NCBI GenBank assembly: GCA_949294395.1
Contig: CASFGU010000061.1
Location: 1-64,000 of the forward strand
Reading direction: 5' to 3'
DNA from: an uncultured bacterium
GTDB taxonomy: Bacteria; Cyanobacteriota; Vampirovibrionia; Gastranaerophilales; Gastranaerophilaceae
DNA: 64,000 nt
Both the position numbers and the translations under genes were made by a program. The notes under the pieces were generated by a model, which worked only from the letters and a program-made list of their open reading frames with translations, did not search any database and had not been told where the DNA came from. Shown one piece after another: positions 1-64,000 of the stretch (position 1 is its first letter; each line of letters starts with the position of its first letter).

Positions 1-51
1 CAAAACAAAGAGATTCTGAACAGCGGCAACTCATGTGAGCCTCAACGATTA

Positions 52-861
52 ATGTTTCAGAATGACATATCAAAAGATGAACCTTTCAACCATTCAACTT
101 TTCACCCGTTCAACTTCGCCGCGGTTCCCTTCCCCCCTCACTCTTCACCCTTCACTTCCAGAAAGGCAGCTTTTACGTTGGCAGAAGTCCTCATTACCCT
201 TGGAATTATCGGTGTGGTCGCAGCTTTGACTATACCGAATGTTACCTCTCATTATCGTAAAAAAGTTGCTGAAACCCGTCTTGCTAAATTTTATACGGTT
301 ATGAATCAGGCAGTTCAGATGTCGGAAAAAGACAACGGGCCGAAAGAATACTGGGAGCAGCTTGGAAATAAAGACCCTGAGGAAAATGCCGAGAAAGGTC
401 AGATTGCTCCGAATATCTGGTTTGAAAAATATTTAAAACCGTATTTAAAATATTCTAGTTTGAAGATAAATGAAGCTTCTGCCAGAGTAATGGTATATTT
501 CCCTGATGGAAGTTTATGTTTAATAAGTGCTGCCAGTTTTCACTTCTGGCCTGAAGCAAAAGATTTTGTTGATTTTGAAAGGGATGAAGAAAGCGGGAAG
601 TATAAAAATCCTAAAGAAATTTCGGGCATAAAGTATTTTACATTTTTCTTTGGTCCATATCTTAGCACTGCTGCGGCTAAACATCACTATAAAAAGGGTG
701 TAGAACCGTATAAATATAACTGGGATGGTACTGTTGAAATGCTTAAGGACGACAGTTCAATCGGGTGCAGGAAGGATGTATCAACAGAGCGGGCTTATTG
801 TACAGCTTTAATCCAGCAAAACGGCTGGAAAATTCCTGATGATTATCCGTTGAAGTTTTAA
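52..861 (+). CDS. Type IV pilin-like protein (pilin A) with repeat-derived leader
   Basis: Prepilin-type protein. A class III signal with KAA|F at about residues 38-41 is followed by the hydrophobic helix FTLAEVLITLGIIGVVAALT, and a soluble C-terminal domain has a Cys pair (CRKDVSTERAYC). After cleavage by the prepilin peptidase it would join a pilus or pseudopilus at the inner membrane. The first 37 residues are translated from a dispersed repeat (heptamer tracts TTCAACC/TTCACCC). The frame stays open to base 1, and there is no Shine-Dalgarno before the ATG used here, so the true start may lie before the window. The mature part is a close paralogue of the pilin at 49.3 kb, identical over about 60 residues. 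No pilin assembly genes adjoin it. Confidence 0.85.
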   Translation: MFQNDISKDEPFNHSTFHPFNFAAVPFPPHSSPFTSRKAAFTLAEVLITLGIIGVVAALTIPNVTSHYRKKVAETRLAKFYTVMNQAVQMSEKDNGPKEYWEQLGNKDPEENAEKGQIAPNIWFEKYLKPYLKYSSLKINEASARVMVYFPDGSLCLISAASFHFWPEAKDFVDFERDEESGKYKNPKEISGIKYFTFFFGPYLSTAAAKHHYKKGVEPYKYNWDGTVEMLKDDSSIGCRKDVSTERAYCTALIQQNGWKIPDDYPLKF

Positions 862-947
862 GTTTGTATTTCCCGCTCATTCACCCGAAACGGACATTGT
901 AAAGTCTTGCCAATCTTGTAAACGGGATTGTGCCGGACTTTGTCCGT

Positions 948-1472
948 TTATAAATCCCAGCTGATAATAGCGTTGACGCCCCAGTTTTTGCCGGAGTTGT
1001 CCTTAAGGTTCTGCAGGTTGTACCGCTGAACCTCAAGAGAAAGCGACGTTTTCGGAGAAAGCTTCTGCGTGATGCCTGCAAATACTCCGGCACTGTTTGT
1101 CCACTTTTGGGTTTTGTAATTGTATTTTCCGACATAATGCGGGTTTGCATACAGGCTTGTGTTTTTGCCTACCGGAACATTTACGCTCAACGGAGAATAT
1201 CTTATTTGTGTAGCGCTGTTTCTGGTTCCCACAGTATTTCTCACACGCAGGTTCTGGTTAATAATACCGTTTTTGTCGTAATTTAGTGTTCCTTTAAAAT
1301 CCAGAACAGCCATTGCCTCTTTATTAAAATCAGTTCCGATGCCTAAAAAAGCTGCGGCTGAGCCCCTCTGTGATTTTGCTTTTTCTTCAACCCCGCCTAT
1401 TGTTAAATTCGTTCCGTCAAAGTTCTGATAAGTGCTGAGGGATGTGCTTCCCTGTAATCCCGGTACCGGCAT
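948..1472 (-). CDS. Hypothetical beta-strand-rich protein
   Basis: Unrecognised 174-residue protein. A good ribosome site (AGGAGG, 7 nt before ATG) supports the gene and its start. There is no signal peptide or membrane helix. The C-terminal half alternates polar and hydrophobic residues in strand-length blocks ending in IISWDL, like a small beta-barrel or beta-sheet protein, but the missing signal sequence argues against a classical outer-membrane protein. An imperfect hairpin (AAACGGACA...TGTCCGTTT, about 890-951) follows the gene and may terminate it and the convergent pilin A. Confidence 0.7.
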   Translation of the reverse strand: MPVPGLQGSTSLSTYQNFDGTNLTIGGVEEKAKSQRGSAAAFLGIGTDFNKEAMAVLDFKGTLNYDKNGIINQNLRVRNTVGTRNSATQIRYSPLSVNVPVGKNTSLYANPHYVGKYNYKTQKWTNSAGVFAGITQKLSPKTSLSLEVQRYNLQNLKDNSGKNWGVNAIISWDL

Positions 1473-1498
1473 AATTTTCCTCCTGTAAAAATCCCCTG

Positions 1499-2047
1499 TT
1501 ATTTATATAAAGGATTTTTTGTTTCGGAAATTGCCAGTTTGTTAACCATTTTTTCAAAATATTTTTGTGTATCTGAGGTATTATAGATTATTTGAACATT
1601 TTTTGATATTGCAGCTTTTACAAGTTCAAAGGCAGAAAGAGGAACAAAACTGTAAAAATTAACAGATTGTCCGTTTGAGGTTATATTTATTTGAACTTCA
1701 GGAAATCTCCGCATTTCAGGATGAATTCCGCCATCAAAATTTATAGCAATAGTTTTTATATCATGCCAGTTCAGCTTGGTTGCAACACTATTAATATCAA
1801 TAAGAGTTAAATTTTTATCATCCAGTTCCAGCAATCTGTAAGGGGATTTTTTTCTTGAATATAGCAGAACAAGGCTTCTTATTACCAGTACAAGTATAAT
1901 AAAGGATACAGCAATTATTACTCCTGTTAAACGTTCTTCCGACGGGCAAAGCAGAAAAATTAAGCCAACGCAGTATGCAAGCATAGCAGCCGTAAATATT
2001 TTCTGTTTCGGATGTTCCTGCAAATACAGATATAATCTTTTGTTCAT
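1499..2047 (-). CDS. Two-TM membrane protein with PH-like soluble domain
   Basis: A small integral membrane protein. Two adjacent hydrophobic segments (about residues 18-35 and 42-63) are followed by a basic loop (YSRKKSPYR) and a cytosolic domain of about 110 residues. This layout resembles STM3941/bacterial-PH type proteins, but the family match is inference. The start was moved to the second of two adjacent ATGs because AAAGGAGAG lies just upstream; the longer frame starts without a ribosome site. It lies just downstream of the M49-like gene on the same strand. Confidence 0.65.
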   Translation of the reverse strand: MNKRLYLYLQEHPKQKIFTAAMLAYCVGLIFLLCPSEERLTGVIIAVSFIILVLVIRSLVLLYSRKKSPYRLLELDDKNLTLIDINSVATKLNWHDIKTIAINFDGGIHPEMRRFPEVQINITSNGQSVNFYSFVPLSAFELVKAAISKNVQIIYNTSDTQKYFEKMVNKLAISETKNPLYK

Positions 2048-2101
2048 CATCTCTCCTTTATTAATACCGCCATTTATATGACCGGCCTTCGGGTACATAT
2101 T

Positions 2102-3982
2102 TTATTCAGCCAGAAGTTTTTCCGCGAGTTCGGATTCTGTTCTGCCGTTGAGAGTTTTGTTAACTTTCTGGAGTTTCTGCGCTATAAGCTCCATATTGTC
2201 AGTCCAGACAAAGTTATCTTTGACGTATTTTTCAGCTTTGTCAAAGTCTCCGTCAATTTGAATTCTCACGATTTCCGCAAGCATTTCTTTTGCAATAGGA
2301 ACGACTTTATCTATATTGACGTGGATTTTTCCGTCCGGTGTAATATCATACGCGCCGCGTTCCGCAAAATATTTATTTTGCATAACGGTTCTTACTCTGT
2401 GCGCCTGAGAAAGCGTTGGTTTTGATTTAAGGAAATTATCAGTAACAGTTGTCACGATAATTTGTTTGCGCTGTTCCGGCGTATACATACCGAGTTCCGT
2501 CAACAAATCCACAAACGCAAGTGAGCCCATATCGGCTTTGTTTTCTTCAATGATGTTTCTGTATTTGCCAAGTGACTCACCGGCTTTTTTAGGCCCGAGG
2601 GAGTGTGCGTTTTCGTGACCGATTGTGAACCAGTGGTCAGCTTCATCCAGATAATACTTCTGCTGGTCTTTATCAAGGATTGCGTCTAACCTTTCCTGCA
2701 ATTTAGCTTTATCGCTTATGAATCTTATTTGTCTGTGGTAAACGTTACGTCTGCCGCCGCCGATTTTCAAGGATAATTTGTCGTCGTTCGGAAGATTTTC
2801 CGCTAAAGTTATGCCGCCTCTGTATTCGCCGACGTTTCCGGTAACGGCTACAAGGTCAACGTCTACCATTGTCTGCTTTGCGTCGCCTTTTGTCGAAATA
2901 TTCTGTTCGTATTCATCCTTATAAGGCATATTATCAGCCAGGGTCGGAAGGTATTTTTTTATCGCCATCAGGGCATCAGTGCCTTTTTTATTCACAATTC
3001 CGACTCTGCCGCCGAGAAAATCTTTCGGGATAGGCGTAATCCCTCGTTCTTCAAGCATTTTGCTGAGTTCTTTATTTTCTACAATAGTGCCTGTCATTTC
3101 ATCTTCGTAATTTTCTCTCGTAATCGTAAATTCCAGCGGGGTATTCTGCAGGGTTGCCCATTTTTTGTCGGCTTCCGCATCAAGCATTGGATCTGCCGTT
3201 CTCAGGGCTTTTGCCTGAAGTTTCAGGTACTCTGTAAAATCTGCATTTGTGGAAGTTTCAGCCGCTTTATCAATTTCATCTGCCATTTTTGCAAAATCAT
3301 CTTTAAATTTATCTATATAATCAATTCCGACAAGTTCATCCCCTTTGCGTTCGACAACTGAGCGCTGGGTGAGGATTTTTTTAACTTCTTCGTCTTTGCC
3401 TTCATTCAGCATTTTGGTTAATATTTGATGAAACTCTTCTTTTGTCAAATCTTCCGGATAGACGCCTTTTCCCGGAAGGTCTGTATGACCTTTTGCAAGG
3501 TGGATTTTATCTGACATTGAATCTATCGCGTTAATCCCCTTTTGCGCATCAAAAAGAACCTTTGTCATTTCGGCATTTTTGTTGCCTTTTTCGATTTCTT
3601 TGTCAAGATATTCTTTAAATTCTAAGTTGTGCGGGTTGTCAAGCTGCATATTAATTTTTTCTAAAATATATGCGGCTTTTACAAGATGCTTAAGCGTTTC
3701 CCTGTCGCCTTCCGCAAGCGCTAAATACTCAGGTGCGTCCGCTTTTAACATCTTTTTTGTTATTAAATAATCTTTATGAGTTCTCTTTTCAAGTTCTTCT
3801 TTTGAAAGGTTAAGTTCAAAATTTCCTTTGAACGCTATATTATTTCCTGCCATTTTGTCAAGCTCCTTCATTAAAACTTCGCTTCTGTCGTTATCTATTG
3901 TTGTCAGAAGCTTTGTATCTTCTTTTTTTGACGGAAGATAGTTCTGATTTACTTTGTTTGTGGTAATTTTATGAATTTCCAT
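2102..3982 (-). CDS. M49-like zinc metallopeptidase (dipeptidyl-peptidase III family)
   Basis: 626-residue protein with a zinc site like that of DPP III: HENAH (residues 456-460) and EENKAD (479-484), matching the family's HExxxH...EECRAD layout. It has HExxH spacing instead of the six-residue motif; DPP III-like enzymes with HExxH are known in bacteria. The likely role is cytosolic removal of dipeptides from peptide N-termini. The N-terminal part is mostly helical and charged, with no signal peptide. The start ATG has no Shine-Dalgarno but sits 7 nt after a TGTTATAAT extended -10 box, so the mRNA is probably leaderless. Alternative: another gluzincin-type hydrolase. Confidence 0.75.
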   Translation of the reverse strand: MEIHKITTNKVNQNYLPSKKEDTKLLTTIDNDRSEVLMKELDKMAGNNIAFKGNFELNLSKEELEKRTHKDYLITKKMLKADAPEYLALAEGDRETLKHLVKAAYILEKINMQLDNPHNLEFKEYLDKEIEKGNKNAEMTKVLFDAQKGINAIDSMSDKIHLAKGHTDLPGKGVYPEDLTKEEFHQILTKMLNEGKDEEVKKILTQRSVVERKGDELVGIDYIDKFKDDFAKMADEIDKAAETSTNADFTEYLKLQAKALRTADPMLDAEADKKWATLQNTPLEFTITRENYEDEMTGTIVENKELSKMLEERGITPIPKDFLGGRVGIVNKKGTDALMAIKKYLPTLADNMPYKDEYEQNISTKGDAKQTMVDVDLVAVTGNVGEYRGGITLAENLPNDDKLSLKIGGGRRNVYHRQIRFISDKAKLQERLDAILDKDQQKYYLDEADHWFTIGHENAHSLGPKKAGESLGKYRNIIEENKADMGSLAFVDLLTELGMYTPEQRKQIIVTTVTDNFLKSKPTLSQAHRVRTVMQNKYFAERGAYDITPDGKIHVNIDKVVPIAKEMLAEIVRIQIDGDFDKAEKYVKDNFVWTDNMELIAQKLQKVNKTLNGRTESELAEKLLAE

Positions 3983-3988
3983 AACCGT

Positions 3989-4017
3989 ATTATAACAGTT
4001 TTTTTGAGTAACGCAAG
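3989..4017 (-). promoter_or_regulatory. Extended -10 promoter for a leaderless mRNA
   Basis: Reading the minus strand: TTGCGT, 16-nt spacer, TATAAT preceded by TG one base upstream (extended -10). The A of the M49-like start codon is the seventh base after TATAAT, where transcription would normally begin, so little or no 5' leader is expected. Confidence 0.55.
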
Positions 4018-4045
4018 AGGGAACCGGTCGAAATTTATAACTCTC

Positions 4046-4192
4046 TGTTATGTCACCCTGAACTTGTTTCAGGGTCTCATAATGTAAGAGATGCCGTACT
4101 TAATAAGGACAGGCTTACTCAAAAATTTTAAGATCCTGAAATAAATTCAGGATGACAAAATTTCTGGCTCGCTTTGTCAAACGAGTTCAGCA
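4046..4192. repeat. Dispersed repeat, inverted partner of 6226-6470
   Basis: Contains hairpins of the type CCTGAACTTGTTTCAGG and ATCCTGAAATAAATTCAGGAT joined by a shared segment (AGGCTTACTCAAAAATTTTAAG). The same modules occur in opposite orientation at 6226-6470, so the rlmH-mscS-tRNA block lies between inverted copies. No coding potential was seen in this 260-nt intergenic stretch. Confidence 0.7.
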
Positions 4193-4241
4193 GATAATAT
4201 TTAGCTGATACAGTGAAGGCTGGTATATAAATCCAAAAAGC

Positions 4242-4712
4242 CTACTTATGATAGGTTTCGCCTTTGATAATCTTAAAGGCTCTATATATCTGTTCAATCA
4301 GGATTAACCGTGCAAACTGGTGCAGAAACGTCATCTTTGACATACTCATTTTAAAATTCGCGCGCGCGCTTACATTTTTTGAAATCCCGCAGGAAGAACC
4401 TATTACAAAAACGATTTCGCCCTGTCCGTCGTTTGTAAGTTCAACAATCTTTTCAGCAAATTCTTCCGACGACAGTTCCTTCCCCTTAATCTCCATTGTT
4501 ATCACGTAAGATTGCGGCTTTATATATGATAAAATTTTCTCTCCTTCTTCATCCAAAGCACGCTCTATTAAGTGCTCATCCTTAATCTCCACAGGCGAAA
4601 GCTCTATAACCTCCACTGCTGCATAAGGCGTCAGACGTTTTAAAAATTCGTCAATTCCTTCCTTTAAAAATTTTTCCTTAATTTTGCCAAGCGCTATTAT
4701 TTTAATCTTCAT
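4242..4712 (-). CDS. rlmH: 23S rRNA (pseudouridine1915-N3)-methyltransferase RlmH
   Basis: SPOUT methyltransferase that methylates pseudouridine 1915 in helix 69 of 23S rRNA on the assembled ribosome. The full family length (156 aa) is present, with the SAM-binding knot around IGSSCG (104-109), the SMSKMT segment (123-128), the LILIEQIYRAF helix and the conserved C-terminal Tyr-His (YHK). The start ATG overlaps the stop of the upstream mscS gene by 4 nt (ATGA), so the two are translationally coupled. Confidence 0.96.
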   Translation of the reverse strand: MKIKIIALGKIKEKFLKEGIDEFLKRLTPYAAVEVIELSPVEIKDEHLIERALDEEGEKILSYIKPQSYVITMEIKGKELSSEEFAEKIVELTNDGQGEIVFVIGSSCGISKNVSARANFKMSMSKMTFLHQFARLILIEQIYRAFKIIKGETYHK

Positions 4713-5554
4713 TTTGCCATATATAAGGTTCTTGACGGGAATGCAAAATCAATACCATCTTCCCTGAATCGTCTTATTACTTCCAGAAGAACCTGCTCTT
4801 TTATTTTCAAATATTTAACGTAATTATTTGTTTTTACATAAGCATTAATTTTAATGTTGATAGAACTGTCTGCGAGAGTATCAAGATATACAACATAATC
4901 CCCGTAGATTTCACTGTTTTTGCTTAAAATTTCTTCAATAATTTCAATTGCGCGATGGAGTTTTTCATCGCTTGTATCATATGTTACGCCCACAGTTTCA
5001 AAAATTCTTCTTTTATGCGCTCTGGTAACGTTTACAATATCCCCGTTTGCAATATTGCTATTCGGAATTATGGTAAGCGCATTATCTAACGTTCTTATTT
5101 TTGTGGAGCGGAGGTTAATATCTTCAACAGTACCTTCCATTGTTCCGATTTTTATGTAATCACCGACCTCGTAAGCTTTATCGGTAAATACCGCAATGCT
5201 TCCGAAAATGTTTGCAATAGTAGCATTTGCCGCAAAACCTACAGCCAGACCGGTTATCCCGAACCCTGCAATCAATGATGATATGGAATATCCGTGATTT
5301 TGCAATAACGCCGCAATTAGTATAAAAAATATTATAAATTTTAAAAGCCTTGTCAGTATAGGGATAAACTTTATTACCTGAGAAGATTTGTTTTCAGAAA
5401 ATTTTTTCTTTAAATTATTTTCAAAAATATCAACTACTTTAAAAAGTACAGCAAGAATAATTATATTAATAACTACTTCCGCAATAAGCCCGAAATGTAT
5501 GCTGTCAAGCACTTTTTGAATTTTTTCCGCATAATTAATAATTGTGTCTATCAT
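4709..5554 (-). CDS. MscS-family small-conductance mechanosensitive channel
   Basis: Inner-membrane tension-gated channel that releases solutes on hypo-osmotic shock. Three hydrophobic helices fall in the first 130 residues. The third is the glycine/alanine-rich pore helix (SLIAGFGITGLAVGFAANAT), followed by the MscS beta domain (VGDYIKIGTMEGTVEDINLRSTKIRTLDN, then IPNSNIANG) and a C-terminal alpha/beta domain. At 281 aa it has the length of E. coli MscS. It is the first gene of a two-gene unit with rlmH. Confidence 0.93.
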   Translation of the reverse strand: MIDTIINYAEKIQKVLDSIHFGLIAEVVINIIILAVLFKVVDIFENNLKKKFSENKSSQVIKFIPILTRLLKFIIFFILIAALLQNHGYSISSLIAGFGITGLAVGFAANATIANIFGSIAVFTDKAYEVGDYIKIGTMEGTVEDINLRSTKIRTLDNALTIIPNSNIANGDIVNVTRAHKRRIFETVGVTYDTSDEKLHRAIEIIEEILSKNSEIYGDYVVYLDTLADSSINIKINAYVKTNNYVKYLKIKEQVLLEVIRRFREDGIDFAFPSRTLYMAK

Positions 5555-5696
5555 AATATATCCCTAAAGTTTTGATTCCGGTAAACCGCTGAGGCTTCAA
5601 GTTAGGAGTATTATAGAACAGAGATTATTACAAATCAAGCGGCAAGCAGATATGATTGTGTTGTTGACCACAAAGCTTCTTGAATAAACAGACGAC

Positions 5697-5734
5697 TAAT
5701 AAAAAAGACCCATCTTTAGATGAGTCTTTTTTAT
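5697..5734 (-). terminator. Rho-independent terminator of tRNA-Gly
   Basis: On the minus strand, just after the tRNA: AGACTCATC-TAAA-GATGGGTCT followed by TTTTTT. Confidence 0.85.
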
Positions 5735-5735
5735 T

Positions 5736-5808
5736 AGCGGAAGACGAGACTCGAACTCGCGACATTCTGCTTGGAAGGCAGAAGCTCTACCAACTGAGCT
5801 ACTTCCGC
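5736..5808 (-). tRNA. tRNA-Gly (anticodon TCC)
   Basis: Complete 73-nt cloverleaf on the minus strand: acceptor GCGGAAG/CTTCCGC, D arm AGCTCAGTTGGTAGAGC, anticodon arm TTCTGC-CTTCCAA-GCAGAA with anticodon TCC, and T arm GCGAG-TTCGAGT-CTCGT. CCA is not encoded; the discriminator base is T. A strong terminator follows. The region just 5' of it holds tandem copies of its own 5' half. Confidence 0.95.
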
Positions 5809-6106
5809 AAGGATTTATTTAATTGTGGCGGTTATTTCTCAGTTGGTAGAGCGAATTATGAACTACGTTACGCCTCCGGCTCCACTATGGCAACTGAGCT
5901 ACTTCCGCAAGGATTATTAAATTGCGGCGGTTATCTCTCAGTTGGTAGAGCGAATTATGAACTATGTTACGCCTCCGGCTCCACTGGGCAACTGAGCTAC
6001 TTCCGCAAAGATTATTCAATTGTGGCGGTTATTTCTCAGTTGGTAGAGCGAATTATGAACTACGTTACGCCTCCGGCTCCACTATAGCAACTGAGCTACT
6101 TCCGCA
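5809..6106 (-). repeat. Three tandem ~98-100-bp repeats derived from the tRNA-Gly 5' half
   Basis: Upstream of the tRNA, its first 18 bases (GCGGAAGTAGCTCAGTTG) recur exactly three times (complement at 5891-5908, 5989-6006, 6088-6105). Between them lies a conserved segment with the tRNA-like CTCAGTTGGTAGAGC on the opposite strand (5838-5852, 5937-5951, 6035-6049) and the block CGCCTCCGGCTCCAC. Each unit can fold into a long imperfect hairpin of two opposed tRNA 5' halves. No unit has an anticodon arm plus T arm, so none is a functional tRNA. A long open frame across the array is a by-product of the repeats. Confidence 0.85.
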
Positions 6107-6225
6107 AAGGTTTTTAGATTTTTGTCAGACCTATACGCCTGATACCTATTTACTCTAATATAAAAATAAATTTATTGCAAGTGTTTTTCTCTGGGAATTA
6201 TATACAAGTTTCCACTAAATATGCG

Positions 6226-6470
6226 TAATACTGTCATGCTGAACTTGTTTGACAAAGCGAACCAAAAATTTTGTCATCCTGAATTTATTTCAGGATCTTA
6301 AAATTTTTGAGTGAGCCTGTCCTAACGAAGTGCAGCATCTCTAACTAATGAGACCCTGTCGCCAGGAGCCATTTTGCACGAAAACAAGTTTCGGCAAAAG
6401 AAGGCAAACGAATTCAGAGCCTGCCCTGAATTTATTTCAGGGGTGACAATTTCGATATTGTTTAGTGTAA
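6226..6470. repeat. Dispersed repeat, inverted partner of 4046-4192
   Basis: Carries TCATCCTGAATTTATTTCAGGAT, the TTTGAGTGAGCCTGTCCT segment and GAGACCCTG in the orientation opposite to the copy at 4.1 kb, plus a second CCTGAATTTATTTCAGG hairpin. Noncoding. Confidence 0.7.
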
Positions 6471-6589
6471 ACTTGTATATAACTCCCTTTTCTCTCACTC
6501 TAAAGAATTAATCACATAATGTTAGCAGATGATGTAAAATTTATCCTCGGGGAGGGTGAAAAATGCTTGAAAAAACGTTATAGTAATAA

Positions 6590-6770
6590 TGTAAGTCTAT
6601 TGTATCCAGGCACTTATTTCGGGGTTGCGACAAGATTTTTTCTTAGAGCGGGTTTGGTTTAAAATACAGTAGACTTATTCCTTAAGAAACTATGTACAAT
6701 TTTATATATCAATGGTTTTCACGTTTGATATACTGGGGCTTGCCGGAAGCGTAACGGCAGGTCTTTTTTC
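6590..6770 (+). ncRNA. Candidate structured noncoding RNA of unknown family
   Basis: No open frame, but ordered pairing. AAGTCTATTGTAT (about 6593) pairs with ATACAGTAGACTT (about 6663), closing a domain of about 85 nt. A second hairpin TATATCAA...TTGATATA follows, and then a terminator (CTTGCCG-GAAGCGTAA-CGGCAGG, 6739-6761, then TCTTTTTT). A -10-like TAATAAT lies just before the proposed 5' end, with a poorly placed -35. It does not match 6S, SRP, tmRNA or RNase P signatures I could check by eye. The gene that follows has its own promoter, so this is probably a separate transcript. Confidence 0.45.
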
Positions 6771-6785
6771 TTTATTCAGTAATTA

Positions 6786-6814
6786 TTTACAGAACTCCGG
6801 ATTTTTGCTATAAT
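6786..6814 (+). promoter_or_regulatory. Sigma-70-type promoter for the parvulin operon
   Basis: TTTACA, 17-nt spacer, TATAAT, 31 nt before the start codon of the parvulin gene. Confidence 0.75.
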
Positions 6815-6845
6815 TAAAGTTGTTAGTTAATATAGGAGTATTACC

Positions 6846-7127
6846 ATGACAAATGAAGTCAGAGCAAGTCATATTCTCGTGAAAACAGAGGAAGAAGCCA
6901 ATAAATTGTATGATGAAATCAATTCCGGTAAAGATTTTGCTACTGTGGCAGAAGAAGTTTCTTTATGTCCGTCAGGCAGCAGGGGCGGTGATTTAGGATA
7001 TTTCGGAAGGGGAATGATGGTTAAGCCGTTTGAAGATGCTGCATTTGAGCTTGAACCTGGTGTTGTTTCAAAGCCTGTACAGACACAGTTCGGCTGGCAC
7101 TTAATTCTTGTTACCGATAAAAAATAA
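6846..7127 (+). CDS. Parvulin-type peptidyl-prolyl cis-trans isomerase
   Basis: Single-domain PpiC/rotamase of 93 residues that isomerises Xaa-Pro bonds during folding. Hallmarks are ASHILVKTEEEA at the N-terminus, SLCPSGSRGGDLGYFGRGMM in the middle and a C-terminal FGWHLILV. There is no signal peptide or membrane anchor, so it should be cytosolic, unlike SurA or PrsA. GGAG lies just upstream of the ATG. It is first in a tight + strand cluster, with only 2 nt to the M24 peptidase gene. Confidence 0.93.
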   Translation: MTNEVRASHILVKTEEEANKLYDEINSGKDFATVAEEVSLCPSGSRGGDLGYFGRGMMVKPFEDAAFELEPGVVSKPVQTQFGWHLILVTDKK

Positions 7128-7129
7128 CT

Positions 7130-8686
7130 ATGGAACTTCTGGATAACCTGCGCAAATTTATGCGCGTTGAAAATTTAGACTGTTTGCTTATCAACTCCAC
7201 CAGCGAATTTCTGGTGGAGTATAATTCACTTGAAGAAAATTCACGATTTGTACTGACAGGATTTTCCGGCTCTGTCGGTGATGCTGTTGTTACTTTGGAT
7301 CGTGTGTTTTTGTTTGTTGACGGAAGGTATCACATTCAGGCAGATATGGAAGTTGATAAAAATATTGTTACCGTCGTTAAGCTTCAAACCGGTGAAACAA
7401 TGTTTGATGCTATGCAGAAACTTTTTTCAAAAAATGCAAAACTCGGGCTGAATTCCAAGAAAAATTCTCAAAAACGTGTTGAAAGTCTGCAAAAATTTTT
7501 TGATGTTAAACTTTTTGATTTTGATTTTGTATTGAAAAATGTTCCGCAGCAAAAAGACGAAATAGTTGATGTTGATGAAAAATATACAGGCATGAGTGTG
7601 AGTAAAAAACTTGCGGAAATTTCAAAGAATTTACAGAAAAATGACGCGTTTCTTTTAACAAATCTGGAAGAAGTTTCTTATCTTTTTAATAAACGAGATT
7701 TTTCAAAACCTTATTCGAGTAAAATTATTGCCAAAGCTATTGTTTATCAGGATAGAGCAAGCCTTTTTACAAGAGAAAAAATGAAGGATTTTGAGGCAGA
7801 ATTATCTGCGGTTAAGGGTAAAATTTTTCTCGATAAATCTTCTGTTAATGCCCATGATTTTTTACTTGCCGGAAACCGTGCGGAGGCGGTCGAACAGAGT
7901 CCTGTTCAAAAAATGAAAGCAATAAAAACTGATACTGAACTTGAACATTACAAAGATGCGTTCAAAAAAACTGATATGGCAGTGAGTGCAGTTCGTGACT
8001 TTATTGAAAACAATGATAATATTTCTGAGTTTGATATTGCGCAAAAACTTGAGGAATTTTTTATAAAATTCGGTGCAAAAAGCTTAAGCTTTAAATCAAT
8101 TGTGGCGAAAGATAAAAATTCAGCGCTTGCACATTATTCAAAATGTTTAAAAGATGAAATTGTAAAAGACGGTTCGCTTGTTCTGATTGACTGTGGCGCG
8201 TATTATGAAGGCGGGCTTGCAACTGATATTACGCGGGTTTTTGTTAAAGGAAATCCGTCGGATTTGCACAAAAAAATCTATACAATTGTTCTGAAAACTT
8301 TTTTAAATTGTTTTAATTACAAAAATCCGAAAAACGGATTTGAAATTGATAATTTAGCGCGTGAAATTTTTGCAAAAAATCAGGTTGAAAATTTCGTTTT
8401 TAATCACGGTTTGGGTCACGGTATCGGGGTCAGCGTGCACGAATATCCGCCTAGTTTATCTAAAAATGAAATTGCAAAAACTGAACTTAAAGAAGGGATG
8501 TGTTTTTCAATAGAACCAGGGCTTTACGACAAAAATTATTTCGGTGTAAGACTCGAAAATTCCTGCTATTTTAAAGACGGAAAAATAAATTCTTTTGTCA
8601 ATATGAATTATGAGAAAAAACTGATTGATTTTGGGTTGCTGACTGCGCAGGAAAAGAAATGGCTTTCCGAATTTGAGGTTAAATAA
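7130..8686 (+). CDS. M24-family Xaa-Pro aminopeptidase
   Basis: Dinuclear-metal aminopeptidase that removes an N-terminal residue preceding proline. The N-terminal half has creatinase-like fold features. The C-terminal pita-bread domain carries the metal ligands: LIDCGAYYEGGLATDITRVF (two Asp), NHGLGHGIGVSVHE (His), SIEPGLY (Glu) and GVRLEN (Glu). At 518 aa it resembles the longer, aminopeptidase-P-like branch more than short PepQ enzymes. It sits 2 nt after the parvulin gene and 2 nt before the SpoU methylase gene, clearly in one operon; the proline link with parvulin is suggestive. Confidence 0.9.
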   Translation: MELLDNLRKFMRVENLDCLLINSTSEFLVEYNSLEENSRFVLTGFSGSVGDAVVTLDRVFLFVDGRYHIQADMEVDKNIVTVVKLQTGETMFDAMQKLFSKNAKLGLNSKKNSQKRVESLQKFFDVKLFDFDFVLKNVPQQKDEIVDVDEKYTGMSVSKKLAEISKNLQKNDAFLLTNLEEVSYLFNKRDFSKPYSSKIIAKAIVYQDRASLFTREKMKDFEAELSAVKGKIFLDKSSVNAHDFLLAGNRAEAVEQSPVQKMKAIKTDTELEHYKDAFKKTDMAVSAVRDFIENNDNISEFDIAQKLEEFFIKFGAKSLSFKSIVAKDKNSALAHYSKCLKDEIVKDGSLVLIDCGAYYEGGLATDITRVFVKGNPSDLHKKIYTIVLKTFLNCFNYKNPKNGFEIDNLAREIFAKNQVENFVFNHGLGHGIGVSVHEYPPSLSKNEIAKTELKEGMCFSIEPGLYDKNYFGVRLENSCYFKDGKINSFVNMNYEKKLIDFGLLTAQEKKWLSEFEVK

Positions 8687-8688
8687 AA

Positions 8689-9432
8689 ATGGATATTACA
8701 AGCGTAAATAATGATCAGGTAAAAGATGCCGTGAGGCTTCAGCAAAAAAAATACCGTGACAGTGAAGATAAATTTCTGCTGGAAGGTTTTAAAGCAATTC
8801 AGGAAGCTTTTTATGCAGGGCTAAAAATTGAAAAAGTGTTTGTAATTTTCGGACGAGAAAGTTCGTATTCCTTCTTAAAAGATAAAATTATTTTAACAAC
8901 AGAAGCAGTTATAGAAAAAATTTCAACAACAGAAAGCGCTCCGGATGCGGTTGCTGTTGCTTATAAAAAACATTACAGCAACAATATTTTAAAAGCCGCA
9001 AAAAAAGTTGTTCTTCTGGAAAATGTAAAAGATCTTGGAAATCTTGGAACAATTTTGCGAACCTCTGCCGCGTTCGGTGTTGACGCTGTTATTTTATACG
9101 GGGATTGCGCGGACATGTATAATCCGAAATGCGTTCGTGCTTCTGTCGGAAATCTGTGGAAAATTCCTGTATATAATTTTAAAAATATTGATGATTTAAA
9201 ATTTTTCGAAGATTTTCAGCGGATTGCAACTTTACCGCGCGCAGAAAAGTTTTTAAGGGATTTAAAACCTTCAAAAAAATGCCTTGTAATGTTCGGCTCG
9301 GAAGCGGATGGTCTGAGTGATGAACTTATTAAATTTTCAACAGAGCATGTAAAAATAGAAATGAAAAGTAATGTTGAATCCTTAAATCTTAGTGTTTCAT
9401 GCGCGATTGTTTTATATAAAATTTTTATTTAA
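8689..9432 (+). CDS. TrmH/SpoU-family RNA 2'-O-methyltransferase
   Basis: SAM-dependent ribose methyltransferase acting on rRNA or tRNA. All three SpoU motifs are visible: ENVKDLGNLGTILRTSAAFG with the catalytic Arg, VMFGSEADGLSD, and VESLNLSVSCAIVLY. The N-terminal 100 residues form the L30e-like RNA-binding domain (DKFLLEGFKAIQEA). The substrate position cannot be told from sequence. Third gene of the parvulin-M24-SpoU operon. Confidence 0.9.
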   Translation: MDITSVNNDQVKDAVRLQQKKYRDSEDKFLLEGFKAIQEAFYAGLKIEKVFVIFGRESSYSFLKDKIILTTEAVIEKISTTESAPDAVAVAYKKHYSNNILKAAKKVVLLENVKDLGNLGTILRTSAAFGVDAVILYGDCADMYNPKCVRASVGNLWKIPVYNFKNIDDLKFFEDFQRIATLPRAEKFLRDLKPSKKCLVMFGSEADGLSDELIKFSTEHVKIEMKSNVESLNLSVSCAIVLYKIFI

Positions 9433-9491
9433 TATTGTAAAATTGCAGCCGGATTAAAATTTATAATTCGTTTTTATAGTAAAATATTCTT

Positions 9492-10886
9492 ATGGATATT
9501 TTGGAAGTTAAAAAAATCTGGAGTGATGTAAAAGCGGAATTAAGGACAACTATCCCCGACCATGCTTATTATACCTGGATTGATTCAATGGAGGCTTCAG
9601 GATTTGATAATGATACGTTTTCTATCTTAACAGTCCATGCTATGGCCGTGCAGATTGTCCGCCAGAATTATTTTAACAAAATTAATGAAGCATTTAAAAA
9701 AGTTCTCGGAAAAGAAGTTGAAATTACCATAAATTATGATGATGATTTAGCAAAAAAATACGAAAAGGCAAAGAAAAAAGAAAGTGCAAAGCCGCGTTCA
9801 ATTATTCCTGTTGAGAATACAGAAACAAAGGTCATGGATAATCTTGCGCAGATGCAGTCTTTTTCCAACCTGAATTTGAAATATAAATTTGAAAATTTTG
9901 TTGTAGGAGAAAACAGCAGGTTTGCACATGCCGTTGCATATTCTGTTGCGCAAAATCCTGCAAAAAAATATAATCCGCTTTTTATCTACGGAGCTTCAGG
10001 CCTCGGCAAAACCCATCTTATGCAGGCAATCGGTCACTATATTATTTTCAATAAACCAAAATTACGCGTAAGATATATTAAAACAGAAGAATATATGAAT
10101 GAACTTATCAAAAATCTTCAGCAGGGCGGAGACAGAAACGGAAGGATGGATAAGTTTCGCGAAAAATACAGAAATATTGATGTGCTTTTGATTGATGATA
10201 TTCAGTTTCTGGAATCAAAGACACGAACCATGGAAGAAATTTTTCACACTTTCGACAGCCTTTTGAATAAAAATAAACAGATTGTAATAACCTCGGACAG
10301 GCTTCCAAAAGATATTCCGACACTTCCTGACAGAATGCGAACCCGTTTTGAGATGGGGCTTGTAGTTGATATTACCCCGCCGGATTTTGAAACAAGAGTT
10401 GCAATTTTGAAAAATCTTGCAGAACAAATTTCGTTGCATGCGGATTTTAGTGTTTTTGAATATATTGCAAATAATTTTGTAAATAATGTAAGAGAACTTG
10501 AGGGCGCATTTAATAAGGTTAGTGCTTACGCAGATATTGAACAGGTTGAAGTTACACTTGAACTTGCTAAAAAAGTTCTTCACTGCGAGGATGTAAAAAA
10601 AGAAATTACAATAGAAGATGTTGCGCGTGCCTCTGCTGATTATTTCGGCGTAACCGTATCTGATTTTCTAAGTTCATCACGCAGCCAGAAAATCTCCGGT
10701 GCAAGACATGTGGCGGTTTATCTTTCAAGAGAAATTACCGAAAAAAGTTTTGAAAATATTGCTGAATTTTTTAATAAAAAACACACGACCATGCTCTATT
10801 CTTACGAAAAAATTAAAAATGATTTAAAAACTAATCGTGAACTTGAAAGATCTGTTAACGAAATAAAAAATTTATTGAAAAAATAA
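9492..10886 (+). CDS. dnaA: Chromosomal replication initiator DnaA
   Basis: AAA+ initiator that binds DnaA boxes and opens oriC. The four-domain layout is visible: N-terminal helicase-loading domain (1-80), short charged linker, AAA+ domain with Walker A GASGLGKTH (167-175), Walker B LLIDDIQFL and sensor TSDRLP, and C-terminal DNA-binding domain with SSRSQKISGARHVAVYL and KKHTTMLYSYEKI. At 464 aa it has the normal length. No consensus DnaA-box cluster (TTATCCACA) is seen in the 59-bp gap upstream or around the gene, and neighbours are not dnaN/recF, so oriC is probably elsewhere. Confidence 0.98.
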   Translation: MDILEVKKIWSDVKAELRTTIPDHAYYTWIDSMEASGFDNDTFSILTVHAMAVQIVRQNYFNKINEAFKKVLGKEVEITINYDDDLAKKYEKAKKKESAKPRSIIPVENTETKVMDNLAQMQSFSNLNLKYKFENFVVGENSRFAHAVAYSVAQNPAKKYNPLFIYGASGLGKTHLMQAIGHYIIFNKPKLRVRYIKTEEYMNELIKNLQQGGDRNGRMDKFREKYRNIDVLLIDDIQFLESKTRTMEEIFHTFDSLLNKNKQIVITSDRLPKDIPTLPDRMRTRFEMGLVVDITPPDFETRVAILKNLAEQISLHADFSVFEYIANNFVNNVRELEGAFNKVSAYADIEQVEVTLELAKKVLHCEDVKKEITIEDVARASADYFGVTVSDFLSSSRSQKISGARHVAVYLSREITEKSFENIAEFFNKKHTTMLYSYEKIKNDLKTNRELERSVNEIKNLLKK

Positions 10887-10902
10887 AGGAAATTTTTGAA
10901 AA

Positions 10903-11520
10903 ATGTACGACTATATTAAAGGTATTTTATCTTCAAAAACTTGTACTTCAAGAGGGTGCTCCATTACGGTAGAAGCCGGCGGTATCGGCTATCTTGCAGA
11001 AACCTCCGCACGTGATTTTTCAGAGTTCGGACAGTGCGGCGACATGGTAAAAATTTATACGGTTTTAATTCACAGAGAAGACAAAATGAGTCTTTGCGGA
11101 TTTTTGCACAAAGAGGACAGGGATATTTTTAATATTTTAACGTCTGTTTCAGGTGTAGGAAGCAAGATGGCGCTTACGCTTCTTGACGAATTTCAATCGT
11201 CCGAACTTATCGGTTTTGTGATTGGGGGTGACTATAAAGAATTAACAAGAGCAAAAGGTGTCGGGCCGAAGCTTGCGCAAAAAATTATTCTTGAATTAAA
11301 AGATAAATTAATGAACTTTAAACAGTCAGAACCTATAGAAATTAAATCAGTAAAAATTCAAAATTCTCAGGCTGTTGATGATGCCCAGACAGTCCTGCTG
11401 TCGCTGGGTTACGAACGCGATGAAATTAAAAACGCAATGTCAAAAGCCGCTGTAAATTTGAAAGAAAATTCTTCTGCGGAAGATATATTGAAAGAAACTT
11501 TAAAAATTCTCTCAATTTAA
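10903..11520 (+). CDS. ruvA: Holliday junction DNA helicase subunit RuvA
   Basis: RuvA tetramers bind four-way junctions and load the RuvB motor for branch migration. An N-terminal OB domain begins MYDYIKGIL, with LHREDKMSLCGFL-type strands. Tandem helix-hairpin-helix motifs (VSGVGSKMALTLL and AKGVGPKLAQKIILELKDK) follow, and a C-terminal RuvB-binding domain ends the protein (about 155-205). It lies 16 nt after dnaA, so is probably co-transcribed. ruvB and ruvC are not in the window. Confidence 0.97.
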   Translation: MYDYIKGILSSKTCTSRGCSITVEAGGIGYLAETSARDFSEFGQCGDMVKIYTVLIHREDKMSLCGFLHKEDRDIFNILTSVSGVGSKMALTLLDEFQSSELIGFVIGGDYKELTRAKGVGPKLAQKIILELKDKLMNFKQSEPIEIKSVKIQNSQAVDDAQTVLLSLGYERDEIKNAMSKAAVNLKENSSAEDILKETLKILSI

Positions 11521-11599
11521 CAAAAAAACCATTATTTAGTGGATGTTATTTAAAATAAATTTATTTATATTGTTTTCTATACAAAACCAAGGAGGTCCT

Positions 11600-12154
11600 A
11601 TGAAAAAAGATTACGAACAGATTATTAGCAATTACAACGGCGGAGATTTAGATTTGTCCGGCTGCACAATCAAAAAATTGGAACTTGACCATGTTGACGG
11701 CAGTTTGAATTTGACAAAATGTGTTATTGACAAATTAGTTATCGGCTGGGTTAGCGGAACTTTGAACATGACAGGTGCAGATATTAAAAATATCGAAAAT
11801 CCTATCGATGCTCAAACTGTTATTATGACAGGTACAAAAGTTAAAAAATTACCTGCTCACATCTACACAGACAGCTTAACTATTGAAAAGAGCAACATCA
11901 CAAAATTAAACACAGATTTAAGAGCTAACACTTTGAACATCAGAAGCACTAAACTTGAACAGTTCCCTAAAGATGTTACAGTTAACACTCTTATTGTTGA
12001 CGCTAAAACAGCAAGAAATCTTCCGTTATCAACCATCAGACAGTGCAATTATATTGATATAGATGGTACTGTTTACTCTCAGGGCAATGTTAGCGGTTTT
12101 AATTTCTGCAGCGTAACTTCAGAAGTTTCTGAAAACAATATGTGTGCTGTGTAA
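11600..12154 (+). CDS. Hypothetical solenoid-like repeat protein
   Basis: Unrecognised 184-residue protein. The start is fixed by a near-ideal AAGGAGGT 7 nt before the ATG, and a terminator follows, so this is probably a well-expressed single gene. The sequence is a run of short strand-turn repeats of about 20 residues (LDLSGCTIKKLEL, LNLTKCVIDKLVI, LNMTGADIKNIE, LNIRSTKLEQFP) with an L-x-L/N pattern, as in bactofilin-like or leucine-rich solenoids. There is no signal peptide; three Cys lie in the last 36 residues. A right-handed beta-solenoid or short LRR fold is inferred. Confidence 0.75.
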   Translation: MKKDYEQIISNYNGGDLDLSGCTIKKLELDHVDGSLNLTKCVIDKLVIGWVSGTLNMTGADIKNIENPIDAQTVIMTGTKVKKLPAHIYTDSLTIEKSNITKLNTDLRANTLNIRSTKLEQFPKDVTVNTLIVDAKTARNLPLSTIRQCNYIDIDGTVYSQGNVSGFNFCSVTSEVSENNMCAV

Positions 12155-12180
12155 GTAATTAGTTAATTTAAGAAACTGTG

Positions 12181-12214
12181 AAGAACCTTCAAAAATTTTT
12201 GAAGGTTCTTTGTT
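12181..12214. terminator. Perfect-palindrome bidirectional terminator
   Basis: A 15-bp perfect stem (AAGAACCTTCAAAAA and its complement, 12181-12210) followed by TGTT. It separates the solenoid gene from the convergent prepilin peptidase gene and can serve both. Confidence 0.85.
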
Positions 12215-12245
12215 ATTATTTAATTTTTAAAAGAAGCGGAAGAAA

Positions 12246-13229
12246 TTATATTAAAAGCATTATCAATCCCGCTAAAGCAAGCGCCGGCCCGAACGGAAGA
12301 TACGTAAATTCATCAGGATTTTTTAAACCCTGAATAACCTTCCAGCAGGCAAAAATTCCAAGAATACAAAGTACCACTGCCGCAATTACAAGGATTATAA
12401 AATTTTCAATACTGTGTTGTGAAAAATAAAAAATTCCGGCATAAGCAAAGAATGCAATTAATGAAATTAAAACTGAATATTCTTTTTTTATAATCAGTTT
12501 TTTCATAAATACCGGCAGCGTAAATAAAAGTTGAATTCCAACACTGAGTGCAAGAATAATTAAAACATCAATCAATCCGAATACGGCGCCTAAGCCTGCT
12601 GCAATAAATGTATCGCCCTCTCCGAAGGCTCGTGTTCCCGCTATAAGATAACCTGCTCTTGACGCAATTTCCATAATTAATGCTGCTGCAATCATCCCGA
12701 GTACAGAAGATGTAAGCGGATTGTTCAAAAGCCATTCAGGTGTTATGGAAAATCCGAAAAGCGAGTTGTGTGCATTGATTATTTGCAGCACGGTAAGATA
12801 TATTCCATAAACTATTCCGAGTCCGGCAAGAATATATGTGTGCACATCAAATACAACCCGTTCTTTTATATCTGTGACCGACATTACAATCAGCATTGAT
12901 GCAATTGCTGCCGCAAAAAATGCGTCAACTCTTGTTCCGTATTTAAAAAATATTGCAACAAATATTACACCCGTAATGAATTCCACAATCGGGTACTGGA
13001 AACTAATTTTTTCTTTGCAAAACCAGCATTTGCCGCCTAAAAGTAAAAATGAAAGTACCGGTATATTATGCCACCATTTTAATTTGTTGTGGCACTTCGG
13101 ACATTTTGAAGGCGGAAGAACAATGGATTCTCCGCTGAATGCTCTTAATATAACAACATTTAAAAAGCTGCCTATAATTGCTCCAAATGCAAATATAAAC
13201 AGTATAAGTACAATTAATGAAACAGGCAT
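12246..13229 (-). CDS. pilD: Prepilin peptidase (type IV leader peptidase, A24A)
   Basis: Membrane aspartyl protease that cuts prepilin leaders and methylates the new N-terminus; the obvious partner of the three pilin-like genes here. The cytosolic N-terminal domain has the two-CxxC zinc motif (CPKCHNK...CWFCKEK). The catalytic aspartates are in VTDIKERVV and FGEGDTF (GxGD class). About eight hydrophobic helices are present. The ATG with GGGAG upstream was taken as start; a TTG four codons earlier overlaps the sigma factor stop and is the alternative. It is co-transcribed with the sigma factor. Confidence 0.93.
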   Translation of the reverse strand: MPVSLIVLILFIFAFGAIIGSFLNVVILRAFSGESIVLPPSKCPKCHNKLKWWHNIPVLSFLLLGGKCWFCKEKISFQYPIVEFITGVIFVAIFFKYGTRVDAFFAAAIASMLIVMSVTDIKERVVFDVHTYILAGLGIVYGIYLTVLQIINAHNSLFGFSITPEWLLNNPLTSSVLGMIAAALIMEIASRAGYLIAGTRAFGEGDTFIAAGLGAVFGLIDVLIILALSVGIQLLFTLPVFMKKLIIKKEYSVLISLIAFFAYAGIFYFSQHSIENFIILVIAAVVLCILGIFACWKVIQGLKNPDEFTYLPFGPALALAGLIMLLI

Positions 13230-13237
13230 ATTCTCCC

Positions 13238-14017
13238 TCAATTCTCGTTATGTTTTATCATTTCATACATCTTATTTAAAGCTTTTTTAATCCGTCTTGA
13301 AACCTGCATCTGCGACATGTTCATTCTCTCTGATATTTCACGCTGGTTTAAATCTTCATAAAAACTCAGTTCAATAACTTCTTTCAAGTCCGGCGGAAGT
13401 TTTTCTATTGTGCTGGCCAGCATAATTCTGTTTTCGTAAGAGTTCAAAAATTCCTGATAATCTTCCGACGGAATTTTATCTATCAAAAAAGTGTCATCGT
13501 TATCACTTGTTACAGTCTGGTCGAGTGAAACAGTATTTTTGCAAAGTTCAATGTCTGAAACCTCTTTAATCTTTTCAGCAGATAAATTAAGATAGTCCGC
13601 AATCTGTTCTATGGAAGGATCTTCAATCCCCATATTTTTAAGTTTTTTCTTTGCTGAATGAACCTTGAAAAGCAGTTCCTGAATTTCCCGCGGGGTTTTT
13701 ATCAAGGAAGCTTTGTCCCTCAGGTAGTGGCGGATTTCGCCTTTAATAAAATAGGTTGCGTACGTGGTAAATCTGGTGTTCATATCAGGTTTATAAAACT
13801 CAATTGCTTTTACAAGTCCGAGAGAGCCGACCTGTATTAAATCTTCATGTGACACCCCTGACTGCATAGCAATGGATATGGCAATACTTTTTACAAGATC
13901 CATGGATTTTTCAACTATACTCAAATGCAGCATACGCTTTTTCTTTTCGTCAGTGCATTCTTTATAAGAGGATAGCAGAGTATCTATATCTTTATTTTGT
14001 TTTGTTTTACCTTTCAA
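13238..14017 (-). CDS. Sigma-70 family factor, SigF/SigB-like group 3
   Basis: RNA polymerase sigma factor with region 2 (DLIQVGSLGLVKAIEFYKPD, then FTTYATYFIKGEIRHYLRD), region 3 (IEDPSIEQIADYLNLSAEKI) and region 4 (REISERMNMSQMQVSRRIKKAL). It lacks region 1.1 and the long non-conserved region of housekeeping sigmas, so it is a group 3 factor. The start was set at a TTG 7 nt after GGAGA; the longer ATG frame has a non-conserved head and no ribosome site. It is transcribed with pilD. In cyanobacteria SigF controls pilus genes, so the pairing suggests pilus regulation (inference). No anti-sigma gene is adjacent. Confidence 0.9.
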   Translation of the reverse strand: MKGKTKQNKDIDTLLSSYKECTDEKKKRMLHLSIVEKSMDLVKSIAISIAMQSGVSHEDLIQVGSLGLVKAIEFYKPDMNTRFTTYATYFIKGEIRHYLRDKASLIKTPREIQELLFKVHSAKKKLKNMGIEDPSIEQIADYLNLSAEKIKEVSDIELCKNTVSLDQTVTSDNDDTFLIDKIPSEDYQEFLNSYENRIMLASTIEKLPPDLKEVIELSFYEDLNQREISERMNMSQMQVSRRIKKALNKMYEMIKHNEN

Positions 14018-14158
14018 AAAAATCTCCAATCCTACATTCAAATTATAGCACAATAGAGGTTTTGTGTAAAAATACTTAAATTTAATTAATATTTTCATTG
14101 CCGGAAAAATTTTTGTGATATAGTTTTAGAATAGAATGAAGGTTTGGAGTATTAGATT

Positions 14159-14440
14159 ATGATTAGCATAAAAGATGTAGAACATGTTGCAAAGTTAGCA
14201 AGATTAGAGCTTACAGAAGATGAAAAGGAGCTGTATACAAAACAACTGGGTGATGTTTTGAAGTATGTTGACCAGATGAACGAGGTTGACACTTCCTCGG
14301 TTAAGCCTATGACTCAGGTGATTGATTTTGTGAACGTTATGCGTGATGACAAAGTTGTTTATGAATATACAAAAGAAGAATTAATGGCTAACGCACCTGA
14401 GGCTGAGGACGGCTTTTTTAAAGTTCCTAAAATTAATTAA
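14159..14440 (+). CDS. gatC: Asp/Glu-tRNA amidotransferase subunit C
   Basis: Small subunit that stabilises GatA in the GatCAB complex, which converts misacylated Glu-tRNA(Gln) or Asp-tRNA(Asn). It has the typical 93-residue length with ISIKDVEHVAKLARLELTED at the start and a C-terminal stretch ending AEDGFFKVPKI. GGAG lies upstream of the ATG and a terminator follows closely. gatA and gatB are not in the window, so the complex is encoded at scattered sites. Confidence 0.95.
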   Translation: MISIKDVEHVAKLARLELTEDEKELYTKQLGDVLKYVDQMNEVDTSSVKPMTQVIDFVNVMRDDKVVYEYTKEELMANAPEAEDGFFKVPKIN

Positions 14441-14447
14441 ATTTTTT

Positions 14448-14473
14448 CTCCCGCAAATTCTGCGGGAGTTCTT
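14448..14473 (+). terminator. Terminator after gatC
   Basis: CTCCCGCA-AATTC-TGCGGGAG followed by TTCTTCG; perfect 8-bp GC-rich stem. Confidence 0.8.
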
Positions 14474-14508
14474 CGTTAAACGTGAATTAGAATAGATCGG
14501 GGTTAGAT

Positions 14509-16110
14509 ATGACAAAGTATATTTTTATAACAGGCGGTGTAGTTAGTTCTCTCGGTAAAGGTATTATTGCAGCCTCTCTAGGACGACTTTTGAGATCAAG
14601 AGGATATTCTGTAATTAATCAGAAATTTGATCCGTATATAAATGTTGATCCCGGCACAATGAGTCCTTTCCAGCACGGTGAAGTTTTTGTAACCGATGAT
14701 GGTGCGGAAACTGATTTAGACCTCGGTCACTACGAAAGATTCACAGATACTAATCTCGGCAAATACAATAACGTAACCTCCGGAAGCGTTTATCAGACCG
14801 TTATAGAAAAGGAACGTCGCGGGGATTATCTTGGGGCAACTGTTCAGGTTATCCCGCATATTACAAACGAGATTAAATCAAGAATTGCGGGTGCTTCAAA
14901 ACAGTTTAAACCCGATTTTCAGATAATAGAAATCGGCGGCACCATAGGCGATATTGAAAGTTTGCCGTTTATAGAATCCATCAGACAGTTTAAGACAGAA
15001 GCCGGTATAGGAAATGCAATTTCCATCCACACAACACTTCTTCCTTACCTGCCGACATCGGGCGAATTAAAAACAAAACCGTCTCAGCATAGTGTTCAGG
15101 TTCTGAGAAGCTACGGTATCCAGCCGGAAATTCTTGTCTGCCGTACAACAAAACCTATTCCTAAAACTGAAAAAGAAAAATTAGCGCTTTTCTGTTCCGT
15201 TCCGAAAGACGCTGTTATCGAGTGCAGGGATATGAAAAGTATTTATGAGGTTCCTCTTGCGCTTGAAGAACAAAATCTTGCAGGAGTCGTCCTCGATATG
15301 CTCAGAATGGAAAATAAAAAGGCGGATTTAAGCAGCTGGGTTAAGCTTGTTGAAAACATTAAAAATCCGAAAGGTTCTATCAGGGTTGCTATTGCCGGTA
15401 AATATACAAAGCTTTCTGATGCTTACATATCTGTTGTGGAAGCTCTAAAACACGCAGGATATGCTGACGATGTTAAGGTTGAGATAAAATGGATTAACTC
15501 TGAGGAATGTCTTGATTATCAGTCATGCAAAGAGTTGATGAAAGATGTTCAGGCGGTTGTAGTTCCGGGAGGGTTCGGTGTTCGTGGAATTGAGGGAAAA
15601 CTTAACGTAATCCGTTATGCAAGAGAACATAATGTTCCGTTTTTGGGCTTGTGTCTTGGCATGCAGTGTGCTGTTATTGAATATGCAAGAAATGTTGCAG
15701 GAATTAAGGATGCAAATTCAAAAGAATTTGATGAAAACGCACAGCATCCGGTAATTGATTTAATGCTGGAGCAGAAAAATGTTCACGGATATGGCGGAAC
15801 AATTCGATTAGGCGCTTATGATTGTGTTTTGAAAAAAGGTTCAAAAGCCCAGAAAGCTTACGGGAAAGATAAAATCTCTGAGCGTCACCGCCACAGATAT
15901 GAAGTTAACAATGAGTATTTAAAACAGATTGAAGAGGCAGGACTTGTGTTTTCCGGCATGTCGCCTGACGGAATGCTTGCGGAAATAGTAGAACTCCCGA
16001 AACTTGACTGGTTTGTGGCATCCCAGTTCCATCCTGAGTTTAAATCACGTCCGGAAAGGCCGCATCCGCTTTTTAAAGGGCTTATAGACGCTGCCGTAAA
16101 AAGAAAATAG
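14509..16110 (+). CDS. pyrG: CTP synthase
   Basis: Glutamine-dependent amination of UTP to CTP, the last step of pyrimidine nucleotide synthesis. The N-terminal synthetase domain starts [17 protein letters not shown] and carries [20 protein letters not shown]. The C-terminal class I glutaminase has GGFGVRG, the nucleophile Cys in FLGLCLGMQ and the His/Glu pair in [11 protein letters not shown]. Length 533 is normal. It has its own ribosome site and follows the gatC terminator, so it is probably a separate unit. Confidence 0.98.
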
Positions 16111-16316
16111 TTTTGACAGGGTGAGATGACAGGTTAGCAGTTTCAATACTGAAAACATCGCTAAATAATCAGGTTTTTAGAACTGTGAATTGCGGTTTAC
16201 ATGCTGATATTTTGAATTTATGCGATAGTTTACACAATGTACTCAAATACAGCCCTGCAGAGCATGTTTTTACGAAGCGAACCGGAATTTTTGTCATAAA
16301 TTCCGGAAAATTTTTA

Positions 16317-16345
16317 TTGACTACGGGTATTGTTCGTTGTATCTT
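16317..16345 (+). promoter_or_regulatory. Promoter of the MFS transporter gene
   Basis: TTGACT, 17-nt spacer, TATCTT, with a predicted start near 16352. This lies downstream of an in-frame TTG at 16337 and so supports the ATG at 16379 as the real start. The rest of the 270-nt gap after pyrG holds one small hairpin (CCGGAATTTTTGTCATAAATTCCGG region, about 16281) and no gene. Confidence 0.55.
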
Positions 16346-16378
16346 TATAAGGCACTGAGTTTATTTGGGGAATGTCCA

Positions 16379-17767
16379 ATGGAAGAAAATAACAATTTGA
16401 AAAGATTTACAACAGCACAGTTTTTGAACTTTTGCCTCGGATTTTTCGGGTTGCAGTTTGCGTGGCAGATGCGAATTATTCTCTCGGGCCCTGTGACTGA
16501 AGGGCTGGGGGCTTCTCCGTTTTTATACGGGCTTATCTGGCTTGCGGGGCCTTTTACCGGTATGGTAGTACAGCCGCTTGTCGGAGCATTAAGCGATAAA
16601 ACTATTTCGCCATTCGGCAGACGCCGTCCGTATCTTCTTGGCGGGGCTTTGCTTGCAGCAGTGGCGCTCTGGATTTTCCCTAATTCAGAAGGCGTTGCAA
16701 ATATTCTTCATAATCTTACAGGGATTAATTTCCCGGCATGGACAGCCTTGTTTATTGCTGCAATAATGATATGGATTATTGATGCCTGCGTAAATGTTGC
16801 GCAGGGTCCTTATAGAGCACTGGTTCCGGATGTTGTGCCTCCGGAGCAGCATTCTCTTGCAAACTCTTACATAAGTCTTGCTATTGGTTTGGGGTCTGTT
16901 GTTGCGGCAGGTACCGCTCCGTTTTTGAAATACTTTTGCAATTATCAGATGTCTATTGATGCACAGTTTATTATGGCGGCGCTTGCGTTTACTCTCGGAA
17001 TGCTCTGGACATGTATTACTATTCAGGAGCACCAGCAGCCGAAAAAAGAAATTATAAAGGATGTTGCCTCTGCCGAACTCAGAGAGGATACATTTTATGA
17101 TGCTTTGAAAAACTTTTTTGCGCTTTCGCCGGAAGTTTCAAAAATTTGTGTTATGCAGTTTTTTACCTGGATAGGTACTATGTGTATGATGATATTTTTT
17201 ACACAGTATTCGGTTCACACTGTTTTCGGAGTTCCAGACCTTAGTGCTGCCGCGGAAGATATGACCGCTGCTTTTGAGGATGCAACTTTTGCGGGCACAA
17301 ACTTCTCCTCAATTTGTTTTGCAATATTTAATCTTGTTTGCTTTCTGGTAGCTATTCCTATCGGCATTTTGTCTGCAAAATTCGGCAATAAGAAAGTTCA
17401 TATAATCTCTTTAATAACAATGATACTTGCATATCTTGGAATGGCTATGAGCAGCGACAAACTCATTGTTGCAACAATGATGGGGGTTGCCGGTATAGGC
17501 TGGGCTAGTATTTGTGCGCTGCCTTTTGCAATGCTGTCACAGTATATTAAAAAAGGTACCGAGGGATCTGTGATGGGTATTTTTAATATATTTATTGCAG
17601 GCCCGCAGGTATTTGTCTGCACAATTGTTGCGTGGGTAATTTCAAAGTGTGTATTCTTAATGCCGGGCGGATGTATAAATTACCACTGGGAATATTCTTT
17701 CTATATCGGGGCAGCCTGCCTTGCCGTTGCCGCTTTAGTTGCAAATTCAGTTAAAGAAAAGGTTTAA
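16379..17767 (+). CDS. MFS transporter, GPH/sucrose-transporter-like
   Basis: Twelve-helix major facilitator resembling the sucrose/maltose H+ symporter branch (plant SUT, SLC45 and bacterial relatives). The N-terminal half contains PLVGALSDKTISPFGRRRPYLLGG (conserved D and RRRP loop between helices 2 and 3). A central cytosolic loop divides two six-helix bundles. The substrate, probably a disaccharide or oligosaccharide, cannot be fixed from sequence. GGGGA precedes the ATG at a proper distance. Three bases separate it from the radical-SAM gene, so the two form an operon. Confidence 0.85.
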   Translation: MEENNNLKRFTTAQFLNFCLGFFGLQFAWQMRIILSGPVTEGLGASPFLYGLIWLAGPFTGMVVQPLVGALSDKTISPFGRRRPYLLGGALLAAVALWIFPNSEGVANILHNLTGINFPAWTALFIAAIMIWIIDACVNVAQGPYRALVPDVVPPEQHSLANSYISLAIGLGSVVAAGTAPFLKYFCNYQMSIDAQFIMAALAFTLGMLWTCITIQEHQQPKKEIIKDVASAELREDTFYDALKNFFALSPEVSKICVMQFFTWIGTMCMMIFFTQYSVHTVFGVPDLSAAAEDMTAAFEDATFAGTNFSSICFAIFNLVCFLVAIPIGILSAKFGNKKVHIISLITMILAYLGMAMSSDKLIVATMMGVAGIGWASICALPFAMLSQYIKKGTEGSVMGIFNIFIAGPQVFVCTIVAWVISKCVFLMPGGCINYHWEYSFYIGAACLAVAALVANSVKEKV

Positions 17768-17770
17768 AAA

Positions 17771-19189
17771 GTGGACGAAAATAACGAACAGCAGAAGAAA
17801 AAGAGAATTTTACTGATTTATCCGCCATCGCCTGTTATGAACAGGGAGGATAGATGTCAGCAGCCTACAAAAGAACTTCTTGTAATTCCGCCGTTACCGC
17901 CTACTGATTTGATGTATCTGGCTGCTGTTGCGGAAAAAGCAGGTCTTGAGGCAAAAATTGCAGACTACAGCCTCGGCGGAAATTTTGAAGAAGATTTGCG
18001 TGATTTTAACCCGGATTATCTTTTGATAAATGTTGCAACCCCGACTTTTAAAAGTGATTTATCCGCTCTGACTGTTGCTAAAGAAATCTGTCCGGACATA
18101 ATTACAATAGCAAAAGGTGCTGCGTTTTTGACGGTTGCTTTTGAGGTTATGTATTATCAGAAGGATCTGGACGTTATACTCTTCGGGGAGCCCGAGGAAA
18201 CTTTGCGTGAACTTCTTGAGGGCAAGCCTTATGAAAAAATTTTAGGAATGTATTACCGTAATGATTTAAGAGTTAAATATACCGGAGCCCGTCCGTTTAT
18301 TGAAAATCTCGATGTACTGCCTTTCCCTGCACGGCACCTTGTAGATAATAATATTTACAGACGTCCTGATAATAATAAGGTTCAGGCAGTGATTAAAGTT
18401 TCCAGAGGGTGTCCTTTTCATTGCTTTTTCTGCCTTGCAACACCTGTTTCAGGCGCGAAGGTCAGGAAAAGATCTGCGGAAAATATTATCGAAGAAATAA
18501 AAGAATGTGTTGAAAAATACGGTATTACTAATTTCCTTTTCTGGTCAGATATTTTTAATATTGATAAAGAGTGGACAATGGATTTGTGCCGGAAGATAAT
18601 CGACAGCGGGCTTGAGATAACCTGGTCAGCAAACACAAGGGCTGATACTGCCGATGAAGAAATGGCAATGATGATGTACAAAGCCGGCTGTCGTCTTGTG
18701 AGTATCGGGGTGGAAAGCGGCTCTCAGGAAATGCTTGATAAAATCGGCAAGAGGATTACACTCGATGATGTAAGATTGACTGTTAAAATATTTAAAAAAG
18801 CCGGTATAAAGATTTATAATTATTTTGTCATCGGGCTTCCGTGGGAAACAGAAGAAACTGTTGAGGATACGATTGATTTTGCGATAGAATTGGACAGTGA
18901 TTTTATAAGTTTTTATACAGCAACTCCGCTTCCGGGAACTAAATTTTATGAATATGCAAAAGAACATCATCTTATAAATTCTGAAACCTCTTTTTCGAGC
19001 GCGTATTTTTATCCGTCGGTGAAAACTCATGAACTTTCAAAAGAGCGTATATTTCAACTTCATAAAAAAGCCATAAAAAGATTTTACCTCAGACCTTCTT
19101 ATATTTTGAAGATGCTTTTCCGTATAAGATCAAAGGAAGAATTTAAAAACTATTTCAGAGCCGGAATGAATCTGCTTCTGAGAAGATAA
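17771..19189 (+). CDS. B12-binding radical SAM protein
   Basis: Cobalamin-dependent radical SAM enzyme. A Rossmann-like B12-binding domain spans residues 12-150 (RILLIYPPSP, then EICPDIITIAKGA). The radical SAM barrel carries the [4Fe-4S] motif CPFHCFFC near residues 213-221 and the downstream VSIGVESGSQEML and PLPGTKFYEYA signatures typical of BchE/HpnJ-like proteins. It starts at GTG. Such enzymes methylate or rearrange unactivated carbons; the substrate is unknown. It is co-transcribed with the MFS transporter, and a terminator follows 50 nt after the stop. Confidence 0.88.
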   Translation: MDENNEQQKKKRILLIYPPSPVMNREDRCQQPTKELLVIPPLPPTDLMYLAAVAEKAGLEAKIADYSLGGNFEEDLRDFNPDYLLINVATPTFKSDLSALTVAKEICPDIITIAKGAAFLTVAFEVMYYQKDLDVILFGEPEETLRELLEGKPYEKILGMYYRNDLRVKYTGARPFIENLDVLPFPARHLVDNNIYRRPDNNKVQAVIKVSRGCPFHCFFCLATPVSGAKVRKRSAENIIEEIKECVEKYGITNFLFWSDIFNIDKEWTMDLCRKIIDSGLEITWSANTRADTADEEMAMMMYKAGCRLVSIGVESGSQEMLDKIGKRITLDDVRLTVKIFKKAGIKIYNYFVIGLPWETEETVEDTIDFAIELDSDFISFYTATPLPGTKFYEYAKEHHLINSETSFSSAYFYPSVKTHELSKERIFQLHKKAIKRFYLRPSYILKMLFRIRSKEEFKNYFRAGMNLLLRR

Positions 19190-19241
19190 GTTACTGTCTA
19201 GTTGTTTATAGCTTTAGGTATAACAATGTAGTTAAATATAT

Positions 19242-19279
19242 AAAACAAGACCTGATATTTTATCAGGTCTTGTTGTTTT
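19242..19279. terminator. Bidirectional terminator
   Basis: AACAAGACCTGATA-TTT-TATCAGGTCTTGTT with T-rich flanks on both strands, between convergent genes. Confidence 0.85.
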
Positions 19280-19301
19280 TTGTATTTTATAATCGCCAAG
19301 C

Positions 19302-19994
19302 TTATATGTGCAGAATAAATCCGCCTTTGTCTGCATTTTGAAGTTTTTCGCCTTCAATTTTTGCGCGGAGATTTTTGATGTATTTGTAAACATAATCTCT
19401 CGGCAGGTCAAGCAGAGCCGCAAGGTCTTTTGCATAAACTATCCGGTTTTTGTGTTCTGCAAAATGGTCGAAAACTTTTTGTTCTCTGTCGGTCAATGCT
19501 TTTTTGAATACAACTCTAACTTCTTCTCTGAGATTGTTTACCGGTTGTTCTTCTTTTACAACAGCTTTAGACGGAGTCTTTTTGGCTTTTGCGGCAGTTT
19601 TGCTCTTTGCTGTTGAAGTTTTAGCCGCAGATTTTTTTACAGGAGCTTTTTCTGTCTTTTTCTTAGGCTGTTTTGCGGAAGGTGCATTAATCGGCGTAAC
19701 ATCAGCATCAATTTCAAGTTTCAATCTTGAAATTGAAAACGGAGATGGTGCGATTTCCTGTTCTCTTTCAAAAGCTCTCTGTGCAATTGTACTAATTCTT
19801 TCTCCTTTAGGCTGCCTCCATTCTTCATCTGTTGACATAACCGGCTGACCTTTCAGTACGATGTCGATTAAATCGTTGGTAGGTTTAGCCTCCTCTATTT
19901 TCTTTCCTAATCTGGCAGCAAATTCTTCCAGCGTAATTTTTTCTAATGAGCTTCTCCATTGTTTAATCTCTTCTTTGCTCAGATATTCAGACAT
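19302..19994 (-). CDS. Histone-H1-like protein with C-terminal winged helix
   Basis: 230-residue three-part protein. An acidic helical N-terminus (1-100, including ITLEEFAARLGKKI) leads to a Lys/Ala/Pro-rich linker (about 105-150, KKTEKAPVKKSAAKT-like) resembling eukaryotic H1 or bacterial Hc1 tails. The C-terminal winged-helix domain (about 155-230, ALTDREQKVFDHF...YVYKYIKNLRAKI) resembles response-regulator DNA-binding domains. This suggests a nucleoid-associated or global regulator, but no exact family is recognised. GGAG precedes the ATG. It stands alone, with a terminator on its 3' side. Confidence 0.75.
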   Translation of the reverse strand: MSEYLSKEEIKQWRSSLEKITLEEFAARLGKKIEEAKPTNDLIDIVLKGQPVMSTDEEWRQPKGERISTIAQRAFEREQEIAPSPFSISRLKLEIDADVTPINAPSAKQPKKKTEKAPVKKSAAKTSTAKSKTAAKAKKTPSKAVVKEEQPVNNLREEVRVVFKKALTDREQKVFDHFAEHKNRIVYAKDLAALLDLPRDYVYKYIKNLRAKIEGEKLQNADKGGFILHI

Positions 19995-20146
19995 TAATAA
20001 ATCTCCTTAAACTCTGTATGTATAATCTCTGTACATTCTTTAATCTAGCATAAACCATGCCGAAAAAATCAAAATGTTTCATAAAGTAAATTTTTATTTT
20101 TTATTGTAACAATCCATTGTTCTGAGTTTGAATTGTCCTGAATAGA

Positions 20147-20198
20147 CACATTCGGGCGGGGATGTTTTACAGCCCCGCCTCTTTTTAAATGTGTCCTA
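20147..20198. other. Two-tier hairpin downstream of pilin B
   Basis: Nested inverted repeats: outer GACACATT/AATGTGTC and inner GCGGGGA...CCCCGC with a T-run on the + strand side. It could end the pilin B transcript, or terminate a short + strand RNA from the 220-nt gap, which otherwise shows nothing. Confidence 0.5.
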
Positions 20199-20214
20199 AA
20201 ATGCTTGGCTGAAT

Positions 20215-21294
20215 TTAGTATTCTACTCCTATACGGTAAGGCGAATATTCAACTTTATCCTCAGTAAGGACTTTTTTAAACAATGAATCTATATTTATTT
20301 TTCCATTACTCTTGAAAGTGTGTGTAAATACATCCGCCCCTTTCTGGTTAGGGCCTTTTTGACCGTTTGAATCTAAATAAAGGTATGCGCAGCCATCAGT
20401 TGTACCGGTTGCTTTTTCAGGCTGTCCATCATCACCTATAACAAAGTTTCCGTTTTCATCTTTTAAATTGTATTCATACTCCCTTATACACTGGCTGTGC
20501 TGTACTATTTTAATAATACTGCCTGTCTTTAATACGATAAAAGGCTGTGTCATATTATCGCCATATCCGGTTTGCCCGTAACCGTTATTAAGTTTTTTGT
20601 TTGAGAGTATCATATATTTCTGGCATACATCTTTTTTATTACCCTGCTCGCAGTAGGTTGCGCCTTCCAGAATCTTGAAAAATTCTCTGTTTACTTCATC
20701 TGTGGTTTTGCTTGTGTCAAACAAGCAGCTAGCATCTGCACAATTGTTTTTTGCCGTATATAATTTAATTCCGTTCATTGTTTCAGAGTAAAGTTTTTTT
20801 GCCTGAGATACAAGAACTTTGTCTTTGTATTTTGCAACTGTGGACGGCAGTGTCATTGCAGCAACAATGCCGATAATACCAAGGGTAATAAGCACTTCCG
20901 CTAAGGTGAAAGCGGCTTTTCTGGAAGTGAAGCGTGAGGGGTGAAGGGTGAAGGGTTCGCTATTGCCCTCTCCCGCCTCCGGCACTACCGTGCCACCTCC
21001 CTTCAGGTTTACCGGTTGAAGGGTTGAAGAGGTTAATGGTTTATACACCCCGAATAATCCAGGACTGGCGGGCAGGGGAGATTTTTTAATAAAAACCCTC
21101 CGGAGCTGCGCACCACCTCTTGCCATTGAATGACCCCTCCTCGAAATCGAAGATTTCGGTCCTCCCTCAAGGGGAGGACAAGAAAAACAGCAGGCCGGAT
21201 TTACAAATCCGAATGGCAGAACTGTTGAAATGTTGAACGGGTGAAAAGTTGAATGGTTGAAGTGTTGAAGGGGTGAAAGGTTAACAATAGACAT
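20215..21294 (-). CDS. Type IV pilin-like protein (pilin B) with long repeat-encoded leader
   Basis: Prepilin-type protein with class III signal KAA|F at residues 126-129, then FTLAEVLITLGIIGIVAAMT and a soluble domain of about 210 residues with several Cys. The first 125 residues are translated from stacked dispersed repeats and would be removed by PilD. The ATG used here has no Shine-Dalgarno. Two better starts exist. One is an ATG at 21508 with AAAGGAGATAAACG upstream, whose frame joins this one only if a G12 tract loses one G or gains two. The other is a GTG at 20985, 10 nt after GGGAGG inside a repeat, giving a normal 25-residue leader. It lies downstream of the yhaM-like/tmk/tmk genes. 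Confidence 0.8.
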   Translation of the reverse strand: MSIVNLSPLQHFNHSTFHPFNISTVLPFGFVNPACCFSCPPLEGGPKSSISRRGHSMARGGAQLRRVFIKKSPLPASPGLFGVYKPLTSSTLQPVNLKGGGTVVPEAGEGNSEPFTLHPSRFTSRKAAFTLAEVLITLGIIGIVAAMTLPSTVAKYKDKVLVSQAKKLYSETMNGIKLYTAKNNCADASCLFDTSKTTDEVNREFFKILEGATYCEQGNKKDVCQKYMILSNKKLNNGYGQTGYGDNMTQPFIVLKTGSIIKIVQHSQCIREYEYNLKDENGNFVIGDDGQPEKATGTTDGCAYLYLDSNGQKGPNQKGADVFTHTFKSNGKINIDSLFKKVLTEDKVEYSPYRIGVEY

Positions 21295-21360
21295 GTCATT
21301 CTGAAACGTTAATTGTTTAGGCGCACATGAATTGTGACTGTTCAGAATCTCTTTGTCATT
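20935..21360. repeat. Stacked dispersed repeats inside the pilin B leader
   Basis: From the prepilin signal outward: heptamer tract (GTGAAGGGTGAAGGG on the + strand), GGCACTACCGTGCC hairpin with GGGAGG, octamer tract, a module with TGGATTATTCGGGGTGT (also at about 59.17 kb), a GGAGGTGGTGCGCAG hairpin, a GGATTTGTAAATCC palindrome, a second octamer tract, and the AGATTCTGAACAG...GTTTCAGAATGACAT module also found at 1-70 and 56.5 kb. All stay open in the pilin frame. Confidence 0.8.
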
Positions 21361-21448
21361 AGCGCCCGCAATGGAAAAAGATTTTAAAAAATCTAAGCGC
21401 TTAATATATTCTAAAAGTGTCCGCCGAAAACCTTTGTTCTGAGCGGAT

Positions 21449-21508
21449 TTATAGGACGCTAAGCCCCCCCCCCCCTGTATGTAATTCAGTCATAGCAAGT
21501 GTTTTCAT
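21449..21508 (-). CDS. Short ORF with G12 tract: probable out-of-frame pilin B start
   Basis: ATG preceded by AAAGGAGATAAACG, reading MKTLAMTELHTGGGGLSVL and then stop. Codons 12-15 are a run of 12 G (21464-21475 on the + strand as C). With 11 or 14 G the frame avoids the stop and runs without interruption into pilin B. With 13 G it stops at once. It begins 24 nt after the second tmk stop, behind an 11-A run (21524-21534). It is best read as the 5' end of pilin B in an OFF state, not as an independent gene. Confidence 0.6.
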   Translation of the reverse strand: MKTLAMTELHTGGGGLSVL

Positions 21509-21532
21509 CGTTTATCTCCTTTCTTTTTTTTT

Positions 21533-22201
21533 TTAATCCAACACTCCGGAATCCAGCAGTTTCTGTACTTCATCGTTCATAATTTTATGAATTTCCTGAA
21601 TAGATTTTGTGCCGTCTATGCTTATAAAATTGTATTCGGATTTCATCCTGTTATATTCTTCCAGACATTTATTCTGGTAAATTTCAAAGCTTTTGTAAAA
21701 GTCTGTGGAAAATCCGACATCCCGTCCGCTTTCGTAGAAATTCAGACCGGTTGTGCCGATAATTCTTTTCAACAGCACATCAACAGGCATATCAAGATAA
21801 AATACAAGATCAGGTTCCGGCGCGTATTCATAAAGGTTTTTAACCCATTCTATATACTGGCCTCTGACAACATCCCGCGCAAGTGCAGTATAAAAATATC
21901 TGTCCAGAAGTACTATAAACCCTGATTTTAATGCCGGTATAATCTGGTTTTCCAGACGGTCTGCAAAGTCTGCCGCATACAGCAGGCTGAAGGTTGTGGC
22001 GTTCAAAAGGTTGCGTTCTTTTGCATCGTCAATCACATTTGCAATAAGACGCGACGTTTTCCACTCAGACACCATAACCCCGTAGGATTTGTCCTGCAAT
22101 GAGCGTTTCAATAATTCAAGCTGGGTGGATTTGCCGGAACCGTCTGTTCCTTCTATTACTATTAAAAGTCCGTCGTATCCGTTTTTTGTCTTTGCAGCCA
22201 T
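21533..22201 (-). CDS. Thymidylate kinase-like protein (second copy)
   Basis: P-loop nucleoside monophosphate kinase, dTMP to dTDP. P-loop GTDGSGKSTQ (about 17-26), catalytic DRYFYTALARDVVRG (DRY motif) and a lid-region Arg are present, with YESGRDVG near residue 155. It is about as long as the upstream paralogue and clearly homologous to it. Either one copy is the house-keeping Tmk and the other has diverged, or they act as a heteromer. Start and upstream stop overlap (TAATG), so it is translationally coupled. Confidence 0.85.
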   Translation of the reverse strand: MAAKTKNGYDGLLIVIEGTDGSGKSTQLELLKRSLQDKSYGVMVSEWKTSRLIANVIDDAKERNLLNATTFSLLYAADFADRLENQIIPALKSGFIVLLDRYFYTALARDVVRGQYIEWVKNLYEYAPEPDLVFYLDMPVDVLLKRIIGTTGLNFYESGRDVGFSTDFYKSFEIYQNKCLEEYNRMKSEYNFISIDGTKSIQEIHKIMNDEVQKLLDSGVLD

Positions 22202-22878
22202 TAGTTTACCTCAATACCTTTTTCTTTTAGAACTTCTTTTAGCATCTGTCTTATTTTAATCTGTTTAGAATGGATGGAATCCGTTGCGTTGAGTTTGACA
22301 AGTCCGAATTCTTTAACCATCTTCTGATACTCTTTTATTACGCGCCCCTGAAAAATCAGGTAGCTTTCGTAAGGATCATTGCTCAATTTTAAATCCATAC
22401 CGGCTTCGTAAAATTTTGGTGCACGGTTTGAACAGATTCTATCCATTGCTGTTTTCGGGTCAATATCAAAATAGATTGCCAGATCCGGTCTGTAGGCAAA
22501 GTCGTATACTTTTCTCACCCAGTTTGCATCAACCCCTCTTGCAACATCTCTTGCAAAAGCAGTGTAGGCATATCTGTCAGCAAGTACAATAAATCCAGCC
22601 TTCAGAGCCGGCGCAATAACCTGTTTTGCCCTGTCTGCAAAGTCTACTGCGTGAAGAAGCGAGAATGTTCTCGGAGAGAGCATATTTTTCTTTTTAGCAA
22701 GCTTTGTTGTCTGCGAGATAAGTTCTGATGAATTCCACTCGGTAAAAATTACGTCCTGACCTGTGGATTTAAGCCAGTCTCTAAGAAGTGTAATCTGGGT
22801 TGATTTGCCGGAGCCGTCAATCCCTTCTACACAGACGAGTGTTCCTTTTAAATTATGTTTTTCAGTCAGTCTGCCCAA
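22201..22878 (-). CDS. tmk: Thymidylate kinase (first copy)
   Basis: dTMP kinase with P-loop GIDGSGKSTQ, the DRYAYTAFARDVARG block and the YEAGMDLKLS lid segment. The start was set at TTG, 6 nt after AAGGAG; the longer ATG frame begins inside the preceding gene and adds a non-conserved basic head. It is preceded by the HD-domain gene and followed without a gap by a paralogue. Which copy supplies the cell's essential Tmk cannot be decided by eye; this one keeps the more canonical P-loop context. Confidence 0.87.
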   Translation of the reverse strand: MGRLTEKHNLKGTLVCVEGIDGSGKSTQITLLRDWLKSTGQDVIFTEWNSSELISQTTKLAKKKNMLSPRTFSLLHAVDFADRAKQVIAPALKAGFIVLADRYAYTAFARDVARGVDANWVRKVYDFAYRPDLAIYFDIDPKTAMDRICSNRAPKFYEAGMDLKLSNDPYESYLIFQGRVIKEYQKMVKEFGLVKLNATDSIHSKQIKIRQMLKEVLKEKGIEVN

Positions 22879-22888
22879 TTTTTTCTCC

Positions 22889-23725
22889 TTAGTTTTCCTC
22901 AAGCATTGCAACGTTTATTTTGCCGAACTTGGCGGACAAATTGTCTATCAGATGGATAAAATACAGTTCAGGTTCTAAATCCCTTTCCCCTAAATCAATG
23001 ATTGCACCCCAGTCGCTTCTGCCGTGGTGCGCGGCAATCATTCTTGCAACTTCTTTAAATCCTTCGGTCATACACATTGAGAACCCGTACTGTGAGTGCG
23101 AAATCCATTCTCTGCGAAAGTTTTCGTCATAATCAATTATGCCGGATTCAGTGTCTATTGTGTATTCAAAAATTTTTCCGATGTCGTGGAGTATGCAGGC
23201 TGCAAGAATATTATCGCGGTTGAATTTGTAATCGGATATATCCATATTCATTTCTGCATATTTAAGGCACTCGAGCGTGTGAACCATAAGTCCGCCTATA
23301 TAATTGTGGTGCATAACTTTTGCAGCCGGCATTATTTTTATCCGCTCTTTGTTTTCCATAAAAAACATAGTCAAAAACGAGTTAAGTTTTTCGTTTTTAA
23401 TTTTGTCAAAATATGAAATAAGTTCCGCGTAAACTTTCTCGCGTTCATCTTCAGATAGTCCTGTTTTTGCTTCTTTAATAAGTTCAACTGAAGTTACAAG
23501 GCAGTTGTTGAACTTTTCGTTAAACGATGCTGTTACAAGCCTGAGCTGGTTTCCGCTGCGGAAAACTCTGTGGTCGATACGGTTCAGGGTCTCTTCCCAG
23601 AGAATGCAATTGAGAATTGAGCCGTCATCCAAATTTTTAAGCTGGAGTTTCCCCATTTTGGTACCGGCTTTTGTGTCGCCGATTGAAAATACTACTACTT
23701 CATATATAGAATCTGTATTGAACAT
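22889..23725 (-). CDS. YhaM-like 3'-5' exoribonuclease (OB-fold + HD domain)
   Basis: An N-terminal OB-fold nucleic-acid domain (1-95) is followed by a metal-dependent HD phosphohydrolase domain: HHNYIGGLMVHTLE, then AACILHDIGK and IAAHHGR. This matches the YhaM/CBF1 family of 3'-5' exonucleases at slightly shorter length (278 aa). AAGGA lies before the ATG. It is first in the unit with tmk, tmk and pilin B, and its stop precedes the first tmk start by only about 10 nt. Confidence 0.82.
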   Translation of the reverse strand: MFNTDSIYEVVVFSIGDTKAGTKMGKLQLKNLDDGSILNCILWEETLNRIDHRVFRSGNQLRLVTASFNEKFNNCLVTSVELIKEAKTGLSEDEREKVYAELISYFDKIKNEKLNSFLTMFFMENKERIKIMPAAKVMHHNYIGGLMVHTLECLKYAEMNMDISDYKFNRDNILAACILHDIGKIFEYTIDTESGIIDYDENFRREWISHSQYGFSMCMTEGFKEVARMIAAHHGRSDWGAIIDLGERDLEPELYFIHLIDNLSAKFGKINVAMLEEN

Positions 23726-23768
23726 TTATTATTCCTTTTTTCGTTATACGTATTGAACTAAAGGTTTG

Positions 23769-24827
<1,059 letters not shown>

Positions 24828-24883
24828 CTAATATTAACACAAATAAAAAAGTTTGTGGCAATAGGATTTTTTAAAAAACGTTA

Positions 24884-25215
24884 AGACGCTGGGACGTTAA
24901 GTGCGGCAAAAAAGTGAAGGGTGAGAAGTGATGAGTGATAAAGTTGAACGGGTGAAGGGTTGAAGGGTTGATTGGTTTAACAAAACCCTCCGGCGCTAAC
25001 GCGCCACCTCCCTTACAAAGGGAGGTTTTTGTTACTACCCCCTTTGTAAAGGGGGAATCAAAGGGGGATTTTTTAGTAATACCCTCCGCTGCTGCGTACC
25101 ACCTACTTTCTTCCCTATTTCTCCCGTTCGACTGTGCTGCCCCTCACCCCTCACTCTTTCACCATTTTACCCTTTCATCCTTCACTTTTATCGCACTTAT
25201 CGTCTTTTAATCTTT
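24884..25215. repeat. Mosaic repeat cluster
   Basis: This 390-nt gap holds no gene. It contains GTGAAGG/GTTGAAGGG tracts, an ACCCTCCGGCGC-TAAC-GCGCC hairpin with CTCCCTT, paired CCCCCTTTGTAAAGGGGG palindromes with AATCAAAGGGGG, and a final tract of CCCTCACTCTTTCACC type. Confidence 0.8.
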
Positions 25216-25221
25216 TAATCT

Positions 25222-26196
25222 TTATTTAGCGGTTTCTCCGAGAAAGAATACCTGCAGTGCGTTTTCCTGAACTTTAACCGGACGGTAGAAATCTTTTACC
25301 AGAACGCATTTTGTCTGAATGCAGTTAAGATTTCTTTCGTGAAGATATTTTTCTAAATTGTCGGCTGTTCTTGTGTACTGCCTGTGTTTCAGGTATGCGT
25401 TAAAGTTTGTTTTCCTGCGCGAAATCTCCCCGAGTGCAAAGTTTATTATTTCATCGTATGAAATTTTGTATCCGTCGTTTGTTGAAATATCTATTATAAA
25501 ATTCTTATGGTCTGCTGTAGTGATGGAAAGATAGGCGATAAGTTTGTGTGTAAGAGCATCTTCCAGCACGTAACGGTTTTTGTAGAAGTTTACAAGACCT
25601 GCAAAAAAGGGTTCTTTATATTCCTGTTTAATCCTTTCCATAGAAGGCTTGTAGAGAGAATTAAGCTCTGAATTATAAAGGTTTGCAACCTCTGCGGCAT
25701 CAGAATTCTGGCAGTAGCGGAAAGGCGCTTTTTGAGGCTCTGCAGGGGTAAAATTTGAAAGCTCCCAGGTGTTTTCATAAGAACACTGGCGGAAGCCGCA
25801 GCCGTTTAAAAATAAATTAAGCAGTTCCGTATGGTGCTGATCTACATTTGCGCAGAAAGATACCGCGCCTTTTGCTCCGTAACGGGCTATAACAAATTCA
25901 ACCAGCTGTTTCCCTGCATCGTAAAAATTCTGACGGAAAATGAGTTTTGTAATATTAATTTTATACGGATTTCCGCGTGTTGGCACAACGGTTATAAGCC
26001 CTAGAATTTCCTCTTTGTCAAGAAGAATATAAGATTCCGGCAGAAATTTGTATTTGAGAGGAACAAGACAATTCAGTGCAATCAAAGCTTCGTTGTTAAG
26101 TTCATGCTGAAATCTTGCGGTATCTTTGATGCCGTCAAGTTCTATATTCTTATTTATTTTAGGAATATCAAAGCAGGTTAACCTTTTTATCCTCAT
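25222..26196 (-). CDS. GNAT-like acetyltransferase-fold protein
   Basis: 324-residue protein with two apparent GNAT-like halves: about 1-150 (ILLDKEEILGLITVVPTRGNP) and 170-310 (YCQNSDAAEVANLYNSEL, then NFIIDISTNDGYKISYDEIINFAL). The acetyl-CoA P-loop is not canonical, so the acceptor and even the activity are uncertain. The ATG after AAAGGG was preferred over one six codons upstream. It is divergent from the first zinc dehydrogenase. Confidence 0.5.
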   Translation of the reverse strand: MRIKRLTCFDIPKINKNIELDGIKDTARFQHELNNEALIALNCLVPLKYKFLPESYILLDKEEILGLITVVPTRGNPYKINITKLIFRQNFYDAGKQLVEFVIARYGAKGAVSFCANVDQHHTELLNLFLNGCGFRQCSYENTWELSNFTPAEPQKAPFRYCQNSDAAEVANLYNSELNSLYKPSMERIKQEYKEPFFAGLVNFYKNRYVLEDALTHKLIAYLSITTADHKNFIIDISTNDGYKISYDEIINFALGEISRRKTNFNAYLKHRQYTRTADNLEKYLHERNLNCIQTKCVLVKDFYRPVKVQENALQVFFLGETAK

Positions 26197-26291
26197 AAAA
26201 TACCCTTTATGCACGAACAGCTATATATATTATATAATTTTTTTTGCCGGTTCGCAAGGTTTGTGTTAAAATTTTTGGCGAAGAGGAAGTT

Positions 26292-27275
26292 ATGAAAATT
26301 GCTGTTATTGATGATGATAAAATAGTTACCAAAAGTACGGAAGATATAAAACTTGACGGACGCCGCGGAGCAATCGTTAAAGTTCTCGGCTGCGGGCTGT
26401 GCGGTTCGGATATTGTAAAATTCAGAGAAAAAATTTCAGGAAACGGTACTGTTCTCGGCCACGAGATTGTTGCACAGATTGTTGACATTAATTCTGATAC
26501 AGATTTCAAATCCGGTGACAAAATAGTCACTTCCCATCATATTCCATGCGGAACATGTAACTACTGCAGGCATGGAAATGTTTCGATGTGCGAACATTTT
26601 AAAAGCACCAATATAAAGCCGGGCGGGTTTAGTGAACGGGTTTACCTTTCAGAAGAGCATCTTAAAAATGTTGCATATAAAATTCCTGCAAATCTTACAG
26701 AGGTGGAGGCTTCTTTTTATGAACCCCTTGGCTGCTGTGTCAGAGCCGTCAAAAGAGCAAATTTAATGAAAAATTCTACAGTGTTTGTTGTCGGGCTCGG
26801 CTCTATCGGAATTTTGATGTCGCAGGCTTTGAAGGCTTACGGGATGAGGGTTACAGGGTGCGACCTTCTGCCGGAGAGAATAGATTTCCTCAAAAATCTC
26901 GGAATTGAGGCCGTTGATTCCCGTGATATGCAGGAAAGTGCAAAATTTGATGCCATATTTATGACATCAGGAGCGGATAAGGCGCTTGATGTTGCACTAA
27001 AAGCTGTAAGGAACGGCGGTACTATTCTTGTGTTTTCAAGTACTCCGAAAAACACAGGCTATCCGAATAACGAGATTTACTACAGAGAATTAACTATTCT
27101 CGGAAGTTATTCTCCGTCGCCTGCGGATTTGAAGGATTCCTTGAAACTTCTTGCAGACGGCAAAGTTATTGTAAAAAATATTTCAACAGAATACTCTCTT
27201 GATGATATTCAAAAGGCTTTTGATGATACAATAAGTAATAAGATTATGAAAGCTTACATAAAAATTAATAATTGA
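26292..27275 (+). CDS. Zinc-dependent medium-chain dehydrogenase (1)
   Basis: Alcohol/polyol dehydrogenase of the sorbitol/threonine dehydrogenase type. Catalytic-zinc Cys is in LGCGLCGSDI and the zinc His-Glu in GHEIVAQI; the structural zinc set is CGTCNYCRHGNVSMC. The NAD Rossmann fold has VVGLGSIGILMSQALKAYG. The ATG after GAGGAAGTT was chosen over a longer unsupported frame. The related dehydrogenase follows 36 nt later, suggesting consecutive oxidation or reduction of a sugar-like substrate. Confidence 0.87.
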   Translation: MKIAVIDDDKIVTKSTEDIKLDGRRGAIVKVLGCGLCGSDIVKFREKISGNGTVLGHEIVAQIVDINSDTDFKSGDKIVTSHHIPCGTCNYCRHGNVSMCEHFKSTNIKPGGFSERVYLSEEHLKNVAYKIPANLTEVEASFYEPLGCCVRAVKRANLMKNSTVFVVGLGSIGILMSQALKAYGMRVTGCDLLPERIDFLKNLGIEAVDSRDMQESAKFDAIFMTSGADKALDVALKAVRNGGTILVFSSTPKNTGYPNNEIYYRELTILGSYSPSPADLKDSLKLLADGKVIVKNISTEYSLDDIQKAFDDTISNKIMKAYIKINN

Positions 27276-27311
27276 GAAAGGCGGTACGGTGAAACCCGTG
27301 CCGGATAAGTT

Positions 27312-28355
27312 ATGCGCGCAATTCAATACTACGGGCCACACAATATAAAACTTGAAAATGTTATGGTGAAACCTCCTGAAGAAGGTGAGGTTGTTGTAAA
27401 GGTGATGTCTGCACTAACCTGTGGAACCGATGTAAAAACATTCCGGCGCGGTCATCCTGTGCTTATAAAAAATATTCCATCAGGGTTTGGGCATGAGTTT
27501 GCCGGTATTGTTGATAAAGTCGGAAAGGGTGTTGATAATGTAAAAGTCGGCGACAGGGTTGTTGCCGCGAATTCTGCACCGTGCGGCAAGTGTTTTTATT
27601 GCAGGCGAGGGGAGTACAACCTCTGTGAAAATCTTGATCTTTTAAACGGGGCTTACGCAGAATATATTACTGTGCCTGCAAGAATTGTGAAAAAAAATAT
27701 GCTCCATCTTCCGGAAGGTTTGAGTTTTGATAAGGCTGCATTTTGCGAACCTCTTGCAAATGTGGTGCACGGGGTCGAAAGAACAGGAATAAAATCCGGA
27801 CAGACTGTAGGCATCATAGGTATCGGGCCTATCGGGTTGATGTTTGCACGGCTTGCAAAGCTCAAGGGCGCACGTGTTATAGTAGCAGGCCGGAATCCTT
27901 TGAAATTAAAAATGGCTGAAGAATTTGCGCATGCTGATGAAATTGTTGATTTGATAAAATATCCGAATCCTGAAAAAATATTTATGGATTTTACGGAAGA
28001 ACATAAAGGGCTGGATGTTGCTGTAGAATGTGTCGGGCTTCCTGAAATCTGGGAGAGAATATTCTCTTTTGTTCGTCCGGGCGGTACCGTACACTTTTTT
28101 GGCGGTTGTAAATCAGGTTCAACTGTTACTTTTGATACTACCAAAATGCACTACGGCGATATTAGGCTTATGAGCGTATTCCATCACACTCCGGAATATT
28201 TCCGGATGGCGCTTGATTATATTGCTTCAGGCGATGTAGAAGTTGAAAAGCTTATCACCGGAACTATCGGGCTTGATAAGATTGAATGGGCTATGCAGCA
28301 GCATATTGACGGCAAAGCTATTAAATTTCTTGTTAAACCGTGGCTGCAGCAATAA
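27312..28355 (+). CDS. Zinc-dependent medium-chain dehydrogenase (2)
   Basis: Second MDR-family polyol/alcohol dehydrogenase: TCGTDVKTFRRGHP with zinc Cys, GHEFAGIV, structural zinc motif CGKCFYCRRGEYNLC, and NAD-binding GIIGIGPIGLMFARLAKLKG. At 347 aa it is full length. Similar in design to its upstream partner but not a close copy. Substrate unknown; threonine, sorbitol or inositol-type polyols are the usual ones in this family. Confidence 0.88.
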   Translation: MRAIQYYGPHNIKLENVMVKPPEEGEVVVKVMSALTCGTDVKTFRRGHPVLIKNIPSGFGHEFAGIVDKVGKGVDNVKVGDRVVAANSAPCGKCFYCRRGEYNLCENLDLLNGAYAEYITVPARIVKKNMLHLPEGLSFDKAAFCEPLANVVHGVERTGIKSGQTVGIIGIGPIGLMFARLAKLKGARVIVAGRNPLKLKMAEEFAHADEIVDLIKYPNPEKIFMDFTEEHKGLDVAVECVGLPEIWERIFSFVRPGGTVHFFGGCKSGSTVTFDTTKMHYGDIRLMSVFHHTPEYFRMALDYIASGDVEVEKLITGTIGLDKIEWAMQQHIDGKAIKFLVKPWLQQ

Positions 28356-28438
28356 ACGCGGCTTATCCTTTTCAGCTGAATTTTTGTTGCATGCGGCGAA
28401 GCTGGAGGCTAGAACAAGGGGCTTTTCTTCCTTTTATG

Positions 28439-29863
28439 TTACTTTTCATATTCTGTTGTTTTGAATATGCCGTAAGTCTTGTTCATGTCTTTGTATAATT
28501 CAAATACAATTCTTCTATCTCTATCTTCAATAATGAAACCTTCAAGAGGGGTTTGTTTGGTAATCTTCATTATGGAATAATTTGTTTTTTCTTTTGAAAG
28601 GCTTTTTGTAATCCACCCGGGAACATAGTATTCTGGCCCTTTAGTACTGCATAACACAGAAGTATGAAGTGCTGAACTGTAGGAAGCTCTTTGTCCCTGA
28701 CAGTAGAACCATACATCCACGTTATCTTTTCTTAAATAAGGCAGAACTTTTTTGTCCAGCGGGTAGTATAATATTATGCGTCCGTTTTTCAGATTATTAT
28801 CATTTAGGATGTAATCTGCAAAATATTTTGAGCCTGAATGTATATAAACGTAAGCTGTATCTGGAAATGTGAAGATGTAACTAAGGAATACCAGCATTAC
28901 AGCAATTTCTGCTGCGCGTTTCAGCATTGTATTCTCAGGGTTTTCGTTTGCATAAATCCAATAGCTTATAAGTGCATACACAAAAAGGAATACAAGGTGG
29001 TGGGTAAATCCGGCGTATATCTGTGAAAATATAAAAAGTAATGCTCCTATGGTATATAAAAGAAAAAATAATGCTTTTTTGTTTTTAAATAAGCATACCG
29101 GCAGTAAGATTGCACTTAATATACTTCCGGCTATTGCTAAAATATTTGATAACGGTTTTGTACCTATATAATATTCTGAAAGGTTTTTTATGAAATCTGT
29201 TCCAGTACTTTGTATTGCTGTATTAGAGCCGCCGAGCTGTAATAAAATCAAGCAGGCGCCGGCTGCCATTATTGAAAATGAAAGAATAAAATCTTTCTTT
29301 GATACTTTATCTTTTAATGCTTCTTTTATTAAATCAAAGGCAAAGATAAATCCGAAAGCGCTTGCCCCTATAAGAGTCATAACGCTTGTATTTGCACATA
29401 GAATAATCAGAAAAGAATAAATAACGGGATGTTTTAATTTATCCTTATAGAACCCTGCAAGCAGAAACAGTATTAAAACGCCGATTGCATAACATCTTGC
29501 TACAACTGGAAAAAGTATAAAAAATGGAAATGAAAATGTTACGACAACTTTCGTAAAATTATTAAACGGCGCCTTTTTCCACATGTAAATTACGCTTGCA
29601 AGAGCAAAGAAATAATTCATAAAAAGCATTGAGTAAGGGTACCACAAATCAGCTTTGGCAAAAGGCATTATCAAGAGATACCAGATGAATGTATGACCTT
29701 CAACATTCATTAAGTTTATTATCTCTTTTAAATTCAGTTGCTGTGCAATAGTCCACGCTTGAGCTTCATCAAACCACGGCTGGTGGAATATAAGACGTAA
29801 TAACGTAACAATTATATAGATAGTTATTACCGTAATAAACAACTTATTATTTTTTAACTTCAT
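28439..29863 (-). CDS. GT-C-type multi-pass membrane glycosyltransferase-like protein
   Basis: 474 residues, about ten hydrophobic helices and a C-terminal soluble tail of about 100 residues. The first periplasmic loop has WFDEAQAW (about residue 30), the acidic DE signature of GT-C enzymes (PMT/ArnT-like) that use polyprenyl-phosphate sugars. It overlaps the FAD oxidoreductase gene by 17 nt, so the two work from one mRNA; a joint role in cell-surface glycan assembly is inferred. The acceptor is unknown. Confidence 0.7.
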
Positions 29864-31445
29864 GGTATTCTTTTTCCGTATTTACTTTCCATAGAAATTC
29901 TTTATCGAGGCTGCCCTTTATGACATTCACCGCTTCAATTCCGCTCAGCATAGAGTGATCCATATTATTGTATTTATGCTGCCCGTTTCTTCCTATACAG
30001 TATAAGTTTTCTATTGTATTAAGATAGGTCTTTACCTTTTCAAAGTCTTTGTAGGTGCCAAAGTATGCCGGATATGCTTTTTTTACTCTCACTCTGACTC
30101 TGTCGAGTATGTCTTTCCTGTCAGCAATTTTTAGTTTTTCAAGTTCTGATATTGCAAAATCGAGCATTTCGTTCTCCGGTTTATTCCAGAGTTCGTCGCC
30201 TTCGTTGCAGAAGTATTCGAGGCTTATGAACACCTTGTTCTCAAAGTCTTTTACCAGATAAGGCGACCAGTTGTTCATAATCTGCAGTCTGCCTGCGGTT
30301 ATGTCATCCTCCTGAATATATATCCAGCAGTCAGGACAGATGTTATTAATTGTCGGAATTTTTGTGTTGTTTTTCAGGTTAATTTTGTTGCAGTAAAAAC
30401 CTGCAAGGATGTAATCTCTGTATGGCAAATTCCCTGCAATTTCCGAAATCTCCGAAGGTACTGCATTGTCTAAGCCTTCAACAAGATCTTTTACAGGCAT
30501 GGAAGAAATATAGTAATCCCCTGAAAATTCTGCATAATCACTGTGATTATGCGGTTGCGGACAATCTCCGCAACCGGTAACAGCCTTAACCGCTTTTATT
30601 CGTTTCCCGTCAAGTTCAAAACTGCAAACTTTTGTATTGTAATGAATTTCTCCGCCCATCTTAACAATTTCGTCTGCCATAAATTCCCAGACCTGTCCGC
30701 AGCCGAATTTCGGGTAGAAAAATTCTTCAATTAAGGAAGTTTCCTTTTCTTTATTTGAAATTAACTTTAAAGGAGATAAAATCGCGTTAATTAAGGCTTT
30801 TGAAAGCGAAAGCCCTTTAATCCTCTGTTCACCCCATTCTTTAGAAATTTCTGAAGGGTACAGCCCCCAGACTTTCTGCGTATATTTTTCAAAAAACATC
30901 TTATAAAGCACTTTGCCGAAGCGGTTTATCATAAAATCTTCAAGCGTTGCCTCCGGAACTTTATGAACGCAGGATTTCAAATAGCTCATTCCTGCTTTGC
31001 AGGTTCTCCCAAGGCCCATGTTTAAAATTGTTGCGGCTTTCAGTCTTATCGGGTAGTCAAAGAATTTTCTTAAATAAAATATTCTGGAAACCCTGCGGCG
31101 TTTGAGCATAACCCTGTCAGTTTCGTCCGGATCCGGGCCGGTCGGGGATACTGTAATTTCCCTGTGCAGAATTTTATCATCAACAGGCGGTTTCCCTTGC
31201 AGAGGGAGAATTTCTTCCCAGAAGTCGAGTATTTCCTGGTTTTTGGAAAATAATCTGTGCCCGCCAAGATCAATGCCGTTTCCGTTGTGGTGAACTGTTC
31301 TTGAAATTCCGCCTACACAATCAAGTTCTTCCAGTATAACCGGCTTAATGTCCTCGGTATTTTTTAACAAATAATAAGCCGCACTTAAACCTGCCGGCCC
31401 TGCACCTATAATAATTGCAGTTTTCTCTCTATTCTTATTCCCCAT
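29847..31445 (-). CDS. FAD-dependent oxidoreductase, amine-oxidase/UGM-like
   Basis: 532-residue flavoprotein. The N-terminal dinucleotide fold is [16 protein letters not shown] (about 12-27), followed by [22 protein letters not shown], the FAD-contact block of protoporphyrinogen oxidase / UDP-galactopyranose mutase-like proteins. The C-terminal [18 protein letters not shown] is also typical of these proteins. It may act on a nucleotide sugar or polyprenyl-linked sugar, given the overlapping GT-C gene. It is not a classical short UGM. Confidence 0.8.
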
Positions 31446-31564
31446 ACAAATATATCTCCCTCTGTAATTAATTATAACAGGAAAAGACAGGCTTGCAATA
31501 GTGCTGTCAGGAGGAAAAACTTTGCACGGGGTGCAATTCAGATTTAAGGTAGCCGGCGGACATT

Positions 31565-31592
31565 AAAAAAGACCGGTTTTCAAAACCGGCCT
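31565..31592 (-). terminator. Terminator of the 51-residue peptide gene
   Basis: Minus strand GGCCGGTTTTGAAAACCGGTC followed by TTTTTT. Confidence 0.85.
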
Positions 31593-31634
31593 CTGTACAT
31601 AAAGCTCCTCTTATTTCTCTTGCAGTAAAAACAC

Positions 31635-31790
31635 TTACTTAACGGCTGCAAGACTTGTTTTAATCCCTGCATCTGCATTAATACTCTTTGCCGATGCAAC
31701 CGCCATACTGCGGCGTTTTCTCGCTCCTCTTAATATAAATTCCACACTGTCGCATACATTACACGAAGGTGTTACAATCTTTTTCAACAT
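31635..31790 (-). CDS. 51-residue small protein, unknown
   Basis: AAGGAG 10 nt before the ATG and a strong terminator 45 nt after the stop mark a real single gene. The peptide starts MLKKIVTPSCNVCDSVEF, with one CxxC, has a basic patch RGARKRRS, and ends in an Ala/Ser/Thr-rich tail (VASAKSINADAGIKTSLAAVK is the extreme C-terminus, 31-51). There is no membrane helix or double-glycine leader. Could be a small metal-binding or RNA-binding protein, or a peptide precursor; none is supported further. Confidence 0.65.
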   Translation of the reverse strand: MLKKIVTPSCNVCDSVEFILRGARKRRSMAVASAKSINADAGIKTSLAAVK

Positions 31791-32013
31791 ATATAAATTT
31801 CTCCTTAGATTTCTGATTACATTTTTCATATCGGAGCAATTTGCTAAAATCTTTAACAAAAAAGGGTAATTGTAACAAAATGTAAATATGAATTTCAAAT
31901 AGCCTGAAATTCAATTATACTCTGAGATAGGATAGGATGGGGTGGGCGGATAGCAATCGTTTGAGGCAAAATATTTTTATTAAATCAGGAGATAATCTTG
32001 AAAGGAGTTAAGT

Positions 32014-32373
32014 ATGACAATCACAGTCGGCGACATTTACGGGAAGTTTCCGAATTTCAGGCCGGAAGATATGATTAAGCTGTGCGACGGAAACGAAGAT
32101 TTAAATGGCAGGACAGTTGTTCCGCTTGCCAATATTGCAGCATTCGGAGATAATAATCTGTCTGTGTTTGTTGCAGAAAGAGAAGGAAAAGGTTTCACCG
32201 GTTTGCTGCCTAAAAATGCACGAACAACGATTAATAAGGACGCAGGAATTGTTGAAAACACCCGGGATAAAAAGTCTGAGGCAGTTAATCAGACAAATCA
32301 GACAATCCCTAAGGATACAAGCATTTTTACAATGAAACCGGAAACCGTACATGACAAAAAAGCTCCTGTTTAA
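32014..32373 (+). CDS. Hypothetical protein, 119 aa
   Basis: AAAGGAG precedes the ATG and a terminator lies across the stop codon, so the gene is well supported. There is a folded-looking N-terminal part of about 70 residues (TVGDIYGKFPNFRPEDMIKL) and a polar, Thr/Lys/Asn-rich tail that is probably disordered. No signal peptide, no recognised domain. It stands alone between the small peptide gene and the rpmA region. Confidence 0.7.
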   Translation: MTITVGDIYGKFPNFRPEDMIKLCDGNEDLNGRTVVPLANIAAFGDNNLSVFVAEREGKGFTGLLPKNARTTINKDAGIVENTRDKKSEAVNQTNQTIPKDTSIFTMKPETVHDKKAPV

Positions 32374-32390
32374 TGCAGGAGCTTCTTGTT
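32360..32390 (+). terminator. Terminator overlapping the end of the 119-aa gene
   Basis: AGCTCCTG-TTTAATG-CAGGAGCT followed by TCTTGTT. Confidence 0.75.
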
Positions 32391-32527
32391 AAATAATCCG
32401 ATATTCTCCAATTTTATACAATGCGAAATTTAAAAGCCGTTATTTCGTCTACACCTAAAATCTGGTTTCAGGTGCCTTTTGACGGTACATTGTATGTTCG
32501 CGGACAATCCCGTTAATTTTTGACAGC

Positions 32528-32782
32528 TTACACAGCGTATACACTAACCTGTTTTCTGTCGCGTCTGTGTGCTTCAAACTTCACTTCGCCGTCAATAAGA
32601 GCGAATAAAGTATCATCTGAGCCGATACCAACATTGTTTCCAGGGTGGATTTTTGTTCCTCTCTGGCGGACAAGAATGTTGCCGGCTTTAACGGTTTCGC
32701 CGCCGAATTTCTTAACGCCTAAACGTTTCGCTTCGGAGTCGCGGCCGTTACGGGTGGATCCCATACCTTTCTTATGTGCCAT
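32528..32782 (-). CDS. rpmA: 50S ribosomal protein L27
   Basis: 84 residues with the conserved [20 protein letters not shown] start, [17 protein letters not shown] and [18 protein letters not shown]27 lies near the peptidyl-transferase centre. There is no N-terminal cleavage extension of the Firmicutes type. It lies downstream of rplU across a 120-nt spacer that carries a dispersed ATTCTGAACTTGTTTCAGAAT hairpin, as in the usual rplU-rpmA operon. Confidence 0.98.
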
Positions 32783-32902
32783 AATATTTTCTCCTATATT
32801 GTTTGTTTCTTATGTCATTCTGAACTTGTTTCAGAATCTCTTTTATTGCCGGAGTTTACCCTGAGGCAAGTTCTCCTCAATAATTTCTTCCGTACAGAAC
32901 GC

Positions 32903-33256
32903 TTACGCTTCTGCGTTTTCTGTTGTTTCAGCCTTTTTCTGGGCAGAAGTTCTGATTTTGTTAATCATTACTCTTGTGAAGCCCTGTCTGTGACCCTGTT
33001 TTTTTCTGTAACCTTTTTTAGGTCTCTGTTTGAAAACTATAACTTTTTTAGATTTGTCGTTAGCAAGAACTGTTCCTTCAACAGAAGCGCCTGCAACGTA
33101 AGGCTGACCTACTTTTGATTTTTTACCGTTAACTAACATAACGATTTTGTCAAAAACTACTTTGCTGTCTTTTTCAGCGTCAAGCAATTCAACTTCGACG
33201 TAACGTCCTTCTTCAACGGGGTACTGTTTTCCGCCTGTTTCTACGATTGCGTACAT
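32903..33256 (-). CDS. rplU: 50S ribosomal protein L21
   Basis: 117 residues: MYAIVETGGKQYPVEEG start, KSKVGQPYVAGASVEGTV middle and the RNA-binding KKGYRKKQGHRQGFTRVMI signature, plus a short Ala/Glu-rich tail. The start is the ATG after AAAGGA; a longer frame upstream is not part of the family. It heads the rplU-rpmA unit and is divergent from murF. Confidence 0.98.
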   Translation of the reverse strand: MYAIVETGGKQYPVEEGRYVEVELLDAEKDSKVVFDKIVMLVNGKKSKVGQPYVAGASVEGTVLANDKSKKVIVFKQRPKKGYRKKQGHRQGFTRVMINKIRTSAQKKAETTENAEA

Positions 33257-33426
33257 TGTTTTTTCCTTTCGTTTGCGGGTTTCGTAATCCTTTTCAGGAT
33301 ATTTGTTAGACGATTTACCCATAGTAATACGTACATTTATTATCTTTTGCTGAAACCCGCATGTCAAGTAGTATTAATATTTATTAACTTTTTACTATTA
33401 TGTTTTTTTTGAAGTATCATGATAAT

Positions 33427-34767
33427 ATGATGTTTAAACTGGATGAGATTATTGAGGCTTCGGGAGCTGAATTAGTTAAAAATACTTCTGAAAGTGATGA
33501 TTTTAAAATTTCTACAGATACCCGCAAAATTAATAAGGGTGAACTGTATCTGCCCTTGAAGGGTGCAAGTTTTGACGGGGAAAATTTTCTTTCACAGGCT
33601 GTGGAAAGAGGTGCTGCCGGTTGTTTTATTACAAAAGATTTTTATCCTGAAAACGCAGAGGTAGTTTTAAGGGTTAAGGATACTTTGAGCGCATACCTTT
33701 CTCTTGCAAGGTTTCTGAGGCGTAAATATAACCCGAAAACAATTGCAATTACAGGAAGTTCCGGCAAAACAACCACTAAAGAAATTGTATATTCGGTTTT
33801 AAGTGAAAAGTATAGAACCCATAAGACTTTTTCCAACCATAATAACGAGATTGGTTTTTGTGAAACATTAATGAATATGCCTCCTGATTGTGAAGTTTTG
33901 ATTGTAGAGATGGGGATGCGCGGTTTTGGCGAGATTGAACTTCTTTCAAAATACGCGGAACCTGATTTCGCTGTAATTACAAATGCAGGCACCGCCCACA
34001 TCGGACGCCTCGGAAGTCTTGATAATATTGCAAAAGCCAAGTGTGAGATTGTTAAATACCTCAAAAAAGACGGAATATTTATTGCGCAGGACAACGAAAG
34101 AATTAAAAAGTTTGTCCGTTTTGAGGGTGAAAAATTTTATTATTCGCTGGCCGATGTTAAAATTCTTGCAAGAAAACCGGCTTATTCAAGATTTATTTAC
34201 GATGAAAAAGAGTATGAACTTAATGTTGAAGGTGATTATAATATAGAAAACTCACTTGCTGCTATAAATTTAGGGTATAAGCTGGGGATGACTTATGATG
34301 AAATCCGGCGCGGGCTTGCTGCGTATAAACCTATTGAAAAACGCTGGGAAATGCTTGATGCCGGCGGATATAAGATTATAAATGACAGCTATAACGCAAA
34401 TCCGGATTCTATGAAAGCTGCTGTGTCAACTTTTTTAAGACATTATGAGAATCCTGTTGTTGTACTCGGCGATATGGGAGAACTCGGCGGGATGGAAGAT
34501 GAACTTCACAAAAGTGTCGGGGATTATCTTGCGGGGCTTGATTACGGCAAAGGTGCAAGATACCTGACTGTTGGAAAGCTTGCAGGTGAAATCGGGGAAG
34601 AACTTGAGAATTCAGGTGTTTTTGTAAAGAATTTTGATAATAACAGAGAGGTTTCAGATTACATAATTGATAGTATAGATACCGGTACTACAATATTTCT
34701 GAAAGCCTCAAGAAATATGAAATTTGAAGAAATTATTGAACAGCTAAAGGGAGAGATTAAAGTATGA
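33427..34767 (+). CDS. murF: UDP-MurNAc-tripeptide D-alanyl-D-alanine ligase
   Basis: Cytosolic Mur ligase that adds the D-Ala-D-Ala dipeptide to the peptidoglycan precursor. The N-terminal UDP-binding domain has ISTDTRKINKGELYLPLKG; the ATPase has the P-loop ITGSSGKTTTKE; and the Mur-ligase His/Asn residues lie in FSNHNNEIGFCETLM. The C-terminal domain has DSYNANPDSMKAAV. It is first in a cell-wall operon and overlaps mraY by 4 nt. One of two adjacent ATGs is used; no strong ribosome site is visible. Confidence 0.95.
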   Translation: MMFKLDEIIEASGAELVKNTSESDDFKISTDTRKINKGELYLPLKGASFDGENFLSQAVERGAAGCFITKDFYPENAEVVLRVKDTLSAYLSLARFLRRKYNPKTIAITGSSGKTTTKEIVYSVLSEKYRTHKTFSNHNNEIGFCETLMNMPPDCEVLIVEMGMRGFGEIELLSKYAEPDFAVITNAGTAHIGRLGSLDNIAKAKCEIVKYLKKDGIFIAQDNERIKKFVRFEGEKFYYSLADVKILARKPAYSRFIYDEKEYELNVEGDYNIENSLAAINLGYKLGMTYDEIRRGLAAYKPIEKRWEMLDAGGYKIINDSYNANPDSMKAAVSTFLRHYENPVVVLGDMGELGGMEDELHKSVGDYLAGLDYGKGARYLTVGKLAGEIGEELENSGVFVKNFDNNREVSDYIIDSIDTGTTIFLKASRNMKFEEIIEQLKGEIKV

Positions 34768-35744
34768 TAATGATTGCGGTGGCATTTCTGTTAGCGATGA
34801 TTTTGTGCTTGCTTTTCGGGGTGCCTTATATAGATTTTTTAAAGAAAAAAATGATAGGGCAGTATGTCAAAGACTGTGCGCCGGAAGCACATGCTAAAAA
34901 ACAGGGAACTCCTACAACAGGAGGTGTTTTTATTATTGTTGCAATAATTGCTGCCTCAATTATTACGCTGCTGCTTGCCCAGAGGTTTGACACAGAAGCA
35001 ATTATTATTCTGATAACTCTTTTGTTTTATACATTTGCCGGATTTCAGGATGATTACATAAAGCTTAAAGGGCATGCAAACGATGGTTTGAGTGCGAAAG
35101 GAAAACTCTTAAGACAGATTGCGATAGCTCTTTTGCCGGCTATTTATGTCGTAATCCGTTCTAAGGGCGGGTGCGAATTTTCAATACTCTCTTATACAAT
35201 TGATTTAAAGTGGCTGTATCCGTTTCTGGCGGTGTTTATAATCACCGGAGCATCAAACGCTTATAATCTTACTGACGGGCTTGACGGGCTTGCTGCATCA
35301 ACAGGGGTGTTTGCATTCGGTGCATGTTCGATTGTTGCACTTTTCAGCGGCTACCCTCAGGCAGCAATTGTTGCTGCTGCAACTGCCGGAGCACTGTTTG
35401 GCTTTTTAAGGTACAATAAACCTAAGGCTCAGGTATTTATGGGTGATACCGGTTCGCTTGCAATCGGAGGACTTCTTGGAACGCTTGCCGTTACCGGCAA
35501 GTTTGAATTTCTTTTAATATTTATAGGAGGAGTTTTTGTGATGGAAACCCTATCGGTTATTATTCAGGTGTTCAGTTTTAAAACTACCGGTAAAAGAGTT
35601 TTTAAAATGGCGCCGATTCATCACCATTTCGAACTTTGCGGATGGAGCGAAAAGAAAGTTGTTGGAGTGTTTGCTCTTGTATCAGCTTTACTTTCAGTGT
35701 TTGCACTCGTTTTATTTTATTTAACAAATAGAGGTGTTTTATAA
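34764..35744 (+). CDS. mraY: Phospho-N-acetylmuramoyl-pentapeptide-transferase
   Basis: Transfers phospho-MurNAc-pentapeptide to undecaprenyl phosphate, making lipid I. About ten membrane helices; conserved GTPTTGG loop, FAGFQDDYIKL (catalytic DD), NAYNLTDGLDGLA, and the APIHHHFEL loop. Length 326 is normal. Start and stop overlap both neighbours, as expected in a tightly coupled operon. Confidence 0.97.
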   Translation: MIMIAVAFLLAMILCLLFGVPYIDFLKKKMIGQYVKDCAPEAHAKKQGTPTTGGVFIIVAIIAASIITLLLAQRFDTEAIIILITLLFYTFAGFQDDYIKLKGHANDGLSAKGKLLRQIAIALLPAIYVVIRSKGGCEFSILSYTIDLKWLYPFLAVFIITGASNAYNLTDGLDGLAASTGVFAFGACSIVALFSGYPQAAIVAAATAGALFGFLRYNKPKAQVFMGDTGSLAIGGLLGTLAVTGKFEFLLIFIGGVFVMETLSVIIQVFSFKTTGKRVFKMAPIHHHFELCGWSEKKVVGVFALVSALLSVFALVLFYLTNRGVL

Positions 35745-37096
35745 TGTCAAACTGGTTTGATAAAAAAGTTCTTGTGTTAGGCTTATCAAAAAGCGGAATT
35801 GCGGCAGCAAAATATCTTAACCGTCACGGGGCTGATGTTTTTATAACCGAAAGCAGGGAGGAAAAGCCGGAGGATAAAGAAAAACTCGAGGAACTCCGCG
35901 CTCTTGATATTAAAATTGAAATGGGCGGACACAGTGATGAATTTATAAAAGATTCATATATTGCGGTGACAAGCCCGGGAATTCCACCTCACAGTGATTT
36001 GATGAAACGGCTGAAGGAGGCAAATGTTCATGTTATTTCCGAGGTTGAACTTGCTTTTTCTCAGACCGGCAAGCCTTTTATTGTAATTACCGGAACAAAC
36101 GGAAAAACAACAACAACAGCCCTGACCGCACATATTCTTAGCAGTGAATACAACGCTGTGCCTTGCGGAAACTATGGAAAGCCTCCGTGCGATTTGATTG
36201 ATGATGATAAAATAGATTATTTTGTTTGTGAATGCAGTTCTTTCCAGCTTGAATATTCACCTGCTTTTCAGCCGCAGATTTCTGTCTGGACAAATTTTAC
36301 ACCCGACCATATTGACTGGCATCAGGGGCTGGAGAACTACTTTAATGCCAAGGCAAGAATTTTTAAATCCCCGCAGACTCCGGCGTTTTCTGTCTTAAAC
36401 GCAAAAGATGAAAAGCTTAAAGAGTTCTCAAAAGAAGCAGGGGGAACCGTTTTTATGTTCGGTGAAGATTGTGGCGCAAATTGCTGTTTTGTGAAAGACG
36501 GTGCAATCTATTATAAGCGTAACGGTGAGGCAGAACATATTATTGATTTAGCGGATTGTCCTTTAATAGGGGAACACAATTACCAGAATATCGAGTGTTC
36601 CGTAATTTGCGCAAAGCTTGAAGGTATTTCAAATGAGAATATTAAAAAATCAATAATGTCATTTGTTGTTCCGGAACACAGGCTTGAAAAATGCGGAGAA
36701 AAGGACGGAATTACCTTCTACAATGATTCAAAGGCTACCAATCCGGAGGCTTCAATTGTGGCAATAAATTCGTTTAACGACTGTGACGTGGCTCTTATTG
36801 CCGGCGGACGCGACAAAAATACTGATTTAAAAGAATTTTGCGATTCTGTTAATAAGCATATTAAGACTGTTATCCTTATTGGTGAAGCTGCAGACAGGTT
36901 TGAGGAAAACTTAAGGAATAACGAGTTTAATAACATTATAAGAGAAGTTTCAATGCAGGCTGCTATAGACAAGGCCATAGAGATAAAGCCAGATGTCGTG
37001 CTTCTTTCGCCGGCATGCGCAAGTTTTGATATGTTCGGCGGATATGAGGAAAGAGGAAAGGTTTTCAAGGATTATGTCGCATCAAAGATCGGATAG
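35744..37096 (+). CDS. murD: UDP-MurNAc-L-alanine--D-glutamate ligase
   Basis: Mur ligase adding D-Glu. N-terminal Rossmann domain VLVLGLSKSGIAAAKYL, P-loop ITGTNGKTTTTAL, the ECSSFQLE segment, and the C-terminal HRLEKCGEKDGITFYNDSKATNPEA with VALIAGGRDKNTDL. Full length at 450 aa. It starts on the TAATG shared with mraY, and its last 23 nt overlap ftsW. Confidence 0.97.
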   Translation: MSNWFDKKVLVLGLSKSGIAAAKYLNRHGADVFITESREEKPEDKEKLEELRALDIKIEMGGHSDEFIKDSYIAVTSPGIPPHSDLMKRLKEANVHVISEVELAFSQTGKPFIVITGTNGKTTTTALTAHILSSEYNAVPCGNYGKPPCDLIDDDKIDYFVCECSSFQLEYSPAFQPQISVWTNFTPDHIDWHQGLENYFNAKARIFKSPQTPAFSVLNAKDEKLKEFSKEAGGTVFMFGEDCGANCCFVKDGAIYYKRNGEAEHIIDLADCPLIGEHNYQNIECSVICAKLEGISNENIKKSIMSFVVPEHRLEKCGEKDGITFYNDSKATNPEASIVAINSFNDCDVALIAGGRDKNTDLKEFCDSVNKHIKTVILIGEAADRFEENLRNNEFNNIIREVSMQAAIDKAIEIKPDVVLLSPACASFDMFGGYEERGKVFKDYVASKIG

Positions 37097-38252
37097 ATAT
37101 AACGAAGCATATAACCGGCGTCCGGCGCACAGTGTAATTATTTCTGCGCCGGACAGAACTCTGCTTATAACAGTGGCTTTTCTTGTTATAATCGGCTTTC
37201 TTGCGATATTTTCCGCCTCGGCTCCGAAATGTATTGAGGAAGGCGGAAATCCTGCACAATTCTTGATAAAACAGTTTTTATGCTTTATTGTCGGGTTTAT
37301 AGGGTTGAAGTTTTTTTCAAACTTTGATTATAAAAAACTCGCGGACTGGAATTTGATTTTTGCGGGAGTTGTATTGTTATTGCTGGTGCTTGTTGATTTT
37401 ACGCCGCTCGGTGTTACAGTAAACGGTGCAAAAAGATGGATTAATATCATAGGGTTCCAGCTGCAGCCTTCAGAATTTGCAAAACCTGCTGTGGTTTTGC
37501 TTCTTGCATCGGCATTTAAGAAAGATGCAGACCTTTTAGACCAGAATAAGTGGGTTTCTGCTTTTATCCCTATACTTGTTATGATTGGATTTATTTTTGT
37601 ACAGCCGAATTTAAGTATGGTAATTCTGCTTCTTGCCACATCTGTTGTGATTTTTCTTTCGGCAGGCGGCTCATTGAAGCTGTTTTTCAGCTGTTTTGCG
37701 GCAATGATTGCGACAGTAGTGGTTGCGGCAACTACTATTATAAAACCGTATCAAATGCAGAGAATTGTTACCTGGCGGCATCCGGAACTTGATCCTCAGG
37801 GCGCGGGATATAATATTATTCAGTCTTTGATAGCATTTGCGTCTGGAGGTTTTACAGGTGTCGGTTACGGCGGTTCTATCCAGAAGCTTTCTTATCTTCC
37901 GGAATGCCATACTGACTTTATATTTGCAATTATTGCGGAGGAACTCGGATGGGTTGGCTGTGTTTTAATAATAGGGCTTTTCTGGACGTTAATTCACAGA
38001 GGATTTTTGATTGCCGCAAGATGTCCTGATATGTACGGCAAACTTCTGGCGGTCGGAATAACTTTTTCTATAGGTTTTCAGGCGTTTTTGAATATAAGCG
38101 TTGCAAGTTCATTCTTTCCGACAACCGGTGTGCCGCTTCCTTTCATAAGCTACGGCGGCTCATCTTTAATTGTTTCTCTGTGTATGATCGGAATTTTGCT
38201 TAATATCTCAAAAAAAAGAATTAGAAAAATAAGGAACCATGCAAATGTCTAA
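37074..38252 (+). CDS. ftsW: Septal peptidoglycan polymerase FtsW (SEDS family)
   Basis: Polytopic SEDS glycosyltransferase that polymerises lipid II at the septum. About ten helices; PDRTLLITVAFLVIIG at the first, FQLQPSEFAKPAVVLLLA, the TDFIFAIIAEELGWVG loop and the signature PLPFISYGGSSLIVSL. The start was placed at the ATG after AAGG, overlapping murD. The location between murD and murG identifies FtsW over RodA. Confidence 0.95.
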   Translation: MSHQRSDRYNEAYNRRPAHSVIISAPDRTLLITVAFLVIIGFLAIFSASAPKCIEEGGNPAQFLIKQFLCFIVGFIGLKFFSNFDYKKLADWNLIFAGVVLLLLVLVDFTPLGVTVNGAKRWINIIGFQLQPSEFAKPAVVLLLASAFKKDADLLDQNKWVSAFIPILVMIGFIFVQPNLSMVILLLATSVVIFLSAGGSLKLFFSCFAAMIATVVVAATTIIKPYQMQRIVTWRHPELDPQGAGYNIIQSLIAFASGGFTGVGYGGSIQKLSYLPECHTDFIFAIIAEELGWVGCVLIIGLFWTLIHRGFLIAARCPDMYGKLLAVGITFSIGFQAFLNISVASSFFPTTGVPLPFISYGGSSLIVSLCMIGILLNISKKRIRKIRNHANV

Positions 38253-39369
38253 TAGTGAGGGAAAGTACACATATTTTATAACAGGTGGCGGAACCGGCGG
38301 GCATATTTATCCTGCTGTTGCGGTTGCGGATGCTCTTGATAAAGATGAAGATACAAAGGCTCTATATTACATTGGCAACCCTGAAAATCTGGAGGCTGAT
38401 ATTGTCAGGCGGAGGGGATACGAATTTTTGCCGGTAAATATTCATGGAATGCCGCGGAAAGTATGTTTTTCGCTTTTTAAATGGAGCTTTCAGCTTATTG
38501 CGGCCGTTATGCACTGCTTGGGTTATATAAATACATACAAACCCGATGCGGTTTTTGGAACGGGCGGGTATGTGTCAGCCCCGATTTTAATTGCTTGCCG
38601 GCTTGCTAAGGTTCCGTACATGATGCACGACTGTGATGCACAGCCCGGGCTTGTGACAAGAAACCTTGCCGCAGGTGCATCTGCTGTGTCGCTCGCGTTT
38701 GAATGTGCAAAGGACAGTATAAAAAATGAACACTGTTTTGTGAACGGCAACCCTATCAGACCGGAGTTTAAAACTCTTACTAAATTTGAAGCGCGCGAAG
38801 CTATGGGGCTGGGGCATAAGCTTACTATCTGTATTATGGGCGGTTCACAGGGCGCCCACTCAATCAACGATGCGGCTGTCGAGATTTTGAAAACGCTTTC
38901 TATGAAGTATGATGCGCAGATAATTTTTCAGACCGGAAAGAAGAATTTTGACAGGGTAATAGAACAGTTATTGAAAATTTATCCGGATTACGAGCTGGAT
39001 AAGAATTTAATAGTTAAGCCGTATTTTGACAATATGGCAACTGTTTTAAAGGCAAGTGATATAGCCGTATCCCGTGCAGGTTCGCTGAGTCTTTCGGAAA
39101 TCTGTGCAAGCGGAATCGCGCCGGTGCTTGTGCCGTATCCTTATGCAGCTGCGGATCATCAGCGTAAGAATGCAAAATATTTGTGTGAAAAGGGGGCTGC
39201 AATTTACCTTGAAGACAATGAAGTCAGTGAAAAAACGCTATTGAGTGCGATTTTATCGCTTTTAACAGACAGAGAAAAGCTTATAAAGGTACAGCAGGCA
39301 GCAATGAAGCTTGCAAGATACGACGGGGTTGAAAAAATTGTTCACCAGCTGAAAGAGATTATTCAATAA
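38239..39369 (+). CDS. murG: UDP-GlcNAc--lipid I GlcNAc transferase
   Basis: Peripheral GT-B enzyme that makes lipid II. The N-terminal FITGGGTGGHIYPAVAVADAL motif, GTGGYVSAPILIAC, the C-terminal GGSQGAHSIND and the donor-site SRAGSLSLSEI are all present. AAGGAA lies before two in-frame ATGs two codons apart; either may be used. It overlaps ftsW by 14 nt and ends the mur block, convergent with the next gene. Confidence 0.97.
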   Translation: MQMSNSEGKYTYFITGGGTGGHIYPAVAVADALDKDEDTKALYYIGNPENLEADIVRRRGYEFLPVNIHGMPRKVCFSLFKWSFQLIAAVMHCLGYINTYKPDAVFGTGGYVSAPILIACRLAKVPYMMHDCDAQPGLVTRNLAAGASAVSLAFECAKDSIKNEHCFVNGNPIRPEFKTLTKFEAREAMGLGHKLTICIMGGSQGAHSINDAAVEILKTLSMKYDAQIIFQTGKKNFDRVIEQLLKIYPDYELDKNLIVKPYFDNMATVLKASDIAVSRAGSLSLSEICASGIAPVLVPYPYAAADHQRKNAKYLCEKGAAIYLEDNEVSEKTLLSAILSLLTDREKLIKVQQAAMKLARYDGVEKIVHQLKEIIQ

Positions 39370-40030
39370 ACTGTTTGCCCGTATCAACCAGTCCTTTCAT
39401 TGTCGGTATAGTTCCGTTACTTAAAATATCAGTAAGATTATCCAGATAATCAACAGGGGCATCAAATCTTGTGCTTAATTGTGTCATGCCCTGTCTTGCT
39501 TTATAGTTAAATTCTAATTTGCCAAAATCATAATTTTCAGAATAAGACAATTGCTTGTCAGCTTCCGGAAATCCGTTTTTCAGGCTGAGTGAATTTGAGC
39601 ATGCAGCATCAATTTTAAAGAACATATCACTTTCACCGTATGAACTTCCTTTAACTCTTGTTCCTGCATTATTATGTAAAATTTTAAACTTTGAGCCATT
39701 TATAATGTTATCACCAATTTTTGTGGTGGTACTGATTGTGAGAGTTCCTGATTTCTTCGAAAATTTTGTAAGAACAAGATCTATAATATTTTTAGCCGTA
39801 TCAGACATAGATTTTTTTGAATATTTGTTGTTAAGTTCCATAATCCGGTAAAAGTTTTCAGCTCCGCCTGCCATGCGAATAAAGCTGTCAGTGTAAGGTT
39901 CGGAGTCTAAAATAAAACGTGCGCTGCATTGACCTGTTTCTTTCTTTGCAAGTCTGCGGAGGTTTTGTATTTGTACAACGTTATCGTATCCGATTTGTCT
40001 GCCTAATGCTAAAATTCCTTTGTTGAACAT
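39359..40030 (-). CDS. Hypothetical protein, 223 aa
   Basis: Unrecognised. AAAGGA lies about 11 nt before the ATG. The N-terminal half is helical and basic (YDNVVQIQNLRRLAKKETG); the C-terminal half is strand-rich and polar (GTLTISTTTKIGDNIINGSK), ending in an amphipathic helix. No signal peptide or transmembrane segment. Its stop lies inside the 3' end of the convergent murG, so the two transcripts overlap at their ends. A neighbour-based function is not supported. Confidence 0.65.
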   Translation of the reverse strand: MFNKGILALGRQIGYDNVVQIQNLRRLAKKETGQCSARFILDSEPYTDSFIRMAGGAENFYRIMELNNKYSKKSMSDTAKNIIDLVLTKFSKKSGTLTISTTTKIGDNIINGSKFKILHNNAGTRVKGSSYGESDMFFKIDAACSNSLSLKNGFPEADKQLSYSENYDFGKLEFNYKARQGMTQLSTRFDAPVDYLDNLTDILSNGTIPTMKGLVDTGKQFIE

Positions 40031-40150
40031 TTCTGATGAGTCCTTTCTTATTTTGAAATATTTGCTGTTTGTTTAAATGTCCGTGAAAAAATTTTTTTGC
40101 TAAATTTTAATATGCTTGATAATCACAGTCGTTTGATTTACCTTTATATT

Positions 40151-41320
40151 ATGGAACACGATTATAAAGAGGCGGTTGAGCTTCTCTCCTCACAGGGAAA
40201 ATTTTATATAAATCTAGGGTTGGAAAGAATTTCTGCGGTGCTTGAACTTCTCGGGAACCCGCAGGACAGGCTCAAATGTTTTCAAGTTGCGGGTACCAAC
40301 GGGAAAGGGTCTGTCTGCGCAATTATTGCCTCAATTCTGCAGGCTGCAGGCAAAAAAACAGGACTTTTTACCTCGCCGCATTTATTTGATTATACAGAAA
40401 GAATTAAAATAAACGGCGCGGATATTTCAAAAGAAGATTTTGCACGGCTTGTTTTTGAGGTGTGCAAAATTGCTGATAAACATAATATACATCTTACTGA
40501 ATTTGAAATTCTTACGGCTGTAATGTTTAAGTATTTTGACAGGGAAAATGTGGATGTCGTTGTGTTGGAAACCGGACTCGGCGGACGTTTTGATGCCACA
40601 AACGTTATAAAACAAAATCTATGCGCGGTAATTACGCATATAGACCTTGACCACACTGAAAGGCTCGGAAACACAAAGGATAAAATTGCGTTTGAAAAAG
40701 CCGGAATTATTAAAAAAGGCTTCCCTGTTGTTACATCAGAAGGCTATGAGGCTATCAAAGACAGAGCGGATGTTTGTAATTCTCTTTTGATGATGGTGGC
40801 ACCGTTTGAGGATACAACAGATTTAGCACTAAAAGGAACTTATCAGCAGGAAAACCTGTCGCTTGCACTTGCTGCTGTAAGGTTAGTTTACCCTGAAATT
40901 CCGCAGGAGGTAATTCTAGAAGGGCTCAGAATCGTAAAGCACCCGGGGCGGTTTCAACTTATTGAAAAATACAACGTAATTGTTGACGGTGCACACAATC
41001 CGAACGGGGCGCTTGCGCTGCGTGAAAGTCTTGATTTTTATTATCCGGATAAGAAGCGCAGGTTTATTTTCGGTTGTCTGACAAATAAAGATTACCCTGA
41101 GATGATGCAAATCCTTTTTGAAAAAAATGATGAAATTTATCTAAATCATTTTTCCCATAAAAATTCGGCAACATTTGAAGAACTTCAGGAAGCCTGCCCT
41201 TATGATGCAAAAGAGTTTATCTCGCTGAAGGAACTTCCGGATAGAGAAGATACAATTACTATTGTATGCGGTTCATTGTATATGATAAATGAGATTATTC
41301 CCCGCTGGTACCTTGACTAA
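40151..41320 (+). CDS. folC: Folylpolyglutamate/dihydrofolate synthase
   Basis: ATP-dependent ligase that joins glutamate to dihydropteroate and/or folates. FYINLGLERISAVLELLGNPQ start, P-loop VAGTNGKGSVCA, the folate loop FTSPHLFDYTERI, and ETGLGGRFDATN, ITHIDLDHTERLG and VDGAHNPNGA. The ATG giving the standard family N-terminus was chosen; upstream TTG/ATG codons add about 18 non-conserved residues, and none has a good ribosome site. Convergent overlap with the GT2 gene. Confidence 0.93.
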   Translation: MEHDYKEAVELLSSQGKFYINLGLERISAVLELLGNPQDRLKCFQVAGTNGKGSVCAIIASILQAAGKKTGLFTSPHLFDYTERIKINGADISKEDFARLVFEVCKIADKHNIHLTEFEILTAVMFKYFDRENVDVVVLETGLGGRFDATNVIKQNLCAVITHIDLDHTERLGNTKDKIAFEKAGIIKKGFPVVTSEGYEAIKDRADVCNSLLMMVAPFEDTTDLALKGTYQQENLSLALAAVRLVYPEIPQEVILEGLRIVKHPGRFQLIEKYNVIVDGAHNPNGALALRESLDFYYPDKKRRFIFGCLTNKDYPEMMQILFEKNDEIYLNHFSHKNSATFEELQEACPYDAKEFISLKELPDREDTITIVCGSLYMINEIIPRWYLD

Positions 41321-42857
41321 TCATCTCTGATATGAGGCTGTTCAGTTTTGCCGGTGAAAAATTTGTGCAGGTATTCCAGATTAGAGTGCTTTTAGGTTCT
41401 CCGAGCGAAGGCGCCGGATAATCGTTCTGACAGAAACCTTTCAGCATATTGGTTGTGCCGTCAACGCAAGGCTTAAAGTGTGTGCAGCAGCTGCAAATCC
41501 GCATTATAAATCCGTAATCATCCATTTTTAATTTTAATTCCTGCAGAGCATCCACCATTCTTATGTGTCTGGAGGTTGTGTATTTTTTGTTCTTATAAAT
41601 GAATCTTACTTTACATAGCCCGTTTTCCGAGATAAATTCAAGTTTACAGTTCAAATCAGCCTTGCCGGTGTTAACAATAACATCCACAACCATTTTTTCG
41701 GTACCTTCCGGAAGATCCTCGGTGCCTCTGATTTTATTCCGTATCTTTCTGATTGGAGGAAAGTTGTTGATTATATGGCATAGCGAATAAAGCGGATAAA
41801 GACAGAGGTAGCCGATTTCTTTGAATGTTAATTTAGCATTCACAAGACTCAGGCAAAATGCTGCCACAAGAACTATAAATGTCAGAAGTACAAATTTAAA
41901 ATCAATCATAAAATGATAATTCAGTGAATGTTTCAGAACAGCGAAGTAAATAATTAAAATAAGCCAGATGTTAGGATACAAAAGCGACAGAGCGTGTTCT
42001 GTGAAAGTGAAATTTGTGGAGAAAAGCTCCGGAATACAGTTTTTGAAAAGTTTAAGCCTGTAAGAAAGCCGCGGTTTTCTGAAAACATAATTCACCGGGT
42101 CAACTATTGTCTGAATGTTAGGGTTATAGGTGCATTTGAATTTGATTTTAGACAAAAGCAGGCTGTATTTTAGTTCGGTGTTAATATCTTTGAAGTCAAC
42201 ATCCCCGATTTGTTTTACAATATCCTGTTTGATAATAAAAACACCCGAGTCTGCCTGTGCGGCAAGCCCGAACAGCGAGCGGGCTCTCCTTATAAAATTC
42301 ATGTGATATTTCTGGTAAGCTGCTTTAATCCTGTCAACCGGCCCGAGGTTTTTCAGATCAATAATTGTTTCACCTGAGATTACCTGTGCTTTTATAAGTG
42401 CAGCGTTGACGTTTGTTAAGAAGTCCGGCGCAATGCTTCTGTCGCCGTCGATAAATACGTATGAATCGATTAACCCGTCGTTGGAAAGTTGTTCGAGAAG
42501 AATGGAAATAGCCTGATCTTTCCCGATAGTACCGACTCCTTTCACGTCAATTACATGGACAAAGCTGTCATTCACAAAGAGTTCCTGCGAGCCGTCAGAG
42601 CAGTTGTCAAGGATTGCAAAGACTTTGAAATTATTTATAGGATAATCCTGCATTTTTAATTCCCTGATAAGGTTTTCAAGGGTTTTCCTGTTATTATGGG
42701 AATAGATTACAACGGCAAGATTGTCTTTTTCTTCATACTGGGACAACCTTTTTTCTCGTTCAAACTGTCTGCCGCCGAGGTTTTTGAGTGCAAGCGCCAG
42801 GAAATACAGTGTATAAGCCGCTGCAAATAAGTACAAAATATCCAATATAAATTCCAT
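41295..42857 (-). CDS. Membrane glycosyltransferase family 2 with Cys-rich tail
   Basis: An N-terminal helix (3-25) leads to a GT2 domain (about 50-260: AVVIYSHNNRKTLENLI, VFAILDNCSDGS, FIDGDRSIAPDF for the DxD-type site), then about three more helices (290-390). A soluble tail follows whose last 70 residues hold six or more Cys (CSCCTHFKPCVDGTTNM...FCQNDYPAP...WNTCTNF). GT2 membrane enzymes extend or secrete polysaccharide; the Cys tail looks metal- or disulfide-binding and is unusual. GGGAGATGTATT precedes the ATG. Stand-alone gene. Confidence 0.82.
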   Translation of the reverse strand: MEFILDILYLFAAAYTLYFLALALKNLGGRQFEREKRLSQYEEKDNLAVVIYSHNNRKTLENLIRELKMQDYPINNFKVFAILDNCSDGSQELFVNDSFVHVIDVKGVGTIGKDQAISILLEQLSNDGLIDSYVFIDGDRSIAPDFLTNVNAALIKAQVISGETIIDLKNLGPVDRIKAAYQKYHMNFIRRARSLFGLAAQADSGVFIIKQDIVKQIGDVDFKDINTELKYSLLLSKIKFKCTYNPNIQTIVDPVNYVFRKPRLSYRLKLFKNCIPELFSTNFTFTEHALSLLYPNIWLILIIYFAVLKHSLNYHFMIDFKFVLLTFIVLVAAFCLSLVNAKLTFKEIGYLCLYPLYSLCHIINNFPPIRKIRNKIRGTEDLPEGTEKMVVDVIVNTGKADLNCKLEFISENGLCKVRFIYKNKKYTTSRHIRMVDALQELKLKMDDYGFIMRICSCCTHFKPCVDGTTNMLKGFCQNDYPAPSLGEPKSTLIWNTCTNFSPAKLNSLISEMISQGTSGE

Positions 42858-43032
42858 AATACATCTCCCTAATATAAACATTTTATTTAAAATGCAAAAA
42901 AATTGCTATTACATGTTAATAATTGTGTAGTTGAAACGGTGTTTCTGGTAATACTTGAGGCTGCTCATTCCATTGCGGTATAAATTTTTATTTATTCCGC
43001 CGGTTTACCGTACTGTAGCTGGCTAATAATTA

Positions 43033-43064
43033 AAAAGCCCCTGTTTAATATAACAGAGGCTTTT
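43033..43064 (-). terminator. Terminator of ycf23-like gene
   Basis: Minus strand AGCCTCTGTT-ATATTAA-ACAGGGGCT followed by TTTTTA. The 200-nt gap beyond it shows no other feature. Confidence 0.75.
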
Positions 43065-43084
43065 TGTGATTTATAAATTGTGTT

Positions 43085-43840
43085 CTATACAAGCGCTGCA
43101 ACTTTTTCAGCGTTTCTTGAAGCAATTTCAACAAGCTGTTTTGCTGTTGCAATCATAGAAATTTCGCTGTTCATTTTGTTAATGCAGGAACCGCATCCGA
43201 TAGCGCTTGCACCTGCTGCAAATGCGAACGGTGCAGTTGTAGGGTTGATACCGGTAGCTGTCATAACAGGAATTTCAACATTTCTTGAAAGCTCAATTGT
43301 ATTTGAAAGTGTAAGCTGTGCTCTTTCCATCAATCCTCTTACTCCGTTTGCAGGCTGTTCTGCTGCGAAGTGGCCTTCTGTCTGGATTAAGTCAATTCCC
43401 ATAGCTTCAAGTTCTCTGGCAAGTTCAATCTGATCAGAAATAGAAATTTCGCCCGGGATTGTTACACTGAAAAATACTCTGCGGTCAATGATTTCAAGAG
43501 TTCTTTTTACAAGTGCAAGAACGTCATCTTTAGAGAAAGATGCTCCTTTTTTGTATAAAACGTCGAAGTTGCCGAGTTCAACAGCATCAGCGCCGAGTTC
43601 AACTGCTCTTGCAAGTTCTTCCGGAACTACAGATGATACAAATATAGGCATATCTGTCATATTTCTGATTTCTTTGATGATGTTTTCGTCAGCACAGATG
43701 TCAACAGCGCTTGCTCCGGACTGTTCTGCTGCCATAACTACTTTTTTAATATTTTCAATATCAAAGTTGTCGATGCCTGCGATAATTTTTACCGCTCTTT
43801 TTTCTGCTAAATCCTGTTTAAATGATTCAATTCTGCTCAT
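43085..43840 (-). CDS. Ycf23/DUF561 family TIM-barrel protein
   Basis: 251-residue TIM-barrel of the Ycf23 family (DUF561), typical of cyanobacteria and plastid genomes. Diagnostic stretches are KIIAGIDNFDIENI, GASAVDICAD, PIFVSSVVPEEL, GADAVELGNFD and QTEGHFAAEQPANG, and VMTATGINPTTAPFAFAAGASAIGCGS. Biochemical role unknown; relatives resemble phosphate-binding barrels. The ATG after AAGGAG was chosen over a 40-residue longer frame. Useful as a lineage marker for this window. Confidence 0.88.
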   Translation of the reverse strand: MSRIESFKQDLAEKRAVKIIAGIDNFDIENIKKVVMAAEQSGASAVDICADENIIKEIRNMTDMPIFVSSVVPEELARAVELGADAVELGNFDVLYKKGASFSKDDVLALVKRTLEIIDRRVFFSVTIPGEISISDQIELARELEAMGIDLIQTEGHFAAEQPANGVRGLMERAQLTLSNTIELSRNVEIPVMTATGINPTTAPFAFAAGASAIGCGSCINKMNSEISMIATAKQLVEIASRNAEKVAALV

Positions 43841-44003
43841 TAGTTTCTCCTTTTTTATAATGTAGCTTAGTCTAATCGTTTTTATTTTTCCTGAATTATA
43901 CATTAAAATTTTAATAATATCAATAACTAACCGCGAAAATTTTTTAAGAGCAAGTGACAACGCGTGCTAATCTGAAATAATTATAGTATCGAGGTGAAGT
44001 ATT

Positions 44004-44687
44004 ATGAAAATAAAAACGTTTGTAATAGCAATAGCCATCGTGTGTGCGGGAATTTCTTGCCCGCAGAATTTTGCTGCTGCGGATTATTTGAATGATGAAC
44101 AGATAAACATAAGCGTGTATGAAAAAATCAACCCTGCTATCGTATCAATTGAAGCACAGCTTGAAGATGGAGTGTCTGCCGGCACCGGCTGTATCGTGTC
44201 CTCTGACGGAGTAATTCTGACAGGCTCGCATGTGGTAGAAGGCTGCAGAACTGTTGAAGTTACAACCTATAACGGACAGAGTTACGATGCTAAGGTTATT
44301 TCCAGAATGGGAAAGAATAACGACCTTGCACTATTAAAGATTGAGCCAAAGACTGCGCTAAAGACTGTAAAATTCGGTGATTCCGGAAATATAAAAGTTG
44401 GACAACGTGTTCTTGCAATCGGGAACCCGTTCGGATTTGCCGGAACTCTTACGCAGGGTATAATTTCAAGAATTGACTACACAAAAAATAAAATCCAGAC
44501 TGATGCAGCAATTAATCCGGGCTGCTCCGGCGGGCCGCTGTTAAACTCTGCCGGTGAAGTCATAGGTATTAACCAGTCTATTTACAACCCTGACAATAAT
44601 ATTTCTAATATAGGTATCGGCTTTGCAATCCCGATTAATGATGCTAAAAAGTTTATGCGTTTAAGCACAAAGGCGATGAGGCAATAA
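44004..44687 (+). CDS. Secreted trypsin-like serine protease (HtrA-type, no PDZ)
   Basis: A Sec signal peptide (about 1-27, ending FAAA) is followed by a chymotrypsin fold. Catalytic triad: H76 (GSHVVEG), D107 (NNDLALLK), S175 in GCSGGP, where HtrA proteins usually have GNSGGP. The gene ends right after the protease domain, so no PDZ domain is present. It probably acts in the periplasm or outside the cell in protein quality control or maturation of surface proteins. A ribosome site GAGGTG lies upstream. Confidence 0.88.
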   Translation: MKIKTFVIAIAIVCAGISCPQNFAAADYLNDEQINISVYEKINPAIVSIEAQLEDGVSAGTGCIVSSDGVILTGSHVVEGCRTVEVTTYNGQSYDAKVISRMGKNNDLALLKIEPKTALKTVKFGDSGNIKVGQRVLAIGNPFGFAGTLTQGIISRIDYTKNKIQTDAAINPGCSGGPLLNSAGEVIGINQSIYNPDNNISNIGIGFAIPINDAKKFMRLSTKAMRQ

Positions 44688-44696
44688 ATATAAGAA

Positions 44697-44990
44697 TGTA
44701 GGTCGGATTTACTAATCCGACAGGAAAGTAAAAGACAATAAGACGTTAAGTGCGACAAAAAGTGAATGGTGAAGAGTGAGGCGTGAAGCACGTGACCCTG
44801 TATGCCTTGTACTTTCGCCCTCTCTCTTTGTGAGAGGGCAGAATTTGTTAATTAGCGACAGCTAATTTACAAATTCGGGAGAGGGTACAGGGCCATTAGT
44901 ATTAAATTTCTCAACACGTCGCTCTGCTCCCGCTATCGTTTCGAAAAATAATCCTACTGTTTCTCACCCTTCGCCAGTTCAGCGGTATTC
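44697..44990. repeat. Mosaic repeat cluster
   Basis: In order: GTCGGATTTACTAATCCGAC, a GTGAATGGTGAAGAGTGAGG heptamer tract, CCCTCTCTCTTTGTGAGAGGG, the TTAGCGACAGCTAA module, GGGAGAGGGT, and the AACACG...CCCGCTATCGTTTCG module. No gene. The remaining part to 45172 is AT-rich upstream sequence of the next gene. Confidence 0.8.
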
Positions 44991-45172
44991 GTCTTTTTCT
45001 TCTTTTTCTTTGTTAAGTTTTGTAAAATAAACTTTTAAATCTCTGTATTACAATTATAACTTGAAAAACTCCGATTTAAGCAAAATATGCCATGAAATTT
45101 CTTATTTAAAAAATACTTTATATTGATATACACGATATATATTTGTGAAGTATAAAGCAAAGGAGTAAATTT

Positions 45173-46747
45173 ATGGTAGACAAAACAGGAAATGTCCAAC
45201 AAGCTCAAGTGGATGTGCGAAAAACAAAAGTTAAAAAAGAGGAAACAACCTCACCGAGACCTGTTGTTGATATGACGGGAGGGATGAAACCAGTTTCTCA
45301 GAATCCGCTGGATTTTATCGAAGAAATCACAGGCAAAAAACCTATGGACAACCCTCAGATGAAGGCTATGCAGCAGCATTTATACGAAGCTGTTGAAGCT
45401 GAAAATGCCAAAAAGGCACAAATGACACCGGAACAGCGTGCTGCTTATGAGCAAGAACAAGATGAGAAGCTTCTTGCAGGTATCACAGAAAGACGCGAAC
45501 GGGCTGAAAACGAAAGAACAGCTCTCGGCAGATATGTTCAGGGCTGGAAAGATGATTTTGCACCTGTAAGAGATGCTAAAGGCGTTGCCGGAAAAGTTTC
45601 AGCAGCTGCTGGCGCAGTAGTTGACAGAACCCGTCAAGGTTTCGGCTCAATTGACACAGTTATAGGACTTCCGCAGGGTACTACTGAGAAAGTCTGGGCC
45701 GGTGCAGCACTTTGGGCAACAGGAGGTGCCCTTGCTACATCCACAAAGGGGGCTACAGCCTTATCTACTGCAAGAACACTTTTGGCTAATCCGGGAACTA
45801 AAGCTGTAGCAACAGTCGGCGGTCTTGCAGGGTCTGCCGCTCTGGCAAGCTGTTCCGGCGATTTCTTTGATGAAGAATATACAACTATTGTTCAGATACC
45901 GCAAGATACGGTAGTTGATACCAAACCAATAGTTCTTCCTCCGGAAACCCTTACTTATATTGTTCATGATACATTAATAGAAAGAGATACTCTCAGAGAA
46001 TATATAAAAGTTCCGGAATATATACATGAAACAGATACTCTATGGAGAACTGACACTATTGAGCATTATATAGAAGTTCCAAAGGTAGTACATGATACAA
46101 CAACACTTATTATACCTGGTCCGACAGTAGAAGTTCCTGAGGAATGGGAATCTCCTATACCGGATAAACAAAAAGAAATTTTTGACATGCTGGGTATTGA
46201 TATTGATAAGAATGGTAAATTTGTATTATCTACAAGTTATAAAGATGAATATCAAACATCACTTGATATGAGAGTTATAAATGGCGGCAAGTCAGCACGT
46301 GATGGTTCTGTAATCGTTTACGATGAAATTAAGACCGGATGGAATGATAGTGATAATAAGGAAATGCGAGGTTTTATCCTTGGTAAAAATGAAACTTACA
46401 GAAGATACGAGTATTCACTTTCTGATGATGGAAAGAATCTCACAATTGTAAAATTCAAACCGGTATCCAATTTCACTCTTTCAAATGAAGATGGTAAACC
46501 TAACTGGGATGTATTCAAAAATCAGTTAAATGATGCTGACGCCTGGACTTACGACGGTATTATGACACTCTCTATTGAGGATGGAAAGGTAAGAGTTATC
46601 GGTACATCTTCAGGAGGTGACGGTGAACTCAGTAAAGGCGATATTGAAAACAGCGTTATGTACACTAACCCTTATGAAGGGCAGTGGAGATTGACAGACT
46701 GGGATGTTCAAACCGGTGATGATAACTATCATAAAGACGAAGAATAA
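45173..46747 (+). CDS. Putative surface protein with internal lipobox-like segment and DT-rich repeats
   Basis: 524 residues, strong AAAGGAG ribosome site, own terminator. N-terminal 170 residues are charged and helical. A hydrophobic stretch at about 185-232 ends LAGSAALASC, which looks like a lipobox but is internal. Next is a repeat-like stalk with recurring xxDTxxxYIxVP units (about 250-320: IVHDTLIERDTLREYIKVPE, then TDTIEHYIEVPKVVHDT), then a strand-rich C-terminal domain of about 190 residues. No N-terminal signal peptide. Likely cell-surface or secreted by a non-standard route; function unknown. Confidence 0.75.
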   Translation: MVDKTGNVQQAQVDVRKTKVKKEETTSPRPVVDMTGGMKPVSQNPLDFIEEITGKKPMDNPQMKAMQQHLYEAVEAENAKKAQMTPEQRAAYEQEQDEKLLAGITERRERAENERTALGRYVQGWKDDFAPVRDAKGVAGKVSAAAGAVVDRTRQGFGSIDTVIGLPQGTTEKVWAGAALWATGGALATSTKGATALSTARTLLANPGTKAVATVGGLAGSAALASCSGDFFDEEYTTIVQIPQDTVVDTKPIVLPPETLTYIVHDTLIERDTLREYIKVPEYIHETDTLWRTDTIEHYIEVPKVVHDTTTLIIPGPTVEVPEEWESPIPDKQKEIFDMLGIDIDKNGKFVLSTSYKDEYQTSLDMRVINGGKSARDGSVIVYDEIKTGWNDSDNKEMRGFILGKNETYRRYEYSLSDDGKNLTIVKFKPVSNFTLSNEDGKPNWDVFKNQLNDADAWTYDGIMTLSIEDGKVRVIGTSSGGDGELSKGDIENSVMYTNPYEGQWRLTDWDVQTGDDNYHKDEE

Positions 46748-46770
46748 GCTTACTTCACATTTTTATATAA

Positions 46771-46796
46771 AGCAGGTCTGTTAAGGCCTGCTTTTT
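46771..46796 (+). terminator. Terminator of the surface-protein gene
   Basis: AGCAGGTC-TGTTAA-GGCCTGCT followed by TTTTTT. Confidence 0.85.
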
Positions 46797-46849
46797 TGTT
46801 AGCAGGATTATATGGTAATGAGTTTTTGTAAGACGTTAGGACGGTGCAA

Positions 46850-47165
46850 CAAAAAAGTGAAGGGTGAAGGGTTCAACAATGCCCTCTCTCTTTATGAGAG
46901 GGCAGAATTTGTTAATGAGTGATAGCAAATTTACAAATTAGGGAGAGGGTAAACCCTCCGGCGCATTTGCGCCACCTCCCTTAAAAAGGGAGGTCTTGTT
47001 TAACGGGTGAATGGATAAAAAGGTTTAATGGTTTATTTTTTACCCTTCATCGAAATTAGAGATTCGTTACCTCTCTCAAAACTATACTTAATAGTAACGT
47101 AGTAACGTAGGTCGGATTTACCAATCCGACAAAATTTTACACCTTTCACACTTTCACCATTATCC
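46850..47165. repeat. Mosaic repeat cluster
   Basis: GTGAAGG tract, CCCTCTCTCTTTATGAGAGGG, GATAGCAAATTTACAAATTA module, GGGAGAGGGT, the CCCTCCGGCGCATTTGCGCC hairpin with CTCCCTT, GTTTAACGGGTGAATGG tract, GTCGGATTTACCAATCCGAC. On the minus strand one hairpin carries GGGAGG and an ATG (46966) opening an 11-codon frame MRRRVYPLPNL. No gene. Confidence 0.8.
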
Positions 47166-47250
47166 CCTATCGTCTTTTAATATTATTTAAAAATTTCTCC
47201 TCATTTAATAATTTCGTGGTATAGTTTATTTATTGAATAAGGAGGTTAGT

Positions 47251-48165
47251 ATGTCAGAGTTTTATTACTTGAACGGCAAATTTGTAGAAGCTGAAAAAGC
47301 GGTTATTCCTGTAAGAACACACGCTTTTTTGTACGGTACAGCCGTTTTTGAGGGTATTAGAGCATACTGGAATGAGGAAGAAAAACAACTTTATGCTTTC
47401 AGAGTTCCGGAGCACTACGAAAGGCTTCAGCGAAGCGCAAAAATCATGTTTATGGAAAGCCCTCACTCTGTCGATGAATATTGCGACATTACAATAAAAT
47501 TGTTAAATAAGAATAATTACAGACAGGATGCCTATATCCGTCCTACACTTTACAAATCAGCGCAAAAAGTAGGCCCGGGGCTTTATGATAATGAAGATTC
47601 GTTTATGATTGTTACCAACAAAATGGGCGATTATATTGATACTTCAAAAGGTTTGAAGGTTTGCGTGTCAAGCTGGAGAAGAAACAGCGACAATGCTATT
47701 CCTCCGCGTGCAAAGGTCGCAGGTGCTTACGCAAACGCGGCACTGATTAAAACAGATGCACACAATGCAGGTTTTGACGATGCTGTGGTTCTTGATGAAG
47801 CCGGACAGGTTACAGAAGGCTCTGCAATGAACCTTTTCCTCGTAGAAAACGGAAAACTAATTACTACAGCTAAAACAGATAATATTCTTGTCGGTGTTAC
47901 AAGAAATACTATTATCGAAATTGCAAGGGATGTTCTCGGTATTGAAACTGAAGAAAGAGCCATTGACAGAACCGAACTTTATATTGCTGATGAAGCCTTC
48001 TACTGCGGTACTGGCGCTCAGATTAGCCCTATCACAAGTATTGATAACAGAATTCTCGGCGACGGTAAAGTCGGCCCTGTATCTAAAGACCTTCAAAAAC
48101 TTTACTTTGACATTGTTAAAGGGAAAGTTCCTAAATATAAGCACTGGTGTATGCCGGTTTACTAA
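47251..48165 (+). CDS. ilvE: Branched-chain amino acid aminotransferase
   Basis: PLP fold-type IV transaminase for Val/Leu/Ile. LNGKFVEAEKAVIPVRTHAF, YGTAVFEGIRAY, Schiff-base Lys in RAKVAGAYANAALIK, VVLDEAGQVTEGSAMNLFLV and ISPITSIDNR. The start ATG follows AAGGAGG at 6 nt; the longer frame is not needed. Length 304 is normal. A hairpin follows before mlaE, so read-through is partial at most. Confidence 0.95.
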   Translation: MSEFYYLNGKFVEAEKAVIPVRTHAFLYGTAVFEGIRAYWNEEEKQLYAFRVPEHYERLQRSAKIMFMESPHSVDEYCDITIKLLNKNNYRQDAYIRPTLYKSAQKVGPGLYDNEDSFMIVTNKMGDYIDTSKGLKVCVSSWRRNSDNAIPPRAKVAGAYANAALIKTDAHNAGFDDAVVLDEAGQVTEGSAMNLFLVENGKLITTAKTDNILVGVTRNTIIEIARDVLGIETEERAIDRTELYIADEAFYCGTGAQISPITSIDNRILGDGKVGPVSKDLQKLYFDIVKGKVPKYKHWCMPVY

Positions 48166-48173
48166 TACATGTT

Positions 48174-48210
48174 TGCACCCTCTGAATTGTGTTTGGAGGG
48201 TGCATATTTT
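48174..48210 (+). terminator. Hairpin between ilvE and mlaE, weak terminator
   Basis: TGCACCCTC, 13-nt loop, GAGGGTGCA, then TATTTT. The mlaE start lies only about 20 nt beyond, so this may attenuate and not fully stop transcription. Confidence 0.55.
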
Positions 48211-48229
48211 GAAATTATAAGGGTGCGGT

Positions 48230-48964
48230 TTGATAAGCTTTCTCGGATTGTGTGTTCAAAACTTAATAAAGAGCCTTAAGTATCTGTTCAAAGGGCAGGT
48301 AAGATTTTCATCTGTTATTGCTCAGGCTGCATCAATAAGTTATGATTCTCTGCCGATTTCATTGATTATTGCGTTTATTGCAGCTGCTGTTATCACAATT
48401 CAGGTTGCAAAGCAGTTTTTGATGAGCGGGGCAGAAGCTTATATCGGCGGTACAATTACAATAGTTATGATAAGAGAGATTGCTCCGGGGTTTGTCGCGT
48501 TAGCAATCGGCGCAAGGGCAGGAACAGCGATTTCCGCTGAAATTGCCAATATGCAGGTAACCTCTCAGGTGGATGCCATAAAAACTTTGAAAGTGGATCC
48601 TGTAGGGTACTATTTTACACCGCGCTTAATAGCAGGCGCTGTAACTGTGCCTATGGTAGTGCTTCTTGCAGAGTTTGTCGGAATTGCCGGCGGTATGCTT
48701 GTTGCAAATCTTACTATAAATCTTCATCCTGAAAGATACTGGTATTCCGTCTGGGCATGGCTTGCAGCAAAAGATATTTATATCAGTCTTTTGAAAGCCG
48801 CGGTTTTTGGAATGCTTATTGCGCTTGTCTGTGCAACGCAGGGTTACGAAACAAAAGGCGGCGCCAAGGAAGTCGGTACTTCTACCACTCAGGCAGCAAT
48901 CCTTTCTACTGTTTATATGCTTTTTGCCGATTTTATAATAAATTTAATATTTTATATTGCATGA
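48230..48964 (+). CDS. mlaE: MlaE-family ABC transporter permease
   Basis: DUF140/MlaE permease of the phospholipid or lipid transport system between inner and outer membranes. Five to six helices; the family block IREIAPGFVALAIGARAGTAISAEIANMQVTSQVDAIKTL is clear. Starts at TTG. The ATPase (MlaF) and MCE-protein (MlaD) genes are not adjacent, as in cyanobacteria, where Mla parts are scattered. Supports a diderm cell envelope. Confidence 0.9.
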   Translation: MISFLGLCVQNLIKSLKYLFKGQVRFSSVIAQAASISYDSLPISLIIAFIAAAVITIQVAKQFLMSGAEAYIGGTITIVMIREIAPGFVALAIGARAGTAISAEIANMQVTSQVDAIKTLKVDPVGYYFTPRLIAGAVTVPMVVLLAEFVGIAGGMLVANLTINLHPERYWYSVWAWLAAKDIYISLLKAAVFGMLIALVCATQGYETKGGAKEVGTSTTQAAILSTVYMLFADFIINLIFYIA

Positions 48965-48969
48965 TTTTA

Positions 48970-49260
48970 TTAAGGGGTGTCAGATATGTCCTCTATTATT
49001 GACCAGTTTTCCGGCAACTCTTTATATATCATCTGCAGCAGGTTTTCCGGCTTTAGGTAGAAAGCTTCTGCAATTTTGCAAAACGTTGTAATCTGCGGGT
49101 CAAGTTTGCCGTTTTCAGCCAGAAGCAGCGTTGTTTTAGACATATTGATTTCATAAGCAATTGAGCGGGCGGAGCGTTTGCTCTCTGTGTGTAATTTCGC
49201 GAGGACTCTTCCGAACGCCTGTATAAATTCTTTATTCTTATCTTTCTGTAAGGCTTGCAT
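48970..49260 (-). CDS. XRE-family HTH transcriptional regulator
   Basis: 96-residue single-domain DNA-binding protein; HTH at about residues 27-62 (SARSIAYEINMSKTTLLLAENGKLDPQITTFCKIAEAF) and a short C-terminal tail (YLKPENLLQMIYKELPENW). Transcribed away from pilin C, with a 30-bp perfect palindrome between the two, which is its probable operator. Autoregulation and control of pilin C are inferred from position. Its end abuts convergent mlaE. Confidence 0.88.
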   Translation of the reverse strand: MQALQKDKNKEFIQAFGRVLAKLHTESKRSARSIAYEINMSKTTLLLAENGKLDPQITTFCKIAEAFYLKPENLLQMIYKELPENWSIIEDISDTP

Positions 49261-49284
49261 ATTTTCATGATATAGGTTATTATG

Positions 49285-49314
49285 TATATATGGACATAAT
49301 TATGTCCATATATA
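49285..49314. promoter_or_regulatory. 30-bp perfect palindrome, probable XRE operator
   Basis: Perfect dyad centred between 49299 and 49300, core TGGACATAATTATGTCCA extended by TATATA on both sides. It lies 24 bp from the XRE start codon and 21 bp from the pilin C start, so a bound dimer would block both promoters. Confidence 0.7.
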
Positions 49315-49335
49315 AGAAAGCGAGGTTTGAGGATT

Positions 49336-50103
49336 ATGAATAGGCGGGAAAAGGAAGGAACAGTGCAGAAAATTTTTCAACAAGCTTGTCATAAACCTGC
49401 GTTTACTCTGGCAGAGGTATTGATAACTCTTGGAATTATCGGAGTTGTCGCAGCTTTGACTATCCCGAATGTTACCTCTCACTATCGTAAAAAAGTTGCT
49501 GAAACCCGCCTTGCTAAATTTTATACGGTTATGAATCAGGCAGTTCAGATGTCGGAAAAAGACAACGGGCCAAAAGAATACTGGGAAAAACTCGGGGCAG
49601 GATACGATAAGAATGACGAAGAAACCAAGGAAGAAGATAAAGGGTTAATGCCAGAAGTATGGTTTAATAAATATTTAAAGCCGTATATAAAATATACAAA
49701 TTTAAAGATAAACGGTGTAACTAATAAGGTAATGGTATATTTTGCAGACGGAAGTTTATGTGTTCTTGGTGGCGGAAGCTTCCAATTCTGGCCTGAGGCA
49801 GGAAATTTTGTGGATTACAGGTTTGATGAAGATAGTGCTGCTTTTAAAAATAATGCGGAGATTTCGGGCATAAAGTATTTTACATTCCATTTTAATCCAT
49901 ATACGGATTCAGAGGATAATAAGTATCATTATAAAAAAGGGGTGGAGCCGTATAAAAACCACTGGGACGGAACAGTTGAGATGTTAAAAGAAAGTAGTTC
50001 AATCGGGTGCAGGAAAGAAGTATCAAACGAAAGAGCATACTGTGCAGCTTTAATCCAGCAAAACGGTTGGAAAATTCCTGACGATTACCCGCTGAAATTC
50101 TAA
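49336..50103 (+). CDS. Type IV pilin-like protein (pilin C)
   Basis: Prepilin-type protein with an ordinary 22-residue leader (MNRREKEGTVQKIF..., cut KPA|F) followed by FTLAEVLITLGIIGVVAALT. The mature part matches pilin A almost exactly for the first 60 residues and in the C-terminal Cys-loop region (CRKEVSNERAYC, then ALIQQNGWKIPDDYPLKF), but differs in the central, probably surface-exposed part. Unlike pilins A and B it carries no repeat in the leader. GAGG lies upstream of the ATG; a TTG three codons earlier is an alternative. Probably controlled by the divergent XRE protein. Confidence 0.9.
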   Translation: MNRREKEGTVQKIFQQACHKPAFTLAEVLITLGIIGVVAALTIPNVTSHYRKKVAETRLAKFYTVMNQAVQMSEKDNGPKEYWEKLGAGYDKNDEETKEEDKGLMPEVWFNKYLKPYIKYTNLKINGVTNKVMVYFADGSLCVLGGGSFQFWPEAGNFVDYRFDEDSAAFKNNAEISGIKYFTFHFNPYTDSEDNKYHYKKGVEPYKNHWDGTVEMLKESSSIGCRKEVSNERAYCAALIQQNGWKIPDDYPLKF

Positions 50104-50194
50104 GGCTGTATTTTCCAGCCGTTCAACCCAGACGGACATTGTATAAAATCTTGCCAGCCCTGTAAACATGGTAAAGCCGGACTGAACCGGTGGA

Positions 50195-50250
50195 AAATTC
50201 CAGAGGATACCGTTCACCGTTCACCGTTCACTGTTCACTGTTCACTGTTG
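50195..50250. repeat. Heptamer tandem repeat
   Basis: Five consecutive 7-mers GTTCACC/GTTCACT (about 50214-50248) between pilin C and the convergent ATPase gene. The preceding segment (50130-50190) resembles the sequence after pilin A, showing that the downstream flank was duplicated with the gene. Confidence 0.75.
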
Positions 50251-50259
50251 TAGCCTGCT

Positions 50260-51648
50260 CTATGCAATGTATTTCTGCACTGTCGCCCTGTCGAAAACTT
50301 CGATACTCTCTGCAGAATGAATAAATATCATGCAGGAGATAAGCGATTTGAGGGTTTCAAAATCCGAAAATGCCATTTTGTTGCGCAAATCTTCCATATT
50401 ATTTGCAAGAAATTCCATGATAATTGTTTTGTTATCATATACAAGGCTTGAAAAATAGTCAAAAATTTCTCTGGTTTTAACCCCCTCAAGATAAATTATG
50501 TCAGGTGACTGAAACTCAATAAATCTGGAGGCTTTGTCCATATTAAAGCTTATGTTTTCATTCAATTCGCACTGGTTAACCCCTTGAAGATGATATTTAG
50601 CAATACTTTCAAGCGTCATAATATTTTTATTTTTGTTTTTAGAAGCACATTCCTGCAAAATTGAATAGATTATATGGGTTTTTCCGCTCAACGGGGAACC
50701 GCAAACAAGGATTATTCCTGCCTCAACCAGCGCATTATTTATAATCTTAAGCTGCTTTTCTGATTTTATAATTTCTTTGAGGCTTTTAGGCGGTTTGTAA
50801 ATTTTAAGGAAAACCCTTTCACCCATAATTGTCGGAAATGTGGAAATGCTTGTTGTAACAGGCATTTCGTCAACTTTAAAACTCAATTTCCCCAGCTGCG
50901 GCACCTCTGAAACAGAAGGGTCAAGTTCCGCAAGAATTTTTAACTTTGCAATAAAAGAGGCGGTTAAAACTTTCGGGATAATCCCTTTATTAAAAAGTTC
51001 GCCTTCTTTTTTGAAGTTTACACAAAGCCCCTCATCATCCTGCTGGAATGTTATTTCATGAACTTTTTCCAGAATTGCCTGTTTCAGGATTGCACGGATA
51101 ATTTTCTGGATGTGGTTATCGCTCAAATCCTCACTGTGAAGTTCATCTCTCCAGTCAAATCCCATATATTCACTGCCGGTGTAGATTTCTCCGACAGTTG
51201 AAGAATTACGGTAACATTCGTCAATCTTTTTGAGAATGCTTGTTTCAGAAGCGATAACGGGTTCGATAGAACAGGCCGCAGATTCAACAACTCTGTCTAT
51301 TGCAAAAAGATCAAGCGGATCTGCCATTGCAACTGTCAGCGTATCTTCTATCTTAAAAAGAGGTATGATCCGGTATCTTCTGGCGTCGGATGAACTAATG
51401 TATTTAAGGCAGTTTGTGTCAAGTGTATAATCTTCAAGATTGACAGACGGAATATGCAGTTTTGATTCCAGAAATTTGATAAGGGTATCTTCTGTGAGTG
51501 TTCCTGAATTAATAAGCGCCTGACCTATGTTAATATTCTGGGCGCCTGCGATTTCTTCCGCCTGTTCAATTGTTTCATACGGAACAAGACCGGCTCTAAC
51601 AAGATCGTATTTGAGTTTTTCTAAAGTTTTATTGGTAATTGTTTCCAT
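50260..51648 (-). CDS. GspE/PilB-like ATPase with MshEN-type N-terminus, divergent
   Basis: 462 residues. The N-terminal part (about 10-70, including IGQALINSGTLTEDTLIKFLESKL) resembles the MshEN/GSPII_E_N domain, which in some ATPases binds c-di-GMP. The C-terminal ATPase has P-loop GSPLSGKT (317-324), TLESIAKYHLQGVNQ and SPDIIYLEGVKT (381-392), where canonical PilB has PDIIMVGEIRD. The tetracysteine zinc motif of PilB/GspE is missing and the C-terminus is short. Probably a regulatory or altered secretion ATPase. Its start is 2 nt from the response regulator stop. Confidence 0.8.
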   Translation of the reverse strand: METITNKTLEKLKYDLVRAGLVPYETIEQAEEIAGAQNINIGQALINSGTLTEDTLIKFLESKLHIPSVNLEDYTLDTNCLKYISSSDARRYRIIPLFKIEDTLTVAMADPLDLFAIDRVVESAACSIEPVIASETSILKKIDECYRNSSTVGEIYTGSEYMGFDWRDELHSEDLSDNHIQKIIRAILKQAILEKVHEITFQQDDEGLCVNFKKEGELFNKGIIPKVLTASFIAKLKILAELDPSVSEVPQLGKLSFKVDEMPVTTSISTFPTIMGERVFLKIYKPPKSLKEIIKSEKQLKIINNALVEAGIILVCGSPLSGKTHIIYSILQECASKNKNKNIMTLESIAKYHLQGVNQCELNENISFNMDKASRFIEFQSPDIIYLEGVKTREIFDYFSSLVYDNKTIIMEFLANNMEDLRNKMAFSDFETLKSLISCMIFIHSAESIEVFDRATVQKYIA

Positions 51649-51650
51649 TT

Positions 51651-52019
51651 TTATTCCTGTTTCAAATACTGATTAACTTTTTCTACAACAGTATCAAGTT
51701 CAAAGGGTTTTGTAATATATTCATCAGCTCCGGTTTCTTCGCCGATAATTTTATCTTCTTCCTGCGAGCGTGCAGTAATCATAAGTATCGGAATATTCTG
51801 ATACTTTTTATCATATTTTAAAAGTCTGCTGATTTTGTAGCCGTTAATTTTTGGCATCATAACATCAAGAATTATCAAGTCCGGCATAAGCTCTTTTGCC
51901 AGTTTAAGTCCGTCCTCGCCGTTGTATGCGCAATAGCAGGTGTAATCAGCGGTTTCGAGTACAAATTTTAAGCTTTCTACAATATCCTGTTCATCATCCA
52001 CAATGAGAATCTTTTTCAT
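51651..52019 (-). CDS. Single-domain response regulator (CheY/PilH-like)
   Basis: 122-residue receiver with KKILIVDDEQDIVES, the phospho-acceptor Asp in LIILDVMMPKING and conserved Thr and Lys in MITARS and TKPFE. No output domain, so it probably acts by protein contact, for example on the ATPase encoded next on the same transcript. The ATG after GGGGAAAGT was chosen. Divergent from the histidine kinase gene, its probable partner. Confidence 0.93.
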   Translation of the reverse strand: MKKILIVDDEQDIVESLKFVLETADYTCYCAYNGEDGLKLAKELMPDLIILDVMMPKINGYKISRLLKYDKKYQNIPILMITARSQEEDKIIGEETGADEYITKPFELDTVVEKVNQYLKQE

Positions 52020-52194
52020 ACTTTCCCCTAGTCTTAAATAAAACAAACATTTATCGGTAATTTCATTATATCATGCAGAAAAGTATCTTGCAAGGCGATG
52101 AGGCGATAAGCGTAGAACTGATTTACTAATAATACGTCTTAACGACATTTCTTAACAATTTGCCATCCGCGGTATTACTGCTAACATTGTTATT

Positions 52195-53907
52195 ATGATA
52201 AGGATTTTGTTTGTATCTTCCAGAACGGAAAAAATTAATCAGTATATCTCGATTTTAAATGGCAGCAAATTTAAGCTTGCCGCTCCGGCAGACGAGTCTC
52301 ATATTTTTGATACAGTAAGCATTGCCGCTCCGGATATTGTTATTCTTGATACACTCAGCTCAGGGTTTAACTTTAAAAACATTGTTAAAAAGCTGAAGCC
52401 TTATACGGAACACTCTGTTATTCTTCTCCTTACGGGTAATGATTTTAATGACAGAGAGTTAATCAAATCCGCAAATGCTTTCCTGCAGGATGATTTCTCT
52501 GACGAAATGATTTTAAATACTATAAATATGAACCTCCGGACACGGGAATCGCTTGAAAGACTTTCTAACACAAACAAAGACCTTGCAGACAGCCTTTACC
52601 GCCTGAATGCACTCTACAGCACAAGTTCACAGTTCGCTGGAACACTTGATAAGAAAAAACTTATTAATTTTATGATAGAAGGCATTGATAAAGCTTTGAG
52701 TTTTTCACTCATCTGTACTCTGTCTTTCTGTACAGAAGATGAACCTGTTTTGCTTATAAATTCATTGTATGAACTTTCAGACGAAATCTTAAGCGCGCTT
52801 AAGCTCAGAACAGTCTATCATTATAAAGCACTGTTTGAAGGTAAAACCCTACCTTGTGAACTGGACATAAATAATTTAAAAGTCATAAAGCACATTAAAT
52901 ATCCTGCAAACCGGTTTACGTTCACACTTTTTCAGTATGACAACATGTTTGCACCGGTAAGCCTAGGCGATAACTTTTTCGGCTGTGTGGAAATTTTTAA
53001 AGATGCGCCGTTTTCTGCAGAAGATGCAACCTGCTTTCAGACTATTGCTCGGCAGGTTACGCTGCCTTTAAAAAGCGCAACGCTTTATCAGGAAATTAAG
53101 GAAACAAACCTTAAGCTTGAAAAACTGGAACGGCTTAAATCGGAATTTATCTCAATAGTTTCGCATGAACTGAGAACTCCGCTTACATCCATTAAAAACT
53201 CGCTGGATATTTTATTAAGCGGACGATGCGGAGAGGTTACTGAAGCTTCAGACAAATTCCTCTCAATGGCAAAACGCAACGTACAGAGGCTCTCCGGAAT
53301 TATAAATGACCTTCTTGACCTTTCAAAAATCGAAGCCGGCAAAATGGATTTTCATTTCAAAAATATCAATATAAATTCTGTTATTGAATATGTAAAATCT
53401 GCACTCTCGGTTGTTGCTAAAGAAAAGGGGCTTAGCTTACTAACAGAAGAATGCGAAAATCTGCCAGAGATTTATGCTGACTCCCAGAGGCTAGAACAGG
53501 TGCTCACAAACCTTGTGTCAAACGCCATAAAATTTACACCGGAAGGTCGGAGTATTACAATAAAATCAAGACTTATGAACGCCGGAGATTTGATATACAA
53601 TGAATGTTTCGCAGATATAATGAAAAACCTTGAAGGCGACTGCGTAGTTGTATCAGTTCAGGATGAGGGCATTGGAATTGCGGAAAAAGATCTTCTGCAC
53701 GTATTTGACAAATTTGCCCAGATAGAGAACTCGCTTTCCCGCAAAGTCGGCGGCTCGGGGCTTGGACTTCCTATTGCAAAACAGCTTCTGGAAGCTCATA
53801 ACGGCGCCATCTGGTGCGACAGCGAACCTGATTGCGGCTCAACTTTCTATTTTGCAATACCGGTTGAAAAGGTGCTCACTCCGGCGGGAACGATGTTAGG
53901 ACGTTAA
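52195..53907 (+). CDS. Sensor histidine kinase with receiver-like N-terminus and GAF-type domain
   Basis: 570 residues. Residues 1-115 fold like a receiver (IRILFVSSRTEKINQYI, with a possible Asp in IVILDTLS) but lack the DD pair, so probably a pseudo-receiver. A GAF-like sensor follows at about 130-290, then the HisKA domain with SHELRTPLTSI (His324) and the ATPase boxes LTNLVSNAIKFTPEG, VQDEGIGIAE and GGSGLGLPIAKQL. No membrane helices, so a cytosolic kinase. Divergently transcribed from the response regulator; cognate pairing is inferred. Confidence 0.9.
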   Translation: MIRILFVSSRTEKINQYISILNGSKFKLAAPADESHIFDTVSIAAPDIVILDTLSSGFNFKNIVKKLKPYTEHSVILLLTGNDFNDRELIKSANAFLQDDFSDEMILNTINMNLRTRESLERLSNTNKDLADSLYRLNALYSTSSQFAGTLDKKKLINFMIEGIDKALSFSLICTLSFCTEDEPVLLINSLYELSDEILSALKLRTVYHYKALFEGKTLPCELDINNLKVIKHIKYPANRFTFTLFQYDNMFAPVSLGDNFFGCVEIFKDAPFSAEDATCFQTIARQVTLPLKSATLYQEIKETNLKLEKLERLKSEFISIVSHELRTPLTSIKNSLDILLSGRCGEVTEASDKFLSMAKRNVQRLSGIINDLLDLSKIEAGKMDFHFKNININSVIEYVKSALSVVAKEKGLSLLTEECENLPEIYADSQRLEQVLTNLVSNAIKFTPEGRSITIKSRLMNAGDLIYNECFADIMKNLEGDCVVVSVQDEGIGIAEKDLLHVFDKFAQIENSLSRKVGGSGLGLPIAKQLLEAHNGAIWCDSEPDCGSTFYFAIPVEKVLTPAGTMLGR

Positions 53908-54490
53908 GTGCAACAATAAGTGAAGGGTGAAGAGTGAGGAGTGAAGCGTTCACTATTTCCCTATCCCTACTTGCGAGGGGGCGGTAAAGTTTAACGGGTG
54001 AATAGTTGAAGGGTTGAAAGGTTGAAGGGTGAGAGGTGAAGAGTTAAAAATAAACCATTAAACCCTTCCTCCATTCACCCGTTAAACTTTACCGCCCTTT
54101 TTAAGGGAGGTGGCGCGAATGCGCCGGAGGGTTTTGTTGAACCAATCCACCCTTCAACCTGAATGGAGGTGGTGCGAATGCGCCGGAGAGTATTAATAAA
54201 AAATCCCCCCTGCCCCCCCTTTTATCAAAGGGGGTAATGCCAAAGCCCTCCCTTGTAAGGGAGGTGGCGCGAATGCGCCGGAGGGTTTACCCTCACCCGA
54301 ATATGTAAATTCGCAGCCGCTCATTAACAAATTCTGCCCTCTCACAAAGAGAGAGGGTAATAGAAGAACTGTTGTGTCGGATTAGTACATCCGACCTGCT
54401 TTTTATAAACCCTTCAACTATTCACCCGTTAAACATTTCAACTTTGTCGCCCCCTTCACTCCTCACCCTTCACTATTTTGCTGCACTCAA
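53905..54490. repeat. Largest mosaic repeat cluster, with SD-ATG hairpins
   Basis: The whole 700-nt gap is built from modules: GTGAAGG and TTGAAGGG tracts, CCATTCACCCGTTAAAC, three GGAGGTGGCGCGAATGCGCC-type hairpins, CCCCCTTTTATCAAAGGGGG, GAGAGGG pairs and GTCGGATTAGTACATCCGAC. Each of the three hairpins has GGAGG 7-8 nt before an ATG (54119, 54178, 54273), opening frames of 25, 19 and 11 codons that all begin MRRRV. No conserved gene is seen; the last 110 nt are an AT-rich promoter region for the next gene. Confidence 0.82.
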
Positions 54491-54612
54491 TCTCTTTCAA
54501 ATAATGTAAACATTTATTTACAAAATCCGGTATAAATTAAAGTTTTATGCGCGCAGTGCCGTCATAGACTGTGTATCAAAGTATGATATAAGAAAGGAAA
54601 AAGCTTTAAGGT

Positions 54613-56406
54613 ATGGGTTTAGCAGCGTCACAGGCAAGATTGTTGAGCATAACCTCAAGATTATCTGATAACGAACTCCGTTCTCAGACAATAACCAATG
54701 CGAAAATGGCGCTTGCATCACGTACCTCAAATGCGAGTGCTGAATATATGGATGCACTCAGTTCAACAAAGCTGATGTTTTCGACTTACGACGCATCCGG
54801 AAATAAAATGACACAGCAGCTCAGTGCGGTATCACTTGCTACCTATGCAGAGTTAAAGAACCAGTACGGCGTAATAAATAATGCCGGACAGATTATGGTA
54901 AGTGAACTTGACGCGGCGAATTATCTGGCAAGTGCAACTCTTGCGGATTTTCTTGAAAAATACGGCGTGGCAGAAGCAACAAGAACTGATAAAGAAAACC
55001 CTGAATATATCGATCAGGCAACCTACATCTGGGGCCCTGACTGGAAAACATGGCAGGCTGGCGGAACAACAGATGCTCCGGGAGGCTTGAACGGCAGAGA
55101 ACCGCAGAAACCGGATTATACAAAAGTTACTGAAAAAAGAGACCCTAACAGCGAACTGTATACTAAATTCCGTAACGCTTCAGCTTCTTGTTATAGTAAT
55201 GCGATGGATTCGGGTAGACCTGAATGTTATCTGCATGTTCTGGCGCATTTACTCGATTTGACAGCAGAAGCCGCTGCATATACTACAGGAACTCCTCCTG
55301 GGTATCCGAAAACTTATAATACTACGCTCGGAGATTCTATCATTATTGATGGAAATAAAATAACAGGCGCAGCTATTAATAATCCACCGAATCATTCTCC
55401 AGATATGGTACCGGTTTCACAGAAAGTTTGTGAAGATGGTATTATGGCTGCAGAGGATGAAGCCGATATGCAGGAACTAATTAATATGACAAATGATCCG
55501 TCTACAGATCCTCAGGCTTTGAAAAATAAACAGCTGTTAAGCAACTATGTGATTGACGCAGCAGGTAACGCTCAATTAAAAACCCTAAAACAGAAAGTTA
55601 TTGACCTTTATTATGCTGTTGAAAATCGAAGTGCACTCGGTATTGATTATAATACTACCTTGAAAGATTCAATGAGGTCATTTCAGGAGGATATGACGCT
55701 CCTTGATGTTACTTATACTGTGGAGCTTGATATTCCGGCATGGCAGGCTGCCCATGATGAGTGGGAGGCTGAAATGGAAAAGCAAATCGAAATTCTTAAC
55801 TCCATGGAGCCTACGATGACTGTAATTGATCTGGAATACACCGACAAAAATGCAGCCCAGTGGTATATTAACTTATGGCACAGAATGAACGGGCCTTCAG
55901 ATTATAAGGTTGAACTCGACGGCTTTGAAAACGGTGCGCGTGCCGATGAAAAAACAAAAGCCGCTCTCGGCGAACAGGAAACCGGAACAACAAGCCCTGC
56001 TAACGGTTTGACTGCCGGCGGACAGCTTCTGTGGACTGTTCTTGAGGACGGATTGTATAACAATCCTGAGTGGCTGCAGGCTGCTCTAGAAAACGGTACT
56101 GTTACCCTTGAACGTGTAAACTTTACCGAGCCGACAGAAGAAGGCTCCGGACTTGATGAAGTTACCTGGACTTCAATTCTTTACACCAACGCGACCGATA
56201 TTTCCGAAGAGCAGGACGAAGCTGCTATTACAAAGGCTGAAATTGAATATCAGGCTACTGTTAAGGATATTGAATCAAAAGACAAGCAGTATGATAACGT
56301 GCTCAAACGCCTTGACACAGAACACAGCGCACTCCAGACAGAATACGATTCGATAAAATCAATTATCGACAAGCAAATCGAACGACATCTTAAGATGTAT
56401 TCATAA
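54613..56406 (+). CDS. Large hypothetical protein with MGLAASQARLL N-terminus
   Basis: 597 residues. It begins MGLAASQARLLSITSRLSDNELRSQTI, followed by a helical region (30-120), a variable Pro/Asn/Gly-rich middle and a coiled-coil C-terminus (about 540-597, ending IDKQIERHLKMYS). AAGG lies just before the ATG. I recall similar N-termini in uncharacterised proteins of gut Melainabacteria but cannot name a family. No signal peptide or membrane segment; the helical ends recall flagellin/hook-type or export-apparatus proteins only in outline. No operon partner. Confidence 0.72.
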   Translation: MGLAASQARLLSITSRLSDNELRSQTITNAKMALASRTSNASAEYMDALSSTKLMFSTYDASGNKMTQQLSAVSLATYAELKNQYGVINNAGQIMVSELDAANYLASATLADFLEKYGVAEATRTDKENPEYIDQATYIWGPDWKTWQAGGTTDAPGGLNGREPQKPDYTKVTEKRDPNSELYTKFRNASASCYSNAMDSGRPECYLHVLAHLLDLTAEAAAYTTGTPPGYPKTYNTTLGDSIIIDGNKITGAAINNPPNHSPDMVPVSQKVCEDGIMAAEDEADMQELINMTNDPSTDPQALKNKQLLSNYVIDAAGNAQLKTLKQKVIDLYYAVENRSALGIDYNTTLKDSMRSFQEDMTLLDVTYTVELDIPAWQAAHDEWEAEMEKQIEILNSMEPTMTVIDLEYTDKNAAQWYINLWHRMNGPSDYKVELDGFENGARADEKTKAALGEQETGTTSPANGLTAGGQLLWTVLEDGLYNNPEWLQAALENGTVTLERVNFTEPTEEGSGLDEVTWTSILYTNATDISEEQDEAAITKAEIEYQATVKDIESKDKQYDNVLKRLDTEHSALQTEYDSIKSIIDKQIERHLKMYS

Positions 56407-56419
56407 AAGGCGATGGGCG

Positions 56420-56815
56420 ATGTCAGTCGGGCATACCAGCCCGACAAAGTTGAACGGGTGAAAAGTTGAAGGGTTTATAATTAAATATGTCATTCTGAAA
56501 CGTCAATCGTTGCAGCTCACATGAGATATGACTGTTCAGAATCTCTTTTAGTAACAGTAGTATTAGTTTTCGAAACGATAGCGGGAGCAGCGCGGGAGCG
56601 TGTTGAGAAAATTAATACTACTGTTACTGAAGAGAAGCAAAATTTTGTCGGATTAGTAAATCCGACCTGCATTACCAGCCAGTTGAATGGTTGAATGGGT
56701 GAAAGGAGTAAAATTTTGTCTACATTACTCTTTATCTAATGATAAGCCATTAAACCATTCAACTGTTCACCCGTTCAACTTTATTGCCCCCTCACCCTTT
56801 TTTAGCGTCTTAACG
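56420..56815. repeat. Mosaic repeat cluster
   Basis: GTCGGGCATACCAGCCCGAC palindrome, GTTGAACGGGTGAAAAG tract, the CATTCTGAAACG...CTGTTCAGAATCT module (as at 1-70 and 21.3 kb), the CGAAACGATAGCGGGAGCAG module, GTCGGATTAGTAAATCCGAC, and TTCAACTGTTCACCC tracts. No gene. The 90 nt before the aminotransferase are AT-rich. Confidence 0.8.
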
Positions 56816-56907
56816 TCTTTTATTAAGTTTATATAAAGTTTCTGCGCCACTCCGATTTTCATGTGGTAAACTCTTATTATACCGGTACATGGAAAAAGGA
56901 GAGAAAT

Positions 56908-58032
56908 ATGATACCTATTTTAGATTCAAAACGTCAGTACGCCACAATCGGCGCAGAAGTTGAAAAAGCGGTCTGCGAAGTCCTCAGATCCGGTTCTTAT
57001 ATCCTCGGGCCTAACACAAAAGCTCTTGAAAAAGAACTCGCAGACTTTATAGGCTGCAAATATACTGTAGGATTAAACTCAGGTACTGACGCGCTTCACC
57101 TCGCACTCAGAGCTCTTGATATAGGCGCTGGCGATGAAGTTATTACCGTTGCGTTTACTTTTGTCGCAACTACTGAAGCCATCGGAATTGTCGGTGCAAA
57201 ACCTGTTTTTGTTGATATTGACGCAGATACGTTCAATATGGACGCTTCAAAGCTTGAAGCTGCCATTACTCCGCGTACAAAAGCGATTATCCCTGTTCAC
57301 CTCTACGGACAGCCTTGCGATATGGATACAATTATGGCTGTTGCGAAAAAGCATAACCTTCACGTTATTGAGGACTGCTGTCAGGCAATCGGTGCCCTTT
57401 ATAAAGGCAAAATGGTCGGAACTTTCGGCGACTTCGGCTGTCTGAGCTTCTATCCTACTAAAAACCTCGGCGGCATGGGCGATGGCGGACTTATTATGAC
57501 TAACGATGAAAAACTCCGTGACAGAGTTGTCGCTCTCAGAAACCACGGCGGTGCAATTCGTTATCATCATGACGAAATCGGTGTTAACAGCAGGTTGGAT
57601 GAAATTCAGGCCGCAATTCTTCGCGTTAAGCTTCCTCATATAAAAGAATGGAACGAAAAACGCCGCGAACACGCTTACTATTACAATAAATTATTTGCAG
57701 ATTGTCCGGATATTCAAACTCCGAAAGAACTTAATGACACTTACTGTGTTTACCACCAGTACACAGTGAAAATCCCTAACCGCGATGAGGTTCATAAAAT
57801 GCTTCAGGAAAACGGTATAGGTGCAATGCTTTATTACCCTATTCCGCTTCACCTGCAGAAAGTTCATGAGTACCTCGGCGTTGGCAAAGGCTCTCTGCCG
57901 GTAACAGAAAAAAATACAGAACTCGTAGTTTCGCTCCCGATGTTCCCTGAGATTACCGAAGAAGAACAGAGAACAGTTGCTAAAACTCTGATTGACTGTA
58001 TTGAAAAATCTAAATCGCTTGTTAAAGCTTAA
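56908..58032 (+). CDS. DegT/DnrJ/EryC1/StrS-family aminotransferase
   Basis: PLP-dependent sugar aminotransferase used in making amino sugars for surface glycans. [11 protein letters not shown] start, [48 protein letters not shown], and the PLP Lys in [14 protein letters not shown]. The ATG after AAGGAGAG was chosen over a 15-residue longer frame. Monocistronic, with a terminator just after. Substrate not determinable; no other sugar-biosynthesis genes adjoin. Confidence 0.93.
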
Positions 58033-58053
58033 ACCTCACTATTAAAAATACTA

Positions 58054-58086
58054 AACAGCCCCTGTAATATACAGAGGCTGTTTTTT
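58054..58086. terminator. Bidirectional terminator
   Basis: AACAGCCCCTGT-AATAT-ACAGAGGCTGTT followed by TTTT, between convergent genes. Confidence 0.8.
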
Positions 58087-58093
58087 ATATCTA

Positions 58094-58438
58094 TTATCCT
58101 GCAAGGTTTAAATTATGTCCTGCACTCATTTGCTGTTCCCATGTTCCGTTAAGATGGGTTCCTCTCATCGGGTCAAGACCGGTTACGTTGTACCATCCCA
58201 TAGATGTAAAGGCGTCCTTTAACGAAAATCCCATCGTAATAGAGCCAAATTGAGCATCATAAGGTGTTGCCGCAGCCTGTGTCTGCGTTGTCCTACCGGG
58301 GGTAAGCGGATTTGTGTCAACATTCCTGATTGGTGTACCGTTTTCAGCTGCTACTGCAGAATAGCTTGCTATTGCTTCTGACGCCTCGCTTTTCGGTGCG
58401 CCTACCGCATTAATCCTCATGTTATCGTTTGGATTCAT
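58094..58438 (-). CDS. Hypothetical protein, 114 aa
   Basis: Unrecognised small protein with AAGGAAAAAG upstream of the ATG and a terminator on its 3' side. Polar, Thr/Ala-rich first 60 residues (probably disordered), then a more ordered part with FSLKDAFTSMGWYNVTGLDP. No signal peptide, Cys or membrane helix. Confidence 0.65.
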   Translation of the reverse strand: MNPNDNMRINAVGAPKSEASEAIASYSAVAAENGTPIRNVDTNPLTPGRTTQTQAAATPYDAQFGSITMGFSLKDAFTSMGWYNVTGLDPMRGTHLNGTWEQQMSAGHNLNLAG

Positions 58439-58675
58439 GATATTTGCCTTTTTCCTTTATACTCTTATATATATAAAGTATATACTTCTGAGAAAATTGC
58501 CAATTTGATTGAGTAACTGTTTACATTTGTTAACAATAGGTCAGCAAATCTTCCTTGTGATTATACCATGCCCGAAAATGTGTTTTTATAACACTTTGTT
58601 AAGTTTTGTAAAGTGTAAAATCTACACTATATTGCGGATTTTCAAGAATTTCATAAAATTTATCTAATCATTTAG

Positions 58676-58703
58676 TTGACATTTAAAATGTTATGTGTAA
58701 TAA
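58676..58703 (+). promoter_or_regulatory. Consensus promoter of candidate sRNA
   Basis: Perfect TTGACA -35, 16-17-nt spacer, TAATAAT at -10. Among the best promoters in the window, yet no coding frame follows. Confidence 0.75.
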
Positions 58704-58709
58704 TGAAGA

Positions 58710-58850
58710 CATAAGATTTAAGTGTAGTCGAAACACTAAATATAAATAGATTCATTAACCCCAAAAACATATAAACTCCTAAATAATAAACACTAAAAGA
58801 GACCATTAGGATGCAGAAAACGACCCACTCAGCAATGAGTGGTTTTTTTT
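58710..58850 (+). ncRNA. Candidate small noncoding RNA, about 140 nt
   Basis: A consensus promoter ends just upstream and a strong terminator closes it (CCACTCA-GCAA-TGAGTGG plus eight T, 58825-58850). The body is A-rich with one small hairpin (GTGT...ACAC, about 58722) and no start codon with a ribosome site or open frame of use. Long single-stranded A-rich stretches fit an antisense-type sRNA. Not recognised as 6S, tmRNA or a riboswitch; no gene follows on this strand. Confidence 0.55.
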
Positions 58851-58924
58851 ATGTCCGCCCCGGAAGCGTTTTACGCTGTGCCTTCTGCTGTTGTAAAATT
58901 CTGATTACGTGTAGTTTTTACAAT

Positions 58925-59563
58925 TTATATTGAAGGGGTGAAGGGGGCTACAAAGTTGAAATGTTGAATGGGTGAACGGGTGAATGGTTTGACATTAGAT
59001 ATGTCAATCAGAAGCGTTAATAGTTGACGCTTGTATGAGGAGGTCGGATTTACTAATCCGACAGAATATCTATCAAGAGCAGTACCAAAAACCTCCCTTT
59101 GTAAGGGAGGTGGTGCGCAGCACCGGAGGGTATTAATAAAAAAAATCCCCCTTTGATTCCCCCTGTCTTGGATTATTCGGGGTGTCCGAAAGCTCAACGT
59201 TTCCGGACACCTTACGGGCTAACGCCCTACCGAAAATCCGCTTTAAAAAAGGGGGTTAGAATAATTACCTCCCTTGTAAGGGAGGTGGCACGATATTGCC
59301 GGAGGGTTTAAGCCCGCCCGAATTAGAATATCTATCAAGGAACAGAAGTATTAATTTTCGAAACGATAGCGGGAGCAGGGCGGGAGCGTGTTGAGAAAAT
59401 TAATACTTCTGTTACTGAATAGAAGTAAAATTTTGTCGGATTAGTAAATCCGACCTACACCACTGCCCCCCTTTCTAAGTGAGGTGGCACGGTAGTGCCG
59501 GAGGTTTTGTTAAACAAATCAACCTTTCAACCTTTCAACATTATTGCCCTCACCCTTCACGCC
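58925..59563. repeat. Mosaic repeat cluster with a nested module
   Basis: TTGAAATG/GTGAACGG tracts, GTCGGATTTACTAATCCGAC, a GGAGGTGGTGCGCAGCACC hairpin, CCCCCTTTGATTCCCCC interrupted by about 90 bp (TGGATTATTCGGGGTGT, GGTGTCCG...CGGACACC and GGGCTAACGCCC hairpins), GGAGGTGGCACGATATTGCC, the CGAAACGATAGCGGGAGCAG module, GTCGGATTAGTAAATCCGAC, another GGCACGGTAGTGCC hairpin and TTCAACC tracts. No gene seen. Confidence 0.8.
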
Positions 59564-60157
59564 TCACTTTTTGTTAATAATAACCAGATTCCTTGTGTGG
59601 TTTTCCTTGAGCGGCAATTCATATTCAATAATATCAACAATTCCGGCATTGTATTTTTTTAGAGTTTTTTGTGCCTCTTTTATCTCGTCCTGAACTTTTA
59701 TGGATTTATATGCAATGAAATATCCGTCTTTTTTCATTTTGGGAACCGCATATTGAATAATCTTATCAAGAGAGGCTACTGCCCGTGTTGTTACTATATC
59801 AAATTCACCCTCAAAATTTTCCACACGTGAGCATACAGGAGTAAGGTTTTTTATGTTAAGCGCCTCTTTAATTGTGGTTACAGCATTAATTTTTTTTCTT
59901 ATGCTGTCAAGTGCCGTAACTGAAATCTCCGGATATGCAAGCGCCACCGGTACAGATGGAAATCCTCCGCCTGTTCCGAAATCCAGCAGGGTTTTAAAAT
60001 GCCTTCCGTATTTTTCAAAGAAGTTTTCTATGGCAAGGCTGTCGCAGATATGCTTTTTCCATAAAAAACGTTCATCGTTTTTTGAAATAAGATTAAGTTT
60101 GGCATTCTGCTCTAAAAAAACTTTTATATAATCCTGATAAAATTCTTTAGTTTTCAT
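59564..60157 (-). CDS. rsmG: 16S rRNA (guanine527-N7)-methyltransferase
   Basis: SAM-dependent methyltransferase (GidB) modifying G527 of 16S rRNA. NLISKNDERFLWKKHICDSL, the SAM loop LLDFGTGGGFPSVPVALA, VTALDSIRKKINAV and VTTRAVASLDKII match the family; length 197 is normal. Its start overlaps the end of the NTPase-TPR gene by 11 nt. A repeat cluster abuts its stop. Confidence 0.95.
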   Translation of the reverse strand: MKTKEFYQDYIKVFLEQNAKLNLISKNDERFLWKKHICDSLAIENFFEKYGRHFKTLLDFGTGGGFPSVPVALAYPEISVTALDSIRKKINAVTTIKEALNIKNLTPVCSRVENFEGEFDIVTTRAVASLDKIIQYAVPKMKKDGYFIAYKSIKVQDEIKEAQKTLKKYNAGIVDIIEYELPLKENHTRNLVIINKK

Positions 60158-62564
60158 TTAAAATCTCTTTTTCCAGTTCATCGTATTTGCTGCCCAGACG
60201 GATTTTTATATCGGTAATTCTCTGTTCGATTTTTGCGATATTGTCCGGCGTGAAGTTATTCTGTGCTGATTTTAGCGCAGACAGGTAATTTTTCAGCGCG
60301 AATTTAATCTTTCTGTGATTGTTGTAAAAATCTCCAAGTTCTATGTAGGCTGATGTAAGATAAAAAACTTCATTCATTGCAGCTGCGCTTTTTATTGCTT
60401 TTTGATAATATTCAACGGCTTTTTCAGGAGATTTATTCCTGTTAAGTTCTGCAAGCTTCATTGAAGAAATGTAGATACCGTTATGATTTTTGTCCGCCTC
60501 GTCGATTTTAAGGCTTTCTGCGTAATATTTTTGAGCAAGTTCCGGCATATCTGTTTCATCGAATATAGCCGCAAGATTTGACATTGCAGATGACAGATGC
60601 GGGTTATTTTTGTCTATATCAATACATTTTTTGTAATAGATTACTGCGGTTTCGGTTTCGTCAAGGTCATCGCAGCAGACTGCAAATTTGAAGTATAGTT
60701 CTGCAAGAAGCTTTTTGTCAGTCAACGGTTCAACGAGTTCGAGCGCTGTTTTGTAGCACATATAAACTGTTCTTATATCTTCATTGCAGATTGCTGCCAT
60801 TGCAATATTAGCTTTTATTCTGATTTCATTTGAAATGTTCGGAGTTTCAAGAACTTCTTTAATAAGTCCTTTGGCTTTGTCGTGCTTGAATGTTATATAA
60901 AAAATGTCCGCAATCTCAAGTTTCATTTCATTAATTTTTTCAATATCGCTTGCCGAGGTGTAAAACTCGAGCGCAAGATCATAGTATCTCAGAGAATTAA
61001 ACCAGTCGGAGAGTTTGCGGTAATTCTGCGCCAGTTTTGTATAGACTGACGGCAGGAATGTGTAAAAGTCGTCGTCATCTTTACACAGAAGCGCCCTCTG
61101 GCAGTATGCAATTGTTTTTTTGTAGTTGTAGTCATTTTCTGCGTTTCTGGCAGCGTTAATCAGACCTGCGAGTGAGAGGTTGTCATCCTCAGGCGTAAGT
61201 GTTTTGTTTGAATAGTCAATAAATTTATTTATGGAATCTGCGATTTCAGTCATAACCTTTTGTTCATCTTCCTCGGAATCAAATATAAAGGTTATATTTT
61301 TAATTTTTTCTTCCTTATCCGGTTCTTGAGGTTTTTGTACGCTGTCTTGCGGTTGTTTTGCTGAAGAAAGAGTTTCAGGCTGCAGGGAGCCGGTTTCCTG
61401 CTGTAAATCCGGCCGGAACGACGGTTTCTGCGGTATAAACATGCTGTGATATTCAATCTCAGAGCGCATTGTCTGGCGCGATATTAGCAAATCCCTTTCA
61501 AAAGGTTTTAGCGGAAGCTGTGTGTTATACAGGTCAACGCATGCTTGATGAAGTTTTATTGCTACAGTTTCGGAAATTGAATTTTGCGAGATTTCTTTGA
61601 AGTAATCCTGCAGATAAATCATGCTTTTTTCAGGCGAAATTATTTCGTTTGCAAGAAAATATCTTATGCGTTCTTCGTTATATAATCCGATTGTCATAAG
61701 CAGTCTGAGGCTTACCGGATGACGCATTATTGTCAGAAACCTGAAAAGGTGACCGCTTACCGGATCAACAAATGACATTGCCTCTCTTAAAATAAAATCG
61801 TTATACGATAGAAAGCTCTTTGTGTAGCCTTTCAGAAAATCAATCAGGCTTAAGCCGCGTGCATTTATGACTTTCGTTGTCAGGTCTGTATAAAAGAAAT
61901 ACCCCCGTGAATACCGGTATAATTCGTCTGATACAGGTCCTATGAGCTTTATTCCTCTCTCTCTTAATAATTTTTCAAAAATGGATTTGTCCAGTGCGAG
62001 GATTGAAATTCTATCATACGGAATTTTGTCCTCAAAGTCGTCATAGGAAAATACACGCCCGAGAAGAATAATTTTTATGTTTTTTCTTGAGGCAAGATGG
62101 AATATAAAATCCAGAATTTCCTGCCTGTTATCTTTTAAAACCGCCTCAAAAGAGTTGATAATTACGACAACCGGATTTTCTACGGCGTCAAAGTACGCTT
62201 CAACCCTCTGTGTGAAGTTTTCGTATTTTGCGCGCGGCTGCTTTATCAGATTTTGCACCGCAAGATTTTTGAAATCTTCAAAAAACGAAAGCAGAATATC
62301 ATCAAGAATAGTTGTTTCAAAACAGTTGTATCTTAAAACAACAGTCTGCGGGCTTAAAAATTTTGTCACATGGTCAACAACTCTTGTCTTTCCGGTTCCT
62401 AAAAATCCGTTAACCAGCATAAGCCTGTTATCATTATGGAAAAATTTTACTAAATCGTTTATCTGATTTGTATTATTCTCCAGCAGATGCTGGTTGATGC
62501 CGCTTCTTGTACTCTTATGAAAATCTCTGTTGTCTATTCCGCTTTCCAGAAAATCTGTACTCAT
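60147..62564 (-). CDS. P-loop NTPase with C-terminal TPR repeats
   Basis: 805-residue protein. The N-terminal NTPase has P-loop GFLGTGKTR (about 55) and Walker B PVVVIINSFEAVL (about 135), then a helical STAND/AAA-like sensor region to about 350 and a Pro/Gln/Glu-rich linker (about 370-420). At least eight TPR-like helix pairs follow (about 480-790: ALLCKDDDDFYTFLPSVYTKLAQNYRK, AVIYYKKCIDIDKNNPHL, AQKYYAESLKIDEADKNH). Layout is like signal-transducing NTPases with a protein-binding array; partners unknown. ATG chosen; an upstream TTG frame adds 12 residues. Confidence 0.8.
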   Translation of the reverse strand: MSTDFLESGIDNRDFHKSTRSGINQHLLENNTNQINDLVKFFHNDNRLMLVNGFLGTGKTRVVDHVTKFLSPQTVVLRYNCFETTILDDILLSFFEDFKNLAVQNLIKQPRAKYENFTQRVEAYFDAVENPVVVIINSFEAVLKDNRQEILDFIFHLASRKNIKIILLGRVFSYDDFEDKIPYDRISILALDKSIFEKLLRERGIKLIGPVSDELYRYSRGYFFYTDLTTKVINARGLSLIDFLKGYTKSFLSYNDFILREAMSFVDPVSGHLFRFLTIMRHPVSLRLLMTIGLYNEERIRYFLANEIISPEKSMIYLQDYFKEISQNSISETVAIKLHQACVDLYNTQLPLKPFERDLLISRQTMRSEIEYHSMFIPQKPSFRPDLQQETGSLQPETLSSAKQPQDSVQKPQEPDKEEKIKNITFIFDSEEDEQKVMTEIADSINKFIDYSNKTLTPEDDNLSLAGLINAARNAENDYNYKKTIAYCQRALLCKDDDDFYTFLPSVYTKLAQNYRKLSDWFNSLRYYDLALEFYTSASDIEKINEMKLEIADIFYITFKHDKAKGLIKEVLETPNISNEIRIKANIAMAAICNEDIRTVYMCYKTALELVEPLTDKKLLAELYFKFAVCCDDLDETETAVIYYKKCIDIDKNNPHLSSAMSNLAAIFDETDMPELAQKYYAESLKIDEADKNHNGIYISSMKLAELNRNKSPEKAVEYYQKAIKSAAAMNEVFYLTSAYIELGDFYNNHRKIKFALKNYLSALKSAQNNFTPDNIAKIEQRITDIKIRLGSKYDELEKEILNEN

Positions 62565-62670
62565 ACTCGCTATATTAAATGATTTTAAAATATTTTGCAA
62601 ATTTTATTTAAGTAATTGCACTTTAATTTTTTTGATAGTAGAATATTTATTAGTTAACGAGGGGAAAGGT

Positions 62671-62775
62671 ATGGAATTTTTTAGAAAACATCAAAGAATT
62701 ATTGTCGGTATAATAGCAGTTACATTTATTGCATGGACTGTCGGTTTGATGATGCTTCCTCTTATAATCAAATAG
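62671..62775 (+). CDS. 34-residue single-pass membrane peptide
   Basis: GGGGAAAGGT precedes the ATG. The peptide reads MEFFRKHQRIIVGIIAVTFI and continues as one hydrophobic helix to LIIK. A short basic cytosolic head plus one helix resembles the N-terminal anchor of SurA/PpiD-type isomerases, here without the rest. Only 7 nt separate it from the M23 peptidase gene, so it is co-expressed and may be a small partner of that envelope system. Confidence 0.65.
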   Translation: MEFFRKHQRIIVGIIAVTFIAWTVGLMMLPLIIK

Positions 62776-62782
62776 GTAAATA

Positions 62783-63910
62783 GTGAAAGATTTTCTGAAA
62801 AATATAACAGTATATTTTTTGTCAGCATTTATTCTGGTAATTAGCGCGCAGAATTACGCTTATTCTGCGTCGAATTTAAAAACTATTAACCAGAAAATGA
62901 AGCATACTCAGGAAAAGATTAAAACCCTTAAAATAAGAGAAAAACAGGAAAAAAGCAAACTCGTTAACAATCAGCGTAAACTTGAAACAACATCCAATAA
63001 TCTTCAGGCCTCCAAACAGCAGTACACTTCCATGGAAGCAAAGTTAAAAAATATGGAGAAAGATTATAATGTTTCAATGTCAGAATTCAACAAAGTTGAT
63101 GCGCAGATGAAAAACCGTATAAGAATGGTTTTCAAAAACCAGAGAACCGGTATGTTTGAACTGCTTCTGGATGCCAAAGATTTGAACGGGCTATTGGATG
63201 TTATCTATTTTGAAAAAATTGTTATTAAAAATGATTACAGGCGTATGATGGCTTTGAAAGACAAGGCTGTAAGGCTTGCGAAAATGAAAGCGGACATTGA
63301 GGCGCAAAGACGTTATCTTGCACAGACAATTGAGGATATAAATTCACAGCAGAAAACCATTCAGAGGGCAATAGCACAGAATCGGAGCATGATTAACCGC
63401 CTAAAAACAGACAGAGCGGCTTACGAGCGTTCGGAAAGAGAGCTTGCAAGACAGTCCGCCAATCTTCAGAATATGATTAGCAAAAGTTACGGCCATTCTA
63501 CAGTAAAAACTGCGTCCGGCGGGTTTATGAAGCCTATAGCCGGCAGAATAACTTCACCTTTCGGCTGGAGAACGCACCCTATATTTAAAAGCAGAACATT
63601 TCATTCCGGCGTTGATATAGGCGGGCCGAATTACGGCAGCATAAGAGCTTCGAATTCAGGAAGGGTAATTTATTCAGGCTGGTACGGCGGTTATGGAAAG
63701 GTCGTTATTATTGACCACGGTACGGTTAACGGCAAACCTACAACTACACTTTACGCTCACATGTCCTCAACAAAAGTTAGTGCGGGGCAGTCGGTTTCAA
63801 AAGGACAGGTTATCGGACTGGAAGGTACTACCGGCTATAGCACAGGTCCGCACTGCCACTTTGAGGTAAGAATTAACGGCAAACCTAACAATCCGTTGAA
63901 TTATATATAA
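62783..63910 (+). CDS. EnvC-like M23 peptidase / murein hydrolase activator
   Basis: Exported, starting at GTG. Signal peptide (1-29, ending AYSAS), long coiled coil (about 33-230) and C-terminal LytM/M23 domain. Zinc ligands are present: His274 and Asp278 in FHSGVDI, His357-x-His359 in GPHCHFEV, so it may be an active endopeptidase, unlike degenerate EnvC. Role in septal peptidoglycan splitting is inferred from the EnvC-like layout. It follows the 34-residue membrane peptide and precedes another exported protein. Confidence 0.92.
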   Translation: MKDFLKNITVYFLSAFILVISAQNYAYSASNLKTINQKMKHTQEKIKTLKIREKQEKSKLVNNQRKLETTSNNLQASKQQYTSMEAKLKNMEKDYNVSMSEFNKVDAQMKNRIRMVFKNQRTGMFELLLDAKDLNGLLDVIYFEKIVIKNDYRRMMALKDKAVRLAKMKADIEAQRRYLAQTIEDINSQQKTIQRAIAQNRSMINRLKTDRAAYERSERELARQSANLQNMISKSYGHSTVKTASGGFMKPIAGRITSPFGWRTHPIFKSRTFHSGVDIGGPNYGSIRASNSGRVIYSGWYGGYGKVVIIDHGTVNGKPTTTLYAHMSSTKVSAGQSVSKGQVIGLEGTTGYSTGPHCHFEVRINGKPNNPLNYI

Positions 63911-63917
63911 GGAATTA

Positions 63918-64000
63918 ATGTTGAAAAAATTTTTGATAATAGCTTTAATAACTTTAACTTTCACAGCACCGGTCTTTGCGGCTGATGATGAGCAGGAGTA
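63918..64000 (+). CDS. Start of an exported protein, cut by the window end
   Basis: ATG after AAGGAA, 7 nt from the M23 stop. Only a signal peptide (MLKKFLIIALITLTFTAPVF, then AADDEQE) is visible. In many genomes a C-terminal processing protease (S41) follows an EnvC-like gene, but nothing in these bases proves that here. Confidence 0.7.
   Translation, partial: MLKKFLIIALITLTFTAPVFAADDEQE

Follow-up and report, generated by a model that had tools for sequence, protein, structure and literature searches.

The window analysed here, a stretch of 64,000 nucleotides from an uncultured bacterium of the Gastranaerophilaceae, opens with a pilin gene (pilin A) whose leader is derived from a dispersed repeat. 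This locus raises the question of where translation of such a gene begins, and how a repeat can lie in frame in front of a pilin. Frame 1 was free of stop codons from window base 1 to the stop at 859-861, which corresponds to 286 codons. Bases 1-171 translate to QNKEILNSGNSCEPQRLMFQNDISKDEPFNHSTFHPFNFAAVPFPPHSSPFTSRKAA, and mature pilin A (FTLAEV...) follows from base 172. Base 1 is also the end of the contig, so that the assembly breaks within the repeat. In the leader, TRF detected tracts at 80-114 (period 8) and 129-156 (period 14). The features are collected in Table 1.

Table 1. Pilin-related features of the window
Feature	Position	Strand	Basis or remark
Pilin A repeat-derived leader, running open past the contig edge	1..171	+	Stop-free frame 1; genome copies 5' of other pilins
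Dispersed repeat module, ends AGATTCTGAA...TTTCAGAATGACA	9..68	+	Copies elsewhere in the genome; fold not more stable than shuffles
Degenerate 8/16-bp tract, TTCAACC type	80..116	+	TRF
Degenerate 14-bp tract, TTCACCC type	129..156	+	TRF
RKAA, residues -4 to -1 of predicted prepilin cleavage site	160..171	+	RKAA/KKAA/RKSA/RKSG in 41/46 long-leader pilins
Mature pilin A, N_methyl + DUF6613	172..858	+	Pfam PF07963, PF20318
Prepilin peptidase PilD	12246..13241	-	Sole Peptidase_A24 match in the genome; presumed leader-removing enzyme
Mature pilin B	20218..20910	-	
Pilin B repeat-derived leader, 184 open codons from poly-G to cleavage site	20911..21463	-	
Pilin B poly-G tract, 12 G; ATG in frame with pilin B at 11 or 14	21464..21475	-	
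Pilin B ribosome site (GGAG) and ATG (21508-21506)	21506..21519	-	
Pilin C ordinary leader, ATG start, 22 aa, repeat-free	49336..49401	+	
Mature pilin C, DUF6613, pilin A paralogue	49402..50100	+	

A preliminary description of the window had claimed that repeat-derived 5' bases are read in frame into the prepilin signal of pilin A, that pilin B has the same modules in the same frame, and that pilin C has a normal leader. These claims held: positions 1-171 are open, a search of the genome with window 1-600 gave 50 matches, the modules of the pilin A leader recur in the pilin B leader in the same frame, and the leader of pilin C is ordinary. It had also stated that two pilins share a repeat-encoded leader; the sharing was confirmed, and the number was corrected to about 50 genes. 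The 7- or 8-bp tracts that it described are present, as shown by TRF, but a function as a frame switch was not supported, because neither a length series nor switching was seen; a poly-G tract is the likelier switch.

Two codons in the window were considered as the start of pilin A and rejected. The ATG at 52 is internal and in frame, lacks a Shine-Dalgarno match, and is missing in other copies (LMF versus FSF). The TTG at 178-180 within FTLAEV has RBS-like spacing, but its use would lose the conserved cleavage site.

At pilin B, a clear ribosome site and an ATG are followed by ten further codons and 12 G, after which the frame of the ATG reaches a stop. A start of this form, RBS-ATG-about 10 codons-G(9-16), was found at pilin B and 20 other pilins, and 44 poly-G start modules were counted in the genome. 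Most of those with enough 3' sequence are followed by exactly one long open frame, which leads into a pilin, while a few are degenerate or lead to other proteins. A single-base change in tract length shifts the ATG into or out of the pilin frame. Poly-G starts were also observed 5' of GT17, RgpF and DUF4422 genes (L165, L127, L181 and L218). Genes of these types are surface-glycan genes typical of phase variation.

For pilin A, the extension of the contig 5' of base 1 proposed in the preliminary description led to contig C49. Read outward, C49 ends with 133 nt exactly matching the start of the window's contig (C61), and also matching C39 and C13. It carries RBS-ATG-G11, then 198 open codons into pilin A across the overlap; its ATG would be in frame with pilin A at 10 or 13 G, against 11 in the assembly. 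A 141-nt end, an assembly node, is common to C61 and C39 (at the start) and C13 (at the end), and the true partner of C49 among the three is unresolved. C49 may possibly hold the start of pilin A, to which a poly-G tract is assigned only through this overlap.

A search of the 2.11-Mb genome for prepilin genes gave 129 hits, two of which were weak, or about 127 genes, and the number of prepilin hits in a close relative (G008) was similar. Sorted by their 5' regions, 65 genes had ordinary short leaders, 21 had poly-G in or just 5' of the frame, 27 had a frame that stayed open as far as a contig edge and 11 were of other kinds, with 3 left unclassified. Repeat-built leaders are present on about 50 pilin genes, nearly half. 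Leader length after poly-G was 80-200 codons in 16 of the 19 complete loci, and the longest leader, at a contig edge, has at least 271 codons. RKAA, KKAA, RKSA or RKSG precedes FTLAEVLITLGIIG in 41 of 46 long-leader pilins, and class III signal criteria (basic leader end, Ala/Gly at -1, F(+1)TLAE(+5), hydrophobic stretch) were satisfied. Interruptions occur at a small number of repeat-type loci (C24:11772, L157, L167), and at a small number of others, on C14, the start is unclear or of another kind.

The comparison of leaders across the pilin genes of the genome, which the preliminary description had also proposed, gave 46 long leaders that could be traced to poly-G or to a contig edge, all of them stop-free. 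In the pilin frame, no stop was found in 5,376 codons, against 268 and 332 stops in the other two frames. The count was restricted to these 46 leaders; a test on all 50 would be partly circular. The leaders are mutually homologous and do not represent 46 independent trials. We considered whether a stop-poor repeat could be open by chance, and rejected this: the matches to the leader part lie partly 5' of pilins (93-94% identical over 1-236) and partly at non-pilin places, and the non-pilin copies meet a stop in the same frame after 5-107 codons. The openness of the leader frames is far from chance, with the reservation just given on their mutual homology.

Substitution rates at codon positions 1, 2 and 3 were 0.096, 0.099 and 0.112 in the leaders, against 0.126, 0.010 and 0.532 in the first 24 mature-pilin codons of the same genes. 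The leaders thus lack amino-acid constraint, and the mature pilins are under strong constraint. The only uniform leader residues are the last ones before the cleavage site. From sequence alone, it is likely that selection preserves the frame of the leader rather than its amino acids, and that leaders are translated. Gap counts from local alignments of the diverged leaders were too noisy for a frame test. The leader modules common to different genes share one orientation almost throughout (94,972 versus 144 nt) and mostly one frame. This favours the copying of blocks from one pilin gene to another, or strong filtering for tolerated sequence, over repeated random insertion.

Leaders of orthologues in the closest relative kept the frame and differed in module content and length. 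In one pair the leaders measured at least 163 and 88 aa with 97.6% identity of the mature parts; in another, 191 and 106 aa with 89% identity. Leader turnover between these orthologues is fast. The expectation of the preliminary description that length changes of the leader are tolerated held as far as sequence can tell. It had stated that its reading would be refuted by a ribosome site and start immediately before KAAFTLAEV, or by frameshifts throughout the leaders of relatives; the former was not met in the bounded repeat-led genes, and the latter was not met since orthologues keep the frame.

Translation of repeat leaders was also supported by pilins with ordinary starts. L017 and its orthologue L239 in G008 have a conserved GGAGG and ATG AGA AAA AAC AAA without poly-G, followed in both by 112-codon leaders made of different repeats, while their mature parts are 89% identical. 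L314 has GGAGG and ATG, then a 215-codon repeat leader.

Alternatively, the leader could be untranslated 5' RNA, and translation could begin near the cleavage site, at a hidden or unconventional start. No strong direct evidence speaks for this, though some leaders carry AAGGGAGGTGGCACGGTA-GTG, an RBS-like sequence with GTG, 25-60 codons upstream. Against it, TPHSSPFTSRKAA contains no ATG, GTG or TTG, no common RBS and start lies near the site in repeat-led genes, and the stop-free frame over 5,376 codons would be left without reason. No ATG with a Shine-Dalgarno sequence was found near the cleavage site in the repeat-led genes bounded by poly-G or a contig edge. We regard this explanation as the least probable of those considered. 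Regulation by an RNA hairpin of the repeat module was rejected as well, because in the one module tested (window 5-80) the fold was not more stable than shuffles (z -0.05).

The architecture, the open frames, the RBS/ATG starts and the differing G counts at identical flanks are shown by the assembled sequences. The explanation that we consider likely, inferred without reads, transcripts or peptides, is that these genes encode phase-variable prepilins with a repeat-tolerant leader presumably removed by PilD. Pilin A would belong to a large prepilin set in which translation begins at an ATG just 5' of poly-G. The length of the tract would set the frame, and the gene would be ON only at certain G counts (10 or 13 for C49, 11 or 14 for pilin B). 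The leader, between poly-G and the prepilin peptidase site, is expected to be cut off by PilD. With its amino acids irrelevant, dispersed intergenic repeats would gather there and be retained only where the frame stays open; leader lengths from tens to over 270 aa would result, and pili could be switched gene by gene. Leader translation, PilD cleavage and reversible switching in a population are inferred and not shown.

We then compared tract lengths. At the assembled G count, the ATG was out of frame in 72 of 83 poly-G pilins and in frame in 11, which is below the random expectation of 1/3 (P 2.7e-5 if independent). Counts were near-constant per genome (11 in G011, 10 in G018). The deficit and the near-constant counts argue against simple random switching, which would spread more. 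Unequal counts were, in turn, found in the assemblies at identical flanks: 11 in L152 and 12 in L159, 11 in L143 and 12 in L145, 9, 11 and 12 in G077, 12 and 10 in G048, and 11 in G105 versus 9 in G122. This argues for a mutable tract and does not exclude transcription or translation slippage. These comparisons are between paralogues and between species, not among reads of one population, and poly-G lengths from short-read assembly may be off by one.

Slippage could also be fixed, with RNA polymerase or the ribosome slipping one base on poly-G and many off-by-one pilins expressed at a low level. The 72 out-of-frame pilins, the near-constant counts and the common direction of the offset speak for it. 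However, the direction varies by genus (G011 needs -1/+2, G018 needs +1/-2), counts are unequal at identical flanks, 11 pilins are in frame, and glycosyltransferases carry the same device. We consider it unlikely, and hold the same doubt about its bolder form, in which poly-G is a genome-wide programmed slippage signal, dozens of pilins are held one base off and co-expressed weakly, and the leader is a frame-only spacer.

A third possibility is that the repeat-led pilins are mostly untranslated silent donors, like pilS of Neisseria, which feed expressed pilins by recombination via the shared 5' repeats. Paralogues reach 93-94% DNA identity over the leader and pilin start with differing C-terminal parts, the shared modules lie almost entirely in one orientation, and pilins on C33 and C63 are alike in the first mature part and then diverge. 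As in Neisseria pilE/pilS, many related pilin copies have a common 5' sequence. Copies of pilS lack the 5' end. Unlike silent cassettes, which have neither a start nor a ribosome site of their own, every complete locus here is a complete gene with its own RBS, ATG and a continuous frame save for the poly-G phase, and the mature region is under strong purifying selection. This makes the donor reading very improbable.

The presumed phase-variable prepilins resemble known contingency genes in several respects. Neisseria pilC1/pilC2 and other poly-G contingency genes have an intragenic G9+ tract whose length change moves the frame (PMC5953494), and for the Campylobacter phasome the published numbers are 18-39 in C. 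jejuni and as many as 81 in one isolate (PMC6321876). In common with these, the tracts here are G9+, intragenic and near the 5' end, concern surface structures and glycosyltransferases, and occupy tens of loci per genome. Here, by contrast, it is the pilin subunits themselves that carry the tract, inside their prepilin leader, and a genome has tens of such paralogues. The proteins have the class III signal of type IV prepilins, with basic residues, Ala/Gly at -1, Phe at +1 and Glu at +5. Published type IV prepilin leaders have 6-51 residues (PMC6916266); those here are repeat-built and exceed that range, which describes known cases and is not a strict requirement.

Like Rickettsia palindromic elements, which are dispersed between genes and in frame within ORFs (Ogata et al., cited in PMC10969869), the repeats here are both intergenic and in frame. 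The Rickettsia elements code for a conserved peptide and are inserted in numerous unrelated genes, whereas here strings of several modules occupy one disposable region of one gene family. Neither a stable palindromic fold (one module) nor a conserved peptide (flat codon-position rates) was found. In the literature searched, we found no report of phase variation in Gastranaerophilales.

The poly-G start module was found in 64 of 146 genomes of the family, with a maximum of 89 in one (G063), and no sampled genome outside the family had more than one poly-G start tract. In G011, of the same genus, poly-G pilins mostly have short, repeat-free leaders, which suggests that the repeats filled the leader secondarily. 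A genome from another genus, G013, has other dispersed repeats at the leader position. Judged from these genomes without a tree, the poly-G device is likely older than the repeats, which would have filled the leader at least twice. We counted the presence of other repeats at this position in G013, the PilD gene in the window and the poly-G starts of glycan genes in favour of phase-variable prepilins. If this reading is true, a family of non-photosynthetic gut relatives of cyanobacteria holds one of the larger known poly-G phase-variable repertoires (as many as 89 candidate starts within some 2 Mb), which targets pilin subunits themselves. The leaders would then be a clean example of frame-only selection, in which removal of the product leaves repeats free to enter genes, and for many of these pilins the true start would escape annotation.

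Several minor observations were made. Ordinary MKKG pilins lie about 200 nt 3' of a poly-G module at C20:26052, C48:24455 and C50:53309 (L142, L162, L013), where the module hits a stop after 9-33 codons; these are possibly pilins with a changed start. Further copies of the leader modules, not in leaders, are present in the window at 6330-6417, 24914-25104, 44695-44959, 53917-54473, 56447-56797 and 58934-59537. A heptamer array (ACCGTTC, 5.9 copies, 97% match) is located at 50209-50249, just 3' of pilin C. At 5736-6120, tRNA-Gly(TCC) precedes a tandem array (98-bp unit, about 3.3 copies) in which pieces of the tRNA ends recur.
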